DNA from: Microvirga ossetica
GTDB taxonomy: Bacteria; Pseudomonadota; Alphaproteobacteria; Rhizobiales; Beijerinckiaceae
NCBI RefSeq assembly: GCF_002741015.1
Contig: NZ_CP016617.1
Location: 744,001-808,000 of the forward strand
Length of the DNA stretch: 64,000 nucleotides
Reading direction: 5' to 3'
Position 1 is the stretch's first letter. Each line of letters begins with the position of its first letter. Shown here in pieces: positions 1-64,000 of the stretch. The translations under genes and the position numbers were made by a program. Under the pieces are notes generated by a model, which searched no databases, was not told the DNA's origin, and saw only the letters and a program-made list of their open reading frames with translations.

Positions 1-339
1 CTATCACCGGAATTGATCCTTGAGGCCTGCCCCACCCTCAGCGATTACCCCGAACCGATTGAGGATGTGTCCGATATTGTGGCGGCTGGGCGCTATCTGC
101 GAGGCTCGCTGGGGGCGAACGAGAGTGCCTGGAACGAGGCGGTGGCCGAGATCGGCCTGGTGCGGGCCGCGGTGACGGTGATCTACGTGCTGCAGCTCTA
201 CGACGACGATGTCTCGAGCGGCGAGGGCCGGATCAAGAACCCGGGCGGTTATTTCCGCGCTATGGCGCGCCTGGTCAAAGCCGGCCGGATCGACCTTAGT
301 GTCGAACTCCTCGCCATGCGGAGGCGTCGAATGTCATGA
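1..339 (+). CDS. repC: Plasmid replication initiator RepC, C-terminal part (cut by window edge)
   Basis: The reading frame is open from base 1 and ends at TGA 337-339. It begins LSPELILEACP and contains the segments AVAEIGLVRAAVTVIYVLQL and NPGGYFRAMARLVKAGRI. This matches the conserved C-terminal domain of RepC, the initiator of repABC plasmids, where a Pro-Gly-Gly-Tyr-x-Arg stretch precedes a short basic tail. RepC binds the origin, which in this family lies within repC. repC is usually the last gene of repABC, so repA and repB should lie upstream, outside the window. A TTG at 13 is only an internal codon. The family assignment is from pattern recognition. Confidence 0.85.
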   Translation, partial: LSPELILEACPTLSDYPEPIEDVSDIVAAGRYLRGSLGANESAWNEAVAEIGLVRAAVTVIYVLQLYDDDVSSGEGRIKNPGGYFRAMARLVKAGRIDLSVELLAMRRRRMS

Positions 340-466
340 GGGGAGAGGGATCATGCGCGCTCCGACAACTGGCTTGTCAGCGTGTTGAGTTTCTGGTGGG
401 CAGGATTGGATGTTCAGTTCGCTCATCACAGCGTAGGCCTGCGACGGAGAACGAAGAGGCAAAAGC

Positions 467-715
467 ATGGTGTTGATTTCAACCGTCGTGGGCGGGCTCA
501 TCCTCTACGTGATCTTCGAACGGTACCTGAAGAAGGCACTGCTTCGGACCCAAGTCCAGCACAAATCCATTGAGACGGGCACCCTGATCACCGCCATTGT
601 TGCAATTGTCCTGGCGGCCGGGAGCTTGGCCTACACACTGACGTCGATCGGTGCTCTTGAGGAGCGCGTCATGCGGCTCGAAAAGGCCGCGCGGAACCTC
701 CCTCAGGGGAGATAG
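467..715 (+). CDS. Small two-helix membrane protein
   Basis: This 82-residue protein starts at ATG 467 behind a purine-rich AGAGG. A hydrophobic N-terminal helix (about residues 2-17) is followed by a basic linker and a second hydrophobic helix (about 38-60). It ends in a charged, probably amphipathic tail. I do not recognise the family. It stands alone downstream of repC. A frame at 382-573 overlaps its 5' end but lacks such features and was not called. Confidence 0.55.
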   Translation: MVLISTVVGGLILYVIFERYLKKALLRTQVQHKSIETGTLITAIVAIVLAAGSLAYTLTSIGALEERVMRLEKAARNLPQGR

Positions 716-1119
716 AAACGGCCTGGATGAGCGATTAAGGCCTGTAGGTTGCTACGCTGACATTTCGATGGCTGGATGCATCACTATTGTGAATCATTGC
801 GACCGAACAGATTCAGGATCTTGATGAATGTGGCCGCATTGGCCAGCCTAGTCAAAAGCGGGTCGAGCTTTATGAAATCTAGTTAAAGGCAATGGAGGCG
901 CTTGAGAGATGACTCCAGCGAAAGCGGCGACGAGGCTATCTGCTCAGGGGCGGGTACGACAAAGGAGTCCAGGAAACTTGGATTGGTCGCAGCGCAGGAT
1001 CCTGAACAACTCGTCAGTGACTGTGGGAATGCTGCCCTCGATCTATGCTACAGTGTGATCAGAGCTTCAACAAGGCACGCGGTTGATCGGATCAAACGGG
1101 CGCTGAGAGGATGACCTGA

Positions 1120-1437
1120 ATGGACGAGAGTTTCTCGCCGACCATTTTCCTTTATGGCATGGCTCTCGTGTTCGCTGTGGGAAAGGCGTTCACGCTGACG
1201 ATCTGGCGAACCCTTCCTAAACCCAGACCAGGGCTAAAGCACGAGATGCTGCAGGCATGGAAGAAGCGCAGGTTCCAGAAACAAGCCGCTAAGAACGCAG
1301 TCGAGCATCCTCGAAGCGAGTGGACGGCGGACAATCCCTTGTCGAGCACGAACGAGGCGACGGGTGAGCCGCACGCTGCAGCACCACCTCCAGAAAAGGA
1401 GGCCATGCTACAACCGAGGCCCAACGCACATTTCTGA
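1120..1437 (+). CDS. Hypothetical protein with one N-terminal membrane segment
   Basis: This is a 105-residue orphan starting at ATG 1120 with GAGAGG about 10 bases upstream. Residues 8-28 are hydrophobic (IFLYGMALVFAVGKAFTLTI). They are followed by a Lys/Arg-rich segment (about 34-62) and a low-complexity tail rich in Pro, Ala and Glu. No domain is recognised. It could be a small membrane-anchored protein with a cytoplasmic basic region. An antisense frame over the same bases looks like a shadow. Confidence 0.45.
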   Translation: MDESFSPTIFLYGMALVFAVGKAFTLTIWRTLPKPRPGLKHEMLQAWKKRRFQKQAAKNAVEHPRSEWTADNPLSSTNEATGEPHAAAPPPEKEAMLQPRPNAHF

Positions 1438-1711
1438 AAAGTAGCTTTGCAGGTTCCAGGCAATTCAAACTCACTGGGTTGATCGGTACTTGCAGCTTCG
1501 GCCAGGTTCTCAAGCAGGTTGTTTGGCAGCCGACGCTACCGTTCGATCGCCACTTCCGCTGGCTTGGTGAGACAACGTCTCGTACTTGGCGGTGCGGTCA
1601 GGGTCATCAGTAGTGGCGTGACACTAAGTGAGAAACGTCGCCGGAGTTCCAGGCCGACGTGCCTTTCAGAGCATACCCATTCGAATCAGGATGCGGCGCG
1701 TTCCTACACGT

Positions 1712-1746
1712 GGGCCTGTAGCTCAATCGTTAGAGCCGGCCGCTCA
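1712..1746 (+). pseudogene. 5' fragment of a CAU-anticodon tRNA
   Basis: These 35 bases match the first 35 bases of the complete tRNA at 51469-51541, with one mismatch (C for G at 1728). The acceptor 5' arm, D arm and 5' anticodon stem are present. The match stops inside the anticodon loop, after the first bases of CTCATAA. The rest of the tRNA is absent, so this is a relic and cannot fold as a tRNA. Confidence 0.8.
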
Positions 1747-1851
1747 AGCCATCCTGTCTCAAGTCGATGGCAGCCGTTGAAGCATCACAGAATAGACCTC
1801 GATTGCATACCTTTCGATCTGCCCAAACTTCGTCCGACGAACCTGTTGTAA

Positions 1852-2079
1852 TTAGGAGCTCAGGTTGCTCGTATCGGACTTGAGCATGAGGCGAATAAGA
1901 GGCTCGCAACGGGCATTAAATTCTGCGTCTGCTCGTGCATACTTCTCTCTTATACGATGTCGTTCGGCTTCAACGCAGTGAGACAGCAACATGGCTGTAT
2001 ACGGGTTGGGCGGTGGAATGTCGTAAGCCAGTTTCTTCACTTCCTGGATAAATTCGTCGACCCAAGTATCTTCGACCAT
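1852..2079 (-). CDS. Hypothetical small protein
   Basis: This is a 75-residue orphan. I prefer the ATG at 2079 because AAGGGG sits six bases upstream. An in-frame TTG at 2097 would place that Shine-Dalgarno inside the gene. The protein is charged and probably helical (DTWVDEFIQEVKKLAYDIPP, then a region with several Arg and Glu). It has no recognised domain and no operon partner. It lies just upstream of the IS5-type element. Confidence 0.45.
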   Translation of the reverse strand: MVEDTWVDEFIQEVKKLAYDIPPPNPYTAMLLSHCVEAERHRIREKYARADAEFNARCEPLIRLMLKSDTSNLSS

Positions 2080-2232
2080 AACCAACCCCTTGGGCAATCA
2101 GCCGAGCTAAAACAGTAATCCAAAGCCGATAACCTTGCTATTTCTTCTGAATAGTCGCGAGGCAATACAGCGGGTTCCAAGAGTGGTACTACTGTTCCAC
2201 TCACGACGGCGGCTCTGGCATGGTTGAGCTTA

Positions 2233-3167
2233 GAGTCGGTCCGAGCGATTCATGAACTTTGACAAAGCCTTGCGATCCTGCGGGTCATGAGCCGGATCAT
2301 GGCGAGTTGCACGAACGCCAGCTGCGTGCGCGTGAGGTTCTCAAAATCCTTGACCAGCCGGCGGCAGCGACCGAGCCACCCGAAGGTTCTCTCGACAACC
2401 CACCGCTTCGCGACCACCACGAAGCCTTTGGCGGCATCCGATCGTTTGACAATCTCCAGAACCACCTTGCCGGTCCGTTTCGCGGCCGCGGCTGTTGCTG
2501 CGCCGCTGTAGGCGCCATCGGCAAACAGGCGCTGCAGGAACACGAACACGCGCCGCACACTCGTCAGAAGCGGCAGAAAGCCCTCCCGATCCTGCACATC
2601 GGCCGGTGTCACATTCAGCCCGAGCATCAGGCCCAGCGTGTCGACGATAAGGTGACGCTTCTTGCCTTTGACTGTCTTGGCCGCGTCATCGCCGATCGGA
2701 TCGATAGGCCTCCCCCTTTTTCGGCGCTCTTGACACTCTGGCTGTCGACGATCGCGGCGGTGGGACTGGCGTGGCGTCCCTCAAGCGCGCGGACCTGCTG
2801 GTAGAGCGCGAAGTGCAGGCGCTCGAGCACGCCATCGCAATGCCAGCGCACGAACCAGCCGTGCACGGTGCTGCGCGGCGGCAGGTCTCTGGGCAAAGCC
2901 CGCCACTGGCAGCCTGTGCTCAAGACGTACAGAACGGCATTGAGGATCTCGCGCAAGCGCTCCGGCACTGGCCCGGACCTCGTGCGACGGCGCAGAAACG
3001 GTCGCACCAGATCCCATTCGGCATCCGTCAGGTCGCTCGGGTAGCGCAAACCTGTGCGAGCGTAGCGACCTCGGTTCTCTGGGGTCCACATGGGCGCCTC
3101 CGCTAATCGGCGCCAACCAGTGAATCACAAGTCATTGCTCGGATTCAAATTTCACTCGGACAGGCTC
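2233..3167 (-). mobile_element. Complete IS5-family element (IS427-like), 935 bp
   Basis: The ends are 13-bp imperfect inverted repeats: GAGTCGGTCCGAG at 2233 and, on the other strand, GAGCCTGTCCGAG at 3167. Each end is flanked by TTA (2230-2232 and 3168-3170), a 3-bp target duplication as expected for this group. The element carries a two-frame transposase on the minus strand. Length, ends and duplication agree, so it looks complete and recently inserted. Confidence 0.9.
2250..3091 (-). CDS. IS5-family transposase, two frames joined by a -1 shift
   Basis: The first frame (3091 to 2627) carries the N-terminal domain and the first catalytic Asp in AAIVDSQSVKSAEKGG. The second (2627 to 2250) carries FADGAYSG and the Glu in VVERTFGWLGR. 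The frames join if the ribosome slips -1 on the AAAGGGGG run after AEKGG. The hidden residues of the -1 frame (PIDPIGDDAAKTVKGKKRH) are what the family has there. IS427-group elements are commonly split this way, so programmed frameshifting is likely, though a simple mutation cannot be excluded. Confidence 0.85.
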
Positions 3168-3335
3168 TTAGCCTCGTCGATTATCTTGAGGTCGGCAGGC
3201 TGGGCCTTTGAGGTCGCAGGCTCGAACGTCACACGGTGAGGAAGCGAGACCCGACGCGCTAACGTTCCTGTCCGAGGGTACACATTGACTGACCCTGGCC
3301 CGAAGACGCCCAAGATCAGCGAATACAGCGAAGAC

Positions 3336-3358
3336 TGGCGGAGAGGGGAGACTCGAAC
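3336..3358 (-). pseudogene. 3' end fragment resembling tRNA-Ser
   Basis: Read on the minus strand, this is the T arm and 3' acceptor of a serine-type tRNA: GTTCGAGTCTCCCC followed by TCTCCGCCA. No 5' half is visible next to it. Such 3' fragments are typically left as attachment-site copies by integrative elements. The assignment is by motif only. Confidence 0.5.
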
Positions 3359-3933
3359 TTCCGAGGCGGTTGATCGTATGCCGCGTTCTGGGTGAGGTGC
3401 CACGTCAGGATACAAGAAGAGACAAGGCCAGAGAAGAAAAAGTCGAACACCTTTCCCGGGGACTGTTCTTGCATCACCTAAGTGTTCATAAAATCCGGGA
3501 AAACTGAAAAACTGCCCACAGGCCCCTTAGTGCACTTACGGCGCTTGATGACGAGCGCGAAGGCTTCGGACCTGCTCCGTTCCGGGGCGGCTACCGCTTT
3601 CGCGCCTGCACAGCTTTTGCGGAAGGCCGAGCCCACTCCTTGACACAGCCGCTGCGGTGGTGACCGGCATGGGACGCGATCGGATTTAGCGGGTGGGGCT
3701 GACGGGGTGGCGGGCCGGCATGCCAAGCTGTCGCACGAAGGGGGCGGGGTGTTGATTCATTGCGGAATGGGACCGTCTTTTCGAGGACAGCGCATAAACT
3801 GTCACGTGTGCGCTCCGATCCGGATTCTGTGCGCCTTTTACTGGATACCGGCCTATGGCGCCAGGGCATCATGCTGGAGTTAGGCGACTGTTAACCATGC
3901 CGCCCAATAATGCTTTCTTTGGGAGCCTTAGCG
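3359..3933. other. Intergenic stretch without a convincing gene
   Basis: Several short frames on both strands cross this stretch, but none has a credible start, composition or recognisable domain. The only supported item nearby is the tRNA-Ser-like fragment just before it. The promoter of the downstream receiver gene is presumably near 3850-3920, but I cannot point to clear boxes. Confidence 0.4.
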
Positions 3934-4335
3934 ATGGCCAGACGACCGCTCATTCTTCTCATTCCTGCAGATCGCCGCACCGGTGCTCTCACACAAGCTG
4001 GTCTCGAGGGGTATGGTTACGATGTCCTGGTAGCGGGCACCGCTGAGGAGGCGCTTGACCTCCTCCGTGTACATCAGAGGGTCAGCGTCCTGGTCGTCGA
4101 CGTCGAACCCGAGAAGGACTCTGACGGAATCGCACTGGCACAAACTGCCCGCCGATCCGATCCGAGCATTCATGTGATCTATACCAGTGGTGCGCCCTAC
4201 AAGCTTCATGAGCGGCACAAGGTTAGCGGCGCGCCTTGCTTGCGTACGCCATATCATCCGCATCAGCTCGTCGGGGTCATCGGACAGATCTCGAGCCGAC
4301 ACTGTCTTGATGAGTATGAAATGCACGCAGCCTGA
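3934..4335 (+). CDS. Single-domain response-regulator receiver protein (CheY-like)
   Basis: Start ATG 3934 is preferred over 3910 because GGGAG lies about nine bases upstream. The 133-residue product is one receiver domain: strand PLILLIPADRRTG, phosphoacceptor Asp in SVLVVDVEP, the conserved Thr/Ser region VIYTSGAP, and CLRTPYHPHQL at the end. The acidic pair after strand 1 is weak (AD), and the usual Lys-Pro is replaced by Arg-Thr-Pro, so signalling may be atypical. No histidine kinase or output domain is adjacent, so the partner is unknown. Confidence 0.75.
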   Translation: MARRPLILLIPADRRTGALTQAGLEGYGYDVLVAGTAEEALDLLRVHQRVSVLVVDVEPEKDSDGIALAQTARRSDPSIHVIYTSGAPYKLHERHKVSGAPCLRTPYHPHQLVGVIGQISSRHCLDEYEMHAA

Positions 4336-4882
4336 CAAGCCAATAGCACGGACGCTTTGGAGATCTCGATCGCAAAGGACAGCCATCGTTCGGCTGCCCT
4401 GGCGGATAAACCGTCATCCCAAGCGCGCAGCCGGTGTCGGCCAAGGAGAAGCGGAAGCGTGAGGAGTTGATCGCGCCATATTCCGATGTCGTGCCTTAGG
4501 GCCTGGCATGCTGCGTCTCAAGAATGACGCGGCCTCTCGGACGCCATTCCTCCGTCCGGTCTCCGCCGACTAAAGCCACCTGATGGCGACGATACCTTTT
4601 TCCGTTAGGACATCGGGCATCGCATGCGGCCCCTCAACGGGTTGGTCTGATCGCAGGGCGGCTGCGCCTCGATCCCTTGACCACAACAGCGGGTCCGGAC
4701 CTGTCGGTCCTGAGAGCGTTTTTCCCCGGCCTTGCGGCCTTCCTCGCGCGACAAAAACGCTCCCCCGCGCCGTCCTCCACGTGCGTTGCGGGCCTGCGGC
4801 TGCGGCGTGATCGCCTGACGATCCTTCGACCGCCATCGAGGCCGCGCGGTGCGGCCCGACCAACGGAAAAAGGAACACTCCC
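4336..4882. other. Non-coding leader region upstream of the DUF736 gene
   Basis: No convincing gene is present. The stretch holds a strong inverted repeat (listed separately) and ends in AAAAAGGAA, the ribosome-binding region of the DUF736 gene. Long overlapping frames here look like composition artefacts of GC-rich DNA. Confidence 0.45.
4714..4762. repeat. Inverted repeat with 10-bp arms
   Basis: GAGCGTTTTT (4714-4723) is matched by its exact complement AAAAACGCTC (4753-4762). The 29-base spacer contains a second small hairpin, GGCC-TTGC-GGCC. It lies about 120 bases before the DUF736 start. It could be a transcription attenuator or terminator, or a protein-binding site; the sequence alone does not decide. 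Confidence 0.6.
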
Positions 4883-5191
4883 ATGGCGACCATCGGCACC
4901 TTCAGGGAAACCGACAAAGGCTCCTACACCGGCACTCTCAAGACACTCACGCTCACGGTCAAAACCCACATCACCAAGAGCCCAAAGTCGAACGATCAGG
5001 CTCCCGACTACCGGATCTTCGTTGGCCCGACCGAATTTGGCGCCGCATGGCTCAAAACCTCCCGCGACGGCCGCGAGTACCTCTCGGTCAGGATGGACGA
5101 TCCGAGCTTTCCTGCTCCGATCTTCGCCTCCCTGGTCGAGGGCGAAGGTGACGTGTTCGGCCTCATCTGGTCGCGCCGATCTGGCGAATGA
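4883..5191 (+). CDS. DUF736 family protein
   Basis: This 102-residue protein starts at ATG 4883 behind AAGGAACACTCCC. It matches the DUF736 pattern along its length: MATIGTF at the start, TLTLTVKTHITK in the middle, then APDYRIFVGPTEFGAAW, and SVRMDDPSFPAPIFASLVE near the end. DUF736 proteins are small single-domain proteins common on alphaproteobacterial plasmids and integrative elements; their function is not established. The gene opens a short accessory cluster with the broken gene that follows. Confidence 0.9.
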   Translation: MATIGTFRETDKGSYTGTLKTLTLTVKTHITKSPKSNDQAPDYRIFVGPTEFGAAWLKTSRDGREYLSVRMDDPSFPAPIFASLVEGEGDVFGLIWSRRSGE

Positions 5192-5257
5192 CCCTCCGGC
5201 CCCCGCCTCACAGGCGGAGGCACCGACCCCACTAGCGTCATATCAGAGAGAGCGCTC

Positions 5258-5604
5258 ATGTCCGCCTTCGTTGTCTCGACCGCCCATATCGATACCATTG
5301 TCTCCGCCGCCATCGAGCTCGAACTCTTCGCCGCCCGCACCGACCACGGCACCCTCGAATGGGTCTGCCACGAGACGGCGACTGCCTTCGGCCAGATGCT
5401 GCTGGCCGAGAATGTCCGCTCCGTCGTCCACCGCTACCGCCTGATCGGCAGCACCGAGGCCTCTGACTACGCCGAGCTCATGGAGACCTACGAGTTCCGG
5501 TACCGTCCCTGCGTCCGGGCCGGTGTGGCCGCCAAGGCCCTGGATTGCTTCGACTACCAGTCTTGCGAGACCGACAATTACGAGACGAGCCTCGCCTGTG
5601 GGTT
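5258..5604 (+). pseudogene. Truncated conserved plasmid protein of unknown function
   Basis: From ATG 5258 the product reads like a plasmid-borne family that often follows DUF736: MSAFVVSTAHIDTIVSAAIE, then LLAENVRSVVHRY, and a late CFDYQSCETDNYETSLAC segment. After that point the frame runs on to 5938 but the sequence is no longer protein-like and overlaps an antisense gene. The usual C-terminus is missing. I read this as a gene whose 3' end was replaced by a rearrangement near 5600. The function is unknown. Confidence 0.55.
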
Positions 5605-5718
5605 CTCGAAGGCCAGAGAGATTGGACCCCTGCTCTTGAACCAACTCCCAGTCAGTGGGGCGTGCAGACGGAAATTTATCAGCCTCGCAGCAGCTACCGA
5701 CCCGTGTGAGGCCGTCTT

Positions 5719-5889
5719 TCAGCCAGGCTCCATCTGCCGCATGTCCAAGATCTCCAGCAGAAGAACGCCCAGGATAGCCACAGCCAGAAGTGTTATCACC
5801 ATCAGGATGAGGCTGTGCCACTTTCCCTGTTGCGCCAGCGTAGCCTTGATGGCTTCAAGCTTGCGTTCTTGTTCACGCTCAAGGGACAT
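5719..5889 (-). CDS. Small single-pass membrane protein
   Basis: This 56-residue protein starts at ATG 5889 with AGGAAG four bases upstream. A longer in-frame start at 6030 has no such site. A charged N-terminal helix (MSLEREQERKLEAIKATLAQ) precedes one hydrophobic helix (about residues 26-46) and a short tail. No family is recognised. It lies antisense to the non-protein-like extension of the preceding pseudogene. Confidence 0.55.
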   Translation of the reverse strand: MSLEREQERKLEAIKATLAQQGKWHSLILMVITLLAVAILGVLLLEILDMRQMEPG

Positions 5890-6264
5890 GTTTCTTCCTG
5901 GATCGACCGACTTTTGCGTGGGTTGCCTGGGAAGATAATCAGCTAAACATGGGTGAAGCTGTGCGATATCACACACGTGATACGCGAAATCCGAACTGAT
6001 CGGATCCCAGGGTGGACGGTGAACCGTCATTGCGCACCTGTCTCTCGCGTAGTTGGCGCATTCTCTCGGGGGCCACGGCTGACGCCGTGAGTTTCACAGA
6101 ATAGGCGATCTATACGGCGGCCGCTTTTGGCGGCCGACTCATGGCTCTTGTGCCGGCTGGAGGGAAGAGGGGCGCGGCCCCCTCTCCCCAGCAACCCCGA
6201 AAACCCGTCTCCCCATCATTCGAGCTGTCAGGCCGGATCGCCCGGGCCTGCCATCCCTGCATGA

Positions 6265-6576
6265 CAACTCTCCGGCGGCCCTCCAGGCGCATTCGCGCCT
6301 TCCGGGTGGGAGATCCCCTGGCGGGATACCGGGAAGATCATCGCCTTCCGCAATGACTCCCATGAGTTCGTCTACCCAGCGTGCCAGTTTGATCAGTCCC
6401 GACCGATCGAAGGGCTCGATCGGGTTGTCGGATACTTTCCGTCTCCCGAGGAGGCGTGGGAGTGGCTGGTCACGCCCAATCTGTACACCGACAGCGCAGC
6501 ACCCATTGACCGGCTGCGGTCAGGGCACATCGAAGTGGTCATTCGCGCGGCAGAAGGTGTCAATGACTACCAATAA
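6265..6576 (+). pseudogene. Remnant of an MbcA/ParS/Xre-type antitoxin (toxin-binding domain)
   Basis: An open frame without a usable start codon begins after an in-frame TGA and ends at TAA 6574-6576. It contains VYPACQFDQSRPIEGLD, then SPEEAWEWLVTPN, then PIDRLRSGHIEVVIRAAEG. This is the pattern of the toxin-binding domain of MbcA/ParS-like antitoxins. The N-terminal part and start are missing, so it is probably non-functional. The DUF433 gene overlaps its end, suggesting the two were once in one operon. Confidence 0.6.
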
Positions 6577-6937
6577 GGATATGAACTCAATGCCAGACGA
6601 CACGATTGTCTCGGATCCGGAAGTCCTGGGTGGCATGCCGGTCATCAAGGGCACACGGGTCTTGGTCCATGACTTGGCTGCGTCCGTTAAGGCAGGTATC
6701 CTGCGGGATCGTATTCTGGCGGCCTACCCCACCATCAAGGAGCATCATCTGGATCTGGTTGTCGCTTATGCTGAGGCCAATCCATTGCAGCGGCGGACCA
6801 GTAAGCTTCCAACAAGGCCAGGTGCAACCCTGGCGAAGCCCGGTCGGATATCGAGGGGGATTCAAGAGTACCAAGGACACATATCCTCATCGCGACCGCG
6901 ACGTGCGAGAAACCAAGTGGGCTTTAGCTGTTCTTGA
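6563..6937 (+). CDS. DUF433 family protein, probable antitoxin
   Basis: The conserved core is IVSDPEVLGGMPVIKGTRV followed by VKAGILRDRILAAYPTIKEH and LVVAYAEANP, the DUF433 signature. Possible starts are ATG 6563, 6581 or 6590; 6590 has AAGGA at a workable distance. DUF433 proteins are often antitoxins of DUF5615 toxins, but no such toxin follows. After about residue 75 the sequence (RRTSKLPTRPGATLAK onwards) no longer resembles the family, so the C-terminus may be a frameshifted extension. Confidence 0.65.
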   Translation: MTTNKDMNSMPDDTIVSDPEVLGGMPVIKGTRVLVHDLAASVKAGILRDRILAAYPTIKEHHLDLVVAYAEANPLQRRTSKLPTRPGATLAKPGRISRGIQEYQGHISSSRPRRARNQVGFSCS

Positions 6938-7055
6938 GAATCCGGGAGCGGGAACGCATCGCGGCCATCAACTTCGGCATTCGGGAGCATGACAAGCAGA
7001 ATGCTTCGACGTCTTCGTGACACCAAGGCATTCGCCCAACCAATCGGAAACCTGA

Positions 7056-8282
7056 ATGTGGCACGTCTCCCCCAGTGGGCGCCTGGATAGGCTCACGGTC
7101 TTCAAGCATGTCGGAGGCGGCTACGTCCCGGCCGGCGAGATGACATTCGAGGGCAGTGAGTTTCTTCGTCCCGGTGCATTTCAATATGACCAAAGTTATC
7201 TTGAGACACCTGGCGCAACGCCGCTCGATCCTCTTGGCCTTCCCGTCGTGTCACAGGTTTTCCCAGGTGTCCCAGAGGCTCCACTTGCGCTGCTCGACGC
7301 CGGGCCGGAGGGCTGGGGTCGAAGCGTCCTTGCCATGGCCTTCGAGGGATCGGTTCTTGGTGCAGCTGAATTTCTCGCGGCAGGCACCACAGACCGCACC
7401 GGTGATCTGGCCTTCGGCGCCTCTGGTGAAGGGGGACCTGGACATTGGCGGCCTGATGGCTCCCAGTCGTCGGGGATCTCCAACCAATGCGACGATCTCG
7501 AAGCCTTGATGCTTGCCGCCATCGCGGCGGATGAAAGCGACGCGACAGCCGATCAGCTCGGGATGCTCGTCCGAGCCTGTGCCGATGTTGGCGGCGCCCG
7601 CCCGAAAGTGAGATGGCGCGACCGGGAAGGGGAAGGGATTGCGAAGTTCCCGACCTGGGGCGACAAGTTCGACGATCCGCGCATCGAGGCCGTTTGCCTG
7701 GATGTCGCGGAATCCGCCGGTCTCCCAGTTCCGCAGCGCCGGCTTGAGACCTTCTCGGGCAGGACCGCTTTGCTGGTGCGGCGCTTCGACCGGTCGGAGG
7801 ATGGCAAGCCCTATGCTTACTTGAGCATGGGAACGCTGCTCCAGGAGCCTGCAAGCAGCTATGGAACGACCAGAACCTACACCGACATGGCAGCGGCTGC
7901 CCGGGCGATCGGCATTGAAGCGCCGGAGGAGCAGATGTTCCGCCGGCTGCTGGTGAACGCCTTTCTGCACAACACCGACGACCATCTGCGCAATCACGCA
8001 GTCATCAACACAGGGGAGGGGTGGGAGCTCTCGCCGGTGTTCGACGTCGTTCCGTATCTTGAACGGAAGCGACACGTCTGCGCTCCTGGACCCGGGTTCA
8101 GCCCAGAGTGCGATCCGCAGGTGGCGTTTGCCTCGCACATTGCCTTCGGGTTGGCTGAAGAGCAGGCTGAGGCAATCCGCGATGATGTCGTGGCGGCGGT
8201 GCGCCGCTTGCCTGAGTTTTTCGATCGTCGTGACGTGAGCAAAGCCGATCAGGAGCTTCTGCGGGGATTGGGGCAGCAATGA
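7056..8282 (+). CDS. hipA: HipA-family serine/threonine kinase toxin
   Basis: The product has 408 residues, the usual HipA length. Visible motifs are the N-terminal subdomain (PAGEMTFEGSEFLRPG), the DLAFG segment, the glycine-rich GGARPKVRW, the ATP-binding Lys in GIAKFP, RRFDR, the catalytic NAFLHNTDDHLRNHAVI, and the metal-binding Asp in LSPVFDVVP. HipA phosphorylates glutamyl-tRNA synthetase in the E. coli paradigm and drives persistence. The expected upstream HipB antitoxin is not recognisable. Only a short Arg/Glu-rich frame (6934-7020) lies there, so the toxin may be orphaned or use another antitoxin. All key residues look intact. Confidence 0.88.
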   Translation: MWHVSPSGRLDRLTVFKHVGGGYVPAGEMTFEGSEFLRPGAFQYDQSYLETPGATPLDPLGLPVVSQVFPGVPEAPLALLDAGPEGWGRSVLAMAFEGSVLGAAEFLAAGTTDRTGDLAFGASGEGGPGHWRPDGSQSSGISNQCDDLEALMLAAIAADESDATADQLGMLVRACADVGGARPKVRWRDREGEGIAKFPTWGDKFDDPRIEAVCLDVAESAGLPVPQRRLETFSGRTALLVRRFDRSEDGKPYAYLSMGTLLQEPASSYGTTRTYTDMAAAARAIGIEAPEEQMFRRLLVNAFLHNTDDHLRNHAVINTGEGWELSPVFDVVPYLERKRHVCAPGPGFSPECDPQVAFASHIAFGLAEEQAEAIRDDVVAAVRRLPEFFDRRDVSKADQELLRGLGQQ

Positions 8283-8889
8283 TCCAGATCCCGACTGTGC
8301 CTTCGACACGTTCCGGACGTTGGTCCAGATCACTGATAGCATCATGCGCCGCTTCCAGGCACTCTCAGGATGCGCGTGCCGGACGTGCTCAGTCAAACGC
8401 GCCTTGTCGGCACAGTCTTGATCTTGCCTCTCGCCTCCTGAGCCTCGGCGTTCGGGTGGCACGCGTGGTTGATGAAACTCACCGTGGTCCCAAGTGGTAG
8501 CCCATCGATGGTCGAGCGACTGTTGACGGCGAACACGGATCGAGCCTGAGGCCGGTTGTGACCTCGGCGTTGGTGCTCCTCGGGCCGATGTCGTCGATGA
8601 TCAACGAGCCCTTCTCGATGACAGCGATGGTAAACGGGCCGAGGCCTGTCCTCGAGCGTCCCACCCAGTCGGCCCTTGGATGCCCTTCATCAGTTCGTCC
8701 TTCCACACTGACCCACCAGCCTCGCCATACCGCGGCTCCCGTGCGGCCGATAAGAGAGGTCACCACCGGTGAGACAGGCGCTGCTTAACCAGACAGGGCG
8801 GGCAGGGACGTTCCAGTCCCAGAAGACACAGAGAGAGAGGATTACCAGAAGAGATTGAGACGAGGATAGAAACGTAGAAATCCCGGAAA
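8283..8889. other. Intergenic stretch without a supported gene
   Basis: Short frames on both strands cross this stretch, but none has a recognisable domain or a good start. The last 60 bases are rich in purines and should contain the promoter of the AAA+-like gene that follows. No strong hairpin was seen. Confidence 0.35.
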
Positions 8890-9924
8890 ATGACAGTTCA
8901 AGACGCAACCCAGCCCCTGCGGGCCGGGCGGGACGCTCTCTGCCTCGATCGCACGCCGCTCACCATCGTGCAGCGGTTTCCTTCAAACCTTCTGACGAAA
9001 GCCTTTATCGTGACCACCCCTACAGACGAATCTACTTTGAGCGCCGACGAGCTCGCCACCCTGATCAAAATGCACGTCTTTGGGCAGGATGCTGCCATTG
9101 ACACCTTTGCGGCGCAGGCCATCCGTCGCCGCGACACACGTCCGGCGGATCGCCCGCTCGGCGTCTTCCTGTTCGCAGGACCCGACGGTTTCGGCATCAA
9201 CCGGATCTATGAGTGTCTCCAGACCACAGCCGGCGTCAACGCGGTCCGCGCCTCCTTTTCCGGAGCGGTGGCAGCGGCGGACGTCTTGTTTCAGGTGAGC
9301 GAGGCCGCCGACGCCCCCCACACCGTCGCCGATTTCTACAAGGTCGACCCAAGGAGCGTCGCCCTTCTCGACAACATCGACAAGGCTAACCCAGACATCA
9401 TGGCCCGCCTGCAGCAAGCCTGGAGCACCGGTCTCTTGCGCAGCAGCCAGGGAGATGACATTTCGATCGCGGGGGGTATGTTTCTGCTCACGACAAGAGT
9501 GGCCAGCACTGCGATCGCCGAGTTGGCCCGGCGCGAGAGCGACCCGGATCGGCTGCACATCGAAAGCCTCAAGATCCTGCTCGATGCCGGCTTTCCGGCC
9601 CCTGTCCTGACGAGCATCGACCGGATTGTTTGTCTCCGCGACATCACGCTCGACGATCACTTTCGGTCGGCTTATCGCGGGATCGCTGAAGCCGTGGCTC
9701 CTCATGGTCTCGCGCTTGAGGCGGGTGGGGTCGATGCGCGGATCCTGATTGAATTCATGGCGCCACTTCTGGGCGGGCGCGCCACGGCCGGCCGTGTCAC
9801 GGACGAGGCGCTGGCGGCTTGCCTGGCCGAGGCTCGGGCCCAGGGGATGACGCGGGTGCGTCTGATCCAGGGCGAGAGTGGTGTCCTTGTGGTGCCGGCC
9901 ATGACCCCGGTGACGGGCGCATGA
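8890..9924 (+). CDS. Clp-D2-like AAA+ protein with degenerate nucleotide site, copy 1
   Basis: The architecture follows the second AAA+ domain of ClpA/ClpB: VFGQDAAIDTFAAQAIRRR, then a P-loop position, a Walker B position, a sensor region and the SIDRIVCLRDITLDD segment. Catalytic positions are lost. Walker A reads GPDGFGIN instead of GPTGVGKT, and Walker B reads VALLDNIDKA with Asn for Glu. It is probably a non-hydrolysing scaffold (inference). ATG 8890 gives 344 residues. GTG 9010 (MTTP) aligns with the MTTL start of the paralog and may be the true start. The stop overlaps the next gene by 4 bp. Confidence 0.7.
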   Translation: MTVQDATQPLRAGRDALCLDRTPLTIVQRFPSNLLTKAFIVTTPTDESTLSADELATLIKMHVFGQDAAIDTFAAQAIRRRDTRPADRPLGVFLFAGPDGFGINRIYECLQTTAGVNAVRASFSGAVAAADVLFQVSEAADAPHTVADFYKVDPRSVALLDNIDKANPDIMARLQQAWSTGLLRSSQGDDISIAGGMFLLTTRVASTAIAELARRESDPDRLHIESLKILLDAGFPAPVLTSIDRIVCLRDITLDDHFRSAYRGIAEAVAPHGLALEAGGVDARILIEFMAPLLGGRATAGRVTDEALAACLAEARAQGMTRVRLIQGESGVLVVPAMTPVTGA

Positions 9925-10418
9925 GCGGCCTTGACCTGGATCCCGCCCTGCGGTTGCAGGCCCACGCCCTTCTCGACCGCTTGGTCGGGGAGGGGAGCAC
10001 CTTTTCATCCGGCGATGCCCGGCGTCTGATCGCGCTTGTGCCGATGACACGAGCCTCCCGGCTCTCGTTTGTGGGCACCCTCACGGGCCGCGGCGGCCGC
10101 CTGCGCGGGGATGCCGCCGGCGTCGGCCCGGTGGACCTGGAGGGGGAGGCGAGGGATAAGCGCCTGTCGTGGAAAGCGCCCAAGCTTTACCGGATCGGGG
10201 GCTATGAGGTGACCCATGCCCCGGGAGAGATCGGGATCAGCCTGCTGTGGCACGAGACGCGGATCGATCAAAGCGGACAGAGCTGCGTGCTGGTTTACGA
10301 CGCCATAACCGGTGAGCCGCGGGAAATGCTGATCGCCCGGGAGCGCTCGCTTGGGTTGTTCTTCATCCGCTTGAGCTACGTCTCGTACATTCCCTGGAAG
10401 ACGCCGGTGGCCGGATAG
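9921..10418 (+). CDS. Partner protein of the AAA+-like gene, copy 1
   Basis: The start ATG 9921 overlaps the preceding stop (ATGA), implying translational coupling. The 165-residue product has a helical N-terminal half and a C-terminal domain: LSWKAPKLYRIGGYEVTHAP, then SLLWHETRIDQSGQSCVLVYD, and FFIRLSYVSYIPW. I do not recognise the family. The same C-terminal domain recurs behind the second AAA+-like gene (11711-12001), so the pair is a conserved module. It is probably a cytoplasmic partner of the AAA+-like protein (inference). Confidence 0.7.
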   Translation: MSGLDLDPALRLQAHALLDRLVGEGSTFSSGDARRLIALVPMTRASRLSFVGTLTGRGGRLRGDAAGVGPVDLEGEARDKRLSWKAPKLYRIGGYEVTHAPGEIGISLLWHETRIDQSGQSCVLVYDAITGEPREMLIARERSLGLFFIRLSYVSYIPWKTPVAG

Positions 10419-10481
10419 GGAAGACCCTTCAGGTCATCGGTACAGCCCTTCCGACCCCCTTCCCCGACACCGTTTCAACCA

Positions 10482-10504
10482 GCGCCGCCACGAGCGGCGC
10501 TTTT
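10482..10504 (+). terminator. Rho-independent terminator
   Basis: GCGCCGC (10482-10488) pairs perfectly with GCGGCGC (10494-10500) around a 5-base loop and is followed by TTTT. It separates the two AAA+-like modules, so they are probably transcribed separately. Confidence 0.75.
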
Positions 10505-10525
10505 CATTTCGACTTGGACACCTTC

Positions 10526-11482
10526 ATGACAACCCTTTCTTCAAAGCCAATGCCGATAGTGCCCGTCCCCACCGCCGCCATGATCGCCGACGCCCTTTCC
10601 GGCGCTGTGATCGGGCAGGATCCGACCCTGGCTGCCCTGGCCACTGCGGTGCACGCTCAGCTCACACTCCATCAGCCCGGCCGCCCCACCGGCGTCCTCC
10701 TCCTCGCCGGCCCTGACGTGGCCCGGGCCAAGGACGCGATCGCCCATGCGCTCGCCGACGTCCTCGGGTACGACTGGGGCCTGTACGATCTCGCCGATCC
10801 CGACCTGACCGTGGAACAGTTGTTCCGGTCCGGACCATCGGGCCCGCGTCCGGGCTCGCTGTCGCATCAGCTGATGCGCGTGCCGCACTCGGTCATCGTG
10901 CTGGATGGGATCGAACGAGCTGACCCGCCCGTGCTTGAGCGCCTGATCGCGAGCTGGCGCAACGGGGTCATCCTCGACATTGCGGGGGAGGGGATCCCGA
11001 CCGATGCGGCGATCTTCCTGCTCACGACTGCCGTCGCGCCCGCGCGGCTTGGCCAGATCGGCCGGGAGGACCTGTCGGCCGATCAACGGCACCTCGCCTG
11101 CCTCAAGATCCTGTCCGATGAAGGGGTGCCGGCGGGTCTTCTGTGCGGCGTTGATGTCGCCTTCTGCCTTCAGGGCCTGACGATGCGCGATATCGCCCGG
11201 GAGTGCCGTCGTCGTCTTGAACAGCAGGTGGCCTCGCATGGGCTGAGCCTGACAGAAGATGGTCTCATCACCGAAGTTCTGACATGTGCCATGACCTCGG
11301 CGCTTGGCGTCTCAACACTGGCGTTCCGGCACCGCCGCGTCGCCCTCGACCGTCGCCTCGCGCAGTGCCGCAAGACGGGCGTCACGCGCATCCGGCTGGT
11401 GATGGACGGGGACGAGATCGGCGTTGTGCCGGTCAAGCCGGCAGATGCCGCTAAGAGCGCACCATCGGCATCGAACCCTTAG
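10526..11482 (+). CDS. Clp-D2-like AAA+ protein with degenerate nucleotide site, copy 2
   Basis: This paralog of the 8890-9924 gene has the same order of segments: GAVIGQDPTLAALATAV, LLLAGPDVARAKDAIAHALA in place of Walker A, VIVLDGIERADPPVLERLI in place of Walker B, IFLLTTAVAP, and the GVDVAFCLQGLTMRDIAREC region. The Walker A Lys-Thr and Walker B Glu are missing here too, and by different substitutions than in copy 1. Retention of the fold with loss of catalysis in both copies suggests a structural or regulatory role. The start ATG 10526 gives 318 residues; an in-frame TTG lies at 10514. Confidence 0.7.
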   Translation: MTTLSSKPMPIVPVPTAAMIADALSGAVIGQDPTLAALATAVHAQLTLHQPGRPTGVLLLAGPDVARAKDAIAHALADVLGYDWGLYDLADPDLTVEQLFRSGPSGPRPGSLSHQLMRVPHSVIVLDGIERADPPVLERLIASWRNGVILDIAGEGIPTDAAIFLLTTAVAPARLGQIGREDLSADQRHLACLKILSDEGVPAGLLCGVDVAFCLQGLTMRDIARECRRRLEQQVASHGLSLTEDGLITEVLTCAMTSALGVSTLAFRHRRVALDRRLAQCRKTGVTRIRLVMDGDEIGVVPVKPADAAKSAPSASNP

Positions 11483-11710
11483 TGAGCGTCCCGCGGTCGT
11501 CTATCATCATGGTCGCAGAGCGCGATCTTGGAAACCGAGATGCCCCGAAACCGGGAGCCGGAATCTGCCGCGATTTGAGACGGGACGCGTCTTGTTGCGG
11601 GTGCGGCGGCCGCGCCATTCGGCATAATGACCACAAGGTCAGTGTCACCAGAGCCTTGCAGAGCAGGTCGCGTCGCAGGGGTTGGTCCTGGCTGAAGGCG
11701 ACATAGACGC

Positions 11711-12001
11711 GTGATCCTGATCCATCCCATGGATCCGGCGATCGAGCCCTTTGCCTCAGGCGTCACGTTCCTGCGTGATGGCGAGAAGCAGGTCTCATGG
11801 AATCCTCCCACCGTTCACAGAGTCGGAGGGTATGTGGTCACTCACTCCTCGGGCCAGATCGTCATCGACATGATGTGGAGCGAAACGTGCGAGGATCGAT
11901 CGGGCCAAAGCTGCCTGCTCCTCTACGATCCTGACATGCGAGAGCCGCAGCGGATCTCGGTTCAGAAGTCCCTGCCCCTGCTATTCATCCGCTTGGTCTA
12001 A
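11711..12001 (+). CDS. Partner protein of the AAA+-like gene, copy 2, shortened at both ends
   Basis: This 96-residue frame starts at GTG 11711. It aligns with the C-terminal domain of the 9921-10418 protein: SWNPPTVHRVGGYVVTHSSG, DMMWSETCEDRSGQSCLLLYD and LLFIRLV. The paralog's N-terminal half is absent. The stop TAA 11999-12001 sits where the paralog has a Tyr codon (LSY versus LV-stop), and the next codons still read VTYVPGG, like VSYIPWK. It is therefore probably a recently truncated gene, perhaps non-functional. Confidence 0.6.
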   Translation: MILIHPMDPAIEPFASGVTFLRDGEKQVSWNPPTVHRVGGYVVTHSSGQIVIDMMWSETCEDRSGQSCLLLYDPDMREPQRISVQKSLPLLFIRLV

Positions 12002-12106
12002 GTCACCTACGTTCCGGGAGGAAGCCAGACTCTACGCGGACAGGGGTGAGCTCATTGCCCCATCGGCGGGCCTGCCGCTCGAGAGCTCTGCATCGATCAT
12101 CGCCTC

Positions 12107-12265
12107 GTGACTCCACCAGTGGTCCGAGCGGGTCAGATCGCCACCACGGCCTACGACCTCTGGAAGCCGGAGTACTCGTACACCTCGCCCATGAAGGAGG
12201 CCGCCTACCACGGCTTCGTATTCGGCTCGCTGTCCCCGCGCAGCAGCCTGAACCGCGACAAGTGA
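12107..12265 (+). CDS. Hypothetical 52-residue protein
   Basis: A GTG-started frame gives a plausible aromatic-rich protein with IATTAYDLWKPEYSYTSPMK then EAAYHGFVFGSLSPRSSLNR. It ends at TGA 12263-12265, which overlaps the GTG start of the next gene by four bases (GTGA). The upstream sequence in another frame also looks protein-like, so this may be the 3' part of a frameshifted gene. No family is recognised. Confidence 0.4.
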   Translation: MTPPVVRAGQIATTAYDLWKPEYSYTSPMKEAAYHGFVFGSLSPRSSLNRDK

Positions 12266-12699
12266 TCCCGCTGACCGGTCCGGCCCTGAAGCATGCCGCC
12301 TTCCAGCGCCAGGCCGATTTCGCCACCGACATCCTGCTCGGCAAGGTGCCGGAGATCGAGGCCTTCCTGGCTCTCGATGACGAGAACGCCGCGATCGACC
12401 AGGAGGACGATCGACAGCAGGCCGCCGTCCGGGCTGTGATCGACGAGGCCCTGGCTCAATACGTCCCGACCCAATGGGACGCCGAGCTCGTCCGTCTCAT
12501 GGAAACCATGGACTGGACCTTCGACTACACCGATCGGCCGAACAGCGCGTTCTACGATCAGCGCCGCGAGATCGAGCGCCGCCTGAAGACCCTGCCGCTG
12601 GAGGTCGCCATCAGCTTCCTCGACGTCGCCAGCCATATGTGGAGCTACGCCTACCGGCTGCTCCGCAACCACCCGGACGCGATGAAGGCAGCCGCATAA
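12262..12699 (+). CDS. Hypothetical protein, 145 residues
   Basis: GTG 12262 is chosen because it overlaps the preceding stop, and the protein-like sequence begins there (VIPLTGPALKHAAFQRQADF). Upstream in the same frame the sequence is not protein-like. The product is acidic in the middle, predicted helical, and ends in LDVASHMWSYAYRLLRNHPD. No domain is recognised. A clear terminator follows. Confidence 0.55.
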   Translation: MIPLTGPALKHAAFQRQADFATDILLGKVPEIEAFLALDDENAAIDQEDDRQQAAVRAVIDEALAQYVPTQWDAELVRLMETMDWTFDYTDRPNSAFYDQRREIERRLKTLPLEVAISFLDVASHMWSYAYRLLRNHPDAMKAAA

Positions 12700-12723
12700 G
12701 CCGGCTCACGACGAAATAGGGAA

Positions 12724-12755
12724 GGGCGGTCCACCTCACGGTGACCGCCCTTTTT
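12724..12755 (+). terminator. Rho-independent terminator
   Basis: GGGCGGTC (12724-12731) pairs with GACCGCCC (12743-12750) and is followed by TTTTT. It ends the preceding plus-strand transcript and lies at the 3' side of the convergent minus-strand gene. Confidence 0.85.
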
Positions 12756-12786
12756 CGTGCCGATCGGTCCAAACCCCTGAGACCGT

Positions 12787-14406
12787 CTATCGACCGCTGT
12801 TGTCGATGCTATCGAGATAGCGTTCGAACTCCAGCTGTTCCACGGCCTCGGCCGCCATGAACTCCCGCAGTGTCGGAACGTCAGGCTCGTCCCAAATGAT
12901 AGCCTTAAACTGATCCTGCATACTCCATAGATGCCGGTTCATCATGACAGATCCATGGAGACGACGCGGGAAGAGCCAATAAGGAAAGCGCTCATGGCTC
13001 CGGTTCCAGTGCGGGATCGACTGGTCACACTCAGCCCATTCCGCCATATCCCGAGGCGAGAAGCCTTCAAGCCAGGTCATCGCATTGATGACCTTCTTAT
13101 AGACCTCCTGCTCTTCGTCGGTCAGCCTTCCCAGGATCTCATAATCGTCCTTGGCCATACGGATCTTGGCAATATCGAGCCTCATATCCAGATCATCGTT
13201 GTCAATCTGGCCCGTCTTGTAACACCAATGGTGGAACTCCACCGACCACAGCCGCTCCTCAACCAGAGGCCACACGCAAATACGGATGCGCTCCTCTTCG
13301 ATCCAAGGCTCGATCATCATCTTGAATGTCCGATAAACGCCCATAGCGCCCCGATAATTTCTCAGGCCATCTTTGAGCATCTCATCGACCTCTTCGAGGG
13401 TCATCTCATCCTCGTCGTTGAGATATTTGACGTAGAGCCACTTGAGGACATCCTCCTCCTTCATGCTCTGGTCAGGGTTTTTCTCATTATAAGTCGGATA
13501 AACCGTCGAGAGGCCAAAGCCCTTGAAGACGTCCTTCACTTCAGTCGGAGCCGACTGAGGATCCGTGAAGTCGTAATCATGCTTGAAGGCCCCGTGATCA
13601 CCACGCTCCCAAACCCGGCTCTCCATGAACCTCAGGAAATGGCGCTCCTTAGCCTCAGCCAGATCAGCCGCGTCGAGTTCATCCTGATACTCCTGGTCGA
13701 AGCCCAGAGGCCGCGCGAGGAATGACGGCAGAGGACGTTCAACGAAATCGGTCTCGTCGACCACCGACTTTGCCGGTGCCGGAACGACCTCAGAAAGGGT
13801 CGGCTCGACCTTAGTCTTGACCGAAATCGACGTATCGCTGATCGCGACATCGATCTGGATCGCCTCAGGCTCAATGACATCCACGCCACGGCTGCCCGCG
13901 ATCGTCGACTCCAGAAGAGTACGGCCGATTTCAGGGGCCAACTTCGGCACAGAGGCTGGGGCAGGGGATGCGGTCTCGGTCAAACCGGTATCAAATGTCT
14001 CAGTGGGAGAAATATGCAATGATGGCGTGGCTGTAGGTTGTATTGATGCGCTCCGAAGGCGACTGGCGGAAGTGGTCGCCCGCGAGCGGCGACGAGGGCG
14101 TGGGTTGTCAGGGCCCCCTACGGGCGGTCTGCCCGGTTCTCGCTTCGGTGCCGCCGTGAAGGCCAAATCGATTGCCGCTGCCTGTGCCGCTGTCCGATCG
14201 AACCGACCGCCGACGGTCGCTCGCTGGATCAAGGCAATTAGCTTTCTGGTCTGGCTCTCAAGAGCGCTCGCTGAAGCGAGCCTCGCCTCATATTCCGCCA
14301 GAGCCTTGGCTCGCATCTTCGGGATGCCTGTCTCAAGGGTGTTCAGAGCGCGCTCGAGCATGGTTTTTGGGCGCTCTTGTCCCCAAAGGTAGCGATTAGA
14401 AGTCAT
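12787..14406 (-). CDS. Large orphan protein, 539 residues
   Basis: The start is ATG 14406. The N-terminal third is helical and basic (LNTLETGIPKMRAKALAEYE). It is followed by a long low-complexity linker rich in Pro, Ser and Thr (about residues 90-240). The C-terminal 270 residues are charged, rich in Trp and Tyr, and look like a folded helical domain (for example WLYVKYLNDEDEMTLEEVDE and FHHWCYKTGQIDNDDLDMRL). I recognise no family, catalytic motif, signal peptide or membrane helix. It is a single gene with its own intergenic regions. Its codon use looks normal for the window. Confidence 0.75.
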   Translation of the reverse strand: MTSNRYLWGQERPKTMLERALNTLETGIPKMRAKALAEYEARLASASALESQTRKLIALIQRATVGGRFDRTAAQAAAIDLAFTAAPKREPGRPPVGGPDNPRPRRRSRATTSASRLRSASIQPTATPSLHISPTETFDTGLTETASPAPASVPKLAPEIGRTLLESTIAGSRGVDVIEPEAIQIDVAISDTSISVKTKVEPTLSEVVPAPAKSVVDETDFVERPLPSFLARPLGFDQEYQDELDAADLAEAKERHFLRFMESRVWERGDHGAFKHDYDFTDPQSAPTEVKDVFKGFGLSTVYPTYNEKNPDQSMKEEDVLKWLYVKYLNDEDEMTLEEVDEMLKDGLRNYRGAMGVYRTFKMMIEPWIEEERIRICVWPLVEERLWSVEFHHWCYKTGQIDNDDLDMRLDIAKIRMAKDDYEILGRLTDEEQEVYKKVINAMTWLEGFSPRDMAEWAECDQSIPHWNRSHERFPYWLFPRRLHGSVMMNRHLWSMQDQFKAIIWDEPDVPTLREFMAAEAVEQLEFERYLDSIDNSGR

Positions 14407-15193
14407 GATAATCTGTCTAATGTGAAAGTTGATGTTTGAGGTGAACTCAAATCATACGAGCAGCCTCAGCGGCCTGTAAACGCCAGAATTCGTGACTTTT
14501 CTTGAATAACTGCAGGTTTACTCTTGCCCTTTGCTGCGTGATGACGCCGCAATCGAAGCATGTCTCGTGGATGCTCTCGCGCAGTTGGCGAAGAGGCTGC
14601 CTTGCTACGCTGCCAAACCCGCCAAGATCCGCACAGCTGGCCGGTCATTTTTCGATCGTAACGTTGAGCCGCAATGAAAGAAATTCGCACTCTGGGGCAT
14701 CCTCGCAGGATGATCGGCAAATCTCATTTAAGTGCTCTACCGAGGGCAAATTTTTTGTTCAGCTACGTTGCTCAAAGTGGAGTCAGGAGCAAATCGGAAC
14801 GGTGGCTTGTTTCGTTCGCGTAGGATCCTGAGCAAATGTCGAAGCGTAAAAACTTGCTGGGCGTCCGCAGCGCGCGCCGGTGTTCAGAGCAATAATCAGG
14901 AGGCTCGCTTTTGCCACACAAGGGCAAAACCCTTTGCCTGATATCCTGCACATTGGTGCCGTGAAATCGGAGAACGGCATCGATGGCTAATTTCACAAGT
15001 GACGAATTTGCCTACTGCATTGGATGCGACCGAGAGCAAAGAATAAGGGCCGCACATCCGAACTGGATAGTGCTCTCGGGCACGGGGAGAGTCCTGGATG
15101 GCCAGTTCCCAGGCTCCTTCGGACCTGGCGCGGGCGGGGGCGAGAACTAGCCCGGGAGGCAGAAATACGTCTCCTTCGGCCGATCAGAATAAC
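14407..15193. other. Intergenic region without a supported gene
   Basis: About 0.8 kb with only short, weak frames. A minus-strand frame at 14466-14720 ends in a basic peptide but has no clear start or family. Base composition is lower in GC than its surroundings, especially near 15230-15270. The region ends at the first copy of the AGGCTCAATACC motif. Confidence 0.35.
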
Positions 15194-15208
15194 AGGCTCA
15201 ATACCGCA
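15194..15208 (+). repeat. AGGCTCAATACCGCA motif, copy 1
   Basis: This is a 15-base copy of the head motif shared with the four approximately 98-nt repeats at 17.2-19.5 kb. No matching tail palindrome follows at the expected distance. Confidence 0.6.
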
Positions 15209-15269
15209 AACCTGACGCAGGCACGAGAATACGCCACAATATATAATATTATTCCATCGATAAAAAGTT

Positions 15270-15284
15270 AGGCTCAATACCGCA
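15270..15284 (+). repeat. AGGCTCAATACCGCA motif, copy 2
   Basis: This is an exact second copy of the 15-base head motif, preceded by an A/T-rich stretch as in the other copies. A diverged GTTCGTCCAGCGCAAC at 15360-15375 sits roughly where the tail palindrome lies in the full repeats. Confidence 0.6.
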
Positions 15285-15644
15285 GATTTTATGCACGGGG
15301 TCTAAACCCTCTCAACGATTGCGCCGCTCCCCGTCCAACACATCCGTTTGAATGGCGCGGTTCGTCCAGCGCAACTCGAAAACTCGATGGCGGGGCGACC
15401 GCGGCGGATAATTAGGCATATCTGAAATTGACCATGACCCCAGGCCCACGGCAGCCAGAAATCATAGAGCCCTGCGGCACAACTCGTCTCCTGCATGGCT
15501 GCTCTCCCGCCCATACAGACGTCCGCAAATTTGTCCCGCACGGATGTCTCACGAAGCGCAAATTGCCCTAACTTTTTGGTTGCCGGCCGTCCGAAACCTG
15601 CCGGCTGGCCAATCCTCAAAGTGGCATCTGGCTGGCCTTTCTGC

Positions 15645-16565
15645 TCAGGCTTCCGTGCCGGCCAGAATCCGTTCCACCACGTCAGCTCCTTGCTGCTGTA
15701 TCAACTGCCAGAATTGAACAAAGTCCGTGACCTGTGGACCAGCCATGGCCAGGACGTCCGTCACGGGTTCGAGGCTGACTTTTTGCCGGGCTGCTTCTTC
15801 GGCCGCCCTGGCGGCGGTTGTTCGCCCGGCCGGATCGCAGGCATAGGCCAGCGCCACATACGCGTTAAGTTGCTTTGCCCTCGCGATCACGCCGGCGATC
15901 TGGTCAGGGCGTGAGCCTGTTGCGACATAGACGATCTCGCCGATGTCGAAGGCCTCGATGGGCGGCAGAATCCCTTTGCCTAGTTCTGTCACCGCGCGCA
16001 GGGCGAGAGCCTCAAGAGGTGTTTCGGTCAACACATAAACAGCCTGCGTCACAGGTCCTACGGCCTTAACGGAGAGAAACCAGACACCTGTCTGACTCAC
16101 GAGAAATGGTTGCAGATGCATGACAGAGCTGGCCGGGTCTTCCGTGATGAGACCAATACGCGAGGGATCCACCAGTGGAAACGCCACCTGCACCTGGTCG
16201 CCGAGCCGGGCAATGCCGATCAACTCCTCGGCACACCTTCGCGCCTCCTCGGGCTTTGCCACGAAAAGGGGGTCTACAAGAAAATCCCCTACGAGTTCCG
16301 GCTCGGCTTCCTGATGAAACGGTTCTACATCCTGGCTCCGCTGCGGGCGGGACCCTTTGACCTCTGCCGCGAACCGGCGCAGATCATCACGGGTTGCGAG
16401 CCTCTCGCTGAGGGCAAAAATCTGCTGTCGAAGAAGCGTTATTTCTGCCAGTAGCGCACCATGTTTGGTCTCTTCTTGTTGAGCAGCAATGGCGGTCGCA
16501 GCTTCCTCCCGTGCCTTGGCCAAGGCCCTTTTCTTCCGCGAGCGCTCGGTGCTCGACATTGCCAT
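15645..16565 (-). CDS. Coiled-coil protein with a Toprim-like C-terminal domain
   Basis: Start ATG 16565 is preferred because GGAGAG lies six bases upstream. A much longer in-frame upstream extension is not protein-like. The 306-residue product begins with a basic Lys/Arg/Glu coiled coil (MSSTERSRKKRALAKAREEA). The C-terminal half resembles a Toprim fold: YVLTETPLEALALRAV carries the Glu motif, EIVYVATGSRPDQIAGVIAR follows, and VALAYACDPAGRTTAARAA occupies the Asp-x-Asp region with one Asp replaced. It could be a plasmid primase/relaxase-associated protein or a degenerate relative. It has no operon partner. Confidence 0.55.
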   Translation of the reverse strand: MAMSSTERSRKKRALAKAREEAATAIAAQQEETKHGALLAEITLLRQQIFALSERLATRDDLRRFAAEVKGSRPQRSQDVEPFHQEAEPELVGDFLVDPLFVAKPEEARRCAEELIGIARLGDQVQVAFPLVDPSRIGLITEDPASSVMHLQPFLVSQTGVWFLSVKAVGPVTQAVYVLTETPLEALALRAVTELGKGILPPIEAFDIGEIVYVATGSRPDQIAGVIARAKQLNAYVALAYACDPAGRTTAARAAEEAARQKVSLEPVTDVLAMAGPQVTDFVQFWQLIQQQGADVVERILAGTEA

Positions 16566-17184
16566 TGCTTGCTCTCCGAAACTCAAAATCTCTGTGTCCC
16601 GAGCTGGATGGCTCAGTAAGTGACTGAAATCAAGCAACAATCTATTTTCGTCCCGGAGAGTAAGCAACGGGTACAGGATCGATGAGGGGCGGAAACGGCG
16701 GCCAAGGGCTTTTGGTGGTTCTCCCGTCACTTTCCTGGAGTTGGAGCCGCGCAAGACATCTAATAGGGTAGCCGTCTCGGGCTCACCAAGGCCTGTGAGC
16801 CCTTGTTGCTTGCTAGACAGTGCATGGCACCAAACTCCTCGTATCGCGGCCTCCACGGTCCCTTAGCACCTAACCAATGGCGACCGGGGTAAAAGCAGGG
16901 GTCCTTTGTTGCCGAAGGATCAAAACTCCGAGATCAAAGGCCGCGCTGTTCTCGCTTTTTTGACCGAAGCGCGCCGGAGGTGGCGGAAGTCAGCGATGAA
17001 CAAGGCCCCGGATGCTTGGGGGCACCACTCCGAGCCGAAAGAGATCTCGATATGCGGATCAGTCGACGTGAGATCGTGCCGTCTTTCGACCACCTCAAAA
17101 AGGAACGGAGAGGGAAGTTCTCAAAAGCCCCTGAGAAGTGCGATCTGACCCCCAGAAGGAGCCATTACAGACCTTCAGAAAAAT

Positions 17185-17283
17185 AGGCTCAATACCGCAA
17201 ACGTTGTGGGTCGCTTTTGGACGCCACAACGTTAGCTTCGCTCCTTCGAGTGTTTTTCAAAAACGTTGCAATCAATTGCAACG
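17185..17283 (+). repeat. 98-nt class repeat, unit A
   Basis: It starts with AGGCTCAATACCGCA and ends with the interrupted palindrome CGTTGCAATCAATTGCAACG. It lies just beyond the 3' end of the mazF gene and matches units at 18072, 18484 and 19359 in head motif, length and tail type. Confidence 0.75.
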
Positions 17284-17316
17284 GCAGCAGGGCATTCTTT
17301 GGTGGCCGAGAAGAGA

Positions 17317-17682
17317 TCACCCAGTTCGTTCGGCTGGTGGCTTCGTCCGCGGCGACACCGCCAGTCCGAGAAAGACGAGCATGGCCTGGTTGAGTCGCAA
17401 AAGATCCTCGTCATCGAGCCTGCCGATGCGGGCGCCAACCTTGGATTTCGGAATCGTGGTGATCTTGTCCACCATCATGTGGCAAGGGGCCCGCAGTCCA
17501 TTGCGCGCACTCGGCTCAACGAACAGGCGAAACAAGGGCGCCTCCGTCGGATCCGTGGTGAAGGCGCAGATGGTGATGGAATCCGTTCCGTCGAAGCTGT
17601 CGTCCTGGACGAGGACAACAGGCCGCGGCTTGCCCGCGTAGTCCTTGCCCCCTGAGACCGTCCAGATATCCCCGCGTCTCAT
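17317..17682 (-). CDS. mazF: MazF/PemK-family mRNA interferase toxin
   Basis: This 121-residue toxin opens with MRRGDIWTVSGGKDYAGKPR, the N-terminal strand and RP motif of the family. It continues with SITICAFTTDPTEAPLFRL and a MVDKITTIPKSKVGARIGRL segment. MazF toxins cut single-stranded RNA at short specific sequences; the family residues around the Arg-Pro and Ser/Thr positions look intact. Its start overlaps the antitoxin stop by four bases (ATGA), so the two are co-translated. A second, broken copy lies 1.3 kb downstream on the plus coordinate. Confidence 0.9.
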   Translation of the reverse strand: MRRGDIWTVSGGKDYAGKPRPVVLVQDDSFDGTDSITICAFTTDPTEAPLFRLFVEPSARNGLRAPCHMMVDKITTIPKSKVGARIGRLDDEDLLRLNQAMLVFLGLAVSPRTKPPAERTG

Positions 17683-17903
17683 TCATCGTCCCAGTCTGAC
17701 ACGGCATCGATAAACGCCTGGTCGTCCCTGGCATGCCCGCTGGCGGCGACCGCCACGGACTGACGATGAGCCTCGGACTTGAAGGCGGGCGCGCGCATAT
17801 CGGGCACCCAGATCTGGATCGGGCGCAGCCCTTGTCGGCGCAGACGCTCACGATGCTGACGCACCTTCTCGCGGGACGGTCTGGATTTTGCTGGCGCGGC
17901 CAT
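17679..17903 (-). CDS. mazE: MazE-type antitoxin (DUF3018-like)
   Basis: This 74-residue protein starts at ATG 17903 behind GAGGAG. The basic N-terminus (KSRPSREKVRQHRERLRRQG) and LRPIQIWVPDMRAPAFKSEA fit the antitoxin family paired with this MazF type. The acidic tail ends DAVSDWDDE, a usual toxin-binding tail. A perfect palindrome GGTTACATGTAACC lies 13 bases upstream and is the likely autoregulatory operator. Confidence 0.88.
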   Translation of the reverse strand: MAAPAKSRPSREKVRQHRERLRRQGLRPIQIWVPDMRAPAFKSEAHRQSVAVAASGHARDDQAFIDAVSDWDDE

Positions 17904-17915
17904 GGGCTCCTCGTT

Positions 17916-17929
17916 GGTTACATGTAACC
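17916..17929. promoter_or_regulatory. Probable MazE operator, perfect 14-bp palindrome
   Basis: GGTTACATGTAACC lies 13 bases upstream of the mazE start. The core GTTACATGTAAC is kept upstream of the decayed second copy (19194-19205) although neighbouring bases differ, which argues for a binding site. Confidence 0.7.
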
Positions 17930-18071
17930 TACCATATTCCGGCGCCCCCGCCTAGGCTTTGGTCCTGCATCCGTAAATCGAAACTCCCCGAAGACTGTGT
18001 GCCTCTCAGGTGCAACGACCATTTCCGAAGGAGACCCGTTACATTGTCTCATATTCCCAGGAGAATAAATT

Positions 18072-18170
18072 AGGCTCAATACCTCAAACTATCCGCGCTC
18101 TGCGGCGCCCAGAAAGGTTGCTGGGCCCCTTCGAGCCATTTTCAGGCGCGCGTTGGCAACGCCGCGCAAC
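18072..18170 (+). repeat. 98-nt class repeat, unit B
   Basis: The head is AGGCTCAATACCTCA and the tail is GTTGGCAACGCCGCGCAAC. The tail is identical to that of unit D at 19359-19456, while units A and C share the other tail type. It lies upstream of the intact mazE. Confidence 0.75.
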
Positions 18171-18218
18171 GGCATCAAGGGGATTTTGCTCGACAGCAAC
18201 TTACATCGGACGATGGAA

Positions 18219-18405
18219 TGCGAGATATCCTGAGCAAAATGTTTGGCTGGACCTCGCGGTGCGCATCTGACTCGTTGAATGACCAGCGGGCGAAGCATCT
18301 TTTTTGATCGGCAAGGAAACTCAGCAGAAACGCGTTCGTTACCTCGATCGTTGATAGACGCAAGTCCTTAACCAGCCGGTCCTGCATCGTGCCGAAGGTC
18401 AAGAA
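18219..18405 (-). pseudogene. Fragment of an ISNCY-type transposase
   Basis: The frame reads TFGTMQDRLVKDLRLSTIEV then TNAFLLSFLADQKRCFARWS and NESDAHREVQPN. This aligns with FGTLQDRLVKEMRLAGISTI, then EAANAFLPGFLADHNRRFAK and SPSDAHRPVPQD in the complete transposases at 25628-26926 and 55162-56460. Only this short piece is present. It is clearly diverged from those copies, so it is an older, related insertion. Confidence 0.75.
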
Positions 18406-18483
18406 CGATGATCCCAAGGAGACCACCACCGTTTCCGGCAAAACAGACTCGTTTCGGGTCTCAGAGGGTTGTCAAAATAAAAT

Positions 18484-18579
18484 AGGCTCAATACCTCAGT
18501 TTTTGTGCACCCCTCCGGATCGGGTAAAAACTACTTCGCTCCAGCGCGTTTTTCAGGCTCGTTGCAAACGTTTGCAACG
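18484..18579 (+). repeat. 98-nt class repeat, unit C
   Basis: The head is AGGCTCAATACCTCA and the tail is the perfect 20-bp palindrome CGTTGCAAACGTTTGCAACG. It stands 3' of the decayed mazF copy, exactly as unit A stands 3' of the intact one. Confidence 0.75.
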
Positions 18580-18615
18580 GCCGTGCGGCGCTCCATGTCT
18601 CGGGCTATGGCTTCG

Positions 18616-18954
18616 TCAGCCCAGGGCATGCCGCCAGTCCGAGAAAACGAGAGTGGCCTGATTGAGCCGCAAGAGATTCTCATCATTGAGCCGGCCGACC
18701 TAGGCGCCCATCTTCGATTTCGGGACCGTGGTAATCTTGTCGACCATCATGCGGCAGGCAGTGCGCAGGCCGTTGCGCGCGCTCGGCTCTACCGGAAGGC
18801 GGAATAAGGGGGCTTCGGTCGGGTCCGTGGTGAAGACGCAGTTCGTGATCGAATCTGTTCCGTCGAAGCTGTCGTCCTGGACCACGACGACAGGACGTGG
18901 CTTGCCCGCGTAATTCTTGCCTCCGGAGACCGTCCAGTTCTCTCCCCGTCTCAT
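18616..18954 (-). pseudogene. Second mazF copy with an internal stop
   Basis: From ATG 18954 the product reads MRRGENWTVSGGKNYAGKPR and stays close to the intact MazF up to VDKITTVPKSKMGA. A TAG at about 18700 then replaces the Arg of the intact copy. The same frame continues beyond the stop with VGRLNDENLLRLNQATLVF before ending at 18616-18618. The toxin therefore lacks its C-terminal part. Gly-Asp-Ile near the start is Gly-Glu-Asn, a further sign of decay. Confidence 0.85.
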
Positions 18955-19175
18955 TCCTCGTCCCAGTCTGACACGGCATCGATAAACACCTGGTTGTCCC
19001 TGGCATGCGTCTGGTGGCCACAGCGAGGGATTCGCGATGTGCCTCGGACTTGAAGGCAGGCGCGTGCGTATCGGGCACCCAGATCTCTGGATCGGGCGCA
19101 TCTTTGCTGGCGCAGGCGCTCGCGATGCTCCCGCACCTTCTCGCGGGACGGTCTGGACTTTGCCGTCGCGACCAT
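18951..19175 (-). pseudogene. Second mazE copy with frameshifts
   Basis: The start (KSRPSREKVREHRERLRQQ) and the end (FIDAVSDWDEE) are in one frame and match the intact antitoxin. The middle is only protein-like in the other two frames (MRPIQ; then DTHAPAFKSEAHRESLAVAT). At least two compensating indels are needed to explain this. The full-length frame would produce a protein with a scrambled centre, probably non-functional. Confidence 0.85.
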
Positions 19176-19193
19176 GACGGGATCTCCCTGCTA

Positions 19194-19205
19194 GTTACAT
19201 GTAAC
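19194..19205. promoter_or_regulatory. Palindrome upstream of the decayed mazE copy
   Basis: GTTACATGTAAC is the same 12-bp core as in the operator candidate of the intact pair, in the same position relative to the antitoxin start. Confidence 0.6.
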
Positions 19206-19358
19206 CTATTACGATCGACGGCTCGGGCCGGGGCTCTTTAACCCCGTCGCTTGCAATGCTCCGAAGAAGGTTCCAAAGGACAATTTCTCGCCGAGGACGC
19301 AACGGCGGTTTTCGAGAAGCGAGACCCGTTTACAGGCCTCGACGCTCAAAAATAAATC

Positions 19359-19456
19359 AGGCTCAATACCTCAAAGGTGACGCACCCCTTCGTGCGCATA
19401 CTGATGCTGGGCTCAGTCAGGCCTTTTCAGACGTGCTGTTGGCAACGCCGCGCAAC
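19359..19456 (+). repeat. 98-nt class repeat, unit D
   Basis: The head is AGGCTCAATACCTCA and the tail is GTTGGCAACGCCGCGCAAC, the same tail as unit B. It lies upstream of the decayed mazE copy and closes the tandem duplication. Confidence 0.75.
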
Positions 19457-20048
19457 GTTTTGCGAGACGGCTTTTAGCGCGTCCACAAGGGGCAGGGCCC
19501 TTTGCACCCGCCAGAAGCTGTTCGTGCGCTCGGAAATTGTTATCGCCCACGACGCGCAGGTGATCCGAAGTGGGTGTAAGTCGTCAGGGCTCACCCGCTT
19601 TGTATCGAGCGCTTGGTTCGCGAACGAAATCAATGGGCGGGCGCCGGCGTCTTTAGCAGCGATCTCGACGAACTTCTCCGATGGGGCAACTGCAGGACTC
19701 CGGCTCACTTCCGATCGACAAGTGTCTCGCCATTCTTGAACTGCTGGCGGCTTCTCGCAAGTCCGTACGGGACAGCACTGTCTGCGCTCCTTGCAACCGC
19801 CCGGGCCAAGCAGGTCGGAGGTACTGATATCCCTTAATGGTTGGTGGAAAGACGTTGCGACGGCGGGCGGAAGCGGAGGCCCAGACGGCGGTGCTGCACC
19901 AGATTTATCGGAAGATTTCGAGCTACGCACCAAACAGACTACCGCGCGCAAACTCTTCGGCGCGTCTCGCTGAAGTCCGTTACCGATGATGTCAGCTCCC
20001 AAGTCTGCTAGGCCGAAAGTCACGAGGGGAGGAGGGGATGCGCTCGCG
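19457..20048. other. Degraded intergenic stretch
   Basis: A long minus-strand frame crosses this stretch, but only its first 35 residues (inside the neighbouring oxidoreductase remnant) are protein-like. No other gene, RNA or repeat is supported here. Confidence 0.35.
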
Positions 20049-20520
20049 TTACGGCGGACAATCTCGACATTCCACATTGCGGCGCAATGGGATGGCGCTG
20101 GCGACGCATGCGAAAAACCAATCTCGGCGGCCAGCATGGCGCCGAACGTGCTTGAGCCAAGAATCCATAGCGGCATCTATGTTCCTGCCGCAGGCACCGC
20201 TGGAATGCGCTGATCCAGCCCCGCCGGGGCGAGAAACGCCTGCAGCTTGAGAACATCCTGCGGAAAGTGCTCGGCGGGGCGAACGGCGCAGCGCGCGGAG
20301 AGTGTTCTTGTCGGTTCCGGGTACGCGACCGAGCCCCAGTTCGATGCGACCGGGAAACAGGCGCGCCAACGTTCCGAATTGCTCGGCGATGACGAGGGAT
20401 GTCAACGCACTGGCGATGCCCGGATATTGTGACGCTCGGCGCCCCAGATGTGTCGATAACCCCGCTCATCCGCATGCCGCGCCAGATCGCGGGCATTGTC
20501 GAGCGCCCCGCGTACGTCGA
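20049..20520 (-). pseudogene. Remnant of a luciferase-like flavin-dependent monooxygenase
   Basis: Pieces in three frames together spell the family: [20 protein letters not shown] and ERHN, then [20 protein letters not shown] and GLGRVPGTD, then [14 protein letters not shown], then [19 protein letters not shown]. Between them lie frameshifts and at least two stop codons (after the ERHN piece and before PLWILGSS). Both ends of the usual approximately 340-residue enzyme are missing. The gene is dead and is probably a relic of an earlier chromosomal or plasmid gene. Confidence 0.75.
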
Positions 20521-20698
20521 CGTTCTGTTTCCATGCCATGACGGCTTCGCCCGTCATGGCTCATGACGACCCATAACTTGTCAGCCAGCTCCGGGGACCG
20601 GAGTAGCGGACAACGGTGCTTGGGGCGTGATGGCGCGCCTCCATAAGCAAAATTTCGACAAGAAACTCTCCCCTCGCTCCCCCGTGACGAATCAGGCC

Positions 20699-21856
20699 TC
20701 ACGCCTGTCCACGTCCTCCCATCAGGCGCAGGGAGGCGTCAGAGCCGGTGACTTTGGGCTGGTCGAGGTTCAGGTTGCCGAGCTTCCAGGATTGAAGCAC
20801 CACAGAGGTCTCACCCATCGCTTTCGGCTTCACACCACCGTCCAGGGCACGCTGAATCGTCAGCACCTTACCACTCCAGTCCAGCAGGAGCCGATCTTCC
20901 GGACCAAACCCTGCACGGTCCCACAACTCTCGCGGCAGGCGGATGGAGGTGTAGAACCTGTCCGAACGCTTGGCGTCTGGGATCGATTTCACCACGACAG
21001 GCGCGGAGCCCACCGTACGGGCTTTGTCCTCACTTTGGTTTAGACGCGCCTTCGGCTTCTCGCGCCCTTTGGCCTTGGATGTCACGAGGGGCCCTGGTTC
21101 TAAGCTAACGTCCGTATCCTGCTGTTTGACAGGTTCAGTCTCTCGCGTGAGCGGCTTTTCTGCCTTGGTGGGCTCTCGCTCGGGAGCGGAGGCGCTTGGA
21201 ACCGACTGGATCGCGCGGACGACGTCTCTGAAGCCGCCGGAGATACCTTCAGCTGTTCGAACCATCAGAGGTGCGAACCGTGCGATGGCCTCGATTTGCT
21301 GACTGCCAAGAGCTACCAGCTGGCCCATCTGCTCGGCCATAAGCTCCATGGTCGAGCGAAGACCTTTCAACTCGGCGGCCATGCCCGTCAGGGCTTGTTC
21401 CACCTCTGGCGACAGGGCAGGCGCCGATCCGGTCTGCAGGGGTGCCTCCGGAGCAGGGGGACGAGGCGACGGCACGGGCTTGGGGCGGAAGACCTCCGCA
21501 GCGAGCGCCTCGGGCTTGCCCAAGTGGCGCGCCAGGATGTCAGCCGTATCTCGGGTCCGCTTGTCCGCTGGGGCGGTCGGGCGACTTGAAGGGTTCGCAG
21601 CCTCTGTCGACCGATGACGCTGAGCCTCGCGGGGTTTTGTCAGGCAAGCCGGACACAGATCGTAGGCGCGATCGCGTCCGAGAAGCCAGCCGCGGTCCTT
21701 GAAGTAGCCTTTGATGAAGTCATCACCTACAGACTTGCTGGATTCGTAGGTGTCCGTCTTATGGCACCCGGAGCATCGGGCGGTAAAACGGTACTGGGAG
21801 GGTGCCCCACCACTGCGGGTAATCTGCGGCTCGAACTGACGTGCGATGCCGGGCAT
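20699..21856 (-). CDS. Orphan with zinc ribbon, helical middle and AbrB-like tail
   Basis: This 385-residue protein starts at ATG 21856. Near the N-terminus two Cys pairs, CSGCHK and LCPACL, about 38 residues apart, look like a zinc ribbon. A Pro/Ala/Arg-rich linker follows. A helical region (about 145-220, TGMAAELKGLRSTMELMAEQ) may form a coiled coil, followed by a second disordered stretch. The C-terminus, FYTSIRLPRELWDRAGFGPE then DRLLLDWSGKVLTIQRA, resembles a SpoVT/AbrB-type beta fold. The layout suggests DNA binding, but no known family is recognised. It is a single gene. Confidence 0.65.
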   Translation of the reverse strand: MPGIARQFEPQITRSGGAPSQYRFTARCSGCHKTDTYESSKSVGDDFIKGYFKDRGWLLGRDRAYDLCPACLTKPREAQRHRSTEAANPSSRPTAPADKRTRDTADILARHLGKPEALAAEVFRPKPVPSPRPPAPEAPLQTGSAPALSPEVEQALTGMAAELKGLRSTMELMAEQMGQLVALGSQQIEAIARFAPLMVRTAEGISGGFRDVVRAIQSVPSASAPEREPTKAEKPLTRETEPVKQQDTDVSLEPGPLVTSKAKGREKPKARLNQSEDKARTVGSAPVVVKSIPDAKRSDRFYTSIRLPRELWDRAGFGPEDRLLLDWSGKVLTIQRALDGGVKPKAMGETSVVLQSWKLGNLNLDQPKVTGSDASLRLMGGRGQA

Positions 21857-22121
21857 CTGGCAAATCCTGATCGTTAGAAAAGATCTTCAGGCGGGGGACG
21901 CGGTGTGCTGATCCCTTCACCCAGAGAAGCAAAGTGTGGCAATCACAGCGGATTAACATCTGTCCCGCCAAATGCCAACCGGTCGGTTCGGGTATGCCGT
22001 ATCGGTGAGGAAGGGAACAGCGTAGGCACACTTCCAAGCTTACCCGAAGCCGCTATAATCATGGGACGGCTGCTATCGAATACTCTTGTGCCGGCTGATG
22101 TGGGGGATGGTGGAAGTTGAC

Positions 22122-22481
22122 ATGACCGAGACATTCCAAGGAAGGGTTATTGCAGGCCGAGGCGATGCCGAGAGTATCGCCATCCAAGTCCTGAACTTCA
22201 TCGTCGTGGATGTCGATCGGATCATCCAGTTCCTCAATATCACTGGGCTCCAGCCTGAGACGATCCGCGCGTCGGCAAGATCATCGCAATTCCTGCTGGG
22301 CGTCCTTGAGTATGTGGCAAAGGACGATGACCTCCTGAAGGCGATCGATCACGAGCTAAAGATTCGGCCAGCCGCGATCCTGGCGGCTATCGTGCATCTG
22401 TCGCCGGAGCCCGAGGAAAAGCCGCTCGATAAGAAAGTCGCTTCAACTCCTCAACTGCCGAGGCGCAACCTGTTCCAATAA
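22122..22481 (+). CDS. DUF3572-like protein
   Basis: The start ATG 22122 has GGAAG five bases upstream; earlier in-frame starts have nothing comparable. The 119-residue product has the DUF3572 layout: ESIAIQVLNFIVVDVDRIIQ, FLNITGLQPETIRASARSSQ, FLLGVLEYVAKDDDLLKAID. DUF3572 proteins are small helical proteins of unknown function, usually found in alphaproteobacterial chromosomes. The C-terminal extension with several Lys and Pro is unusual in being longer than I would expect. Confidence 0.7.
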   Translation: MTETFQGRVIAGRGDAESIAIQVLNFIVVDVDRIIQFLNITGLQPETIRASARSSQFLLGVLEYVAKDDDLLKAIDHELKIRPAAILAAIVHLSPEPEEKPLDKKVASTPQLPRRNLFQ

Positions 22482-22617
22482 AAAGGCAGCTAGCCAGATC
22501 ACGGCTCGGGCTCACTTCTGATAACCGGCACTTATCAGGTGTGAGACATGTGCTTGGCTACCTCCCGGATCCAAGGCAGGGGCTGCTGAGATTGGAGGAG
22601 CAACGCAGGACCTGTCA

Positions 22618-23061
22618 TCAAGGAAGCGATGGAAGCTGTCTGAATGGATCAAGGCAAGCAATACCGAGCGGCTCGAAATGCTTCAGATTACGCGTCAGCA
22701 CTGTGAGCCCATGAGCCTTCGCCGTGCCGGCGATGGCAACATCCGCCCATCCAGGCGATTGACCAATGCTGCGAGCCTTGTCGAGAAGCCGTCCGGCAGC
22801 CCTGGCCGCCGCGCCATCAAAAGGCAGGATGCGAGGTCCGTAAAGATGTTCGACCGCGGCCCACCATGCTTCCAGATTGCTGGCCTTTGTCGTGGCTCCT
22901 TCACGTAGAGCTTTTACAATGCCCGCGATCACCTCTCCTGTTGTGACAACCGAGATAAACAGCTTTGGGGACATGGCATCCATCCACCTGACGAGTTCGT
23001 CTGGAGGGAAGCTTTTGGATGGTGCTCTGGCGGAAATAACGTTCGTGTCGACCAGATACAC
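22618..23061 (-). CDS. vapC: VapC-type PIN-domain ribonuclease toxin
   Basis: A GTG start at 23061 directly follows the antitoxin stop TAG. The product is 147 residues. PIN motifs are the first Asp in YLVDTNVISA, the Glu in TTGEVIAGI, and the C-terminal Asp pair region GWADVAIAGTAKAHGLTVLT with RN following. VapC toxins are Mg-dependent RNases that cut tRNA or rRNA. Length and motifs are complete, so it is probably functional. It forms an operon with the Phd-type antitoxin upstream. Confidence 0.9.
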   Translation of the reverse strand: MYLVDTNVISARAPSKSFPPDELVRWMDAMSPKLFISVVTTGEVIAGIVKALREGATTKASNLEAWWAAVEHLYGPRILPFDGAAARAAGRLLDKARSIGQSPGWADVAIAGTAKAHGLTVLTRNLKHFEPLGIACLDPFRQLPSLP

Positions 23062-23304
23062 CTAAAACTCCTCAGACCGATGCGGGGGCTCGTGCCGCTC
23101 GGGAAGGTCGCCTTCTTCGATCGGCGCTGACATGAGCAGCTTACCAAACGACGGAACGGTCGAAAGGCGCCGAAACTCGTCCCAGGAAATGAGAACCGCT
23201 TCCTTTCGACCGTGGCGGGTGATCACGATCTCTTCACCGGCGGCTGCGCGGTCAACGATGGCGGACAGAGATGCCTTAGCGTCCTTGAGCTGAACCTCGT
23301 GCAT
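23062..23304 (-). CDS. Phd/YefM-family antitoxin
   Basis: This 80-residue protein starts at ATG 23304. It reads VQLKDAKASLSAIVDRAAAG then EEIVITRHGRKEAVLISWDE, the typical Phd/YefM DNA-binding domain. It ends in an acidic tail that would wrap the toxin. It is encoded immediately before the PIN toxin with no spacer. A perfect inverted repeat lies just upstream and is the likely site of autoregulation. Confidence 0.9.
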   Translation of the reverse strand: MHEVQLKDAKASLSAIVDRAAAGEEIVITRHGRKEAVLISWDEFRRLSTVPSFGKLLMSAPIEEGDLPERHEPPHRSEEF

Positions 23305-23320
23305 AATATTACCTCTCTCG

Positions 23321-23347
23321 CCAATATGACTACAGTGGTCATATTGG
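23321..23347. promoter_or_regulatory. Probable operator of the Phd/VapC operon
   Basis: CCAATATGAC and its exact complement GTCATATTGG are separated by seven bases (TACAGTG), 16 bases upstream of the antitoxin start. Phd-type antitoxins repress their own promoters through such palindromes. Confidence 0.75.
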
Positions 23348-23518
23348 ACGAATCTCCATGGTTGTCAATGGTCAGGTGCTTTGGTGTCAGATCTCCATTG
23401 GCGAAGGGGTAATGGGCAACCTAAGCCACTGAGCTGAAGGAAGGATTCTTTGTCGGGCCAGTTTAGAAAAGGTGTTGGAAGGGCACACGCGAACTTGACC
23501 GCAGATTAGCCTAGGCAA

Positions 23519-23866
23519 CTATGCATCCTGCACTAAAACGACAGCCGATAGCACCGCGCCATAATGGCATGCTGTCGCCAAGAGAACGAAGGCATGCCAG
23601 ATCGCGTTTTGGAAGCGAAGGCTCTCCCACACGTGAAAAATGACACCGGTCGTGTAGAGCAGCGCCCCGGCGCCGAGCAGCCAAAGGGTTACAATCGGAA
23701 ATGTTAGGATGTCGTCCCACAGGACGATGCCGCTCCAGCCGATCAAAAGGTAGAGAATGATCGAAAAGCGATCGAAGCACCCCGGCATCGCAATGGCCCA
23801 GAGTTCAGCACGATCATACTCGAAGCGCCCAGCAGTTGGTCGGTGCAAGTTCATTCCCCGCAGCAA
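23519..23866 (-). pseudogene. C-terminal fragment of a hemolysin III/PAQR-family membrane protein
   Basis: The C-terminal 85 residues fit the hemolysin III family: FDRFSIILYLLIGWSGIVLW, then LLGAGALLYTTGVIFHVWES, then FQNAIWHAFVLLATACHYGA with the family's late His residues. The family is normally about 210-220 residues with seven helices. Here only about the last three are present, and the first 30 residues are unrelated. It is therefore a 5'-truncated remnant, despite an open frame. Confidence 0.8.
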
Positions 23867-24034
23867 ACTCCTGCTGCGTGTATCTGTTGATTGAGGACGG
23901 AAGCGGGCAGACCTGACGGCGGGTGCATCTAGCCGTCGGCTCCACGCATTCGGGCACTCGGAAAAGTGAAACCAAAGGCCCCGCCCAAGTCGAGTGGAAA
24001 CTTCCGCCGTCGCTGAACTTTTGATCCCAACACC

Positions 24035-24262
24035 TCACAGGTCGTTTGCGGCCTGAAAGCCTCGACAGGCCACAACCTGCGGATCCGGCATTCTTTCGAG
24101 CCGTGCCGCATAGGTTTCATCGTCCTCACCGATTCTCTGCGGGTACTTCCCGACTTTGAGGAGGAACTTCAGCGCGACCTCGCTAGAGCACCCGTACTGT
24201 TGAGCGAACTGCCGAACCAAGGACATCGTTTGGTCGTCGATCCGCGTAAAGCTCTCGATCAA
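24035..24262 (-). CDS. Hypothetical small protein
   Basis: This is a 75-residue frame with a possible TTG start at 24262 (GGAG seven bases upstream) or ATG 24226. The sequence looks like a real helical protein: QTMSLVRQFAQQYGCSSEVA then LKFLLKVGKYPQRIGEDDET. It has no recognised family. It lies next to the IS630 insertion and could be antitoxin-like. Confidence 0.4.
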   Translation of the reverse strand: MIESFTRIDDQTMSLVRQFAQQYGCSSEVALKFLLKVGKYPQRIGEDDETYAARLERMPDPQVVACRGFQAANDL

Positions 24263-24359
24263 AGCCGTTGCTCCGGAGCTGACTTGTCCAAAGCGAGTAT
24301 GCAGGTTCGCGGGGCGAGGGGGAAGCCAGTGGCAATAGCGCGATGTAAGCGTGTCCCTA

Positions 24360-25410
24360 AAGCGCTTTTGGGATCAGTGTAGGGCATAGCCGGCATGCCT
24401 GATCCAGCCTCGGGCATCCTTTGCGGTGATGGTGTCGAGGGCGGGTTTGAGTTCCGCTTCCAAAGCTTCAAGAGTGCGAGGCGCTTTCGCCTTGAGCCGC
24501 TCTTTCATCTTGGCCCAGGCGGGCTCGATCGGGTTGAACTCCGGGGAATAGCGCGGCAGGTACAAAAGCCCGATCCCGGCCTGCGCGAGCAGGTCTCGCA
24601 CTTCTGTGGCCCGATGCGGGCGCAGGTTGTCCAACACCAGAATGGCATCCGGCTTGGTGCGTTTGAGAGCCGGTACCAGGATTTGCTCGAGATAGGCCAA
24701 AAGCACGGAGGTCGAGGTCGAGGCCTCGATGCTCATCGTAGCGACCAGGCCCTCACAGGCGAGTGCGCCCAAGACCGTCAGCCGCTGCCACGAGCCGAGC
24801 GGGATGGAGCCATAGGCGCGTTGCCCACGTGGCGCTCGCGCATGAGTGCGGGCCATCTTGGTCGTCACTCCGCTCTCATCGAGGAACACCAGGCGTTCCA
24901 CGGGAAGCTCGCTCATCTGCTGGCGATAGGCCTCGCGCTCGGCGGCAATCTCGGGCCGCTCCTGCTCGGCCGCCCGAAGGGTCTTTTTTTCGGACGCAGC
25001 TTGAGCCGCTTGAGCGCCTCGCAGATCACCGCCAGACACACCGTCACGCCCGTTCGCTCGGCCAGGCGCTCGCGGTACTCGCGCAGCAGCGCGTCATTGT
25101 CTTCGGCCACGAGCTGACGCAGCACCTCCAGAGCTGCTGCATCCAGGCGCGAGGGCACGCCGCCGCTGTGCGGCTTGGGACAGCGTCGGCCCTCCTCGCG
25201 CTCTTGGCGGCGCCAGTTCGAGACGGTGGCGGGGCAGACCTGGAAGCGGCGGGCAATCTCAACCTGAGGAAGGTCGCCACGCGCACAGGCGACAAGAACA
25301 CGCTCACGCAGATCAGGAGAATAGGGCTGGGGCATGGTTTGCCTCCCGGGCCATATCCCAGTCAACGCACAGACCACCTGAAGCGATTCAAGTCCAGATC
25401 AAAAGCGCTT
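24360..25410 (-). mobile_element. IS630-family element, 1051 bp
   Basis: The ends are inverted repeats AAGCGCTTTTG at 24360 and its complement ending at 25410. Each is flanked by TA (24358-24359 and 25411-25412), the TA target duplication of IS630/mariner elements. It carries a two-frame transposase. It lies 100 bp from the ISNCY copy at 25510. Confidence 0.88.
24374..25335 (-). CDS. IS630-family transposase in two frames
   Basis: The first frame starts at ATG 25335 (GGGAGG six bases upstream). It has the helix-turn-helix (LPQVEIARRFQVCPATVSNW). The second frame (from about 25039) carries the DDE residues: VFLDESGVTTKM, ILVLDNLRPHRA and NPIEPAWAKMKE. The frames overlap at a run of seven A (CGAAAAAAAG). 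A -1 slip there gives a continuous protein, a known arrangement in IS630 elements. A spontaneous indel in the A run is the alternative. Confidence 0.85.
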
Positions 25411-25509
25411 TAACCATCTGAAGCCAGAGCTGAGGGAGCAGTGGGGAGAGCGCCGTTAAATCAGATGCGTTTAGACCGTTAAGCTTTGCATCTACTGTAA
25501 CGATAAAAA

Positions 25510-27008
25510 TCTCGGCGCAATCCAGAAATGGCACTCCGCGTGCAAAGTTGACATGACACCCTGGGTCTAAAACCGGTTGGGGAGGGCGCCCCGGCGGAGC
25601 TGGTCGGGGTTGCTCCGCCGGGGCGCCTTACGGTGTCTTGAACATGTGACGCTCACCCTGCCCCCGCCGGCGCGGCGCCTTGGCCGAGCGCTGCTCGTCC
25701 CGCTCCTGCTGACGCTGCGCCACATAGGCCAGCACCTCACTCAGGCGCTTGTTCTCGACAATCGCCGCCTGCGTCACCCGCCGCAGCTTGTCATAGGTGC
25801 GGTATGGCAGGTCGACCCCGTTGTGCCGGATCGCCAGCCGTCCGTCCGGATAGTCGATCACCGTCACACGCTGGCGGGCGAGAGGGCGCGTCAGCTCAGT
25901 GGGCTCGAGCAGGAACAGCACCTTGTCGTACTGGAGCGTCAGATTGCGGGTGACGGTGCGCTCCTCTTTCCAGGCGAAGATATCCTCCAGCACCATGTCC
26001 TGCGGCACCGGACGGTGCGCATCCGAGGGGCTGATGGGCTCCTTGGCGAAACGCCGGTTATGATCGGCCAGGAACCCCGGCAGGAAGGCGTTGGCTGCCT
26101 CGATCGTCGATATGCCGGCAAGCCGCATCTCCTTGACCAGGCGATCCTGGAGCGTGCCGAACGAGCGCTCGATGCGGCCCTTGGCAGCCGGCGTGTTGGC
26201 GCAGAGGATGTCGATGTTGAGCTCATGCAGGGCGCGTCCGAACTGGGTCATGCCGTCGCCGCCGTCCGCCGCTGTGTTGCTGACCCGGAAGATGGCGTGC
26301 TTGTCGGAATAGAAGGCGATCGGGCGGCCATGGGCTGCGACGTATCGATGGGTCTCACGCAGATAATCGAAGGTGGATTCCGAGGGCACGAAAGCCGCAT
26401 GCATGAGCTGGCTGGTGGCATCATCGATATAAGCCAGAAGCGTGCATTGTGGGCCACGGTTCTCGAACCACCAATGCTTGGAGCCGTCGATCTGGATCAG
26501 TTCGCCCCTGCGCTCCCGGCGATTGCGTGGCTGATGAACCGAAGGAAGGCGTCGGCGGCGATCCAGCCACAGACCGTCTTCGATCATCCATTTGCGGACC
26601 GTCTCTCGGGACACGGGACAACCATGGGTCTCCCGCAGCTTCTCAGTAGCCAGCGTCGGACCGAAGTCTGGATAGCGCTCCTTGATGATCGTCATGACCA
26701 AGTCGCGGACTGACGCGGGAAGCCGGTTGTTGCCGGGCTGGCCGCGCCGCTTCGACACGAGGCAGACAGCTCCATGCTGCCGGAAGCCCTTCAACAGCCG
26801 GAAGACCTGTCGGCGTTTGAGCCGGAGCAGGCCGCAAGCGTCCCGAACGGTCACCCGACGGGCTTCTAAATCCATCAGCACATCCAGCCGGGAAAACTCC
26901 TTGGCGCTCATCGACACCACCGTCATACGGCACGTCCTCCTGCAGCCCCGAAAAGCAGGAGAGTGCCATTTGAACTTTGCAGAGGGGTGTCATCTCTATA
27001 TTGCGTCT
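25510..27008 (-). mobile_element. ISNCY-type element, copy 1, about 1.5 kb
   Basis: Boundaries come from comparison with the second copy (55045-56542). The shared sequence begins TCTCGGCGCAATCC and ends TTGCGTCT. The ends form an imperfect inverted repeat around CGCAAT. The flanks GATAAAAA and ACAAGAGG do not match, so no target duplication is visible. It differs from copy 2 by a few substitutions and one extra T at its left side. Confidence 0.8.
25628..26926 (-). CDS. ISNCY-family transposase, copy 1
   Basis: The 432-residue protein starts at ATG 26926 behind AGGAGG. A helix-turn-helix (VRDACGLLRLKRRQVFRLLK) is followed by an rve-type catalytic core: LIQIDGSKHWWFENR carries the first Asp, PIAFYSDKHAIFRVS the second, and ANTPAAKGRIERSFGTLQDR the Glu. 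Such proteins belong to the IS1202-like part of ISNCY. Full length and motifs suggest it is active. It differs from copy 2 in only a few residues (for example LLKGF versus LLKDF). Confidence 0.9.
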   Translation of the reverse strand: MTVVSMSAKEFSRLDVLMDLEARRVTVRDACGLLRLKRRQVFRLLKGFRQHGAVCLVSKRRGQPGNNRLPASVRDLVMTIIKERYPDFGPTLATEKLRETHGCPVSRETVRKWMIEDGLWLDRRRRLPSVHQPRNRRERRGELIQIDGSKHWWFENRGPQCTLLAYIDDATSQLMHAAFVPSESTFDYLRETHRYVAAHGRPIAFYSDKHAIFRVSNTAADGGDGMTQFGRALHELNIDILCANTPAAKGRIERSFGTLQDRLVKEMRLAGISTIEAANAFLPGFLADHNRRFAKEPISPSDAHRPVPQDMVLEDIFAWKEERTVTRNLTLQYDKVLFLLEPTELTRPLARQRVTVIDYPDGRLAIRHNGVDLPYRTYDKLRRVTQAAIVENKRLSEVLAYVAQRQQERDEQRSAKAPRRRGQGERHMFKTP

Positions 27009-27090
27009 ACAAGAGGTATTCGCATAAGGAGACTTTTGACAAGAAGTCGGTAACCCTTGCTGTGGCAGGGTCCTCTCACGGGAGGATCTC

Positions 27091-27549
27091 ATGCGTGCAA
27101 ACCACCGGCTAGCCCAGCTCTGGCTCGATGCTCTGACAACCGAGCTTGGGGCATCTGCCGGCACCATCGACACCTACACCGATGACCTGAACTGCTATCT
27201 TGTCTGGCTGGATGAGAACAGCCTTGGCCACGACGAGGTCAGTTTGGAGCCGATCCGCGACCACATCGCAGCTATCGATCCGCGCGGCTATGCCGGATCA
27301 ACCATGGCCCGACGCATCACGGTGGCGCGCGGCCTGCACAAGTTTCTGATTGCTGAGGACCTCGGTTTGCGCGATCCCACATCCAATCTGTCGTCCATGC
27401 GCCGTTCCCGGAAGCTGCCCTTCGTCCTGTCCATCGCCGAGACAGAAGCGCTCTTGGAGACTGCCCACAGGCTTGAGGCCGATCCCTCGGTGGGACTTTA
27501 TCGTCAGGCCGGCTATGCTCGACGAGCCGCTCTGTTCGAGACCCTCTAA
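27091..27549 (+). pseudogene. N-terminal fragment of a tyrosine recombinase (XerC/D-like)
   Basis: The SAM-like core-binding domain is complete: RLAQLWLDALTTELGASAGT, IDTYTDDLNCYLVWLDENSL, GSTMARRITVARGLHKFLIA. The frame stops at TAA 27547-27549, where homologs have Tyr. The next codons still read ASGMRISE, the start of the catalytic domain. After that the gene is lost, and with it the Arg/His/Tyr catalytic residues. It is a relic of an integrase or XerD-like recombinase, just beside an ISNCY copy. Confidence 0.85.
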
Positions 27550-27613
27550 GCCTCTGGTATGCGCATCAGCGAAGGAGGGTCGGGCGCTGCAATGATCCCG
27601 AGGAGACATTTGA

Positions 27614-27961
27614 TCATCGATTCCGGCACTTTGGGCATGGGCAACCGATCATATCTTGCGCCACGCCATCCCCATCGTCATTGAAGGCGGAAGCCTGGAT
27701 CACGTAGCCTTCCGCTTCGACCCAGGCGATCATGAACGAGGGTGTCTGCGGGGAGCCGGAGCGGTCGAACATTGCGACACGGTCCTTCTGCAGGGTGAAA
27801 GCAATCTTTCTGATCCGCGGCAGATCCACTACGACGCTGGTCTTGGGATAGCGCAGAATGAAATCGACCGGCTCACGCAGATACTCCGTGTTGCCATAGG
27901 TCCAGTCGAATTTCGCGTTGTTCAGCAGTTGCTGCATCAGGGCAAAGCGCTCCGGTGTCAT
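27614..27961 (-). CDS. Hypothetical protein with C-terminal Cys cluster
   Basis: The start ATG 27961 overlaps the stop of the preceding ASCH-like remnant (GCATGA). The 115-residue product has MTPERFALMQQLLNNAKFDW, VDFILRYPKTSVVVDLPRI and a CPCPKC tail that may bind zinc. No family is recognised. Tight coupling to the phage-type remnant suggests a prophage origin. Confidence 0.5.
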   Translation of the reverse strand: MTPERFALMQQLLNNAKFDWTYGNTEYLREPVDFILRYPKTSVVVDLPRIRKIAFTLQKDRVAMFDRSGSPQTPSFMIAWVEAEGYVIQASAFNDDGDGVAQDMIGCPCPKCRNR

Positions 27962-28291
27962 GCCGCCTGCTCCATCTGGTCGATGTTGCACTGGTTGACA
28001 GTGAAGGTGACCGCGACGATCCACGGGTGATTCGATGCCGACTGCGGTCAGGCTATCCGTTCAGATCCAGGGCAAATACCAGGACGGCAGATTGGTGGTC
28101 TCATATTCGACCCCTTTTGCCTCGGCATCGGCCCGGTTGATGTCCTGCAGTTGCTCGAACTTCACATCGGATACGATCAGCGTCAAGCGCGAGGCCCGGC
28201 GAGGCATGTGGATAGAGGGGCGCGGCTTCTCGCTGTCCGGATCGGCAACGTTGCCATCGGGCATAGTGCTGTCGATCATGCGCCTGATTGC
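27958..28291 (-). pseudogene. Broken ASCH-like phage protein
   Basis: One frame reads KPRPSIHMPRRASRLTLIVS then DVKFEQLQDINRADAEAKGV and stops soon after (about 28061). Further on, another frame reads SASNHPWIVAVTFTVNQCNI then DQMEQAA and stops at the start of the next gene. Phage ASCH-like proteins have both segments in this order with about 40 residues (WFRDLW-type) between them. The gene thus has an internal deletion and a frameshift. Confidence 0.6.
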
Positions 28292-28572
28292 GCGATGCGG
28301 CTGGCTAGTATTGTTGATATGAAATTGCTGACTTGATGCTGGCGACGATACGCGGTGAACTTTGAGCCTCTGGCCTGCCGGCCGCACAAGCAACACTGCA
28401 ACAAGCCGACCCTGGTCCCGTCGCGCCCAATGCTCTTAATGATTCAATCACCAAACAACCTTGTCCTCCAGTATCTCCAAGGCCAGTGTGATGAGCATGT
28501 CGGCTCGTCCATTCTGACCCATGGAGGCAGTTGCCTCGGCACTGTTGCAGTTTCGTTATTGCAGGAGTTTCC

Positions 28573-29106
28573 ATGATCCGAACCTTGGCACCGTTGCTCG
28601 GCAACTGGCAGCGGGCTGTGACCGTCATTCTCGGGGTCGGAGCCGCGGCTGGATGGGGCATGCTTGCGGTTTCGAGCCAATCCGCAGTTGAAACCGAACG
28701 TCAATTGCAGGAGCGGATCGCCGCACTCCAGGACAGCCAAACGCAGCTGTTGCTGGAGCGGGACCGATCCCAAGTTGCAAGCACGGAACTTGTTCGCCTG
28801 CGCAACGAGCTCAGTTCAGCCCAGGATGAAATCGCGCGTCTTGCCCAGAGCCGGACTCAGGCTCAGTTGAAGGAACCTGCGGACAGGCTGCCGCTTGATG
28901 CAAGTTCATCCCCGGCACGTCTGTCGCAGAACGGCGTTTCCCAAACAGGCTCCATCCGGGGCTTGCCTCCAACTCCGCCGCAGGCGCCACCACGTCCGGC
29001 GCAAGCAGCACCTTCGAAGCCGCAAAGTGGTGTCATGGTCGTTCAGGCTAGCGACAGAAAGCGGCAGGGACCGGAGCAGGCTCCGGTCCTGAAGCCGGGA
29101 GGATAG
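28573..29106 (+). CDS. Membrane-anchored coiled-coil protein
   Basis: Start ATG 28573 follows AGGAG. The 177-residue product has one N-terminal hydrophobic helix (about residues 12-32, AVTVILGVGAAAGWGMLAVS). Next comes a long coiled coil (about 36-95) with Gln/Glu/Leu repeats, then a Pro/Ala-rich C-terminal half. The topology suggests an anchor with a periplasmic or cytoplasmic rod. No specific family is recognised. Confidence 0.6.
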   Translation: MIRTLAPLLGNWQRAVTVILGVGAAAGWGMLAVSSQSAVETERQLQERIAALQDSQTQLLLERDRSQVASTELVRLRNELSSAQDEIARLAQSRTQAQLKEPADRLPLDASSSPARLSQNGVSQTGSIRGLPPTPPQAPPRPAQAAPSKPQSGVMVVQASDRKRQGPEQAPVLKPGG

Positions 29107-29408
29107 GCCTTCAGGCTTTATCGAGAGCCAGCGTTGAGATTGCCGGCGCTCTTGAGACGCGTCCGGGCACGAGAGGCTGCGCCAACTTGGTCGATTATGC
29201 CGCCACCCGGCTTGGGGACGAGGCGCTGGATGATCCCATCTGGGCTGCGCTCGACGGCGTCGTCAATCCATCTAGACACCTAACAATAGCATACAGGGAA
29301 CCGGCCGGAGATTGCGTCCATGCTCCCAGTGCGGAGGGCCAGCGCCGTGAGCCGTCGAAACCGCGCGTAGGAAAAATAGGGTCAGCGCTTCTGCGACGTT
29401 GATGAGGC
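29107..29408. other. Short intergenic stretch
   Basis: One plus-strand frame (29187-29402) has a partly protein-like start (VDYAATRLGDEALDDPIWAA) but no ribosome-binding site or family. It is probably a fragment. It lies between convergent genes. Confidence 0.3.
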
Positions 29409-30269
29409 TTATGCAGCTGTCCGGTTGAACCACCTGCTGATCAGGCTCGGCCTATCGGCTACAACGATGACACTATCCGCGCCGGTCAGTCTCCGCGCTG
29501 CTTCAAGGTAGGCCTGAGCCGGTGCACTGCCGGGGCTGCCCAGGGGCACCGGTGCTCCCACGTTTGAGCTGCGCAGCACTTCTCCACTCTCTGGAACGAT
29601 GCCCAGCAGCGGAATGGAAAGGATCTCCAACACGTTCTCTACCGACATGATCTCGCCGCGCCGGGCACGAACGGGATCATAGCGCGTGAGGAGAAGGTGC
29701 TTTTCAATAGGTTGCCCATGCTCCGCCTTGGCCGTCTTGGCATCCAGCATGCCGATGATGCGGTCCGCATCGCGGATCGAGGAAACCTCCGGATTGACGA
29801 CCACGACGGCCACATCGGCATGCCGCATCGCCAGGATCGCTCCCTTCTCGATCCCGGCCGGACTGTCGCAGATCACCCAGTCGAACTGCGCCCGCAGTTC
29901 AGCGATGACGCTCGCAACCCCGTCCTCGGTCAGACTGTCCTTGTCTCGGCTCTGCGAAGCCGGCAGAAGTGCGAGGGTGTCGAGGCGCTTGTCTCGAATG
30001 AGCGCTTGAGCGAGCTTGGCCTCGCCCTTGATGACGTTGATCAGATCAAAGACCACGCGTCGCTCGGCACCCATGACCAGATCGAGGTTGCGTAGCCCGA
30101 CATCGAAATCGACCAGAGCCACCTTCTGCCCGCTCAGTGCCAGCGCAGTGCCCAGTGCTGCTGTGGACGTGGTCTTGCCGACGCCGCCCTTGCCGGAGGT
30201 GACGACGAGCACCCTGCCCTGTCGGACTTTTGTCTTTGTCTTGGTGTGCTTTGGCCTTGACTTCTTCAT
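29409..30269 (-). CDS. minD: MinD-like septum-site ATPase (ParA/MinD family)
   Basis: Start ATG 30269 is chosen for GGAGAG at nine bases; an upstream ATG is in frame. The deviant Walker A is SGKGGVGKTT after VLVVT. Then come VDFDVGLRNLDLVMG (MinD signature), DWVICDSPAGIEKGA and VVNPEVSSIRDADRIIGML. The end, LISRWFNRTAA, is the amphipathic membrane-targeting helix. MinD binds membrane and MinC/MinE to place the division septum. No minC or minE is adjacent, so this is a lone, probably plasmid-borne copy, and its role could be altered. The family assignment is firm. Confidence 0.9.
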   Translation of the reverse strand: MKKSRPKHTKTKTKVRQGRVLVVTSGKGGVGKTTSTAALGTALALSGQKVALVDFDVGLRNLDLVMGAERRVVFDLINVIKGEAKLAQALIRDKRLDTLALLPASQSRDKDSLTEDGVASVIAELRAQFDWVICDSPAGIEKGAILAMRHADVAVVVVNPEVSSIRDADRIIGMLDAKTAKAEHGQPIEKHLLLTRYDPVRARRGEIMSVENVLEILSIPLLGIVPESGEVLRSSNVGAPVPLGSPGSAPAQAYLEAARRLTGADSVIVVADRPSLISRWFNRTAA

Positions 30270-31126
30270 CGCTGGCATCTCTCCAGGGAGACCGTGAGGG
30301 GGGCACGGCACCTACAGGCACACGCGTGACCGAGGGGTCATAAGCAAAGAGGAAGCGAACTGGAGCCGTTTCAGCTTTTGGTCCCTCATAGGCATGCCCA
30401 TTCCGCGCTCAAGATGGTTACCAGGAGGTTAACGATCGACAGGAAGCGCCGATGGCGATTGAGCAAGCGCCTGTTAGTAATCTGTTAACCAAACTGCGGT
30501 GAGCATGTTCAGGCAGATCCGGCTCAGGGATCAGCATCGTCCTCCAAAGCAGACGGATGCGGATGGACCGTCTCGTTCTGCTTTGGAGATGTATGGCACC
30601 CGTGCAGTGACTAAGGCTTAACCACGATCCCATTCGAGTTTGATCGAAAAAGGACACGCGACGTTCTTCGTCTACGAGCATTTTCGATCTGATCGCCAAC
30701 AGTCAGTCGAGATCGACACCTCGACTAAACCACACCGTTCAATGTTCTGGGCAACTCGGAGACAGTCATGAAACGGTCTTGCCAACGACGGATCAAGCGG
30801 TGGTTTCTTGAAGAGCTGACACGCCGCCTTAAATGGTGCGGCGAGATCCATTCCGATCGGCCCCACTTCCTCGGACCACACGGATCTGGCCTGTCCTCGA
30901 GTCCAGCGGAAGGCGTCAGCGAGGGTCGCTCATGACCGCTGCCGTTCGACAGGAGCCATGGACCCGCACTGAGATGAGCCCTGGAATGGTTGGCCTCTTC
31001 CGATCAACCAGCGGATGAGGCAGAGGCTGAGACCCCTTCCCTGGCGGATGTTCCGCCGAGTCTAGGAGTTCCTACCTGCGCCAGCAACGGGCGCCGCTGA
31101 TGACCCAGAGCATCGGGAGGACGCAC
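30270..31126. other. Region with no supported gene (0.85 kb)
   Basis: It contains only short frames. A minus-strand frame (30672-30881) is possibly a small protein (PFKAACQLFKKPPLDPSLAR) but has no clear start. Near 30410-30500 several TTAAC motifs (GGTTAACG, TTAGTAATCTGTTAACC) make an A/T-rich patch, which may be regulatory. I saw no tRNA or terminator. Confidence 0.3.
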
Positions 31127-31408
31127 ATGCCTGCCAACACGACACATCATTCTGCGCACATGGGAAATGGCGTTACCCATCTGCAATCATCCGAGCTTCA
31201 ATCTTTCCTGCAATCGCTCCGGGCAACCCTCGCCGCCATTGACTTCGCGTACGAGAGTGACATGGAGACCGTCAGGAAGAGCTCTGTGGACGAGTTGTTC
31301 AAGCAGGCGACGATCCGAAGGCTGCAGGAGCAACATCGGGAGCGGCGCATGCCCTGCGTTGCGCAACTTGAACGCTTGCAGGAGCGCATCCAGGCACGAG
31401 CCGCGTGA
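31127..31408 (+). CDS. Hypothetical small helical protein
   Basis: ATG 31127 is preferred because GGGAGG sits six bases upstream; an ATG at 31100 is in frame. The 93-residue product is His-rich at its N-terminus. It then becomes helical and charged (LQSFLQSLRATLAAIDFAYE, IRRLQEQHRERRMPC). No family is recognised. Confidence 0.5.
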   Translation: MPANTTHHSAHMGNGVTHLQSSELQSFLQSLRATLAAIDFAYESDMETVRKSSVDELFKQATIRRLQEQHRERRMPCVAQLERLQERIQARAA

Positions 31409-31495
31409 CTGTGCGCTGGAGCCGTTCAACCCCATTCGCTCGTACTGGATGCATCACGTCACAATCGCCAGAGCCTCTCCATCTCGTAGCGTGTC

Positions 31496-32254
31496 TTGAC
31501 AGGTTTTCCTCGAAGGCCGAGCCTCACCCATCATGAGCGCTGGCGCAACGGTGAGGATGATTGGTTGGACTTTCCTGGCACCATCTATTCGGCCTCGACT
31601 TGGATCGTCCCAATCCTCCTCGCGATTACTTTCCATGAGGCGGCACATGCCTATGCCGCCTGGAAATTGGGGGACGACACGGCCTACCGTCTGGGCCGCG
31701 TCACCTTCAATCCGCTGAAGCATGTGGATCTTTTCGGAACGATCCTGCTTCCGGCCCTGCTCTTCCTGACCAAGGCTCCTTTCCTGTTTGGATGGGCGAA
31801 GCCTGTTCCCGTGGCGTTCGGGCGTCTGGGCCATCCGCGCCGCGACATGGCGATTGTCGCCATGGCCGGGCCGCTGACGAATGTGTTGCTGGCCTTTGCC
31901 TCGGCGGGTTTCCTTCGGATCGTCTGGGTGCTGCCGGAGGCGATTGCACCCTGGCTGGTTCAGACACTCTTTCAGTCGATCCTGCTGAACCTGATCTTGG
32001 CAATCTTCAACATGTTTCCCCTGCCGCCTCTAGACGGGGGCCGCATCGCCCTCAGCATTCTGCCGAACGCACTGGCGAGGCCATTTGCCAAGCTGGAGCG
32101 GTTCGGCTTCCTGGTTCTGCTCGGGATCATCTTTCTGCTGCCGATGCTTGGCAGATCGCTGGGGACCGACTTGAACATTTTCCGGTGGTTTGTTGCGATC
32201 CCGCTAGCATGGCTAATGCCGGTCTTTCGGGCAATCGCTGGAGCACCGCAGTAA
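31496..32254 (+). CDS. Site-2 protease family metallopeptidase (M50)
   Basis: The zinc-binding HExxH is in AITFHEAAHAYAAWKLGDDT. The third ligand region is NMFPLPPLDGGRI (NxxPxxxLDGG). Four or five hydrophobic helices surround them, including AIVAMAGPLTNVLLAFASAG and FLVLLGIIFLLPMLG. Site-2 proteases cut transmembrane helices within the membrane, often of anti-sigma factors. The true start is uncertain: TTG 31496 opens the frame, but the protein-like sequence begins near LDFPGTIYSAS, with TTG 31563 behind GGTGAGG. No substrate gene is adjacent. Confidence 0.85.
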   Translation: MTGFPRRPSLTHHERWRNGEDDWLDFPGTIYSASTWIVPILLAITFHEAAHAYAAWKLGDDTAYRLGRVTFNPLKHVDLFGTILLPALLFLTKAPFLFGWAKPVPVAFGRLGHPRRDMAIVAMAGPLTNVLLAFASAGFLRIVWVLPEAIAPWLVQTLFQSILLNLILAIFNMFPLPPLDGGRIALSILPNALARPFAKLERFGFLVLLGIIFLLPMLGRSLGTDLNIFRWFVAIPLAWLMPVFRAIAGAPQ

Positions 32255-32520
32255 TGGCTGAAGGTGCAAGGCACCCCTACCCTGTCCTTCGCAGAGCGCG
32301 GCGAGAAGCAATCCACGCGGAAATCTTGGCTGCGCCAGAGCAGACACAATCAGCTGAACCGTCGAAGCAAATGGCCATAGTGCAGGGGCACTATCGGTAT
32401 CGCTCGTGACCCTCTCGCACTGAGCAACGAATGTCATTGACGTAGGAGGCAATGCCTCGGCACTGGCGTGCGATCAATCCGGTGCCATATGCCAGACTGA
32501 CCGTCGAGATTGCCGTTGCG

Positions 32521-33405
32521 CTAACGCGAAGCAACCCGACCCTTCGGCATTGCCAGTTTCCATTGGATCGTTCGAGATGACGTCCGGGGCACAAGCCGGG
32601 TGAGGCGAGTTTTCTGACGTGCCAGTTCGCCAACTCGATGTTTTTTGCTCCATACTCTGTTGGCTCTTGCAGCCTCGTAGAGTGGACTGAGGCGGATCCG
32701 CTCTCTCACATGGGGACGAGAAGCTTTGGAAGCGCTGAACGTACGCTTTGCCGAGCGCACGCGCTGAATGTTGCCACGCGTGCGGATCACCGGCTGTGCA
32801 AGCGCCCCAGTTGAAGTTCCAATCTCAGTTCCAACAGCGGCAAGATGCTGGCGAGCCCTTCTACAGTACTCGATGCTGAGGGCGCTCATCTTGTCTGAGC
32901 CGTGTCCGGCACGGTACTTCATCAGCGCACGACACAGGTCACCGTCGGCCAACCGCCAGGCTTTGGCCAGATACCCCACGCCATAGCGAAGATTGGTCCT
33001 CGGCTCGGCCAGTTCGGCGGAGGTTCCTTGGAACCCCAACAGTGCGGCAGTCTTGGGTCGCACCTGCATGAGACCAATTTCGCCGATGCTGCCAACGGCA
33101 GACGGATCGTACCGGCTTTCGATCCGCACCACCGCGTCGACAAGGGCCGGCGGCACCCCGCTGGCTGCGGCCTCCTCGGCGATGGCAGGCAAATACGCGG
33201 AGCGATCTTTCAGAGCACGGGAAGGAGAAACAATGTCGAGCATGGCGGATGTTGTGATCGGCTCAAGATCAGGCGGCAGGGGAAGCGACGCAAGCTGCCA
33301 ATCCACATCGATTTCGAGTCCGTTGAAGTCAGGCTCGGCTGATCCTGAACCTGGAAACAGCACAAGGAACATTGTCGCGCAGGCAACAAGATGCACGCTG
33401 AACAT
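32521..33405 (-). CDS. Lytic transglycosylase with SLT domain
   Basis: This 294-residue protein starts at ATG 33405 with a signal peptide (VHLVACATMFLVLFPGSGSA). The SLT domain follows: AAASGVPPALVDAVVRIESR with the catalytic Glu, then SAVGSIGEIGLMQVRPKTAA, TNLRYGVGYL and ALMKYRAGHG. Such enzymes cleave peptidoglycan in the periplasm, often to make room for secretion or conjugation machinery. The C-terminal 100 residues are basic and without a recognised domain. No secretion genes are adjacent. Confidence 0.9.
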   Translation of the reverse strand: MFSVHLVACATMFLVLFPGSGSAEPDFNGLEIDVDWQLASLPLPPDLEPITTSAMLDIVSPSRALKDRSAYLPAIAEEAAASGVPPALVDAVVRIESRYDPSAVGSIGEIGLMQVRPKTAALLGFQGTSAELAEPRTNLRYGVGYLAKAWRLADGDLCRALMKYRAGHGSDKMSALSIEYCRRARQHLAAVGTEIGTSTGALAQPVIRTRGNIQRVRSAKRTFSASKASRPHVRERIRLSPLYEAARANRVWSKKHRVGELARQKTRLTRLVPRTSSRTIQWKLAMPKGRVASR

Positions 33406-33555
33406 AGGCCAAGATCCCTTCAGGGTGGCGCTCTACTCAGCTTTTCGCAAATGTGTTGATGGACCGTTTATCGGCGGCTGTTTCCCAAAGGTAACAGATG
33501 CCGCTGATCAGCCGAGGTTCAGACAGCTTTCATGTTTCAGCAGTAACACTACAGG

Positions 33556-34272
33556 ATGTCTGCTCCGCTCTTAACAAGACGGCCACTCCAAGGCTGTGCG
33601 GGGAAAGACGTATCGTCAATGTGGCTGGGAAATATGCTTAAGAAAACTGAAGATATACCTATAATCCTGAACAGGAAGCCGGACACGTTTGAGCGGCTGA
33701 TCGAGCAAGCTCAAGAACCACTTCCAGCTCATGAATTCACTCTCATCGAAACCTTCACGGACCTGATCGAGGAAGGCCTGGCACGGGGATGGATCTATTC
33801 GGCCTCCCTGCAGGAGCTGATTGCCGCCATGGATCCGCGGCTGGCCGGCCTTTCCATCGACGCGTTGGCGCAGGTCTTCGACTTCGAGGAGGTGCAGGTC
33901 TGGGCCAACTCTACCCGATCAATGCCAATGCGATCGCACGGCGCCGTTGCCGTGCGCAACGCTGCCTTTCTGCTCATCCAGCTCAAGGCGATGGGCTTCT
34001 GGGTCGACGATGCGCCGCTCAGCTCCCGGATGAGGCCATTGTTGGCCAGCAAGAAGGTTCTCGTCGGCCGAGAGTTCTACGTCTTCTGGCAGCAGGAGCT
34101 TGAGGCCAAGCGCGAGGCGTTCGTCCTCTACAACGGGCCTTCTCCGCAGAACGTGACAATCCAAGAAGTGATCTTGCCTCTGGGACACACCATGCGGATC
34201 ATTTCCGATGGAACGCGCGCGATCGGCATCGAAGTCACGCCGCCCCGATCGGCAAAGAGCAGCCCGGACTAG
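33556..34272 (+). CDS. Hypothetical protein, up to 238 residues
   Basis: The frame opens at ATG 33556. Internal ATGs at 33619 or 33634 are also possible because the first 20 residues are less protein-like. The rest looks like a folded soluble protein: LIEQAQEPLPAHEFTLIETF, SLQELIAAMDPRLAGLSIDA, HGAVAVRNAAFLLIQLKAMG, FYVFWQQELEAKREAFVLYN. No domain, signal peptide or membrane helix is recognised. It is a single gene, with an IS110 element downstream. Confidence 0.6.
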   Translation: MSAPLLTRRPLQGCAGKDVSSMWLGNMLKKTEDIPIILNRKPDTFERLIEQAQEPLPAHEFTLIETFTDLIEEGLARGWIYSASLQELIAAMDPRLAGLSIDALAQVFDFEEVQVWANSTRSMPMRSHGAVAVRNAAFLLIQLKAMGFWVDDAPLSSRMRPLLASKKVLVGREFYVFWQQELEAKREAFVLYNGPSPQNVTIQEVILPLGHTMRIISDGTRAIGIEVTPPRSAKSSPD

Positions 34273-34740
34273 CGCTGGCCGACTTACTCGAGATCGACCA
34301 GAGGCTGCGAGGTTACGAACTCTGGACAAAGACGGAGATGGCTACGGAGCGAGCCTGCTCTTGCGGTTCATCATGCCCGGAAGAGATGCCGATCCCTGTG
34401 AATCCCGTGGAGAACGGGGACAAGCAGGAGAATTCTGATGTTCGTTGTCAATGAGCTTGGACGTGGGTGTGCGATCCCAGGGCAGAAGCCGGGCGCGGCA
34501 GGATGGAGCGATTGCGCAGGGCCGGCGGCAGAGCCGTCAAGACGACGGTTGAGCAAACTCTGATGCGCGGGTTGATCACCGCATTTCCGTGTGTTCGTCC
34601 GGGGCTGCCTCGATCTGTCAGCGGGCGTCGATGACACATCATCGGCCACACAATTCTCGCGAGGGTTCCCCTCCGAGGCCCTGCCGCCGGCGCTGGGCAA
34701 CCGCAGATGTCAGTCCAAACTGAGGAGGTCCTCCGCAATG
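34273..34740. other. Intergenic stretch without a supported gene
   Basis: Frames on both strands are short and not recognisable. A minus-strand frame (34448-34738) is partly protein-like but has no clear start. It may be remnant DNA at the IS110 insertion point. Confidence 0.3.
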
Positions 34741-34759
34741 ACCGTGAGCTCGTTCGGCT

Positions 34760-35827
34760 TTATGCGGCCGAGCGCGGCTCGATCTCGCGCCCGATCGCCC
34801 ACAGGAAGGCCGCCATCAGCCGGCGATACCGCGCGCACAGCCGCACCTGCGCCTTCCAGGCAATGGCCCGCACGATCGCTGGCAAGCCCTCCTGGCGCTC
34901 CTGCAGCACGCGGCTCATCCGGGCCGGAAAGCGATAGGTCCAGGCGCCCTCGATCAGCACCCGGCGAACCCGTGGGTTGCCCGCCTTGGTGATGCTGCCG
35001 CGCCGCACCCGCTCGCCGGTCGAGCTCTCGCACGGCACCAGACCGAGATAGGCCATCAGCTGGCGCGGGCTCTCGAAGCGGCGTACATCGCCGATCTCGG
35101 CTACAAAGGTCACCGCGGTCAGAAGCGCCACCCCACGCAGGGCCTGATAAGCCTCGACCACGGGCGCCATCGACCAGGTCTTGACCACCTCGGCGACTTG
35201 CTGGTTCAGGCGCTCCAATCGCGCCTCGGCATCCTCGATCGCCTGCCGGTACTCGCGCAGGACGAGATACTGGGCCGGATGCTCGAAGATGAGTTCGGAT
35301 AGCCAGCGCGCATGCGCTCGGGTCCAGGGCTTGTGGCCGGAGAAGATCCGTCCATGGCGCAACAGAAACGATTGCAGGTGCTGGCGCTTCTCGCGCAGGT
35401 CCGCCATGGCCGCTTCGCGCGCCCGCACCAGCTCGCGCACGGCCTCATGGCCTGGATCCGGCACCCAGATGGCGGTCAGCTCCCCGGCCCGATGCAGCCG
35501 GGCCAGGGTCAGGGCATCGCGGCGGTTGGTCTTGACGCGCTCGCCCGGGCGCTTGGGGATCAGCGAAGGCGCAATGACCGCACACTCATGTCCCAGAGCA
35601 CTGATCTGCCGCTGCAGGCCATAGCCGGTCGGGCCGGCCTCGTAGCAGAACAGCAACTCGCGATGCTTGCCACTGAGCTTACTGACGAGGCGCCGCACTG
35701 CCTCGGGCGTGTTGTCGATCTCGCCCAGAAAACGGACTTCACCCTGACGGCCGTCTTCAGCCACGGCGACCGCGATCTTCAGTTTGGACGTATCCAGACC
35801 GACAAACACTTTGCTATTCTGCTGCAT
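34760..35827 (-). CDS. IS110-family transposase (DEDD recombinase)
   Basis: This 355-residue protein starts at ATG 35827. The RuvC-like N-terminal domain has VFVGLDTSKLKIAVAVAEDG, FCYEAGPTGYGL and KTNRRDALTLARLHRAGELT. The C-terminal domain has YQALRGVALLTAVTFVAEIG, PRQLMAYLGLVPCESSTGER and RRGSITKAGNPRVRRVLIEG, with the conserved Ser and helix-turn-helix-like segment. These recombinases are guided by a bridge RNA encoded in the element's non-coding end. Length and motifs are complete. Confidence 0.92.
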   Translation of the reverse strand: MQQNSKVFVGLDTSKLKIAVAVAEDGRQGEVRFLGEIDNTPEAVRRLVSKLSGKHRELLFCYEAGPTGYGLQRQISALGHECAVIAPSLIPKRPGERVKTNRRDALTLARLHRAGELTAIWVPDPGHEAVRELVRAREAAMADLREKRQHLQSFLLRHGRIFSGHKPWTRAHARWLSELIFEHPAQYLVLREYRQAIEDAEARLERLNQQVAEVVKTWSMAPVVEAYQALRGVALLTAVTFVAEIGDVRRFESPRQLMAYLGLVPCESSTGERVRRGSITKAGNPRVRRVLIEGAWTYRFPARMSRVLQERQEGLPAIVRAIAWKAQVRLCARYRRLMAAFLWAIGREIEPRSAA

Positions 35828-35976
35828 GGCTCGTCCCCTGTGCGGGAGGCTCGGCGCCGGCCCATCCGGCGCAACCCTCGCTCATCGCATAGTGTGGACG
35901 AGCCACCTCCGCCGGCAACGAACATACGGTCTGTCACCAGCCGTTGCTCGCAAAGGTCCAGAACTCCTTCTTGACT
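35828..35976 (-). ncRNA. Candidate bridge RNA region of the IS110 element
   Basis: In IS110-group elements the bridge RNA is made from the non-coding end upstream of the transposase. This 149-base stretch occupies that position and contains GC-rich inverted segments (for example GGCGCCGGCC against the nearby CCGGCGC). I have not folded it, so this is a position-based suggestion. Confidence 0.35.
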
Positions 35977-36096
35977 CAATGACCGGAAACCTCAGCGGCT
36001 CCGGGGGTGCAGGAGCACGGGGATGCGCCTTCCCTCCCCTACACGGACGGCCGGGAGGTGCCCTCCGCGGCCGCCCGATGACGAGAGGAAAAGCCC

Positions 36097-36537
36097 ATGA
36101 GCCCGTCGTCACAATGGACTCGGTTCCTCGCCCGCCCTGGCCGCGGTCGACAGCACGTCGTCCGGGATCCTCACGGCGAGCCTCGGATCATCTTTGGCGA
36201 AGATGACGGCTCGCGGATCAATGATCGTCTCGCCCGGTATCTTGTTGAGAGCCTGAATGCGGGTCTCGCTCCAGAAGACCCGAACCCGGACGAGGGCTGG
36301 TTCGTGGACAGCGTGGGAGACGGCGACGAGCAGGATCGGGTCATTCTCGTTTGCGACCCTGATTTTGAAGTCAGGCTCGAGATCCTCGAGACCGGGAGCC
36401 TCGAAGAGGATCGGAGGCTGGGCCGAAGACTTACAGCGCTCATCAACACCTATTTCCTCCAGGACGAAACTTCATATCCGAGCGTGTCGTCTTCCGGCTC
36501 TCGGACAGAAAGCGGGCAATCCAACCCCAGACTCTGA
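36097..36537 (+). CDS. Hypothetical acidic protein, 146 residues
   Basis: ATG 36097 follows GAGAGGAAAAG. The product has a mixed alpha/beta look: HVVRDPHGEPRIIFGEDDGS, DRLARYLVESLNAGLAPEDP, VILVCDPDFEVRLEILETGS. It ends in a Ser-rich tail. No family is recognised. The IS481 copy lies 52 bases beyond its stop. Confidence 0.55.
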   Translation: MSPSSQWTRFLARPGRGRQHVVRDPHGEPRIIFGEDDGSRINDRLARYLVESLNAGLAPEDPNPDEGWFVDSVGDGDEQDRVILVCDPDFEVRLEILETGSLEEDRRLGRRLTALINTYFLQDETSYPSVSSSGSRTESGQSNPRL

Positions 36538-36589
36538 GTGCGATAAGCGAGACAATGGCACTTCTTGCCTCATGGAATTTGAGCCTAAC

Positions 36590-37682
36590 TGTTTGGTAGC
36601 GGAACGTTGTTGGGATCGGGTGCGTTACGCAATTGAGGAGTACACTTGGCGCTTCGATGGCCTGCGACGCCGAGCCCCTCGTCGAAGGAGGACGTGATGC
36701 ACTCCCTTCATCCGCAAGCCCGCACCACCCCAGCCGTTCGCCAGGAGATCGCCCGCTCGCGCGAGCCCACCGGCGTGCTGGCCCAGCGCTTCAGCGTCAG
36801 CACCGAGACCGTCCGCAAGTGGCGCAAACGTGGGGCGCAGGACTGCCAGGACCATAGCAGCCGGCCGCACAAGCTGCCCTGGAAAGCCACGGAGGAAGAG
36901 CGCGCCATCGTCTGCGCCCTGCGCCAGGCCACCGGCTTTCCGCTCGACGACATCACCTTCATCGTCACGCACTTCCTGCCACATCTCAACCGCGATGCCG
37001 TCTACCGCATCCTCAAGGCTGAGGGCTTGGGACGCCTGCCGGCGCAGCAGCACAAGCGGAAGAGCGGCACCTTCAAGGACTACGATCTCGGCTTCGTGCA
37101 TATGGACATCAAGCACCTGCCCAAGCTGCAGACCGCAAATGGCGAGCGCCGCAAGCGCTTCCTGTATGTCGCCATCGACCGTTGCTCACGCTGGGTGCAT
37201 CTCGCCGTCAAGGACGACGAACTGGCCACCAGCGCGATCGCCTTCCTGAATGAGGCGGTGCGTGCCTTCCCGTTCAAGATCACGCACGTGCTCACCGACC
37301 GCGGCTCCTGCTTCACCGCCGACGGCTTCGAGGACGCCTGCCGCAAACTGAAGGTGGAGCACCGCAGGACCAAGCCGTACACGCCGCAAACCAATGGCCT
37401 TGTGGAGCGCTTCAACGGGCGGGTGCAGCGCGAGGTGCTGGGCATTACGATCTACAGCCACCGGGATCTGGAGACGCTGCTCAAGGGCTTCAACCAAGCC
37501 TATAACCAGAGACGCCAACGCGTGTTGAAGGGACGATCCCCCGAGCAGGTGGTGCACAGCCGCTTGGCCGCCGAGCCGAAGCGGGCCAACCGGCGCTACA
37601 AGCCGCCCGATTCAGACGCTTTGTCGCCAGCCCTCAGGGTCGTCGCTCGCGCCAAGGAGGTCTCGCATCCAGACACCTAACA
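36590..37682 (+). mobile_element. IS481-family element, left copy (1093 bp)
   Basis: The outer end begins TGTTTGGTAGCGG. The inner end, read from the other strand, begins TGTTAGGTGTCTGG, an imperfect inverted repeat. The length equals that of the right copy at 39095-40187, which is in the opposite orientation and encodes an identical protein. Its inner end directly abuts the end of the IS701 element. Confidence 0.85.
36697..37680 (+). CDS. IS481-family transposase, left copy
   Basis: Start ATG 36697 follows AAGGAGG; an in-frame ATG at 36646 lacks such a site. The 327-residue product has a helix-turn-helix (GVLAQRFSVSTETVRKWRKR) and an rve core. The first Asp is in DLGFVHMDIKHLPKL, the second in ITHVLTDRGSCFTADGFE, and the Glu in PYTPQTNGLVERFNGRVQRE. 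It is a complete DDE integrase-type transposase. The frame ends at the inner inverted repeat, so the last codons are part of the terminal repeat. Confidence 0.93.
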   Translation: MHSLHPQARTTPAVRQEIARSREPTGVLAQRFSVSTETVRKWRKRGAQDCQDHSSRPHKLPWKATEEERAIVCALRQATGFPLDDITFIVTHFLPHLNRDAVYRILKAEGLGRLPAQQHKRKSGTFKDYDLGFVHMDIKHLPKLQTANGERRKRFLYVAIDRCSRWVHLAVKDDELATSAIAFLNEAVRAFPFKITHVLTDRGSCFTADGFEDACRKLKVEHRRTKPYTPQTNGLVERFNGRVQREVLGITIYSHRDLETLLKGFNQAYNQRRQRVLKGRSPEQVVHSRLAAEPKRANRRYKPPDSDALSPALRVVARAKEVSHPDT

Positions 37683-39094
37683 CTACAGTTGCACCCGCTG
37701 CGCATGGGCTCATAATCTCCTGATCTGACCCAGGAGGCTGCCATGACGGGTGTGGCCATCGAGCAGATGCTCGAGCTCTGGTGTGTGGAGTTGCGTCAGG
37801 TCAAAGCCGATCTCCAATCCCTGTTTGCTCATCCCAGCGTCGCCACCTCGGCGGCCGCCTTCCTCGATGGGGTGCTCGGCCCGGAGCGGCGCAAGACCGG
37901 CTGGATGCGGGCGGAAGCCGCCGGTGATCCGGGACCATGGCGCCAGCAGGCGGTGCTCGGGCGCAGCCACTGGGACGCGGATGCTCTGAGAGACATGGTG
38001 CGCGACTATGCGCTCGAGACGCTCGCCTCACCTGGTGCGGTACTGGTGATCGATGAGACCGGCTTTCTCAAGCAGGGGCAGAACTCGTGCGGGGTGGGAC
38101 GCCAGTACACCGGATCGGCGGGCAAGATTGCCAGCTGCCAGATCGGCGTGTTTGCCGCTTATGTGTCGGACAAGGGCTGCGCCTTCATCGACCGTCAGCT
38201 GTATCTGCCCAAGGATTGGACGAACAAGCCCGAGCGCCGCACTGCGGCTCAGGTGCCCGACAGCCTCCGTTTTGTCACCAAACCCGAGATCGCTGCGGAG
38301 ATGATCGCGCGGGCTCTGGCAGCGGGCGTTCCGTTCGATTGGGTAGCTGCTGACACGATCTATGGTGTGGGAGCTATCGAGATGCAGTTGCGCCGGGCTG
38401 GCAAGGGTTACGTGCTCGGCGCTCATGCCACCGACCAGTTCTACTCCTGGATCGACAAACCCGAAGTCGCTGGTACGGCCGAGCAGATCACGAAGGCTCT
38501 TCCCTCTGAGACGTGGAGGCGCCTGTCGGCCGGGGATGGCACCAAGGGAGCGCGCCTGTATGACTGGGCCTATGTCGAGTTGGCGGATCTTGAGGCGGAG
38601 GAATACAACCAAGACCTCACCGGTCTGTGGACCCGCGGGCTACTGATCCGGCGCACCCTTGCTGATGAGGACCTGGCGTTCTTCTCGACCTGGTGTCCGG
38701 CCGGCACGCCGATCGACACGCTGGTGCGGGTGGAGGGGCAGCGCTGGGCGATCGAGGATGCGTTTGAGACCGCGAAGACGGAGTTGGGCCTCACCCACAA
38801 CGAGACGCGCTCGTGGCATGGCTGGCATCGGCATGTGTCGCTGGTGATGCTGGCCTTTGCCATGATGGCGGTGGTGCGCGAGCGCGCCAACACTCTCACG
38901 TCACCCCAAAAAAGAAGCGACGAGGCCAAGCTGCAGCGCTGGTGCGATGGTCTGTCCAGGAAATCCGCCGCGTGGCCACACGCCTCGAGCAACACCGCAT
39001 CGAGCCCGCCTTCGTGATCGCCTGGTCTGCGTGGCGCCGCGCACATCAGGCCATGGCGCAAACCTCACACCGCAAACGAAAGGTGCAACTGTAG
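37683..39094 (+). mobile_element. IS701-family element between two IS481 copies (1412 bp)
   Basis: The ends are perfect 13-bp inverted repeats: CTACAGTTGCACC at 37683-37695 and GGTGCAACTGTAG at 39082-39094. Both ends touch an IS481 copy with no base between. Confidence 0.85.
37743..39094 (+). CDS. IS701-family transposase with a frame change near its end
   Basis: From ATG 37743 the main frame has the catalytic Asp in VLVIDETGFLKQGQNSCGVG, the second in DWVAADTIYGVGAIEMQL, and the Glu region in RWAIEDAFETAKTELGLTHN. After TLTSPQKRS the main frame turns into non-family sequence and stops at 39017. The -1 frame continues as expected (LVRWSVQEIRRVATRLEQHR, then KRKVQL) to a stop at 39094. The break is in CCCCAAAAAAG. 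It could be a one-base mutation or a -1 slip. Confidence 0.8.
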
Positions 39095-40187
39095 TGTTAG
39101 GTGTCTGGATGCGAGACCTCCTTGGCGCGAGCGACGACCCTGAGGGCTGGCGACAAAGCGTCTGAATCGGGCGGCTTGTAGCGCCGGTTGGCCCGCTTCG
39201 GCTCGGCGGCCAAGCGGCTGTGCACCACCTGCTCGGGGGATCGTCCCTTCAACACGCGTTGGCGTCTCTGGTTATAGGCTTGGTTGAAGCCCTTGAGCAG
39301 CGTCTCCAGATCCCGGTGGCTGTAGATCGTAATGCCCAGCACCTCGCGCTGCACCCGCCCGTTGAAGCGCTCCACAAGGCCATTGGTTTGCGGCGTGTAC
39401 GGCTTGGTCCTGCGGTGCTCCACCTTCAGTTTGCGGCAGGCGTCCTCGAAGCCGTCGGCGGTGAAGCAGGAGCCGCGGTCGGTGAGCACGTGCGTGATCT
39501 TGAACGGGAAGGCACGCACCGCCTCATTCAGGAAGGCGATCGCGCTGGTGGCCAGTTCGTCGTCCTTGACGGCGAGATGCACCCAGCGTGAGCAACGGTC
39601 GATGGCGACATACAGGAAGCGCTTGCGGCGCTCGCCATTTGCGGTCTGCAGCTTGGGCAGGTGCTTGATGTCCATATGCACGAAGCCGAGATCGTAGTCC
39701 TTGAAGGTGCCGCTCTTCCGCTTGTGCTGCTGCGCCGGCAGGCGTCCCAAGCCCTCAGCCTTGAGGATGCGGTAGACGGCATCGCGGTTGAGATGTGGCA
39801 GGAAGTGCGTGACGATGAAGGTGATGTCGTCGAGCGGAAAGCCGGTGGCCTGGCGCAGGGCGCAGACGATGGCGCGCTCTTCCTCCGTGGCTTTCCAGGG
39901 CAGCTTGTGCGGCCGGCTGCTATGGTCCTGGCAGTCCTGCGCCCCACGTTTGCGCCACTTGCGGACGGTCTCGGTGCTGACGCTGAAGCGCTGGGCCAGC
40001 ACGCCGGTGGGCTCGCGCGAGCGGGCGATCTCCTGGCGAACGGCTGGGGTGGTGCGGGCTTGCGGATGAAGGGAGTGCATCACGTCCTCCTTCGACGAGG
40101 GGCTCGGCGTCGCAGGCCATCGAAGCGCCAAGTGTACTCCTCAATTGCGTAACGCACCCGATCCCAACAACGTTCCGCTACCAAACA
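39095..40187 (-). mobile_element. IS481-family element, right copy (1093 bp)
   Basis: This is an inverted copy of 36590-37682, with the same length and the same encoded protein. It runs from TGTTAGGTGTCT at 39095 to CCAAACA ending at 40187. Together with the left copy it frames the IS701 element like a composite transposon. Confidence 0.85.
39097..40080 (-). CDS. IS481-family transposase, right copy
   Basis: Start ATG 40080 follows AAGGAGG. The 327-residue sequence is identical to the left copy, including HMDIKHLPKL, LTDRGSCF and NGLVERFNGR. Identity of both copies points to a recent duplication or to gene conversion between the inverted repeats. Confidence 0.93.
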   Translation of the reverse strand: MHSLHPQARTTPAVRQEIARSREPTGVLAQRFSVSTETVRKWRKRGAQDCQDHSSRPHKLPWKATEEERAIVCALRQATGFPLDDITFIVTHFLPHLNRDAVYRILKAEGLGRLPAQQHKRKSGTFKDYDLGFVHMDIKHLPKLQTANGERRKRFLYVAIDRCSRWVHLAVKDDELATSAIAFLNEAVRAFPFKITHVLTDRGSCFTADGFEDACRKLKVEHRRTKPYTPQTNGLVERFNGRVQREVLGITIYSHRDLETLLKGFNQAYNQRRQRVLKGRSPEQVVHSRLAAEPKRANRRYKPPDSDALSPALRVVARAKEVSHPDT

Positions 40188-40430
40188 GCTAGGCCTGACA
40201 ACTCGGTTCACGTGCCCGACCATAATGAGTGCGATTGCTTTCAGCCATCCGTGGACGCCGATCAGACGCATCCGGTCCAGTGAAAGGTAGACCATACGGG
40301 CGATCCGCCCCTCAACTGCCATGCGGCCACTCCTACAGTGGTGAGCCGTGCCTCTTCCAGATCGGGGCCTCGGCTCTTGGGCTCGACCTCAGTGCATGGA
40401 ATCAGCGCGGCTCACCCCCCAAGTGTCCAC
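40188..40430. other. Stretch after the IS481 array
   Basis: It holds a partial minus-strand frame (upstream in-frame of the IS) with protein-like segments (VYLSLDRMRLIGVHGWLKAI) but no complete gene. It may be the remains of a gene hit by the composite element. No RNA or terminator is seen. Confidence 0.3.
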
Positions 40431-40601
40431 TTAGGCTCTTGCAAGGTCACGGTGTCGAACAATCAGTTCTGCCCCGTGCTCACTCCTGATCACGTACAGA
40501 AGCATCCCGTCTTCCACGACAGGAAGAGTTCGCACCACTTCACAGATTCGTCCGGTCTCCTTGATACGGACGAGTTGACCAATGACGAAGACAGAACGCA
40601 T
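40431..40601 (-). CDS. Small conserved-looking beta-rich protein
   Basis: ATG 40601 is chosen because GGAG lies six bases upstream; a longer frame begins at 40649. The 56-residue product MRSVFVIGQLVRIKETGRIC then EVVRTLPVVEDGMLLYVIRS looks like a small KOW/SH3-like barrel. The function is unknown. Confidence 0.55.
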   Translation of the reverse strand: MRSVFVIGQLVRIKETGRICEVVRTLPVVEDGMLLYVIRSEHGAELIVRHRDLARA

Positions 40602-40684
40602 CACGCACTCCAATTCGAACTGGCTCGCAGCCGTAGGTTCAGCACTCACGAGCCAAATTGTTGCTGAGTGATTTGATGCACGGA

Positions 40685-40909
40685 TCAGGAAAGGTGAAAC
40701 GGTCCGCGTCTCTTCCGCCCTGGACGGTCGAGCTCGCGGATGCGGAACTCCAATTCATGACGATCGGCGGCGGATGCAAGATGCGCTGCGTCGCGCTCTT
40801 CATCCGTGGTCAGAAGGCGCTGTCGGATCCAACTCAGAGGACGCCCTATGCGCAAGGGCAGAGGTGGGTGACCAAGGGAGGCGAGTTTGCAAAGTGTGTA
40901 CAAGACCAT
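40685..40909 (-). CDS. DUF3563-like small protein
   Basis: ATG 40909 follows AGGAG at eight bases. The C-terminal part reads LTTDEERDAAHLASAADRHE then LEFRIRELDRPGRKR. This fits the DUF3563 pattern (EAYLAEAxDxxDLExRMRxLDR). The family is small, alphaproteobacterial or betaproteobacterial, and of unknown function. A plus-strand frame over the same bases looks like a shadow. Confidence 0.55.
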   Translation of the reverse strand: MVLYTLCKLASLGHPPLPLRIGRPLSWIRQRLLTTDEERDAAHLASAADRHELEFRIRELDRPGRKRRGPFHLS

Positions 40910-41053
40910 GTCATGGCTCCTCTGATGCGACTGGAGCCCTCTGGTGCTTCCCCTGTCGGCTGCTTTTGATTGTAAGCGTTTTCTCGCACTCGCTCGTATT
41001 CGGATTGAGCGACAGCGAACCGGCGTGAACGTTTGGTTATGAGAAGGCTTAGC

Positions 41054-41332
41054 TCAGTTGGCGCGCGGGCTTCGTCGTTTGATGACCACGACCTCGGTCT
41101 GTCGTCCTCGGGTGAGCGCTGATCGGCTCTGTCTGGTCTGAGCCTGTGCCATTAGCACTCGACCTCGGATTTCATCTTCGGGCAGGCCGATCAGCTGGGC
41201 GGCGATTGCAATCTGGCTCTCGATTTCGTCTGTCAGACCCTGCGCAGCCGCGATGGCCTCGTCGAGACCAGGAGGGTCATAGCGTGTGCGGCGCCGGTGC
41301 CACGCGGCAGGAATACCTTTGTTGTGATCCAT
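41054..41332 (-). CDS. Hypothetical protein, 92 residues
   Basis: ATG 41332 follows GGGAGAG. The sequence is helical and charged: LDEAIAAAQGLTDEIESQIA, AAQLIGLPEDEIRGRVLMAQ, with a basic tail (VVVIKRRSPRAN). No family is recognised. It is similar in style to other small plasmid genes in this stretch. Confidence 0.55.
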   Translation of the reverse strand: MDHNKGIPAAWHRRRTRYDPPGLDEAIAAAQGLTDEIESQIAIAAQLIGLPEDEIRGRVLMAQAQTRQSRSALTRGRQTEVVVIKRRSPRAN

Positions 41333-41588
41333 GGCCCTCTCCCGGCATCTGCCAAGCCAACGAAGGAGAAGGCGATTTGTGCAATGCACAATTGTCGCAG
41401 CCAAGTTTCAGACTGTCGGTAATCAGACGTGCCTCACGAAAGTGCTCAATGCAGCAACGGATCACAATCCCAATGGTCTGACGATGCCGGAGCCCTTCTC
41501 GCGATTTGGCGCCGCATGGAGCTACTATTGTTGAACGTTGTTCGGACATGCAGGGTTGCTAGTGTGGAGGTGATAGGGAGAAACCTTG

Positions 41589-41891
41589 ATGCAGGAGCCA
41601 GTGGTCACCCCCGCGCAACTGCGCGCCGGGCGCGCTCTCCTCGGTTTGTCGCAGGCCGAACTCGCCGAGCGCGCGGGCCTGCCAGTGGAAGCCGCCGCAG
41701 AGGCCGAGACCAAACGTGCAGCAGGTGCGCTCGAGCCTGCCGTCGCAGCCCTACAAGCCGCTCTTGAGGGTCAAGGCGTACTCTTCCTTGACGCTGACGG
41801 CGGACAAGGTCCTGGCGTTCGACTGCGGCGCTCCGGTCTACCGGACGAGGGTCTGCGGCCGGACCAGCTAACCAGCGACAACGACATCTGA
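41589..41891 (+). CDS. XRE-family helix-turn-helix protein
   Basis: ATG 41589 follows GGGAGAAA (another ATG at 41586 is adjacent). The helix-turn-helix is TPAQLRAGRALLGLSQAELA then ERAGLPVEAAAEAETKRAAG, with the scaffold of Xre/Cro regulators. The rest (AVAALQAALEGQGVLFLDAD) is a typical single-domain XRE end seen in plasmid or phage regulators. The target is unknown, and no toxin partner is adjacent. Confidence 0.8.
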   Translation: MQEPVVTPAQLRAGRALLGLSQAELAERAGLPVEAAAEAETKRAAGALEPAVAALQAALEGQGVLFLDADGGQGPGVRLRRSGLPDEGLRPDQLTSDNDI

Positions 41892-41972
41892 GAGAGCTGG
41901 CAAGCCCATCGGCCCCTGTCAGAAGACCGGCCGGCATGCCATGTTAGGTCTCGTGATGCTGGAACGCTTCCC

Positions 41973-42320
41973 ATGGCCTACCGTGTCCGGTGGCAACTTG
42001 TCGGACGATCCGGGCAGCCGCTCGACCACGGCTGCCTTGGCGAGGGTCTTTGCGCCTACGGCGATGCCGTGGCGGCAGTGGCTGAGTTCTTGCGCCCGTA
42101 CCCAGACGTGTGTCGGTGCCCGGCTGAAAGCTACTGGCTGGCACGCCGCTCGCAGGATGCCGATCTGGCAGTGTGGGTCTGGATTGAGCATCACAGGATC
42201 GAGGAGCCGACTGAATTCAGCAGTGCGTTGCTGGTCCTAGACCCGGCAGCAGATCAAGCTGCAGTGCCTGTATGGAATCACAACACTGAGCGTCCAGTGG
42301 GGCCTTATTTCTCGCCCTAG
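41973..42320 (+). CDS. Hypothetical protein, 115 residues
   Basis: The start is ATG 41973 with GGAACG upstream. It looks like a globular alpha/beta protein: MAYRVRWQLVGRSGQPLDHG, DAVAAVAEFLRPYPDVCRCP, DLAVWVWIEHHRIEEP. Two Cys flank an Arg (CRC). No family is recognised. Confidence 0.5.
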   Translation: MAYRVRWQLVGRSGQPLDHGCLGEGLCAYGDAVAAVAEFLRPYPDVCRCPAESYWLARRSQDADLAVWVWIEHHRIEEPTEFSSALLVLDPAADQAAVPVWNHNTERPVGPYFSP

Positions 42321-42443
42321 CCCCTGAGCCGATAGGTCTGACGCTTGGCTCAAGGATGGCATCCCCTTAACCTGGATCTCACGTTCGCCGGCTTGTCTGT
42401 TGACACACATACGAGCTGAGCAGTTTCAGGAGGCTTGGGATAG

Positions 42444-42716
42444 ATGAAGCTGTCCCGCCTCAACGTCACTGCGGATGGCGAGCCCTCTGCAATCTTCGCC
42501 CTTGCCGAGGGTGTGGACAGCCTTCTCCACACCCTCGAGTACCAGGAACATGGCGAAGCCGATGAGGAGAGCCTGCTGCCGTACTTTGACGGGGAGAAGA
42601 AGCCGCGGGTGATCCGAAGTCTCGAGGAGGTCCCGGAGGACTACCTGGATTTCGTCTGCCTGGGCGACAATCCGGAAGAGTTAACAGTGACCGAGTTCCT
42701 CGACACGCAGGAATAG
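42444..42716 (+). CDS. Hypothetical acidic protein, 90 residues
   Basis: ATG 42444 follows AGGAGG at ten bases. The sequence is strongly acidic (YQEHGEADEESLLPYFDGEK, then EEVPEDYLDFVCLGDNPEEL). No domain is recognised. The composition suggests an antirestriction-like or inhibitor-like role is possible, but this is speculation. Confidence 0.5.
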   Translation: MKLSRLNVTADGEPSAIFALAEGVDSLLHTLEYQEHGEADEESLLPYFDGEKKPRVIRSLEEVPEDYLDFVCLGDNPEELTVTEFLDTQE

Positions 42717-42890
42717 TCACATGGAACCTCATGTGTCTTCCTGCAGCACTATCCATCAGACAGACACGGATTGTTTACCGCAGTCGCGACAGGATGCGCG
42801 TGCCGGCGCGTGGCGCATCAGCCCGAACAGGGACCCTGGTGCCATTGGTGGATGGCATCAGTGTGGTAGGAGGGCTTCCTCTCCGCTGAC

Positions 42891-42931
42891 GCCCTGGCTG
42901 GGGGTTTTTAGACAGCACCCTTAGCCAGGGC
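42891..42931 (+). ncRNA. Hairpin with conserved TTTTTAGACAGC loop, copy A
   Basis: Perfect 9-bp arms GCCCTGGCT (42891-42899) and AGCCAGGGC (42923-42931) enclose a loop containing TTTTTAGACAGC. A second hairpin at 47508 keeps the loop but has different, compensated arms. It lies about 70 bases before the DUF6894 gene. Confidence 0.6.
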
Positions 42932-43003
42932 ACTTCGACAGGCACCCAGCACGACGGTTGAAGGTCAGGACCGAACAGGGCTTGGCCAGCAGGAGAGAGT
43001 GCC

Positions 43004-43273
43004 ATGGCCCGTTATTTTTTCGATGTCCGGAACGGGAAGCCGCCCCTACACGATGACGAGGGCGCCGAGTTTGACAGCGTCGATGCGGCCGTGCAGGCGG
43101 CCGCCCGCTCCGCGGCTGAGATTGGAACCAACCGGCTGGCGAAGGGCGATACCAGCCATGTTGTCATCGAGGTGCGGGACGAGCAGAACCAGCGGGTCTG
43201 CACGGTGACCGCGTCGATGCGGATTGAGCGACACGGCCCCTCTCAGCAGGGTCCGCATTCCTGGAGCGCGTGA
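43004..43273 (+). CDS. DUF6894-type small protein
   Basis: ATG 43004 follows AGGAGAGAG. The start MARYFFDVRNGKPPLHDDEG then AEFDSVDAAVQAAARSAAEI is the signature of this family of small proteins common in Methylobacterium and rhizobia. It is usually about 80-90 residues; this one has 89. The function is unknown. The hairpin upstream may regulate it (inference). Confidence 0.75.
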   Translation: MARYFFDVRNGKPPLHDDEGAEFDSVDAAVQAAARSAAEIGTNRLAKGDTSHVVIEVRDEQNQRVCTVTASMRIERHGPSQQGPHSWSA

Positions 43274-43735
43274 GCTCGAGAGGCCACCATGGAATGCTCT
43301 GACAGGAACTTCCCATAGGAGCATGATAGTTCGGCGTGATGACCGTCGATCCCGGGGATCGAGCACGCAAGCATCGGCTGAGGGATAGCTTGGCCTTATT
43401 AGCAGCCGCCCTCGGCCAGCTACGTTGCCTTCGATTTATACCGCTCGGAGGGCTCACTGGTGACCCGGAATCATTGTGGCAAACTGTGAGGACGCGTCGG
43501 CCTGTTCTGGTATTGGCAAGAAGGCTTGAACTGTCTCACTCTCTTATCCAAGAGGCACAAAAGCACTGAGCAGCTTTCGCCCGATGACGCGATCGGACAG
43601 GGGTCGATTGCAAGAAGGCAATCGGGTATGGCGCTCTCTCAGATACAGTAGGTTCACGTGTCGCCCTGGAAGCCGCATTGTATGCCGACCGATTACTTGC
43701 CGGCATACAGGCAGCGAAGTCCCATGGTTGCGGGC

Positions 43736-44257
43736 TTAGTAAATACCGACGAGCCACCCGTGGATTTTGGCGAACAGCGGATACTCATCAACAGAGGTGG
43801 GCTTTGAGGCCTTCTGCTGAAGAGCATCCAGTCGGGTCCGCACATCCCCGGACGTTACCACATCAGCTTGCCGCCCGATGGCGAGGGCGCCCTCCAGCAC
43901 TGCCATGCCTTCTCGCAATGGAAGCCGCCAGCGCATGCGCGTGGCAATGTACACTGCCCGCTCGCGCTCGACTTGGGGCGTGTCGGCGCAGGCCAGGCGG
44001 CTCACAACCAGCAGCAGATGCTGCCGCTCCTCATCGGAGGCCTCGTCGTTCAGTTGCATGGCCAACCGGCAGATCGGACGCGAGAAACATGCCGGCATGT
44101 CCTCGACAGAGCGCACGGGCTGGTATGGGAAACCCGCTGCCACGATGGCGGCTTCGTTGATGCAGGTGCCACCGTCCTTGCTGGGGAAAGTGTGTGAGCC
44201 CTGCTTCAGCTTCCAATTTAGGATGTGGTCGAACTGGTCCATCGCAGCCATCCTCAT
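43736..44257 (-). CDS. Conserved hypothetical protein, about 170 residues
   Basis: The frame starts at ATG 44257, and ATG 44242 (MDQFDHILNW) is also good. The sequence MDQFDHILNWKLKQGSHTFP, KDGGTCINEAAIVAAGFPYQ, MPACFSRPICRLAMQLNDEA and ACADTPQVERERAVYIATRM looks like a conserved enzyme-like or regulatory protein that I have seen only as hypothetical. It has several conserved-looking Cys. No catalytic motif is named. It is a single gene. Confidence 0.65.
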   Translation of the reverse strand: MRMAAMDQFDHILNWKLKQGSHTFPSKDGGTCINEAAIVAAGFPYQPVRSVEDMPACFSRPICRLAMQLNDEASDEERQHLLLVVSRLACADTPQVERERAVYIATRMRWRLPLREGMAVLEGALAIGRQADVVTSGDVRTRLDALQQKASKPTSVDEYPLFAKIHGWLVGIY

Positions 44258-44556
44258 GGCGCCCCCACCTGGAAGGGTGGCCCCTTGGTGTCATTCCTGT
44301 CAATCCAAACGATACGCCTCGGCTTCTCCCAGCTGATCTCACTCACGCGAGATCGGGCTCGTCGTCGGGAGTGAGGATCGAAGTCACCGTTGTCCGGTCC
44401 CGCAGACGGCGCTGCGGCGCTGAGATGTGGTCGCCCTACGTAAGCAGTACAACTCACCGTTCACGACAGGCGGGAATTTCGTTTGCATCCCGCCTCTTCT
44501 ACGCTAGCTTCGATGACGGCCAATGACATGGTTAGTGCATGATCCGGGAGGGGAAC

Positions 44557-44874
44557 ATGGGCGAATGGACCACAGTCTATGAAGATGAGATTGAGGAGCG
44601 TCTGGTCACCTTAAAGGTCTATCGCAGCGACCAAGCGGCGGATGAAGATGGAGACGACGGCCCAGCCATCCGGGTCACGACCACCTCCGCGGAAGGGTCT
44701 TCAAGTGTTGTGGAGGACGATCAAGACGGAGATACGCTTTTGGTCGAGCGCGAGGCGACAGCGCGCCTAATCACATTGGAGCCGTACAGCCTCGAAGATC
44801 TTGAGGGAGAGTTGATGGAGGTAGGGTTCAGTCCGAAAGCGGCTGCCCAGATTGCCAACAAGGTCCCTGCATAA
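44557..44874 (+). CDS. Hypothetical acidic protein, 105 residues
   Basis: ATG 44557 follows GGGAGGGG. The sequence is very acidic (ATVYEDEIEERLV-like start, then SDQAADEDGDDGPAIRV). It ends with a UBA-like segment (LEDLEGELMEVGFSPKAAAQ, then IANKVPA). No family is recognised. Confidence 0.5.
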   Translation: MGEWTTVYEDEIEERLVTLKVYRSDQAADEDGDDGPAIRVTTTSAEGSSSVVEDDQDGDTLLVEREATARLITLEPYSLEDLEGELMEVGFSPKAAAQIANKVPA

Positions 44875-45047
44875 GCCGCTTAGCAGCCATACGAGGGTCA
44901 GGGCTTATCACTCGTTCCGAGTTCAAAGCTGAGCATGCATCCTGTTTTATGACCCAACGCTGCCGACGCTATTGCGTAGCAGTACAAAACCGGCAGCAGA
45001 AATTCGGATCAGGATTCGGCGATGTAACGGCCTAAGGTCGACAGCGG

Positions 45048-45416
45048 TTAGTTCCGCATCAAGAACTCCAGTCCCGGTGGAAGGTCATGTTCCTGCCGTG
45101 CTGGTCTCATCGCCTTGATCGACGATTTCGGGTTCGGCAGCGCTTCGTCCGTGATCCAGGCAGTTTTCCCGTCTGGTGTCTCCAGCGGGCATCCGGCGTC
45201 AACATGGAGCATCGCTTCGTGCAGCCATTGAGCCTGCTGCGCGGCGCAGAACTGCGACAGGAAACGCTGATCCCGCTCATGAAAGGCGATCTCCAGGATC
45301 CCGCTGCCCTTGTCGCTGACTTGGATCATAATGTGATCCAACAGCCTTTCCTCAATCAGGTAGCCATCCATCTGAGCAGTTATGACAGGGCCGGCGGTCG
45401 TGACCAACTTCTTCAT
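45048..45416 (-). CDS. Hypothetical protein, 122 residues
   Basis: ATG 45416 is preferred (GAGGG six bases upstream, MKKLVTTAGPVITAQMDGYL). The longer frame to 45614 has a less protein-like N-terminus. The rest (VSDKGSGILEIAFHERDQRF then LSQFCAAQQAQWLHEAMLHV) suggests a small globular protein. No family is recognised. Confidence 0.45.
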   Translation of the reverse strand: MKKLVTTAGPVITAQMDGYLIEERLLDHIMIQVSDKGSGILEIAFHERDQRFLSQFCAAQQAQWLHEAMLHVDAGCPLETPDGKTAWITDEALPNPKSSIKAMRPARQEHDLPPGLEFLMRN

Positions 45417-45814
45417 GGGCAACCCTCGCTGAAAGGCTCTGACGAGTGTAGGCAGCACCTGTGACGAAGCGGTACGGAGTTCTGCGAACATCCTTAATGC
45501 GTGAGCGGCGAGACCCAACGCTCTGCAATTGTCCATGAGCGGGATCAAGACCCGATAATCCAGTTCTGAGCCTGAAAGGGCGGGATTTCCGCGAAATGGT
45601 CGCACAAATCCCAAAGCTAAGCCGCATTGAAGCCAAGGTTAACCTTAGGTTAACGGCTTCCCGTAGGGGCAACTGCGGGCCTTTCGCCATTAATAATAGG
45701 AGCGCAACGGCTTTCGGTACGGCTGAAACGGGGATGTTTCCGGGTAGACAAGCCCCCCGTGGTCGGACAACGAGCTGATTTGAATCTGTAGCGGTTGATG
45801 GCATGCCTGTAACC

Positions 45815-46477
45815 TTACCATGCCGCTGGGTGAAGGCGTCGCTTCCAGCGCTCGTTGCGCGGGAGTTGAACAGTGGCAGCCTGACGCTTCGTGAGCCCCC
45901 GACGCCTGGCCTTCTGCGATCTCGCAACGCCTGCTGCGGATGCCATCAGATCTGCTTTAACGGGTAATGGCGCTGCCACAGGCGGCGATTTCTCAACCGG
46001 GTCGACGAGCTCAGATACCTTGTTCGGTCGTTTCCGCGCCTTCGTCTCACTCCTTTGCACGTCCGGGCGCCAAACTTCATCATCAGGAGCTGTGCTCTCC
46101 TCTGCGACGAGAGCACTGTCCGCCTTTGATCCGTCCGGGGTCGGTGGCAGGTCTGGAACTTCTTTCCTCCCTTCGCCGGTCGTATCTGCATACAGATCGA
46201 ACTCGATTTGCTCCCGATCGGCCTTCGATCTCAAAACCTGTTTACGACGAGCGGGTATCGCATCCTCAGAATTGGTTGGGACGACGGCAACGATGCTCGG
46301 CAGGATGCGAGGGGCCACCACTGGTTCGGCGACAGCGCGAGGTTCTGCCTTCTGGATAGATGGCGAAGTCTCATCCGGCAGTGTTGCGAACAGTGGCCTC
46401 GGCGGAAGATGCTGACGCGGGACTAGAGTGCAGGATTTCTTGATCTCGACGGAAAAAGTCTTCTGATGACGTTTCAT
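45815..46477 (-). CDS. Disordered basic hypothetical protein, 220 residues
   Basis: Start ATG 46477. The whole protein is low-complexity, with Pro, Ala, Glu and Lys, and a basic C-terminus (RSQKARRRGLTKRQAATVQL). No domain is recognised. It may be a nucleic-acid-associated or scaffold protein, or not a real gene. Long plus-strand frames over the same bases are also possible but look less like proteins. Confidence 0.4.
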   Translation of the reverse strand: MKRHQKTFSVEIKKSCTLVPRQHLPPRPLFATLPDETSPSIQKAEPRAVAEPVVAPRILPSIVAVVPTNSEDAIPARRKQVLRSKADREQIEFDLYADTTGEGRKEVPDLPPTPDGSKADSALVAEESTAPDDEVWRPDVQRSETKARKRPNKVSELVDPVEKSPPVAAPLPVKADLMASAAGVARSQKARRRGLTKRQAATVQLPRNERWKRRLHPAAW

Positions 46478-46762
46478 CTTATTTTTGGCTATGAGCTCGA
46501 AATGACTTTGTGGGGTGCCAGGGTCGGTGAAGCATCGCCTTGCGGCGTGGAGCTACCCTCGCCCTAACATCCGAACATTTCCTGCATATTTTATGACGTC
46601 TCGTCTGCCCTGGCAAAGAAAAGCGCCCTGTGCATGGCAGAGGCGCTTCTCTTCCGGGGAGGACCAGCCCCCCAGCCGCTCCTTCATGGATCCAACCACA
46701 ATGCCAGATGGCTGGCGCTTTGGCTGTATCGAAATAGGAACAAGTGCCGAGAAGATGCAGCG

Positions 46763-46894
46763 TCAGAGTCCGGCCAGCAGCAGGCTCAGGCCGATCAGGG
46801 CTGTAAACGAGACGACAAACCGGACGGCGGCTTGCGTGAAGGTCGGGGCATGCGTCGGAGCAAAGACAGGTGCTGCGACCTCTGTCGGCGGCAT
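46763..46894 (-). CDS. Small single-pass membrane protein (43 residues)
   Basis: This short frame starts at ATG 46894 with GAAGG about eight bases upstream. It reads MPPTEVAAPVFAPTHAPTFT, then a hydrophobic helix (AAVRFVVSFTALIGLSLLLA), ending GL. The length and single helix fit a small membrane protein. Longer frames overlapping it on the plus strand are not protein-like. Confidence 0.45.
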   Translation of the reverse strand: MPPTEVAAPVFAPTHAPTFTQAAVRFVVSFTALIGLSLLLAGL

Positions 46895-47149
46895 GATGGA
46901 CACCTTCAATAAAGTCAGGTGGTTCTGGAAATGGGTCCAAGAGGCGATCGATCATGCCGCTCGGCCGCCGCTATGTGTCCGATTTCTGCGCTGATGTCTG
47001 TAGTCGGCAGGCCACAGGGCAGGCCCTGATGCCTCTGGCCATCAGCTGTCTTTTCCCAGCGGAAGCGATGTCGTCCAGACACGAGCAGGGCTCTTCAAGC
47101 CTTCCAGTGGTCAACCGCGCCCAGAGCCGGGCGCCGTACGGCGCGTACT

Positions 47150-47353
47150 TTAATCTTCCGTCGCATCAGCCTGCGTGGATGATGGTGATCGTTTGCGTGG
47201 TTTGCGCGTGTACGCGCTCGGCCTGGTCACAGGCTCGGGCGGATCGACAGGTTCCTCTGGCTTGCTCCGCTCATGGCTGTAGAACACCATGCTGGAGGTC
47301 AGCACGAACAGGAACGGCGTCACCAGAAAGGCGAAGATCTGAGGATCGGTCAT
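47150..47353 (-). CDS. Small membrane protein with basic tail
   Basis: The start is ATG 47353 (MTDPQIFAFLVTPFLFVLTS), with one hydrophobic helix followed by a charged Pro/Lys/Arg tail. A longer in-frame start lies at 47401. No clear ribosome-binding site and no family are seen. Confidence 0.45.
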   Translation of the reverse strand: MTDPQIFAFLVTPFLFVLTSSMVFYSHERSKPEEPVDPPEPVTRPSAYTRKPRKRSPSSTQADATED

Positions 47354-47507
47354 TGCAATGAATTGTGTGGTGACAGGGGACGCGGCTGCCACCCGTAGCA
47401 CGCTCGCGTCATTGCGCTATGTCGGCGAGCACCTCTCTGACATGCGGGATTGTCGACTGCTGTGCGCCGCCTACATCCAGGATGTGCGTCATTCCCTTGG
47501 CACATAG

Positions 47508-47549
47508 GCGCCCTGATCGAGGTTTTAGACAGCGCCTCGGTCGGGGCGC
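47508..47549 (+). ncRNA. Hairpin with conserved TTTTAGACAGC loop, copy B
   Basis: Fifteen-base arms (GCGCCCTGATCGAGG and CCTCGGTCGGGGCGC) pair throughout, with two G-T pairs, around the loop TTTTAGACAGCG. The arms differ from those of the hairpin at 42891-42931 while pairing is kept and the loop is the same. It is followed by TTT, so it could also act as a terminator. Confidence 0.6.
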
Positions 47550-47799
47550 TTTTCTATCACGCACCCTGAGCTCGACTTTGGCCATTTCTGGCGGGTGATG
47601 TGGGAGCGCAGGGCGGCGAAGCGAACGATGCGGTAGACTGGCAGCGTTTCCGCCAAGAGACACCACCATGCCGGACCTGCCCGCCCGCTTCGCCGCGATC
47701 ATTGTAGCGTTTGCCCCGCTCTTTCGCCACCGAACCTGGCGTCATGCCGAGGTCCTGCTCGTCGGAGCCATCCTGGCACCCGGTAAGCGCACCGTGACC

Positions 47800-49471
47800 C
47801 TTTCAATTACCCATAGATTTGCGCCCCAATCCTAGCGCCGAGTTCGATATCCATCAGGCGGGATAGTCCTCTCCACATGACGGTGTTTCCTGGCGGAGGA
47901 TCATGGCCACGGGCAAGGTAGCCGCCCATGCGGGCGATCTTAGTTAAATAGTAGGCGAGCGTCTTGCTCCGCAGCAGCACCTGGCCCTTGTCTCGCACCA
48001 GCTCGTCGAGCAGGTCCATTTCCAAGTCCGTCAAGGCCAGCCGCGGCGGCACGTCCGGAACAACACGATTGAGCATCGTCATCCAGAAGATCCGCCAGCT
48101 CAGGATGCAGTAGATGCTGAGCAGGTTCACCAGGCGCTCGGCCGTTCTCAGCTTGGTCTCCTCCGCTCGGCACCCGGACTTGAGGATCTTGTGGAACAGC
48201 TCGACCTTCCAGCGCATGGCGTACCAGTCGAGCATCTGGATCGCGTCCGCGCGGGATCGTACCGGCAGATCCGTGATCAGCTTCCAGTCGATCCGCGCCC
48301 GGTCTTTGGGTGGATGACGCTCCTGTGCGTGGATCACCGTCAGGCTCAGGGCTGGATAGCGCTTCTGCTTGCCGATCGGAGGCAGGATGTGGATCCGGCG
48401 GTATTTGAGCTCTACGGTGGCAAGGCTCACATCGCCTTTCGGGCTGCGAACTTCGACCTGATGCCGTCCTTTGACCTTCACCTCTGCCATCTCGTCCGCG
48501 ATGGTGTGCTGGCCATCGCCCGCCAACCGATCCACGCAGGTTCGGACCAGGAAGTGCGTGCTCAGAGCCTGAGCCGTGCAGAAGAACTCGTCGATGTCGT
48601 TCTCCCGGTCGCCGATATGGATGCAGCGCTCAGGAGCACCGAACAGCGCCACGGACTGCCTCATGCACTCCAGCCAGCGGATACTCTCCTTCTGATCGAT
48701 GGGCACCCGGGTCGGGTTGATCTTGCGTTTGAGCGTCCGGGCGCCCTTGAACTGAGGCCTCGTCCAAAACTTGATCGCCGAAAGCCCCAGCGGCAGCCCA
48801 TCCGCGGTCACAGCCAGGCAAGAGTGCATGAGCAGCCCGCAGACCGTGTGCATCCTGGAGCGACCTTCCTTGTCCCGGCCGCTGTTGACCCGGCGGGTCG
48901 CACCAATCCGTTCAGGCTGTGCTCTTTCGTAGGACAGTTCGGTTGTGTCCTGAATGACCAAGATAGGGCCACCGAAGGCGGCAAAGCGGGTTCGGGTGGC
49001 TTGGAAATGGCCCTGAAGGATCTCATGGTCGGAAACTTTGGGATTGGACAGGAAGCGGTAGGCCGCTTTGGTGTTAGCCCAATCCTGGCAGGCCAGCGGA
49101 AGGCTGCCGCCAATGGCACCGGCCATGTGGGTCAGGAGCTTGCGCAGGCGCTGGCCGAGACGATTGTCCCGAAAGCGGCACCCAGCGAGTTCCTGATCGA
49201 CCCAGGAAATAACATTGGCTGCCTCTCCCAGAGGATGCGTCGGAAGAGACGTCTTTGTCATGGCCCAGCTCCCGCGCCGCCTCGTGGGAGCGAATAGGAG
49301 GCCGTCCGGCGTATGCCCGGCGCGCAGAGATCAGCGAGATCACGGGAAAGCCGAGACAGAGCCCTGTCCATGGGACACCTCTCACAGATGAGGAGATGCT
49401 CACCAAGGAATCACGCTTGGTGCTGGTCAGGCAAGCACTGCTGCTAAGTCAGAAATGTGGGTAATTGAAAG
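47800..49471 (-). mobile_element. IS4-family element (IS50-like), 1672 bp, with 9-bp target duplication
   Basis: The ends are 14-bp inverted repeats beginning CTTTCAATTACCCA. The target ACCGTGACC is duplicated exactly at 47791-47799 and 49472-49480. It is inserted in the middle of another transposase gene and carries a full-length transposase on the minus strand. Confidence 0.93.
47807..49261 (-). CDS. IS4-family transposase (Tn5/IS50 type)
   Basis: This 484-residue protein starts at ATG 49261. It has the IS50-type N-terminal domain (SWVDQELAGCRFRDNRLGQR, CQDWANTKAAYRFLSNPKVS). The DDE residues are in PILVIQDTTELSYE and CIHIGDRENDIDEFF. The Y-(2)-R-(3)-E-(6)-K motif is YAMRWKVELFHKILK. All catalytic residues are present, so it is probably active. 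Confidence 0.95.
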   Translation of the reverse strand: MTKTSLPTHPLGEAANVISWVDQELAGCRFRDNRLGQRLRKLLTHMAGAIGGSLPLACQDWANTKAAYRFLSNPKVSDHEILQGHFQATRTRFAAFGGPILVIQDTTELSYERAQPERIGATRRVNSGRDKEGRSRMHTVCGLLMHSCLAVTADGLPLGLSAIKFWTRPQFKGARTLKRKINPTRVPIDQKESIRWLECMRQSVALFGAPERCIHIGDRENDIDEFFCTAQALSTHFLVRTCVDRLAGDGQHTIADEMAEVKVKGRHQVEVRSPKGDVSLATVELKYRRIHILPPIGKQKRYPALSLTVIHAQERHPPKDRARIDWKLITDLPVRSRADAIQMLDWYAMRWKVELFHKILKSGCRAEETKLRTAERLVNLLSIYCILSWRIFWMTMLNRVVPDVPPRLALTDLEMDLLDELVRDKGQVLLRSKTLAYYLTKIARMGGYLARGHDPPPGNTVMWRGLSRLMDIELGARIGAQIYG

Positions 49472-50720
49472 ACCGTGACCAGCATCTTGCGTATCACCGG
49501 CCTCAGTCGCGAGCGCCACTTCGTCAACTATCATCGCGTGCTCAGTCGGGCTCGCTGGAGCACACGCGAGGCGGCCCGGCTGTTGCTGAGCCTGCTGATC
49601 CAGGCCTTTGCCCCAACCGGTCCGGTGATCCTCGGCCTGGATGACACCATTGAGCGCCGCCGCGGCAAGCGCATCAAAGCCAAGGGCATCTACCGCGATC
49701 CGGTGCGCTCCTCCGATGCTCATTTCGTCAAGGCCTCGGGCCTGCGGTGGATCAACCTCATGCTCCTGGCTCCCATTCCATGGGCAGCTCGCACCTGGGC
49801 CCTGCCGTTCCTCACTGCCCTGGCACCCTCCGAGCGGTATTGCCGTGAGCGGGGGCAGCGGCACAAAAAGCTGACCGACTGGGCGCGTCAGATGATGCTG
49901 CAGGTCAGGCGGTGGTTGCCTGAGCGCGAATTGGTGCTGGTGGCCGATATGGGCTTTGCCGCCCTGGAACTGCTGGCAGCGCTGTCTCGCCGCGGCGTGA
50001 TCTGTATCACCCGGCTTCGCCTGGATGCCGCCCTCTACGAGCCGGCTTCACGGCGCCGGCCGGGGACGAAGGGCCGTCCGCGCACCAAAGGAGCTCGGTT
50101 GCCGAACCTTTCCGATGTGTTGCTCCGGACGAGCACGCGCTGGCGCCGCGTCACGGTGCCTGGCTGGTATGGCGAAGGAGATCGCGTGGTCGAGTTCTGC
50201 TCGGCCACGGCCGTGTGGCGCCATGGCGGAATGCCCATCGTGCCGATCCGCTGGGTCGTGCTGCGTGATCCTCTCGGTCGGTTCTCGCCCCAAGCCCTGC
50301 TGTGCACCGATCCCACGCGCGATCCGCTGCAGATCATCCGCTGGTTCATCCTGCGCTGGCAGATCGAGGTCACCTTCCAGGAGGCGCGTGCACATCTGGG
50401 CGTAGAGACCCAGCGGCAATGGTCGGATCAGGCCGTCGCCCGCACCACGCCCTGCTTGCTCGGACTGTTCTCCATCGTGACTCTGCTGGCCGCGCAACTC
50501 GGTCAGCGCTCCCGAACCGCTGTTTGGATCGACAGCTGGTATCGCAAGTCTCATCCGACTTTCGCGGATGCCCTGGCGGCCGTGCGGCGTCAGATCTGGA
50601 GCGAGATGGGTTTATTCACATCACGCTACCGACACAAAATGTCGAAACCCTCACACGCCCTTCAACGAGGCTTGGTTTACGCGCTCTGCCAAGCCGCCTG
50701 ATTGGCCAAAGTCGAGCTGA

Positions 50721-50971
50721 GAGGCGGTATGGCGGTTGTTGGTATTCACTGGCGGCCGTCCAAGCCAAGCGCATAACTCCTCCAGTGATGGAAAGCTGTG
50801 CTCGATGTCCTGGAAGGGACGCGGCCTCTTGCTCCGCGGCAGATCCTCCAGCAACTCCGCGGTCCAGGTGTAGGGCTGTCGCAAGCCGCTCCTGACAACG
50901 CTAGCAACGATGCTGTCGTGCAGGTAGAGATCATAGGCGCCGGGCGCGAGTTGGATCAGGCTGTAGCTCAT
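50721..50971 (-). pseudogene. Small protein truncated by the neighbouring insertion element
   Basis: Start ATG 50971 overlaps the preceding stop by four bases. The sequence MSYSLIQLAPGAYDLYLHDS then TWTAELLEDLPRSKRPRPFQ is protein-like up to the inverted repeat at about 50720. Beyond that the frame runs into the element's terminal repeat. The gene's native 3' end is lost. The family is unknown. Confidence 0.6.
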
Positions 50972-51180
50972 TTGGGGTTCCTGTCAGAGGCAAGCGGTCG
51001 ATCGATCCACTCGCGGGCCTTGGCGAGAGCAGCCTCGCGATCCAGTGCCATGATCAGGATCGGTCGCTGCTTGGACAAAGCGACGCACGCCATCCATTCC
51101 AGGCCACCCGGGCTGAGGTGGATCTGATAGCCGCGATGCTCCAGCACCTCGGCGCCCGCGACCGGGCGAGCGTCAGTCAT
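50968..51180 (-). CDS. Hypothetical protein, 70 residues, in the BrnA-like operon
   Basis: ATG 51180 overlaps the end of the BrnA-like gene, and the stop overlaps the start of the next gene by four bases, so the three genes are co-translated. The sequence (EVLEHRGYQIHLSPGGLEWM then ACVALSKQRPILIMALDREA) looks like a small beta-rich protein. No family is recognised. Confidence 0.6.
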   Translation of the reverse strand: MTDARPVAGAEVLEHRGYQIHLSPGGLEWMACVALSKQRPILIMALDREAALAKAREWIDRPLASDRNPK

Positions 51181-51418
51181 CGGCCTTGCCGGCGGCCTTG
51201 CGCAGGGCTGCGTTGATGCGCTCCTGCCAGCCCGGGCCGCCCTCCTGGAAATATTCCAGCACATCCTGGTCGATGCGCAGGGTGACGGTCTCCTTCACGC
51301 CGGGGATCGCAGGTGCTTTCGCAGGATTCTCGATCGGCTTGGTCGTTGCCTTTCTGAAGGCAGCCTCCGCCGCTTGCAGGGGATCGGTGGGACGGCGTCC
51401 TCCCGGTGATCGCGACAT
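51173..51418 (-). CDS. BrnA-family antitoxin-like protein
   Basis: This 81-residue protein has KETVTLRIDQDVLEYFQEGG then PGWQERINAALRKAAGKADD, the DNA-binding and C-terminal motif of BrnA antitoxins. In BrnT/BrnA pairs the toxin BrnT is encoded upstream. Here only a short spacer and a tRNA lie upstream, so no BrnT is present. The gene leads a three-gene operon whose last member was cut by an IS. Confidence 0.75.
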   Translation of the reverse strand: MSRSPGGRRPTDPLQAAEAAFRKATTKPIENPAKAPAIPGVKETVTLRIDQDVLEYFQEGGPGWQERINAALRKAAGKADD

Positions 51419-51468
51419 GCCTGTTCTCCTGTGATCCGGCCGGATCGATCGTCCGAGCGTAATCTTCG

Positions 51469-51541
51469 TGGGCCTGGAGGGACTTGAACCCCCAACCAGA
51501 CCGTTATGAGCGGCCGGCTCTAACCATTGAGCTACAGGCCC
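51469..51541 (-). tRNA. tRNA with CAU anticodon (Ile2 or Met)
   Basis: On the minus strand the molecule starts GGGCCTGTAGCTCAATGGTT and ends CAGGCCCA. It has a 7-bp acceptor stem, a D arm, a CTCATAA anticodon loop (CAT), and a T arm with TTCAAGT. The CCA is not encoded. CAU tRNAs may be elongator Met, initiator, or lysidine-modified Ile2; the body resembles Ile2, but this is not certain. Confidence 0.9.
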
Positions 51542-51674
51542 TGGTCCGAGGATCTATGCCTGACCCTCGCTGCTCTGGCTATATCAACAAGGGTATAGCG
51601 GGCCAAGAGAGTGGTTGTCTCCTGATCGGTTTTCCTCCTAGTGAATGTCGTGCTGTCTTCTTCACCTTCATGGT

Positions 51675-52460
51675 TCAAGAACATTGAGGCTGCTGGCGTG
51701 GGCCTCCCTTTGCATCCCTGACGTAAGTGTGAGGGAGCAGCCGCTCGAAGCTGCGGCGCACCGTGCCGTAGCACTCGCAGGATGCACCCTCCAAGCTAGT
51801 GCGGTCGATCACGGTGATCAGGCCCCTGCCCTGCCGGATCAGCCCCGCCGCCTGAAGCGCTCGCGTAATGCTGCTGACGGTGGAGCGCTGCACACCCAGC
51901 ATGTCCGCCAGGAACTCATGCGTGAGCGGCACGGTGTCCCGGTCCAGCCGGTCGTGCATGCTCAAGATCCAGCGGCAGCACCGCTCCTCGACGCTGTGAA
52001 CCGCATTGCAGGCGACATTCTGCAGCACCCGCGCCATCATGGCTTCGGCAAAGTTCAGCACCAGTTGACGCACCTTCGGACGGGTGTCGATCACCTTGTG
52101 CAGGTGCTCCAGCTCGATCCGGGAGGCGGCGCCGCAGGCTTGCACAATGTAGCGCCCGAAAGACTGGCGGGCCATCATGGAGCTGACGAGGCCCAGCGCT
52201 CCTTCCCGGCCATACACCGCCATCTCGGCCGAGCGGCCATCCTTCAACACGGCCACCAGCGACGCCACCGTGTCATGGGGAAAGGTGGCGTGGTGAAGAG
52301 GATCACCCGCCTCGTACAGCACCTGATCCTGCTGCAAGATGACCCCATGCAGGTGCGGCTCGAGCGCGGCGAAGTCGTCTGGCTCCAGTGCCGCCAGGAG
52401 CCGGTTGGCCCGGTGATTAACCTTTGGAGTTGGAGCAACGGCGTAAATATGAGGTTTCAT
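51675..52460 (-). CDS. Crp/Fnr-family transcriptional regulator
   Basis: This 261-residue protein starts at ATG 52460. The N-terminal cyclic-nucleotide-binding-like domain has VILQQDQVLYEAGDPLHHAT and MAVYGREGALGLVSSMMARQ. The C-terminal winged helix is LTHEFLADMLGVQRSTVSSI then TRALQAAGLIRQGRGLITV. No Cys cluster of the FNR type is visible, so it is probably of the redox- or ligand-sensing Crp/Fnr subgroups common in Methylobacterium. No target is apparent; the divergent small gene at 52538 is a candidate. Confidence 0.9.
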   Translation of the reverse strand: MKPHIYAVAPTPKVNHRANRLLAALEPDDFAALEPHLHGVILQQDQVLYEAGDPLHHATFPHDTVASLVAVLKDGRSAEMAVYGREGALGLVSSMMARQSFGRYIVQACGAASRIELEHLHKVIDTRPKVRQLVLNFAEAMMARVLQNVACNAVHSVEERCCRWILSMHDRLDRDTVPLTHEFLADMLGVQRSTVSSITRALQAAGLIRQGRGLITVIDRTSLEGASCECYGTVRRSFERLLPHTYVRDAKGGPRQQPQCS

Positions 52461-52537
52461 CCCCCAAGCTAAACAGGAGATGCACCTGAAGCAAAGGCGG
52501 GAAAACAGACCGGGTTCAATAAAAGGAGGCTCAGGCG

Positions 52538-52738
52538 ATGATTGAGCTCATCGCCACCGAGGAGCCGCTGCCATCGGCTACCTCACCCAAGGGCCTGCTC
52601 CAGGTCAGCGATGTCTGGTATTGGGCTACGACCAGTTACCACTCCACAGAGACAGGCTCCTTACCAGATGCCAGGTCGAGCAGGCGCTTAGCAGCCGAAT
52701 CCACCTATAGACGCATCGCTGAGATGCACACTCGATGA
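52538..52738 (+). CDS. Hypothetical small protein, 66 residues
   Basis: ATG 52538 follows a strong AGGAGG, nine bases upstream. The sequence (MIELIATEEPLPSATSPKGL then SRRLAAESTYRRIAEMHTR) has no recognised family. It is transcribed away from the Crp/Fnr gene, so its promoter lies in the shared intergenic region. Confidence 0.45.
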   Translation: MIELIATEEPLPSATSPKGLLQVSDVWYWATTSYHSTETGSLPDARSSRRLAAESTYRRIAEMHTR

Positions 52739-52902
52739 CCAATCTTGTGGTCTGAACGAGCCCTCTGCCCGCATGACAAGCAATAAAGATCGAACATTCC
52801 GATAGCTCCGATCCGGCGAAGTTTGGTAGACCAAACTCAGCCGAGACTCCGATAGCCGCCTGGCTGCTGGGGAGAAATTGTGATCGCAGACGTGAGGAGC
52901 TG

Positions 52903-53931
52903 ATGATGTTACGTCAACTTGAAGCTGGTCTTTTCAGCCTTGTGGCTGTGAGTCTCCCGCTAGCTCTCTCCGCACAGGAAGCCTCGCAACGCATCAGCCC
53001 TAAGGTGATGGTCATCACTATGTTTGCTGGTGAGGCCAAGCCCTGGCTCGACCATGAGCGCTTCACGCAGAAAGTGGCGGTTCCGGGTCTGTCCAAGGCC
53101 TTCCCCGAGGTCTCGTGCACCGACGCTGGTCTGTGCCTGATGACCACCAGCATGGGCTATGCCAACGCGGCCAGCTCCGTCTCGGCTTTGGTCTACAGCG
53201 GCCACTTTGACCTCTCGCAAACTTACTTCCTTATTGCCGGTATTGCCGGTGTTGATCCTGCTGACGGAACGCTGGGTTCAGCCCACTGGGCGCGCTTTGC
53301 GGTCGATGGCGGTCTGCAGAATGCAATCGATGCCCGCGAGATCCCGAGCGAGTGGAGCACCGGCTATGTTGCCATTGGCGCGAGCCGGCCGGGCGAGAAG
53401 GTCGAGCTCAAGTACGGAAGCGAAGTTTACCGGCTCAACGAAGATCTCCTGCAGAGGGCTTACAGCCTGACCAAAGACGTGGAACTGGCCGATGGCGATG
53501 CCGCCAAAGCCTATCGGACGCGGTATGCCGCCGCTCCGGCAAATACGCCTCCGCGGGTGAGCATCTGCGACACAATCTCCATGGATACATGGTGGCACGG
53601 TTCGAAGCTCGGCGCCGCGATGGAGGCGTGGGCGAAGCTGATCACAAACGGTGAGGCCAACTACTGCACCACGCAACAGGAGGATAACGCGACCCTCACG
53701 GCGCTTCGGCGTGGTGCGGAGGCCAACCTCCTCAACTTCGACAGGGTCGCCCTCCTTCGAACCGCTTCGAACTTCGATCGGGAAGGATCAGGTCAGTCTC
53801 CGGTGGAGTCCCTGACGGCCAAGTCGGGCGGTTATATTCCCTCGGTCACAAACGCCCACCGGGTTGGCACCAAGTTTGCTCACACGATTGTGGCGGATTG
53901 GCAGAATTGGAGCGTTGGGGTTCCCAAGTGA
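52903..53931 (+). CDS. Purine nucleoside permease (NUP family)
   Basis: This 342-residue protein has an N-terminal signal peptide (GLFSLVAVSLPLALSAQEAS). It reads RISPKVMVITMFAGEAKPWL, SMGYANAASSVSALVYSGHF and YFLIAGIAGVDPADGTLGSA, then LITNGEANYCTTQQEDNATL. This matches purine nucleoside permeases of the NUP family (PF06516), periplasmic proteins related to phosphorylases. It is followed by a nucleoside hydrolase, so the pair probably serves nucleoside uptake and salvage. The start is ATG 52903 or 52906. Confidence 0.9.
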   Translation: MMLRQLEAGLFSLVAVSLPLALSAQEASQRISPKVMVITMFAGEAKPWLDHERFTQKVAVPGLSKAFPEVSCTDAGLCLMTTSMGYANAASSVSALVYSGHFDLSQTYFLIAGIAGVDPADGTLGSAHWARFAVDGGLQNAIDAREIPSEWSTGYVAIGASRPGEKVELKYGSEVYRLNEDLLQRAYSLTKDVELADGDAAKAYRTRYAAAPANTPPRVSICDTISMDTWWHGSKLGAAMEAWAKLITNGEANYCTTQQEDNATLTALRRGAEANLLNFDRVALLRTASNFDREGSGQSPVESLTAKSGGYIPSVTNAHRVGTKFAHTIVADWQNWSVGVPK

Positions 53932-54061
53932 GCCTGACAGCATAGCCCTTCCAGCTCCTCAGCGGTCCGGGTGGGTTCACGCCTGCAGGAAACCCTGCAC
54001 GTCAGTGTTATTGCAACATTTGCCGAAGGCCGAGGTCAGCGGCGCCCATGAGCGCAGATTG

Positions 54062-55000
54062 ATGAAGAAGCAGGTTATTATCGACACTGACCCCGGCCCG
54101 GATGATGGGGTCGCCATCCTGACAGCCTTGGGCTCTCCCCTGATCGAGGTTCTCGGGGTCTGTGCCGTCGCCGGCAACGTCCCCCTTCATCATACCGTCC
54201 GGAATGTCTGCAAGATCCTGGAGCTCGCAGAGCGTCAGGATGTCAGGGTATTCGGCGGGGCCAAGACTCCTCTGGCCCGTCCGCTGTTCACGGCTGAATA
54301 CGTGCACGGCAAGACCGGTTTTGATGGATACGATCTGCCGGAACCAACGATGCCGATCCAGTCACAGTATGCGGCGGACTTCATCGTTGAAGAGGTCATC
54401 AGCCGGCCACCAAAGTCAATAACGATCTGTGCTCTTGGTCCCTTGACGAACATAGCAATTGCCCTGGGACGGGATGACCGCATAGCTGAGCGGATCGAAC
54501 AGATCGTCTGGATGGGCGGTGCTTTGTCGGAAGGCGGCAATGTGACCCCTGCAGCCGAGTTCAACTGCTACGTGGATCCAGAGGCGGCTCGGCGAGTGTT
54601 GAGTTCGGGCGCTCAAGTCGTGATGATGCCACTGGATGTCACCCACAAGGCTCACGTAACGGCCGAACGGATCGAACGCTTTCGCACAATGGGGAATCAG
54701 GTCGGCCCGATCTTCGCGGAACTCCTCACCTACGCCAAGCAGTTTGACTGGCAGAAGTACGGAGTTGACCGCGCCCCGATGCACGATCCAACAACGGTTG
54801 CCTGGTTGCTAAAACCTGAGTTGTTCTCGGGTCTTCATGTTAATGTCGAGATCGAGACAGCTTCTCCTCTGACAACCGGGATGACTGTGATCGATTGGTG
54901 GGGTGTCACCAATCGGCAAAAGAACGCTTACGTAGTCCGTGATCTTGATACTGAAGGGTTTTACAATCTGATTTTCGAGACCTTCAGCCGTCTGCCCTGA
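54062..55000 (+). CDS. Inosine/uridine-preferring nucleoside hydrolase
   Basis: Start ATG 54062 gives 312 residues, the usual length. A much longer upstream frame is not protein-like. The Ca-binding DxDxGxDD motif is IIDTDPGPDDGVAILTALGS. Also present are NVCKILELAERQDVRVFGGA, ICALGPLTNIAIALGRDDRI and MHDPTTVAWLLKPELF with the late Asp. The enzyme cleaves N-ribosidic bonds to free bases and ribose in the cytoplasm. It lies 130 bp behind the permease gene. Confidence 0.93.
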   Translation: MKKQVIIDTDPGPDDGVAILTALGSPLIEVLGVCAVAGNVPLHHTVRNVCKILELAERQDVRVFGGAKTPLARPLFTAEYVHGKTGFDGYDLPEPTMPIQSQYAADFIVEEVISRPPKSITICALGPLTNIAIALGRDDRIAERIEQIVWMGGALSEGGNVTPAAEFNCYVDPEAARRVLSSGAQVVMMPLDVTHKAHVTAERIERFRTMGNQVGPIFAELLTYAKQFDWQKYGVDRAPMHDPTTVAWLLKPELFSGLHVNVEIETASPLTTGMTVIDWWGVTNRQKNAYVVRDLDTEGFYNLIFETFSRLP

Positions 55001-55044
55001 TGACCCAGGATCAGGACATTTTAACTTTGCGGCTACACACAGCA

Positions 55045-56542
55045 TCTCGGCGCAATCCAGAAATGGCACTTAGCGTGCAAAGTTGACATGACACCCTGGG
55101 TCTAAAACCGGTTGGGGAGGGCGCCCCGGCGGAGCTGGTCGGGGTTGCTCCGCCGGGGCGCCTACGGTGTCTTGAACATGTGACGCTCACCCTGCCCCCG
55201 CCGGCGCGGCGCCTTGGCCGAGCGCTGCTCGTCCCGCTCCTGCTGACGCTGCGCCACATAGGCCAGCACCTCACTCAGGCGCTTGTTCTCGACAATCGCC
55301 GCCTGGGTCACCCGCCGCAGCTTGTCATAGGTGCGGTATGGCAGGTCGACCCCGTTGTGCCGGATCGCCAGCCGTCCGTCCGGATAGTCGATCACCGTCA
55401 CACGCTGGCGGGCGAGAGGGCGCGTCAGCTCAGTGGGCTCGAGCAGGAACAGCACCTTGTCGTACTGGAGCGTCAGATTGCGGGTGATGGTGCGCTCCTC
55501 TTTCCAGGCGAAGATATCCTCCAGCACCATGTCCTGCGGCACCGGACGGTGCGCATCCGAGGGGCTGATGGGCTCCTTGGCGAAACGCCGGTTATGATCG
55601 GCCAGGAACCCCGGCAGGAAGGCGTTTGCTGCCTCGATCGTCGATATGCCGGCAAGCCGCATCTCCTTGACCAGGCGATCCTGCAGCGTGCCGAACGAGC
55701 GCTCGACGCGGCCCTTGGCAGCCGGTGTGTTGGCGCAGAGGATGTCGATGTTGAGCTCATGCAGGGCGCGTCCGAACTGGGTCATGCCGTCACCGCCGTC
55801 CGCCGCTGTGTTGCTGACCCGGAAGATGGCGTGCTTGTCGGAATAGAAGGCGATCGGGCGGCCATGGGCTGCGACGTATCGATGGGTCTCACGCAGATAA
55901 TCGAAGGTGGATTCCGAGGGCACGAAAGCCGCATGCATGAGCTGGCTGGTGGCATCATCGATATAAGCCAGAAGCGTGCATTGTGGGCCACGGTTCTCGA
56001 ACCACCAATGCTTGGAGCCGTCGATCTGGATCAGTTCGCCCCTGCGCTCCCGGCGATTGCGTGGCTGATGAACCGAAGGAAGGCGTCGGCGGCGATCCAG
56101 CCACAGACCGTCTTCGATCATCCATTTGCGGACCGTCTCTCGGGACACGGGACAACCATGGGTCTCCCGCAGCTTCTCAGTAGCCAGCGTCGGACCGAAG
56201 TCTGGATAGCGCTCCTTGATGATCGTCATGACCAAGTCGCGGACTGACGCGGGAAGCCGGTTGTTGCCGGGCTGGCCGCGCCGCTTCGACACGAGGCAGA
56301 CAGCTCCATGCTGCCGGAAGTCCTTCAACAGCCGGAAGACCTGTCGGCGTTTGAGACGGAGCAGGCCGCAAGCGTCCCGAACGGTCACCCGACGGGCTTC
56401 TAAATCCATCAGCACATCCAGCCGGGAAAACTCCTTGGCGCTCATCGACACCACCGTCATGCGGCACGTCCTCCTGCAACCCCGAAAAGCAGGAGAGTGC
56501 CATTTGAACTTTGCAGAGGGGTGTCATCTTTATATTGCGTCT
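55045..56542 (-). mobile_element. ISNCY-type element, copy 2, with 8-bp target duplication
   Basis: It begins TCTCGGCGCAATCC and ends TTGCGTCT, like copy 1 at 25510-27008. ACACAGCA is repeated exactly on both sides (55037-55044 and 56543-56550), indicating an undisturbed insertion. Both copies are in the same orientation. Confidence 0.85.
55162..56460 (-). CDS. ISNCY-family transposase, copy 2
   Basis: This 432-residue protein is nearly identical to that at 25628-26926, with the same core motifs (LIQIDGSKHWWFENR, IAFYSDKHAIFRVS, ANTPAAKGRVERSFGTLQDR). It is full length. A few conservative changes separate the two (for example KGRVERS here, KGRIERS there). It carries the strong AGGAGG ribosome-binding site like copy 1. 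Confidence 0.92.
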   Translation of the reverse strand: MTVVSMSAKEFSRLDVLMDLEARRVTVRDACGLLRLKRRQVFRLLKDFRQHGAVCLVSKRRGQPGNNRLPASVRDLVMTIIKERYPDFGPTLATEKLRETHGCPVSRETVRKWMIEDGLWLDRRRRLPSVHQPRNRRERRGELIQIDGSKHWWFENRGPQCTLLAYIDDATSQLMHAAFVPSESTFDYLRETHRYVAAHGRPIAFYSDKHAIFRVSNTAADGGDGMTQFGRALHELNIDILCANTPAAKGRVERSFGTLQDRLVKEMRLAGISTIEAANAFLPGFLADHNRRFAKEPISPSDAHRPVPQDMVLEDIFAWKEERTITRNLTLQYDKVLFLLEPTELTRPLARQRVTVIDYPDGRLAIRHNGVDLPYRTYDKLRRVTQAAIVENKRLSEVLAYVAQRQQERDEQRSAKAPRRRGQGERHMFKTP

Positions 56543-56768
56543 ACACAGCAGATGCGTTGAACAAACATTATGGAACTAGCTGTAGAATCTCTCGAACACT
56601 GTCCCGTCTGGCAGGATCAGAATGGCATGCAATCCCCAAACTGAAGCGGCACTTTGCGCGACGTCGACGGACCAGTCTTGAGGTAATGATCTGTTAGGTC
56701 TTTCGTCGTCATGGTCGCTCCGTCTTGCCCGTGCTGGTTTCAGCTGGGCGTAACAACGGAGCCTTACC

Positions 56769-57077
56769 ATGTCGATGTCTAACGCCGTTCAGACAGAGCA
56801 GGATCACGCTGGGACAAAGGCAGCGAGGAAGCCGAACCCGGCTCTGATGAAGCCATTGCAGCCCTCGACTGAGCTGGCGGGTGTGGTCGGGTCGTCCCCG
56901 TTGCCGCGCACTGAGGTGGTGAGCAAGGTGTGGGAGTACATCAAGGCCAAGAACCTCCAGAATCCTGAGAACAAGCGCGAGATCCTGGCCGACGACAAGC
57001 TGCAGGCCATCTTCGGGGGCAAGAGCAGGGTCAGCATGTTCGAGATGAACAAGCACCTCGCCCAGCATCTCTCCTGA
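56769..57077 (+). CDS. SWIB/MDM2-domain protein
   Basis: This 102-residue protein has LAGVVGSSPLPRTEVVSKVW, EYIKAKNLQNPENKREILAD and KLQAIFGGKSRVSMFEMNKH. This is a complete SWIB domain with the conserved Trp and PLPRTE. SWIB domains occur in eukaryotic chromatin remodellers and in a few bacteria (Chlamydia and some alphaproteobacteria), where they may affect DNA packing. It converges on an HU gene with a histone-like tail, and the two may act together (inference). Confidence 0.92.
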   Translation: MSMSNAVQTEQDHAGTKAARKPNPALMKPLQPSTELAGVVGSSPLPRTEVVSKVWEYIKAKNLQNPENKREILADDKLQAIFGGKSRVSMFEMNKHLAQHLS

Positions 57078-57095
57078 GACCAGCCCACGTGACGA

Positions 57096-57133
57096 CACGC
57101 CCGCCCCGCCGAGTTCCTGGCGAGGTGGGCGTG
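57096..57133. terminator. Bidirectional hairpin between convergent genes
   Basis: CACGCCCGCCCCGCC pairs with GGCGAGGTGGGCGTG (13 of 15 positions Watson-Crick, loop of eight bases). It lies between the SWIB gene and the convergent HU gene and is a likely terminator for both. Confidence 0.65.
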
Positions 57134-57161
57134 TTCTCAGCGACCCAGCTACGGCTGCTGG

Positions 57162-57650
57162 TCAGACTGCTTCCTTGAGTTCCTTGGCGGGCCGGAAGGC
57201 GATCTTCTTGGACGCTTTGATCTTGATCGGCTCGCCGGTCTGTGGATTGCGGCCGGTGCGGGCGGCGCGCTTGCGCACCTGCAAGATGCCGAGGCCACTC
57301 AGGCGAATCTTCTCGCCCTTCTTCAGGCTCTGGGCGATCATCTCGATCACCTGCGTCAGCATCTCGTTGGCCTGGCGCTTGGGCAGTTCATGCGCCTCCG
57401 ACAGCTGCTCCGCAATGTGACGCAGGGTCAGGACCGGGCTGGCCGAAGTGCCGGCGGCCTTCTTCGCGACCTTCGGGGCTGCTTTGGCGGCCGCCTTTGG
57501 TGCCGCGGCCTTCGGCGACCTCCTGGCTGCTGCGCCGGCCGGTTCAGCCGCTTTGGCTGGTACCGCCTTCGATGCGGCCGCTTTGCGGGCCGGCGCCTTC
57601 TTGGCTGTGGTCTTGGTTGCAGTTTTCGCCACGGGTGAGACCTTCCTCAT
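57162..57650 (-). CDS. HU-family DNA-binding protein with histone-like Lys/Ala tail
   Basis: Residues 1-70 are Lys/Ala/Pro-rich (KTTAKKAPARKAAASKAVPA), like histone H1-type tails. The C-terminal 90 residues are an HU/IHF domain: VLTLRHIAEQLSEAHELPKR, NEMLTQVIEMIAQSLKKGEK, LSGLGILQVRKRAARTGRNP. HU compacts DNA. The frame opens at ATG 57650; GTG 57632 has AGGAAGG at a good distance and may be the start. Tailed HU proteins are known in some alphaproteobacteria. Confidence 0.9.
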   Translation of the reverse strand: MRKVSPVAKTATKTTAKKAPARKAAASKAVPAKAAEPAGAAARRSPKAAAPKAAAKAAPKVAKKAAGTSASPVLTLRHIAEQLSEAHELPKRQANEMLTQVIEMIAQSLKKGEKIRLSGLGILQVRKRAARTGRNPQTGEPIKIKASKKIAFRPAKELKEAV

Positions 57651-57805
57651 AAGTTATAAAACTTGCGGCCGGTTGATGGGCAAAGCGCTTGCCGCCCAAG
57701 ATTGAAATCACCAGCGGGCCACGTGCTCAATATCCGTGCCGGCAGGAGTTCACAGGATCTTGTCAGCGCAAGATAAATTACTGCTTGGTGCCAAGGCTTG
57801 GCGCT

Positions 57806-58006
57806 TCATGGGCATACGATGAAACTCCCCTCCCCTCTGAAGTCATTCCAGACCTGAGGGTCCTTGCAGACCATCCTTCCGTTCTTCTGGACGGTGTATC
57901 CCTTCAAGATGCCGTTGGTGTCGGCCCTGGCATCAATCTGAGCAAACGCGGTGCTCGCTCCTGCCATGACGCATCCGCACAGAACACCCATCAGAAATCT
58001 GCTCAT
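57806..58006 (-). CDS. Small secreted protein, 66 residues
   Basis: It starts at ATG 58006 with a signal peptide (MSRFLMGVLCGCVMAGASTA, cleavage near FAQ). The mature part is about 44 residues with two Cys (MVCKDPQVWNDF and FIVCP), which may form a disulfide. No family is recognised. It is likely periplasmic. Confidence 0.6.
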   Translation of the reverse strand: MSRFLMGVLCGCVMAGASTAFAQIDARADTNGILKGYTVQKNGRMVCKDPQVWNDFRGEGSFIVCP

Positions 58007-58053
58007 TCGCGTCGCCTTTCTGAAGCTTGATCATCTTCTCTGAAGCTTAATCA

Positions 58054-59077
58054 TCAAGAGCGCCGGCTCGCACCAGCAGGTTCCGGTGCCGGGCGATCCA
58101 CGACGACCTCACGCGAATCCTTGTCTTCGCGCAGGCCAAGGAAGCTCGGATGGCGCAGGATGTTGTCTCGCGTCCACTCCGTGAATTCGACTTGGGCCAG
58201 GTAGCGCGGCTTGACCCAGTGCACCCTCGCTCGCATGTAGGTCCCCTTCGGCAGCACAGCTGTCGGCTTCTCTTGCTCGATCCGCTCCAGCCTGGCCTGA
58301 AACGCTTCAAGGAATTCACGGGAGTATTCCCGTCCCGACTTTGCCAGCGTATTTCAGCTCACCGGAGGGTGTGTAATAGCCAACCAGGAGAGCTCCGAAT
58401 CCAACACGCGATCGCTGCGGCTCGGTGTAGCCGATGATGACGAACTCCTCGGTGTTGAGGCATTTCACCTTGAGCCAGTCAGGATTCCGGGTCCCGGAAT
58501 ACAGGGAACTGCGTCGCTTCGAGACAATGCCTTCGAGCTTCAGAGTGCAGGCCTGGGTGAAGAACGCCTTTCCGCCACCAACCCGGTGCTCACTTACGCG
58601 CACGCTGGCCGGAGCGTTGGCCAATGCCCCGGCAAGCAGCTGCTTTCGTTTCTCTAGCGCTGATCCGCGGAGATCAACACCATCAAGGAACAGAAGATCG
58701 AAGGCGTAGTAGACCAAGTCCCCAGTGTCTTCGTTCGAGAGGGCCTCCTGGAGGGCTGCGAACGAGCTGATGCCGTCCTGTTTGAGCCGGACGATCTCGC
58801 CATCGAAGACGGTTCCAGGTCGGCCGAAGGATGCAAACGCCTCAGCTAGCTCGGGAAAGCGTGCCGTCCAATCCTGGTCGTTGCGGGTCACCAGCCGGGC
58901 TCGCCCATCCTCGATTCGGGCCAGCATGCGGTAGCCGTCGAACTTGATCTCGTGCAGCCAGTCATCCCCTTCGGGTGCCTGCTTCTCGAGCACTGCAAGT
59001 TCAACAGGGATACGCTTGGGCAATGTGGGTTGGCGGATTCCAGACGTCCGGCTGAGCTTGGATTGTGACTTGGCCAT
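58054..59077 (-). pseudogene. ATP-dependent DNA ligase (LigD-type), frameshifted
   Basis: From ATG 59077 the adenylation domain is complete: catalytic Lys in DDWLHEIKFDGYRMLARIED, FDGEIVRLKQDGISSFAALQ, VYYAFDLLFLDGVDLRGSAL, EGIVSKRRSSLYSGTRNPDW and LKVKC. The frame ends early at 58316 (KVGTGILP). Another frame (to 58054) continues correctly with REFLEAFQARLERIEQEKPT and VHWVKPRYLAQVEFTEWTRD, the OB-fold domain. One extra base in ACGGGAATACTCC explains this. The ligase would join DNA ends in non-homologous end joining. No Ku or polymerase domain is present. Confidence 0.85.
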
Positions 59078-59134
59078 AGTCGGGAAGAAACAGCCACCGT
59101 GAGCCCCGGTTCCCAGCGGTTCGCAACAGGCCGC

Positions 59135-60273
59135 TCACAGCCCCAAGGACAGCTGCGGGCTGTCAGGCTCGTCGGTGTTCAGAGCCGACAGGGACACGCC
59201 TAAGAGGCGGACGCTCTTGTCCAGAGGGAACAACATATTCAGGAGGTCGACACCGCCCTGCTCGAGCCCTGCTCTGCTCTCGACATAGCCGGGCAGCGTA
59301 CGGCTGCGGGTGATCTGCTGGAAATCGGAAAACTTCACCTTGAGCGTCACCGTCCGGCCTCGCACACCGGTCTGCTCGCAATGCCCCCAGACCTTGTCGA
59401 TGATCGGCTGGAGCTCGGCTTTCATTTCCTCGAAGCTCTCCAGATCCTCTTCAAAGGTGTTCTCGGCACCCACCGACTTGCGGATGCGATCCGGCTGGAC
59501 CGGGCGATGGTCGACGGCGCGGGCGATCCAATAGTAGTGGGTACCCGCCTTGCCGAAGCGTTCCTGCAGGAAGCTCAGCGACTGGGCCTTCAGATCGAAG
59601 CCGGTGAAGATGCCGATCTCGTTCATCTTCCCCGCTGTGGCCGGGCCGATGCCATGGAATTTGCCCACCGGCAGGCTCTCGACGAAAGCTGGTCCCATCT
59701 CGGGCGTGATGACGAACTGGCCGTTCGGCTTATTCTGGTCCGACGCCATTTTGGCCAGGAACTTGTTGTAGCTGATTCCGGCCGAGGCCGTCAGATGGGT
59801 CTCCTCCCGAATTTTGGCTCTTATCTCCCGGGCCACTTGGGTGGCATAAGCGATGCCCTTCAGGTTCTCGGTCACGTCGAGATACGCCTCGTCTAGCGAC
59901 AAAGGCTCGACCAGAGGCGTGTACTCGTAAAGATCTCCCGGATCTGGCGCGAGACCTCACGGTAGACGTCAAACCGCGGCTTCACGAAGATCAGTTCCGG
60001 GCACTTCCGCCGGGCCGTGACCGACGGCATGGCTGAATGCACCCCGAAGCGTCGGGCCTCGTAGCTGGCAGCCGCCACAACGCCGCGCTCGCGGGAGCCG
60101 CCAACCGCAACCGGCTTGCCCCGTAGATCCGGATTGTCCCGCTGCTCGACAGATGCATAGAAGGCATCGAGATCCACATGCACGATCCGACGTTGCAGCT
60201 CCGGCCCGCCGGGCTGCTCCCTGGAGCCTGACGTCGGGACGGCGCTGGAGCGATCGTGATTGGTACTTGTCAT
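59135..60273 (-). pseudogene. dinB: DNA polymerase IV (DinB), frameshifted
   Basis: The N-terminal frame (60273 to 59893) has [20 protein letters not shown] and [20 protein letters not shown]. It then runs into a stop after [12 protein letters not shown]. The C-terminal frame (59902 to 59135) continues with [20 protein letters not shown], carrying the catalytic Asp-Glu, then GISYNKFLAKMASDQNKPNG. A single missing base at ATCTTTACG (expected ATC TTx TAC GAG) joins them. Without it, translesion synthesis would be lost. A sequencing error is possible. Confidence 0.88.
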
Positions 60274-60426
60274 CGCCTAGGATTGCGGAATGGGGCTACC
60301 CCCTCCACTACCATTTAACCTGGATCCTGCATCGGGCTGACCGCGGCCGATCTGGCAATTGGGTTGTCTCTCTTTTAGAAACCTGCTCATGAGCCATTTC
60401 CTTCACCTCTTGCCTCGCAGTGCACT

Positions 60427-60924
60427 ATGACCAAACATGTGGTTATCGACGTCGAAACAGCGCAATCATACGACCACATCATTGAGATTGCGGCTGTTGA
60501 GGTGCTTGGCAACACCATATCATCTCGCTCGCTGGTGCGCCGGATCAAGCCGCGCTCGCCCATGAGCCGGTTCTGTTACGCCGTCCATGGCATTTCGCTC
60601 GAAGACCTGGAGAACGAGCCGTACTTTGAGGAGGTGATCCCGGAACTCATTGAGTTCGTGGGGGATGCCACGATCGTGGCTCACAACTATGTCTACGAGT
60701 ACAACACGCTGAAACGAGAGTTCGAGCGCGCCGTCTATCCGGTTTATCCACGGGACCGCTTTTCCTGCACCATGGCCATGGCGAAGCGATCCGGCCTCCC
60801 CGGTAAGCTCCGGCACGCGTGCTCAGGGGCCAGCATCAGCATTACCCATCTTCGCGACGAGCACGACGCGTTGAACGATGCCCTTCTGGCAGCCCACCTG
60901 TTTCTCAAGCTCAATCGAAACTGA
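60427..60924 (+). CDS. DnaQ-like 3'-5' exonuclease
   Basis: The 165-residue protein has an RNase_T/DnaQ exonuclease fold: Asp and Glu in HVVIDVETAQSYDHIIEIAA, then DATIVAHNYVYEYNTLKREF (the second Asp position occupied by Glu or Tyr here), and the His-x4-Asp motif in DEHDALNDALLAAHLFLKLN. Such enzymes digest DNA or RNA 3'-5'. The stop overlaps the helicase start by one base (TGATG), so the two are translationally coupled. Confidence 0.85.
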   Translation: MTKHVVIDVETAQSYDHIIEIAAVEVLGNTISSRSLVRRIKPRSPMSRFCYAVHGISLEDLENEPYFEEVIPELIEFVGDATIVAHNYVYEYNTLKREFERAVYPVYPRDRFSCTMAMAKRSGLPGKLRHACSGASISITHLRDEHDALNDALLAAHLFLKLNRN

Positions 60925-62975
60925 TGCCGCTCGACCCGTCTCAGCGTCGTGCCGCCACCTGTGATGCACCCATCCAGCTCACCCTGGCTGGCCCGGGATC
61001 CGGCAAGACCAGCACGCTGACGGGGCGTTTTATTCATCTCGTGCGGCAAGGGATCGATCCCCGGCGGATCCTGGCCGTGACCTTCACGAAGAAGGCGGTG
61101 GAGGAGATGAGGCAGCGGATTTCCGCCGCCTTGCCTGACCTACTGCCGAAACAGCTCGAGATCTTTACGTTCCACGGCTTCGCGTATCGGTACTTGAGAC
61201 GCAATCCTGCCGTCGCAGGGCTACCCAGTACAATCCAGCTCTGGGACACGCCGGAGCAGCGCGCCGTCTTCTCGAAGAGGCGCATGTATTGGAACGAGGA
61301 TGAGGACATCCTCGACATTATCGGATCGGCCAAGGAGCGCCTTCTCGACGCCAGGACCTTTGAGGCGTCGCTCGACCGCGGGGATGAGGTCGGCAGGTCT
61401 GCGGTCGAGTTCTTCCGTGTCTATGAGGAGGCTTTGAACCGAGCAGGAGCCATCGATTTCGCCGACATGGTGCCCCGTTTGGTTCAGGCCATGGACGGTG
61501 ATCCTCATTATGGCCGGAGTATCGTCCGCGCATACGATCACCTCCTCGTCGATGAATACCAGGATGTGAACCCCGGACAGGACCTGCTGATCTCGCATTT
61601 TGTCAGGGCAGGTGTGAAGCTCTGGGCAGTCGGGGACGACGATCAGACCCTCTATGCCTTTCGGGCCTCTGATGTCAGATACATCCTTGACTTTCAGGAG
61701 CGTTACCCTGGGGGTCAGGTTCACATTCTCGACCGGAACTATCGCTCGGCTCCAGGGATCGTCCGAACTGCAAAAAAGCTGATCCGCAAGAACGAAGGAC
61801 GGGTCGACAAGGATTACAGCGCCGTCAACCAGGGGGCATGTGACATTGTCGTCCGAGGGTACAGCATGCCGGCGGTGGAGGCCCGGCAGGTCGCCGCTGC
61901 GATTTCACAGCTCATCAGCAAGGGTCTGGAGACCCGGCAGATGGCTGTTCTATACCGATCAGGAACCATCGGCATCCACTTCCAGGCCGCGCTCCGCGCT
62001 CTGGACATTCCCTTCGAGGTCCGGGGTGCCGGAGATTTTTGGCAGAGTTCCCCAGCCAAACTCTTCGTCGGCTCTCTCTTCTATTTGCGTGACCCCAGAA
62101 GTGCGGAAGCCCTCGAGAAAATGGGCATGGGCAAACGGGGGGACATCACGCGCGAGCGTCTGGACCTGATTGATCGCCGCACGAGACGCGAATTCCAAAG
62201 CTCGTGCGCTCAGGTCCAGCGCATTGTGGCTGAGGCTCTCCCCATACGAGCATCCAGCCGGGAGCGGGCGGAGTGGGAGAGCATCGTGGACGGAGTCGCC
62301 ATGCTGGCGGCCTCCTGTTCGTCGGTTGAAGAACTCGAGATGCGGATTGCCGAGCAGACCCAAGCGACCAGGCGCTCGCACGCGAACAGTGTTGTTCTGT
62401 CGACGGTCCATTCCGCGAAAGGCCTTGAGTGGGATACAGTGTTCCTCGTCGGGGTTGAGGATGGCGTTATGCCTCATAGCAACTCAGCCGATATCGAGGA
62501 GGAACGGCGGGTCGCCTATGTGGCGATCACGCGGGCCAAGCGTCGTCTGGCCCTCACCTATGCGGCAGAGAGGTTTGGGACAAAGTCAGACCCATCTCCA
62601 TTTCTGTTCGAGATGCATCATCGGGAGGTCATTTGGACCAGCCCGAACATGGCTGGGGCTGACAGTCGTCTTCCTCTAGCGAGCCTCGGAGAACGGGCTC
62701 AACTCGCAACGAAGAAGTCCAACCCGAAATCCGGCCCAACCGCTCGCAGGATTTCACGCGAGACGGCATCGTCTGGCGCAACGCCATGGACGTCCCGTGA
62801 GGATACGCGCCTTCAGGCGGCGTATGCGTCATCGTCGAGCCTTGAGGAGATGTCCCTGATCCTGAAGCGATCGCCTGATGAGATTGTCAGCCGCCTCGTC
62901 GCCTTGAAGTTCCTGCCCACCCGCAACCCGTATGACGCCCTGTCGGCCGAGTATCTTCGTCGGTCCTTGCGCTAG
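60924..62975 (+). CDS. UvrD/Rep-family superfamily 1 helicase
   Basis: Start ATG 60924 overlaps the preceding stop; 683 residues follow. Motifs: Q-motif LDPSQRRAATCDAPIQLTLA, Walker A GPGSGKTSTL, motif Ia AVTFTKKAVEEMRQRI, Walker B HLLVDEYQDVNPGQD, motif III WAVGDDDQTLYAFRA, motif V VLSTVHSAKGLEWDTVFLVG, motif VI RRVAYVAITRAKRRLALTY. A C-terminal Myb/SANT-like segment (TPWTSREDTRLQAAYASSSS) may bind DNA. Coupled to the exonuclease, it probably acts in DNA repair. Confidence 0.93.
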   Translation: MPLDPSQRRAATCDAPIQLTLAGPGSGKTSTLTGRFIHLVRQGIDPRRILAVTFTKKAVEEMRQRISAALPDLLPKQLEIFTFHGFAYRYLRRNPAVAGLPSTIQLWDTPEQRAVFSKRRMYWNEDEDILDIIGSAKERLLDARTFEASLDRGDEVGRSAVEFFRVYEEALNRAGAIDFADMVPRLVQAMDGDPHYGRSIVRAYDHLLVDEYQDVNPGQDLLISHFVRAGVKLWAVGDDDQTLYAFRASDVRYILDFQERYPGGQVHILDRNYRSAPGIVRTAKKLIRKNEGRVDKDYSAVNQGACDIVVRGYSMPAVEARQVAAAISQLISKGLETRQMAVLYRSGTIGIHFQAALRALDIPFEVRGAGDFWQSSPAKLFVGSLFYLRDPRSAEALEKMGMGKRGDITRERLDLIDRRTRREFQSSCAQVQRIVAEALPIRASSRERAEWESIVDGVAMLAASCSSVEELEMRIAEQTQATRRSHANSVVLSTVHSAKGLEWDTVFLVGVEDGVMPHSNSADIEEERRVAYVAITRAKRRLALTYAAERFGTKSDPSPFLFEMHHREVIWTSPNMAGADSRLPLASLGERAQLATKKSNPKSGPTARRISRETASSGATPWTSREDTRLQAAYASSSSLEEMSLILKRSPDEIVSRLVALKFLPTRNPYDALSAEYLRRSLR

Positions 62976-63008
62976 CGACATCGTCGGGCAAACCCACCGG
63001 AACTCGCG

Positions 63009-63329
63009 TCAGCGCTGATTCAGCACGACCACGTTGGATCCAGCCGTGTTGGTGCCCTTGGCTGGCTTGACACTTCTGATGAGGGTGGGCGAGACGTTCC
63101 ACCTCTGCCCGGTGTCGGCGATCACCGTCACGGTCTTCTTGTTGTAGCGCGTCAGCATGCCCTCAAGTGGACCCTGGCCGGGCGGCTGGAAAGTGACCCG
63201 GTCGCCGATCTTGAACTCCAGCATCTCCACATGGGCACGCATCTGGTTAAGAAAGCGCAGACGCTCGACGATGCGGTGGTTGAGATCGATAAGTTCGGCC
63301 TCGGTCAGCTGGTCAATATCGATCGTCAT
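63009..63329 (-). CDS. Hypothetical protein with KOW-like segment, 106 residues
   Basis: Start ATG 63329 behind AGGGCACTCCT-like purines. A helical N-terminus ([20 protein letters not shown]) is followed by a beta-rich segment ([40 protein letters not shown]) resembling a KOW/SH3-like barrel. No specific family is recognised. It is convergent with the helicase gene. Confidence 0.6.
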
Positions 63330-63689
63330 AGGAGTGCCCTCGATGAAAGCCGGGCTGGGATAATCGAGCGAATGTCTGGCCAGCGCTTATGCGTGTCAAG
63401 AGGAACGGTCCAGGCTCTGAAAGTCCCCTGCCCTTCGCGAAGGTTCGTTACCCCTTGGACGAGCGGATCAACGCGTTTCTTCCGAAAAGTGCCAGGAGCT
63501 GACTTTTGCGAAACAGGCAAGCATATTGCCAACAAGCTGCCTTCTCTCCGTGAATCTGTTATGATGCCCCGTCGTCGCGAACCGGGCCCGAATGGCTCGA
63601 CGGACGCGTACCTAGCCCGCCATCGGCCCCATCACGAGACAGCGGCGCCGGTCCTGCCGGCCGGCTGCGTGGCAAGGGATCACATCCCC

Positions 63690-64000
63690 ATGACATACAT
63701 CACCACCAAAGATGGCACCCGGATCTTCTACAAGGACTGGGGCCCCAGAGACGCTCAGCCGATCGTGTTCCACCATGGCTGGCCCTTGAGTGCCGACGAT
63801 TGGGACAACCAGATGATGTTTTTCCTGGCGGAAGGATATCGCGTCATCGCCCACGACCGCCGGGGCCACGGGCGCTCGGACCAAACCGACGGCGGCAACG
63901 AGATGGATACCTATGCGGCCGATGTCGCCGAGCTGGTCACGGCGCTCGACCTCAAGAACGCGATCCATATCGGCCACTCGACCGGTGGCGGCGAGGTCGC
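63690..64000 (+). CDS. Alpha/beta hydrolase (chloroperoxidase/esterase-like), cut by window edge
   Basis: Start ATG 63690, with AAGGGA upstream. The visible 103 residues read [60 protein letters not shown] and [13 protein letters not shown] with the nucleophile Ser elbow. This is the typical start of non-haem chloroperoxidase/arylesterase-type hydrolases. The rest lies beyond 64000. The substrate is unknown. Confidence 0.93.

Follow-up and report, generated by a model that had tools for sequence, protein, structure and literature searches.

Genes at the locus

The window, a stretch of 64,000 nucleotides on contig C2 of the Microvirga ossetica genome (G000; 9.63 Mb, 6 contigs), carries two genes for degenerate Clp-D2-like proteins (AAA copies 1 and 2), a small gene (S) that follows the first of them and, beyond the second, the wreck of a further pair (Table 1). 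In agreement with the initial annotation, both AAA frames are present and match Pfam AAA_2 (E 6.8e-07 for copy 1; E 2.1e-05, under the curated cut-off, for copy 2) as well as the D2 part of the NCBIfam ClpV, ClpA and ClpB models (best E 3.6e-15 and 2.8e-14, respectively), the top NCBIfam match being TIGR03345 (ClpV/TssH) at a score far under its cut-off. The two proteins are 30-31% identical, and single-chain structure prediction gives AAA the fold of the ClpB D2 domain. The motifs quoted earlier were right, too: GPDGFGIN (copy 1) and GPDVARAK (copy 2) stand in the Walker A place and DNIDKA and DGIERA in the Walker B place, so that Walker A and the Walker B Glu are replaced in both copies. The Walker B Asp is kept in both, and copy 2 has one Lys close to the Walker place, outside any GK[ST]. 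Start codons were assigned by a home-made gene caller; that of copy 2 is unsure (TTG at 10514, or ATG at 10526 or 10550), about 48 N-terminal residues of copy 1 are disordered in the model, and its true start may lie further in than 8890.

Table 1. Features of the window, with positions counted from its first nucleotide
Feature	Position	Strand	Basis or remark
repC-like gene, 3' end	13..336	+	RP-C domain just outside the window (G000:C2:743215-743715)
HipA-like gene	7056..8282	+	HipA_C, E 3.9e-37; cluster near module in 4/44 stretches
AAA copy 1, degenerate Clp-D2-like protein, 344 aa	8890..9924	+	Pfam, NCBIfam, motifs, structure model
S, intact small partner, 165 aa	9921..10418	+	ATGA overlap with AAA copy 1
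Terminator-like stem-loop between S and AAA copy 2	10481..10511	+	weak
AAA copy 2, degenerate Clp-D2-like paralogue of another subclade, 322 aa	10514..11482	+	Pfam, NCBIfam, motifs, tree
19-residue AAA fragment in another frame, remnant of a third AAA gene	11655..11711	+	short blastp
Wreck of third pair, AAA-like head and C-terminal half of S	11711..12001	+	S similarity, head by eye
538-aa protein without Pfam match	12787..14406	-	neighbour cluster in 9/44 stretches
385-aa protein without Pfam match	20702..21856	-	neighbour cluster in 7/44 stretches

S shares four bases (9921-9924) with copy 1, and in its predicted structure a helical hairpin comes before a strand-rich part; it finds no family in Pfam, NCBIfam, PHROGs or PADLOC at E 1. 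Downstream of copy 2, the short fragment matches the AAA family at a best short-blastp E of 2.6e-05, and in the frame that follows a head (MDPAIEP...LRD), which by eye resembles the C-terminal part of AAA, gives way to S-like sequence from 11783 (about S residue 79) on. Since the N-terminal half of S is absent, a TAA stops this frame early while similarity to S continues beyond it and the AAA piece lies in another frame, we rejected a second partner gene at 11711-12001; judged by sequence similarity, 11655-12001 is the remnant of a third AAA-S pair. The earlier claim that each AAA has its small partner thus stands for copy 1 and falls for copy 2: instead of two modules, each with a partner, there are one intact pair, one unpaired copy and one wrecked pair.

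Terminator-like sites in the stretch number four against 2.0 expected from shuffles, a weak excess, and promoter-like sites one against 0.5; Rfam yields nothing at gathering score over window positions 1-24000. Among the clusters of neighbouring genes, c7 is impure and includes a HAD hydrolase. At locus L018 two divergent genes without Pfam match (91 aa, 9704-9976, minus strand; about 206 aa, 10144-10830, plus strand), whose clusters occur in 9/44 and 12/44 stretches, lie between the paired AAA genes.

A Clp-like family without motor residues

Proteins of the Clp type are known to work as motors. Neither GK[ST] at Walker A nor DE at Walker B occurs in any of the 24 rows of the family that were read from loci, and much the same applies to a wider set of 83 rows, from which duplicate rows, proteins no longer than 290 aa and P0088, P0092, P0095 and P0096 were left out. 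There, GxxxxGK[ST], the tyrosine of the aromatic pore loop (GYxG) and the sensor-2 Arg are each found in 0/83 rows, the Walker B Glu in one and the sensor-1 Asn in two; further copies checked likewise lack GxxxxGK[ST]. Counts that depend on the alignment are 10/83 for Arg at the aligned Arg-finger column, 13/83 for the Walker B Asp and 20/83 for a Lys in the Walker column, whereas each of these motif residues is present in 12/12 active relatives. Hence neither the 24 nor the 83 rows include an ordinary active Clp. The dead family has in turn gained three constant residues of its own: H223, K228 and D232 are the same in 81-83 of the 83 rows.

Over the D2 domain, AAA is alike in fold and sequence to ClpB, ClpA and ClpV and retains the IGQ box and, of Walker A, the first Gly, but it differs from them as a single domain without intact Walker A, pore loop and sensor 2, the Walker B Glu and sensor-1 Asn being nearly gone from the family. 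By fold AAA belongs to Clp D2, by mechanism it would lack what defines a Clp unfoldase, and it may best be described as a pseudo-ATPase derived from the second AAA+ domain of Clp/HSP100 proteins, with activity presumably lost.

A tree that also includes Clp D2 domains and the active relatives groups all 24 dead rows in a single clade (support 100/99), recovered in 100% of 200 bootstrap trees; the tree has a long-branch warning and a midpoint root, and the point at which the dead clade joins is unsure. With all 24 rows on one side of one branch, the independent loss of catalysis that had been proposed is rejected, and the simplest history for this one clade would be that catalysis was lost once and the motifs drifted afterwards.

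Close pairs give dN/dS values of 0.23-0.56 for dead AAA, 0.05-0.09 for active relatives and 0.04-0.39 for S; over all pairs with dS of 0.05 to 1.5, the medians are 0.50 (n=214), 0.075 (n=10) and 0.21 (n=170), respectively. AAA and S are both under purifying selection, and since the values for AAA lie below 1 yet above those of the active relatives, AAA is constrained, albeit less than a motor, so that the relaxed constraint is real.

The AAA-S unit and its place beside repC

S lies directly downstream of 16 of the 24 AAA genes and is missing there in the other 8. Among the 16 adjacent pairs, the reading frames overlap by 4 or 8 bases in 12, and the gap is 25 bases or less in 15. Protein distances of AAA and S correlate (r 0.47, 15 pairs, reached in 9/10000 permutations), for which shared descent alone could be enough. 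All of the at least 13 genomes with dead AAA also hold S, while S occurs without dead AAA in 7/18 genomes among the matches listed and may therefore have come first or stand better alone; it is sometimes found on a contig without repC, once on one of 5 Mb. Two AAA paralogues are often adjacent, with the pairs on C2, C5 and L099 combining two subclades and those on C3, C4, L095 and L096 two others, and module content differs between replicons. An apparent S-AAA fusion (P0092) was left uncounted: its linker is not the C-terminus of S and looks like a frameshift.

Our own genome has 8 AAA copies, two each on C2, C3, C4 and C5, and 8 S matches, part of them fragments; the remaining three AAA matches, in frames of 856-961 aa, have their Clp motifs intact. 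An IS21-type insertion with IstA/IstB-like genes (G000:C5:326113-329251; L017 6108-9252) interrupts the S gene on C5. A genus scan found dead AAA in at least 13 of 48 Microvirga genomes, each with at least one copy without GK[ST] and, among the matches listed, in Microvirga alone. S is present in 18/61 relatives, every one of the genus Microvirga, with M. terrae pR24_1, plasmids of Microvirga sp. VF16 and M. zambiensis as named records; it was also found in Methylobacterium nodulans and is sparse elsewhere in family and class. As to the plasmid-transfer role held conceivable in the initial annotation, the 4 plasmid records holding S are typed non-mobilizable in PLSDB; the link that emerged was to repC. 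When the AAA profile was run over 397 genomes of the order, with the best 5 candidates per genome scored and E limited to 1e-28, the 4 matches outside our own genome, which also lie outside Microvirga, had all Walker motifs intact and are active-type AAA proteins. A phage origin was rejected, as a search of viral contigs with two peptide patterns returned no encoded relative of S. The survey for the pair that had been suggested found it again, side by side, in other genomes, and recurrence of both genes together with purifying selection makes them more than chance. What had been supposed, namely a conserved Clp D2-fold family without catalytic motifs in a recurrent two-gene unit, is borne out and unnamed in the libraries searched.

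Of the 7 repC genes in our own genome, 4 are 3-12 kb from AAA genes and 3 have no module. All 6 loci on complete replicons lie within 17 kb of repC, and none of 200000 random placements of these loci came as close on average. Across 28 AAA matches, 15 are within 16.2 kb of repC, 2 (G027:C120) are at 81-87 kb, and for 11 repC is absent from their (often short) contig; many repC genes elsewhere have no module. The module is located just downstream of repC in the backbone of large secondary replicons of these soil bacteria whose repC lies apart from partition genes, a linkage that may be inherited rather than functional, as the loci share descent. On C2-C5 parB is 61, 140, 452 and 642 kb from the module-side repC, and on C4 there are also two short ParB_N matches, in 89-aa frames, of which one lies about 38 kb from repC. 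Contiguous repA-repB-repC is not seen beside the modules on C2-C5, and with ParB as the search target only C6, where the module is absent, has repC and parB side by side. The M. terrae record runs repC, WGR gene, Xre/MbcA/ParS-type gene, AAA and S, and VF16 pMVF16-5 runs repC, WGR gene and, further on, S alone, both without repA or repB in the stretch shown. Small WGR-domain genes follow repC in several replicons (L103 3266-3457; L125 6959-7210; L129 3374-3625). A parS-like 16-mer at window positions 28774-28789 is at chance level (1 found, 0.73 expected).

According to a passage of PMC6090056, repABC plasmids have repA, repB and repC in one operon, with an antisense RNA limiting RepC. The likeness is that the AAA module lies downstream of a repC with both RP-C domains (seen in L019); the arrangement outlined in that passage is absent at the modules, where repC has no parB nearby. 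A solitary repC on another plasmid is reported in a section of PMC5613091.

A possible scaffold in replicon upkeep

We propose that AAA is a Clp-like scaffold or adaptor which does not hydrolyse ATP and holds S, and that the pair is part of the backbone of replicons with a solo repC and serves their upkeep, a reading to which, as a whole, we give a probability of roughly 40%. AAA retains its fold but, having lost Walker A, the Walker B Glu, the pore loop and both sensors (1 and 2), would neither hydrolyse ATP nor thread polypeptides in the usual manner. Made together with S from overlapping frames, it would most likely bind S, either as a subunit of a rigid ring or scaffold or as an adaptor docking on an active Clp-type ATPase; a scaffold or adaptor role of either kind is likely, and S may be the part that touches the target. 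As the location is downstream of a solo repC in the replicon backbone, upkeep of the replicon would be the most likely job, be it through RepC dosage or activity or through stability, and the pair probably serves replicon maintenance. A bolder version, to which we lend little credence, is that where repC was split from repA, repB and the antisense RNA, dead Clp and S took over RepC control by sequestering or presenting instead of unfolding.

It is a real, if not our favoured, possibility that the pair has another role (defence or stress, for example) and lies near repC since the downstream segment, which tolerates insertions, is co-inherited. That segment also holds the HipA-like gene, Xre/MbcA/ParS-type antitoxin genes and insertion elements, the varying module content would fit, and the linkage test is unable to separate shared descent from function. 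Yet loci in several AAA subclades keep their place near repC, no viral contig encodes S relatives by the two peptide patterns, and AAA draws from PHROGs and PADLOC only general Clp ATPases plus a weak match of copy 1 to DolB (E 0.0074). Of the defence role held conceivable in the initial annotation this match is what is left, S and copy 2 having none in PADLOC at E 1. Unlikely, to our minds, is a dominant-negative subunit that enters the ring of an active Clp ATPase, or caps it, and alters which targets are chosen. While its fold matches the ring-forming D2 domain and active single-AAA relatives occur in G003, G009, G011 and G020, which also hold dead AAA, 9/13 dead-AAA genomes have no such relative at E 1e-15 among the matches listed, which would leave ClpA, ClpB or ClpV as the ring partner, and the Arg finger is R in just 10/83 rows.

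That AAA genes have no function left and drift towards loss seems quite unlikely: the dN/dS above that of active relatives, the wrecked pair and the S gene split on C5 would agree with it, but the 24 locus rows have full-length open frames, close-pair dN/dS is well under 1 and the constancy of H223, K228 and D232 would not be expected. Very improbable is an addiction unit with S as toxin and the Clp-like protein as its neutraliser. Such units typically have overlapping genes, lie on plasmids and have toxin-antitoxin genes as neighbours, and AAA before S is the usual antitoxin-toxin order, though order decides nothing; S, however, matches no known toxin family, and type II toxin and antitoxin genes would always be together, whereas the genomes with S and no dead AAA (7/18 among the matches listed) argue that S is tolerated on its own. 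Should the scaffold reading hold, a bacterial family that lost its motor, is still selected and is tied to one partner and repC would make a clear example of an unfoldase domain turned scaffold, and it would raise the question of how copy number is kept where repC lies apart from the regulators it usually has.

In line with the initial annotation, whose author knew of no described system with this layout, none of the libraries searched names the unit, it works like no system named in them, and searches of open-licence PMC papers returned no paper on the AAA-S pair. The scanned part of the AAA neighbours includes no T6SS genes, the setting in which ClpV/TssH is encoded. Plant SMXL/SMAX1 proteins, as a section of PMC9133912 describes them, differ from dead AAA in retaining Walker motifs and having N, D1 and M domains. 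By profile score, the nearest relatives of AAA are active Clp-D2-like ATPases with a single AAA domain, from Microvirga and from other genera in its order (L108-L115, L138-L141), for which the libraries searched gave no family name. These have the same single-domain, C-terminal architecture as dead AAA, but all motifs are intact (12/12), a hydrophobic N-terminal stretch is present in 10/12 against 0/83 dead rows, and their gene neighbours are others, without S. In L108-L111 and L113, the active genes share metallophosphoesterase-like and EAL-domain genes as neighbours.
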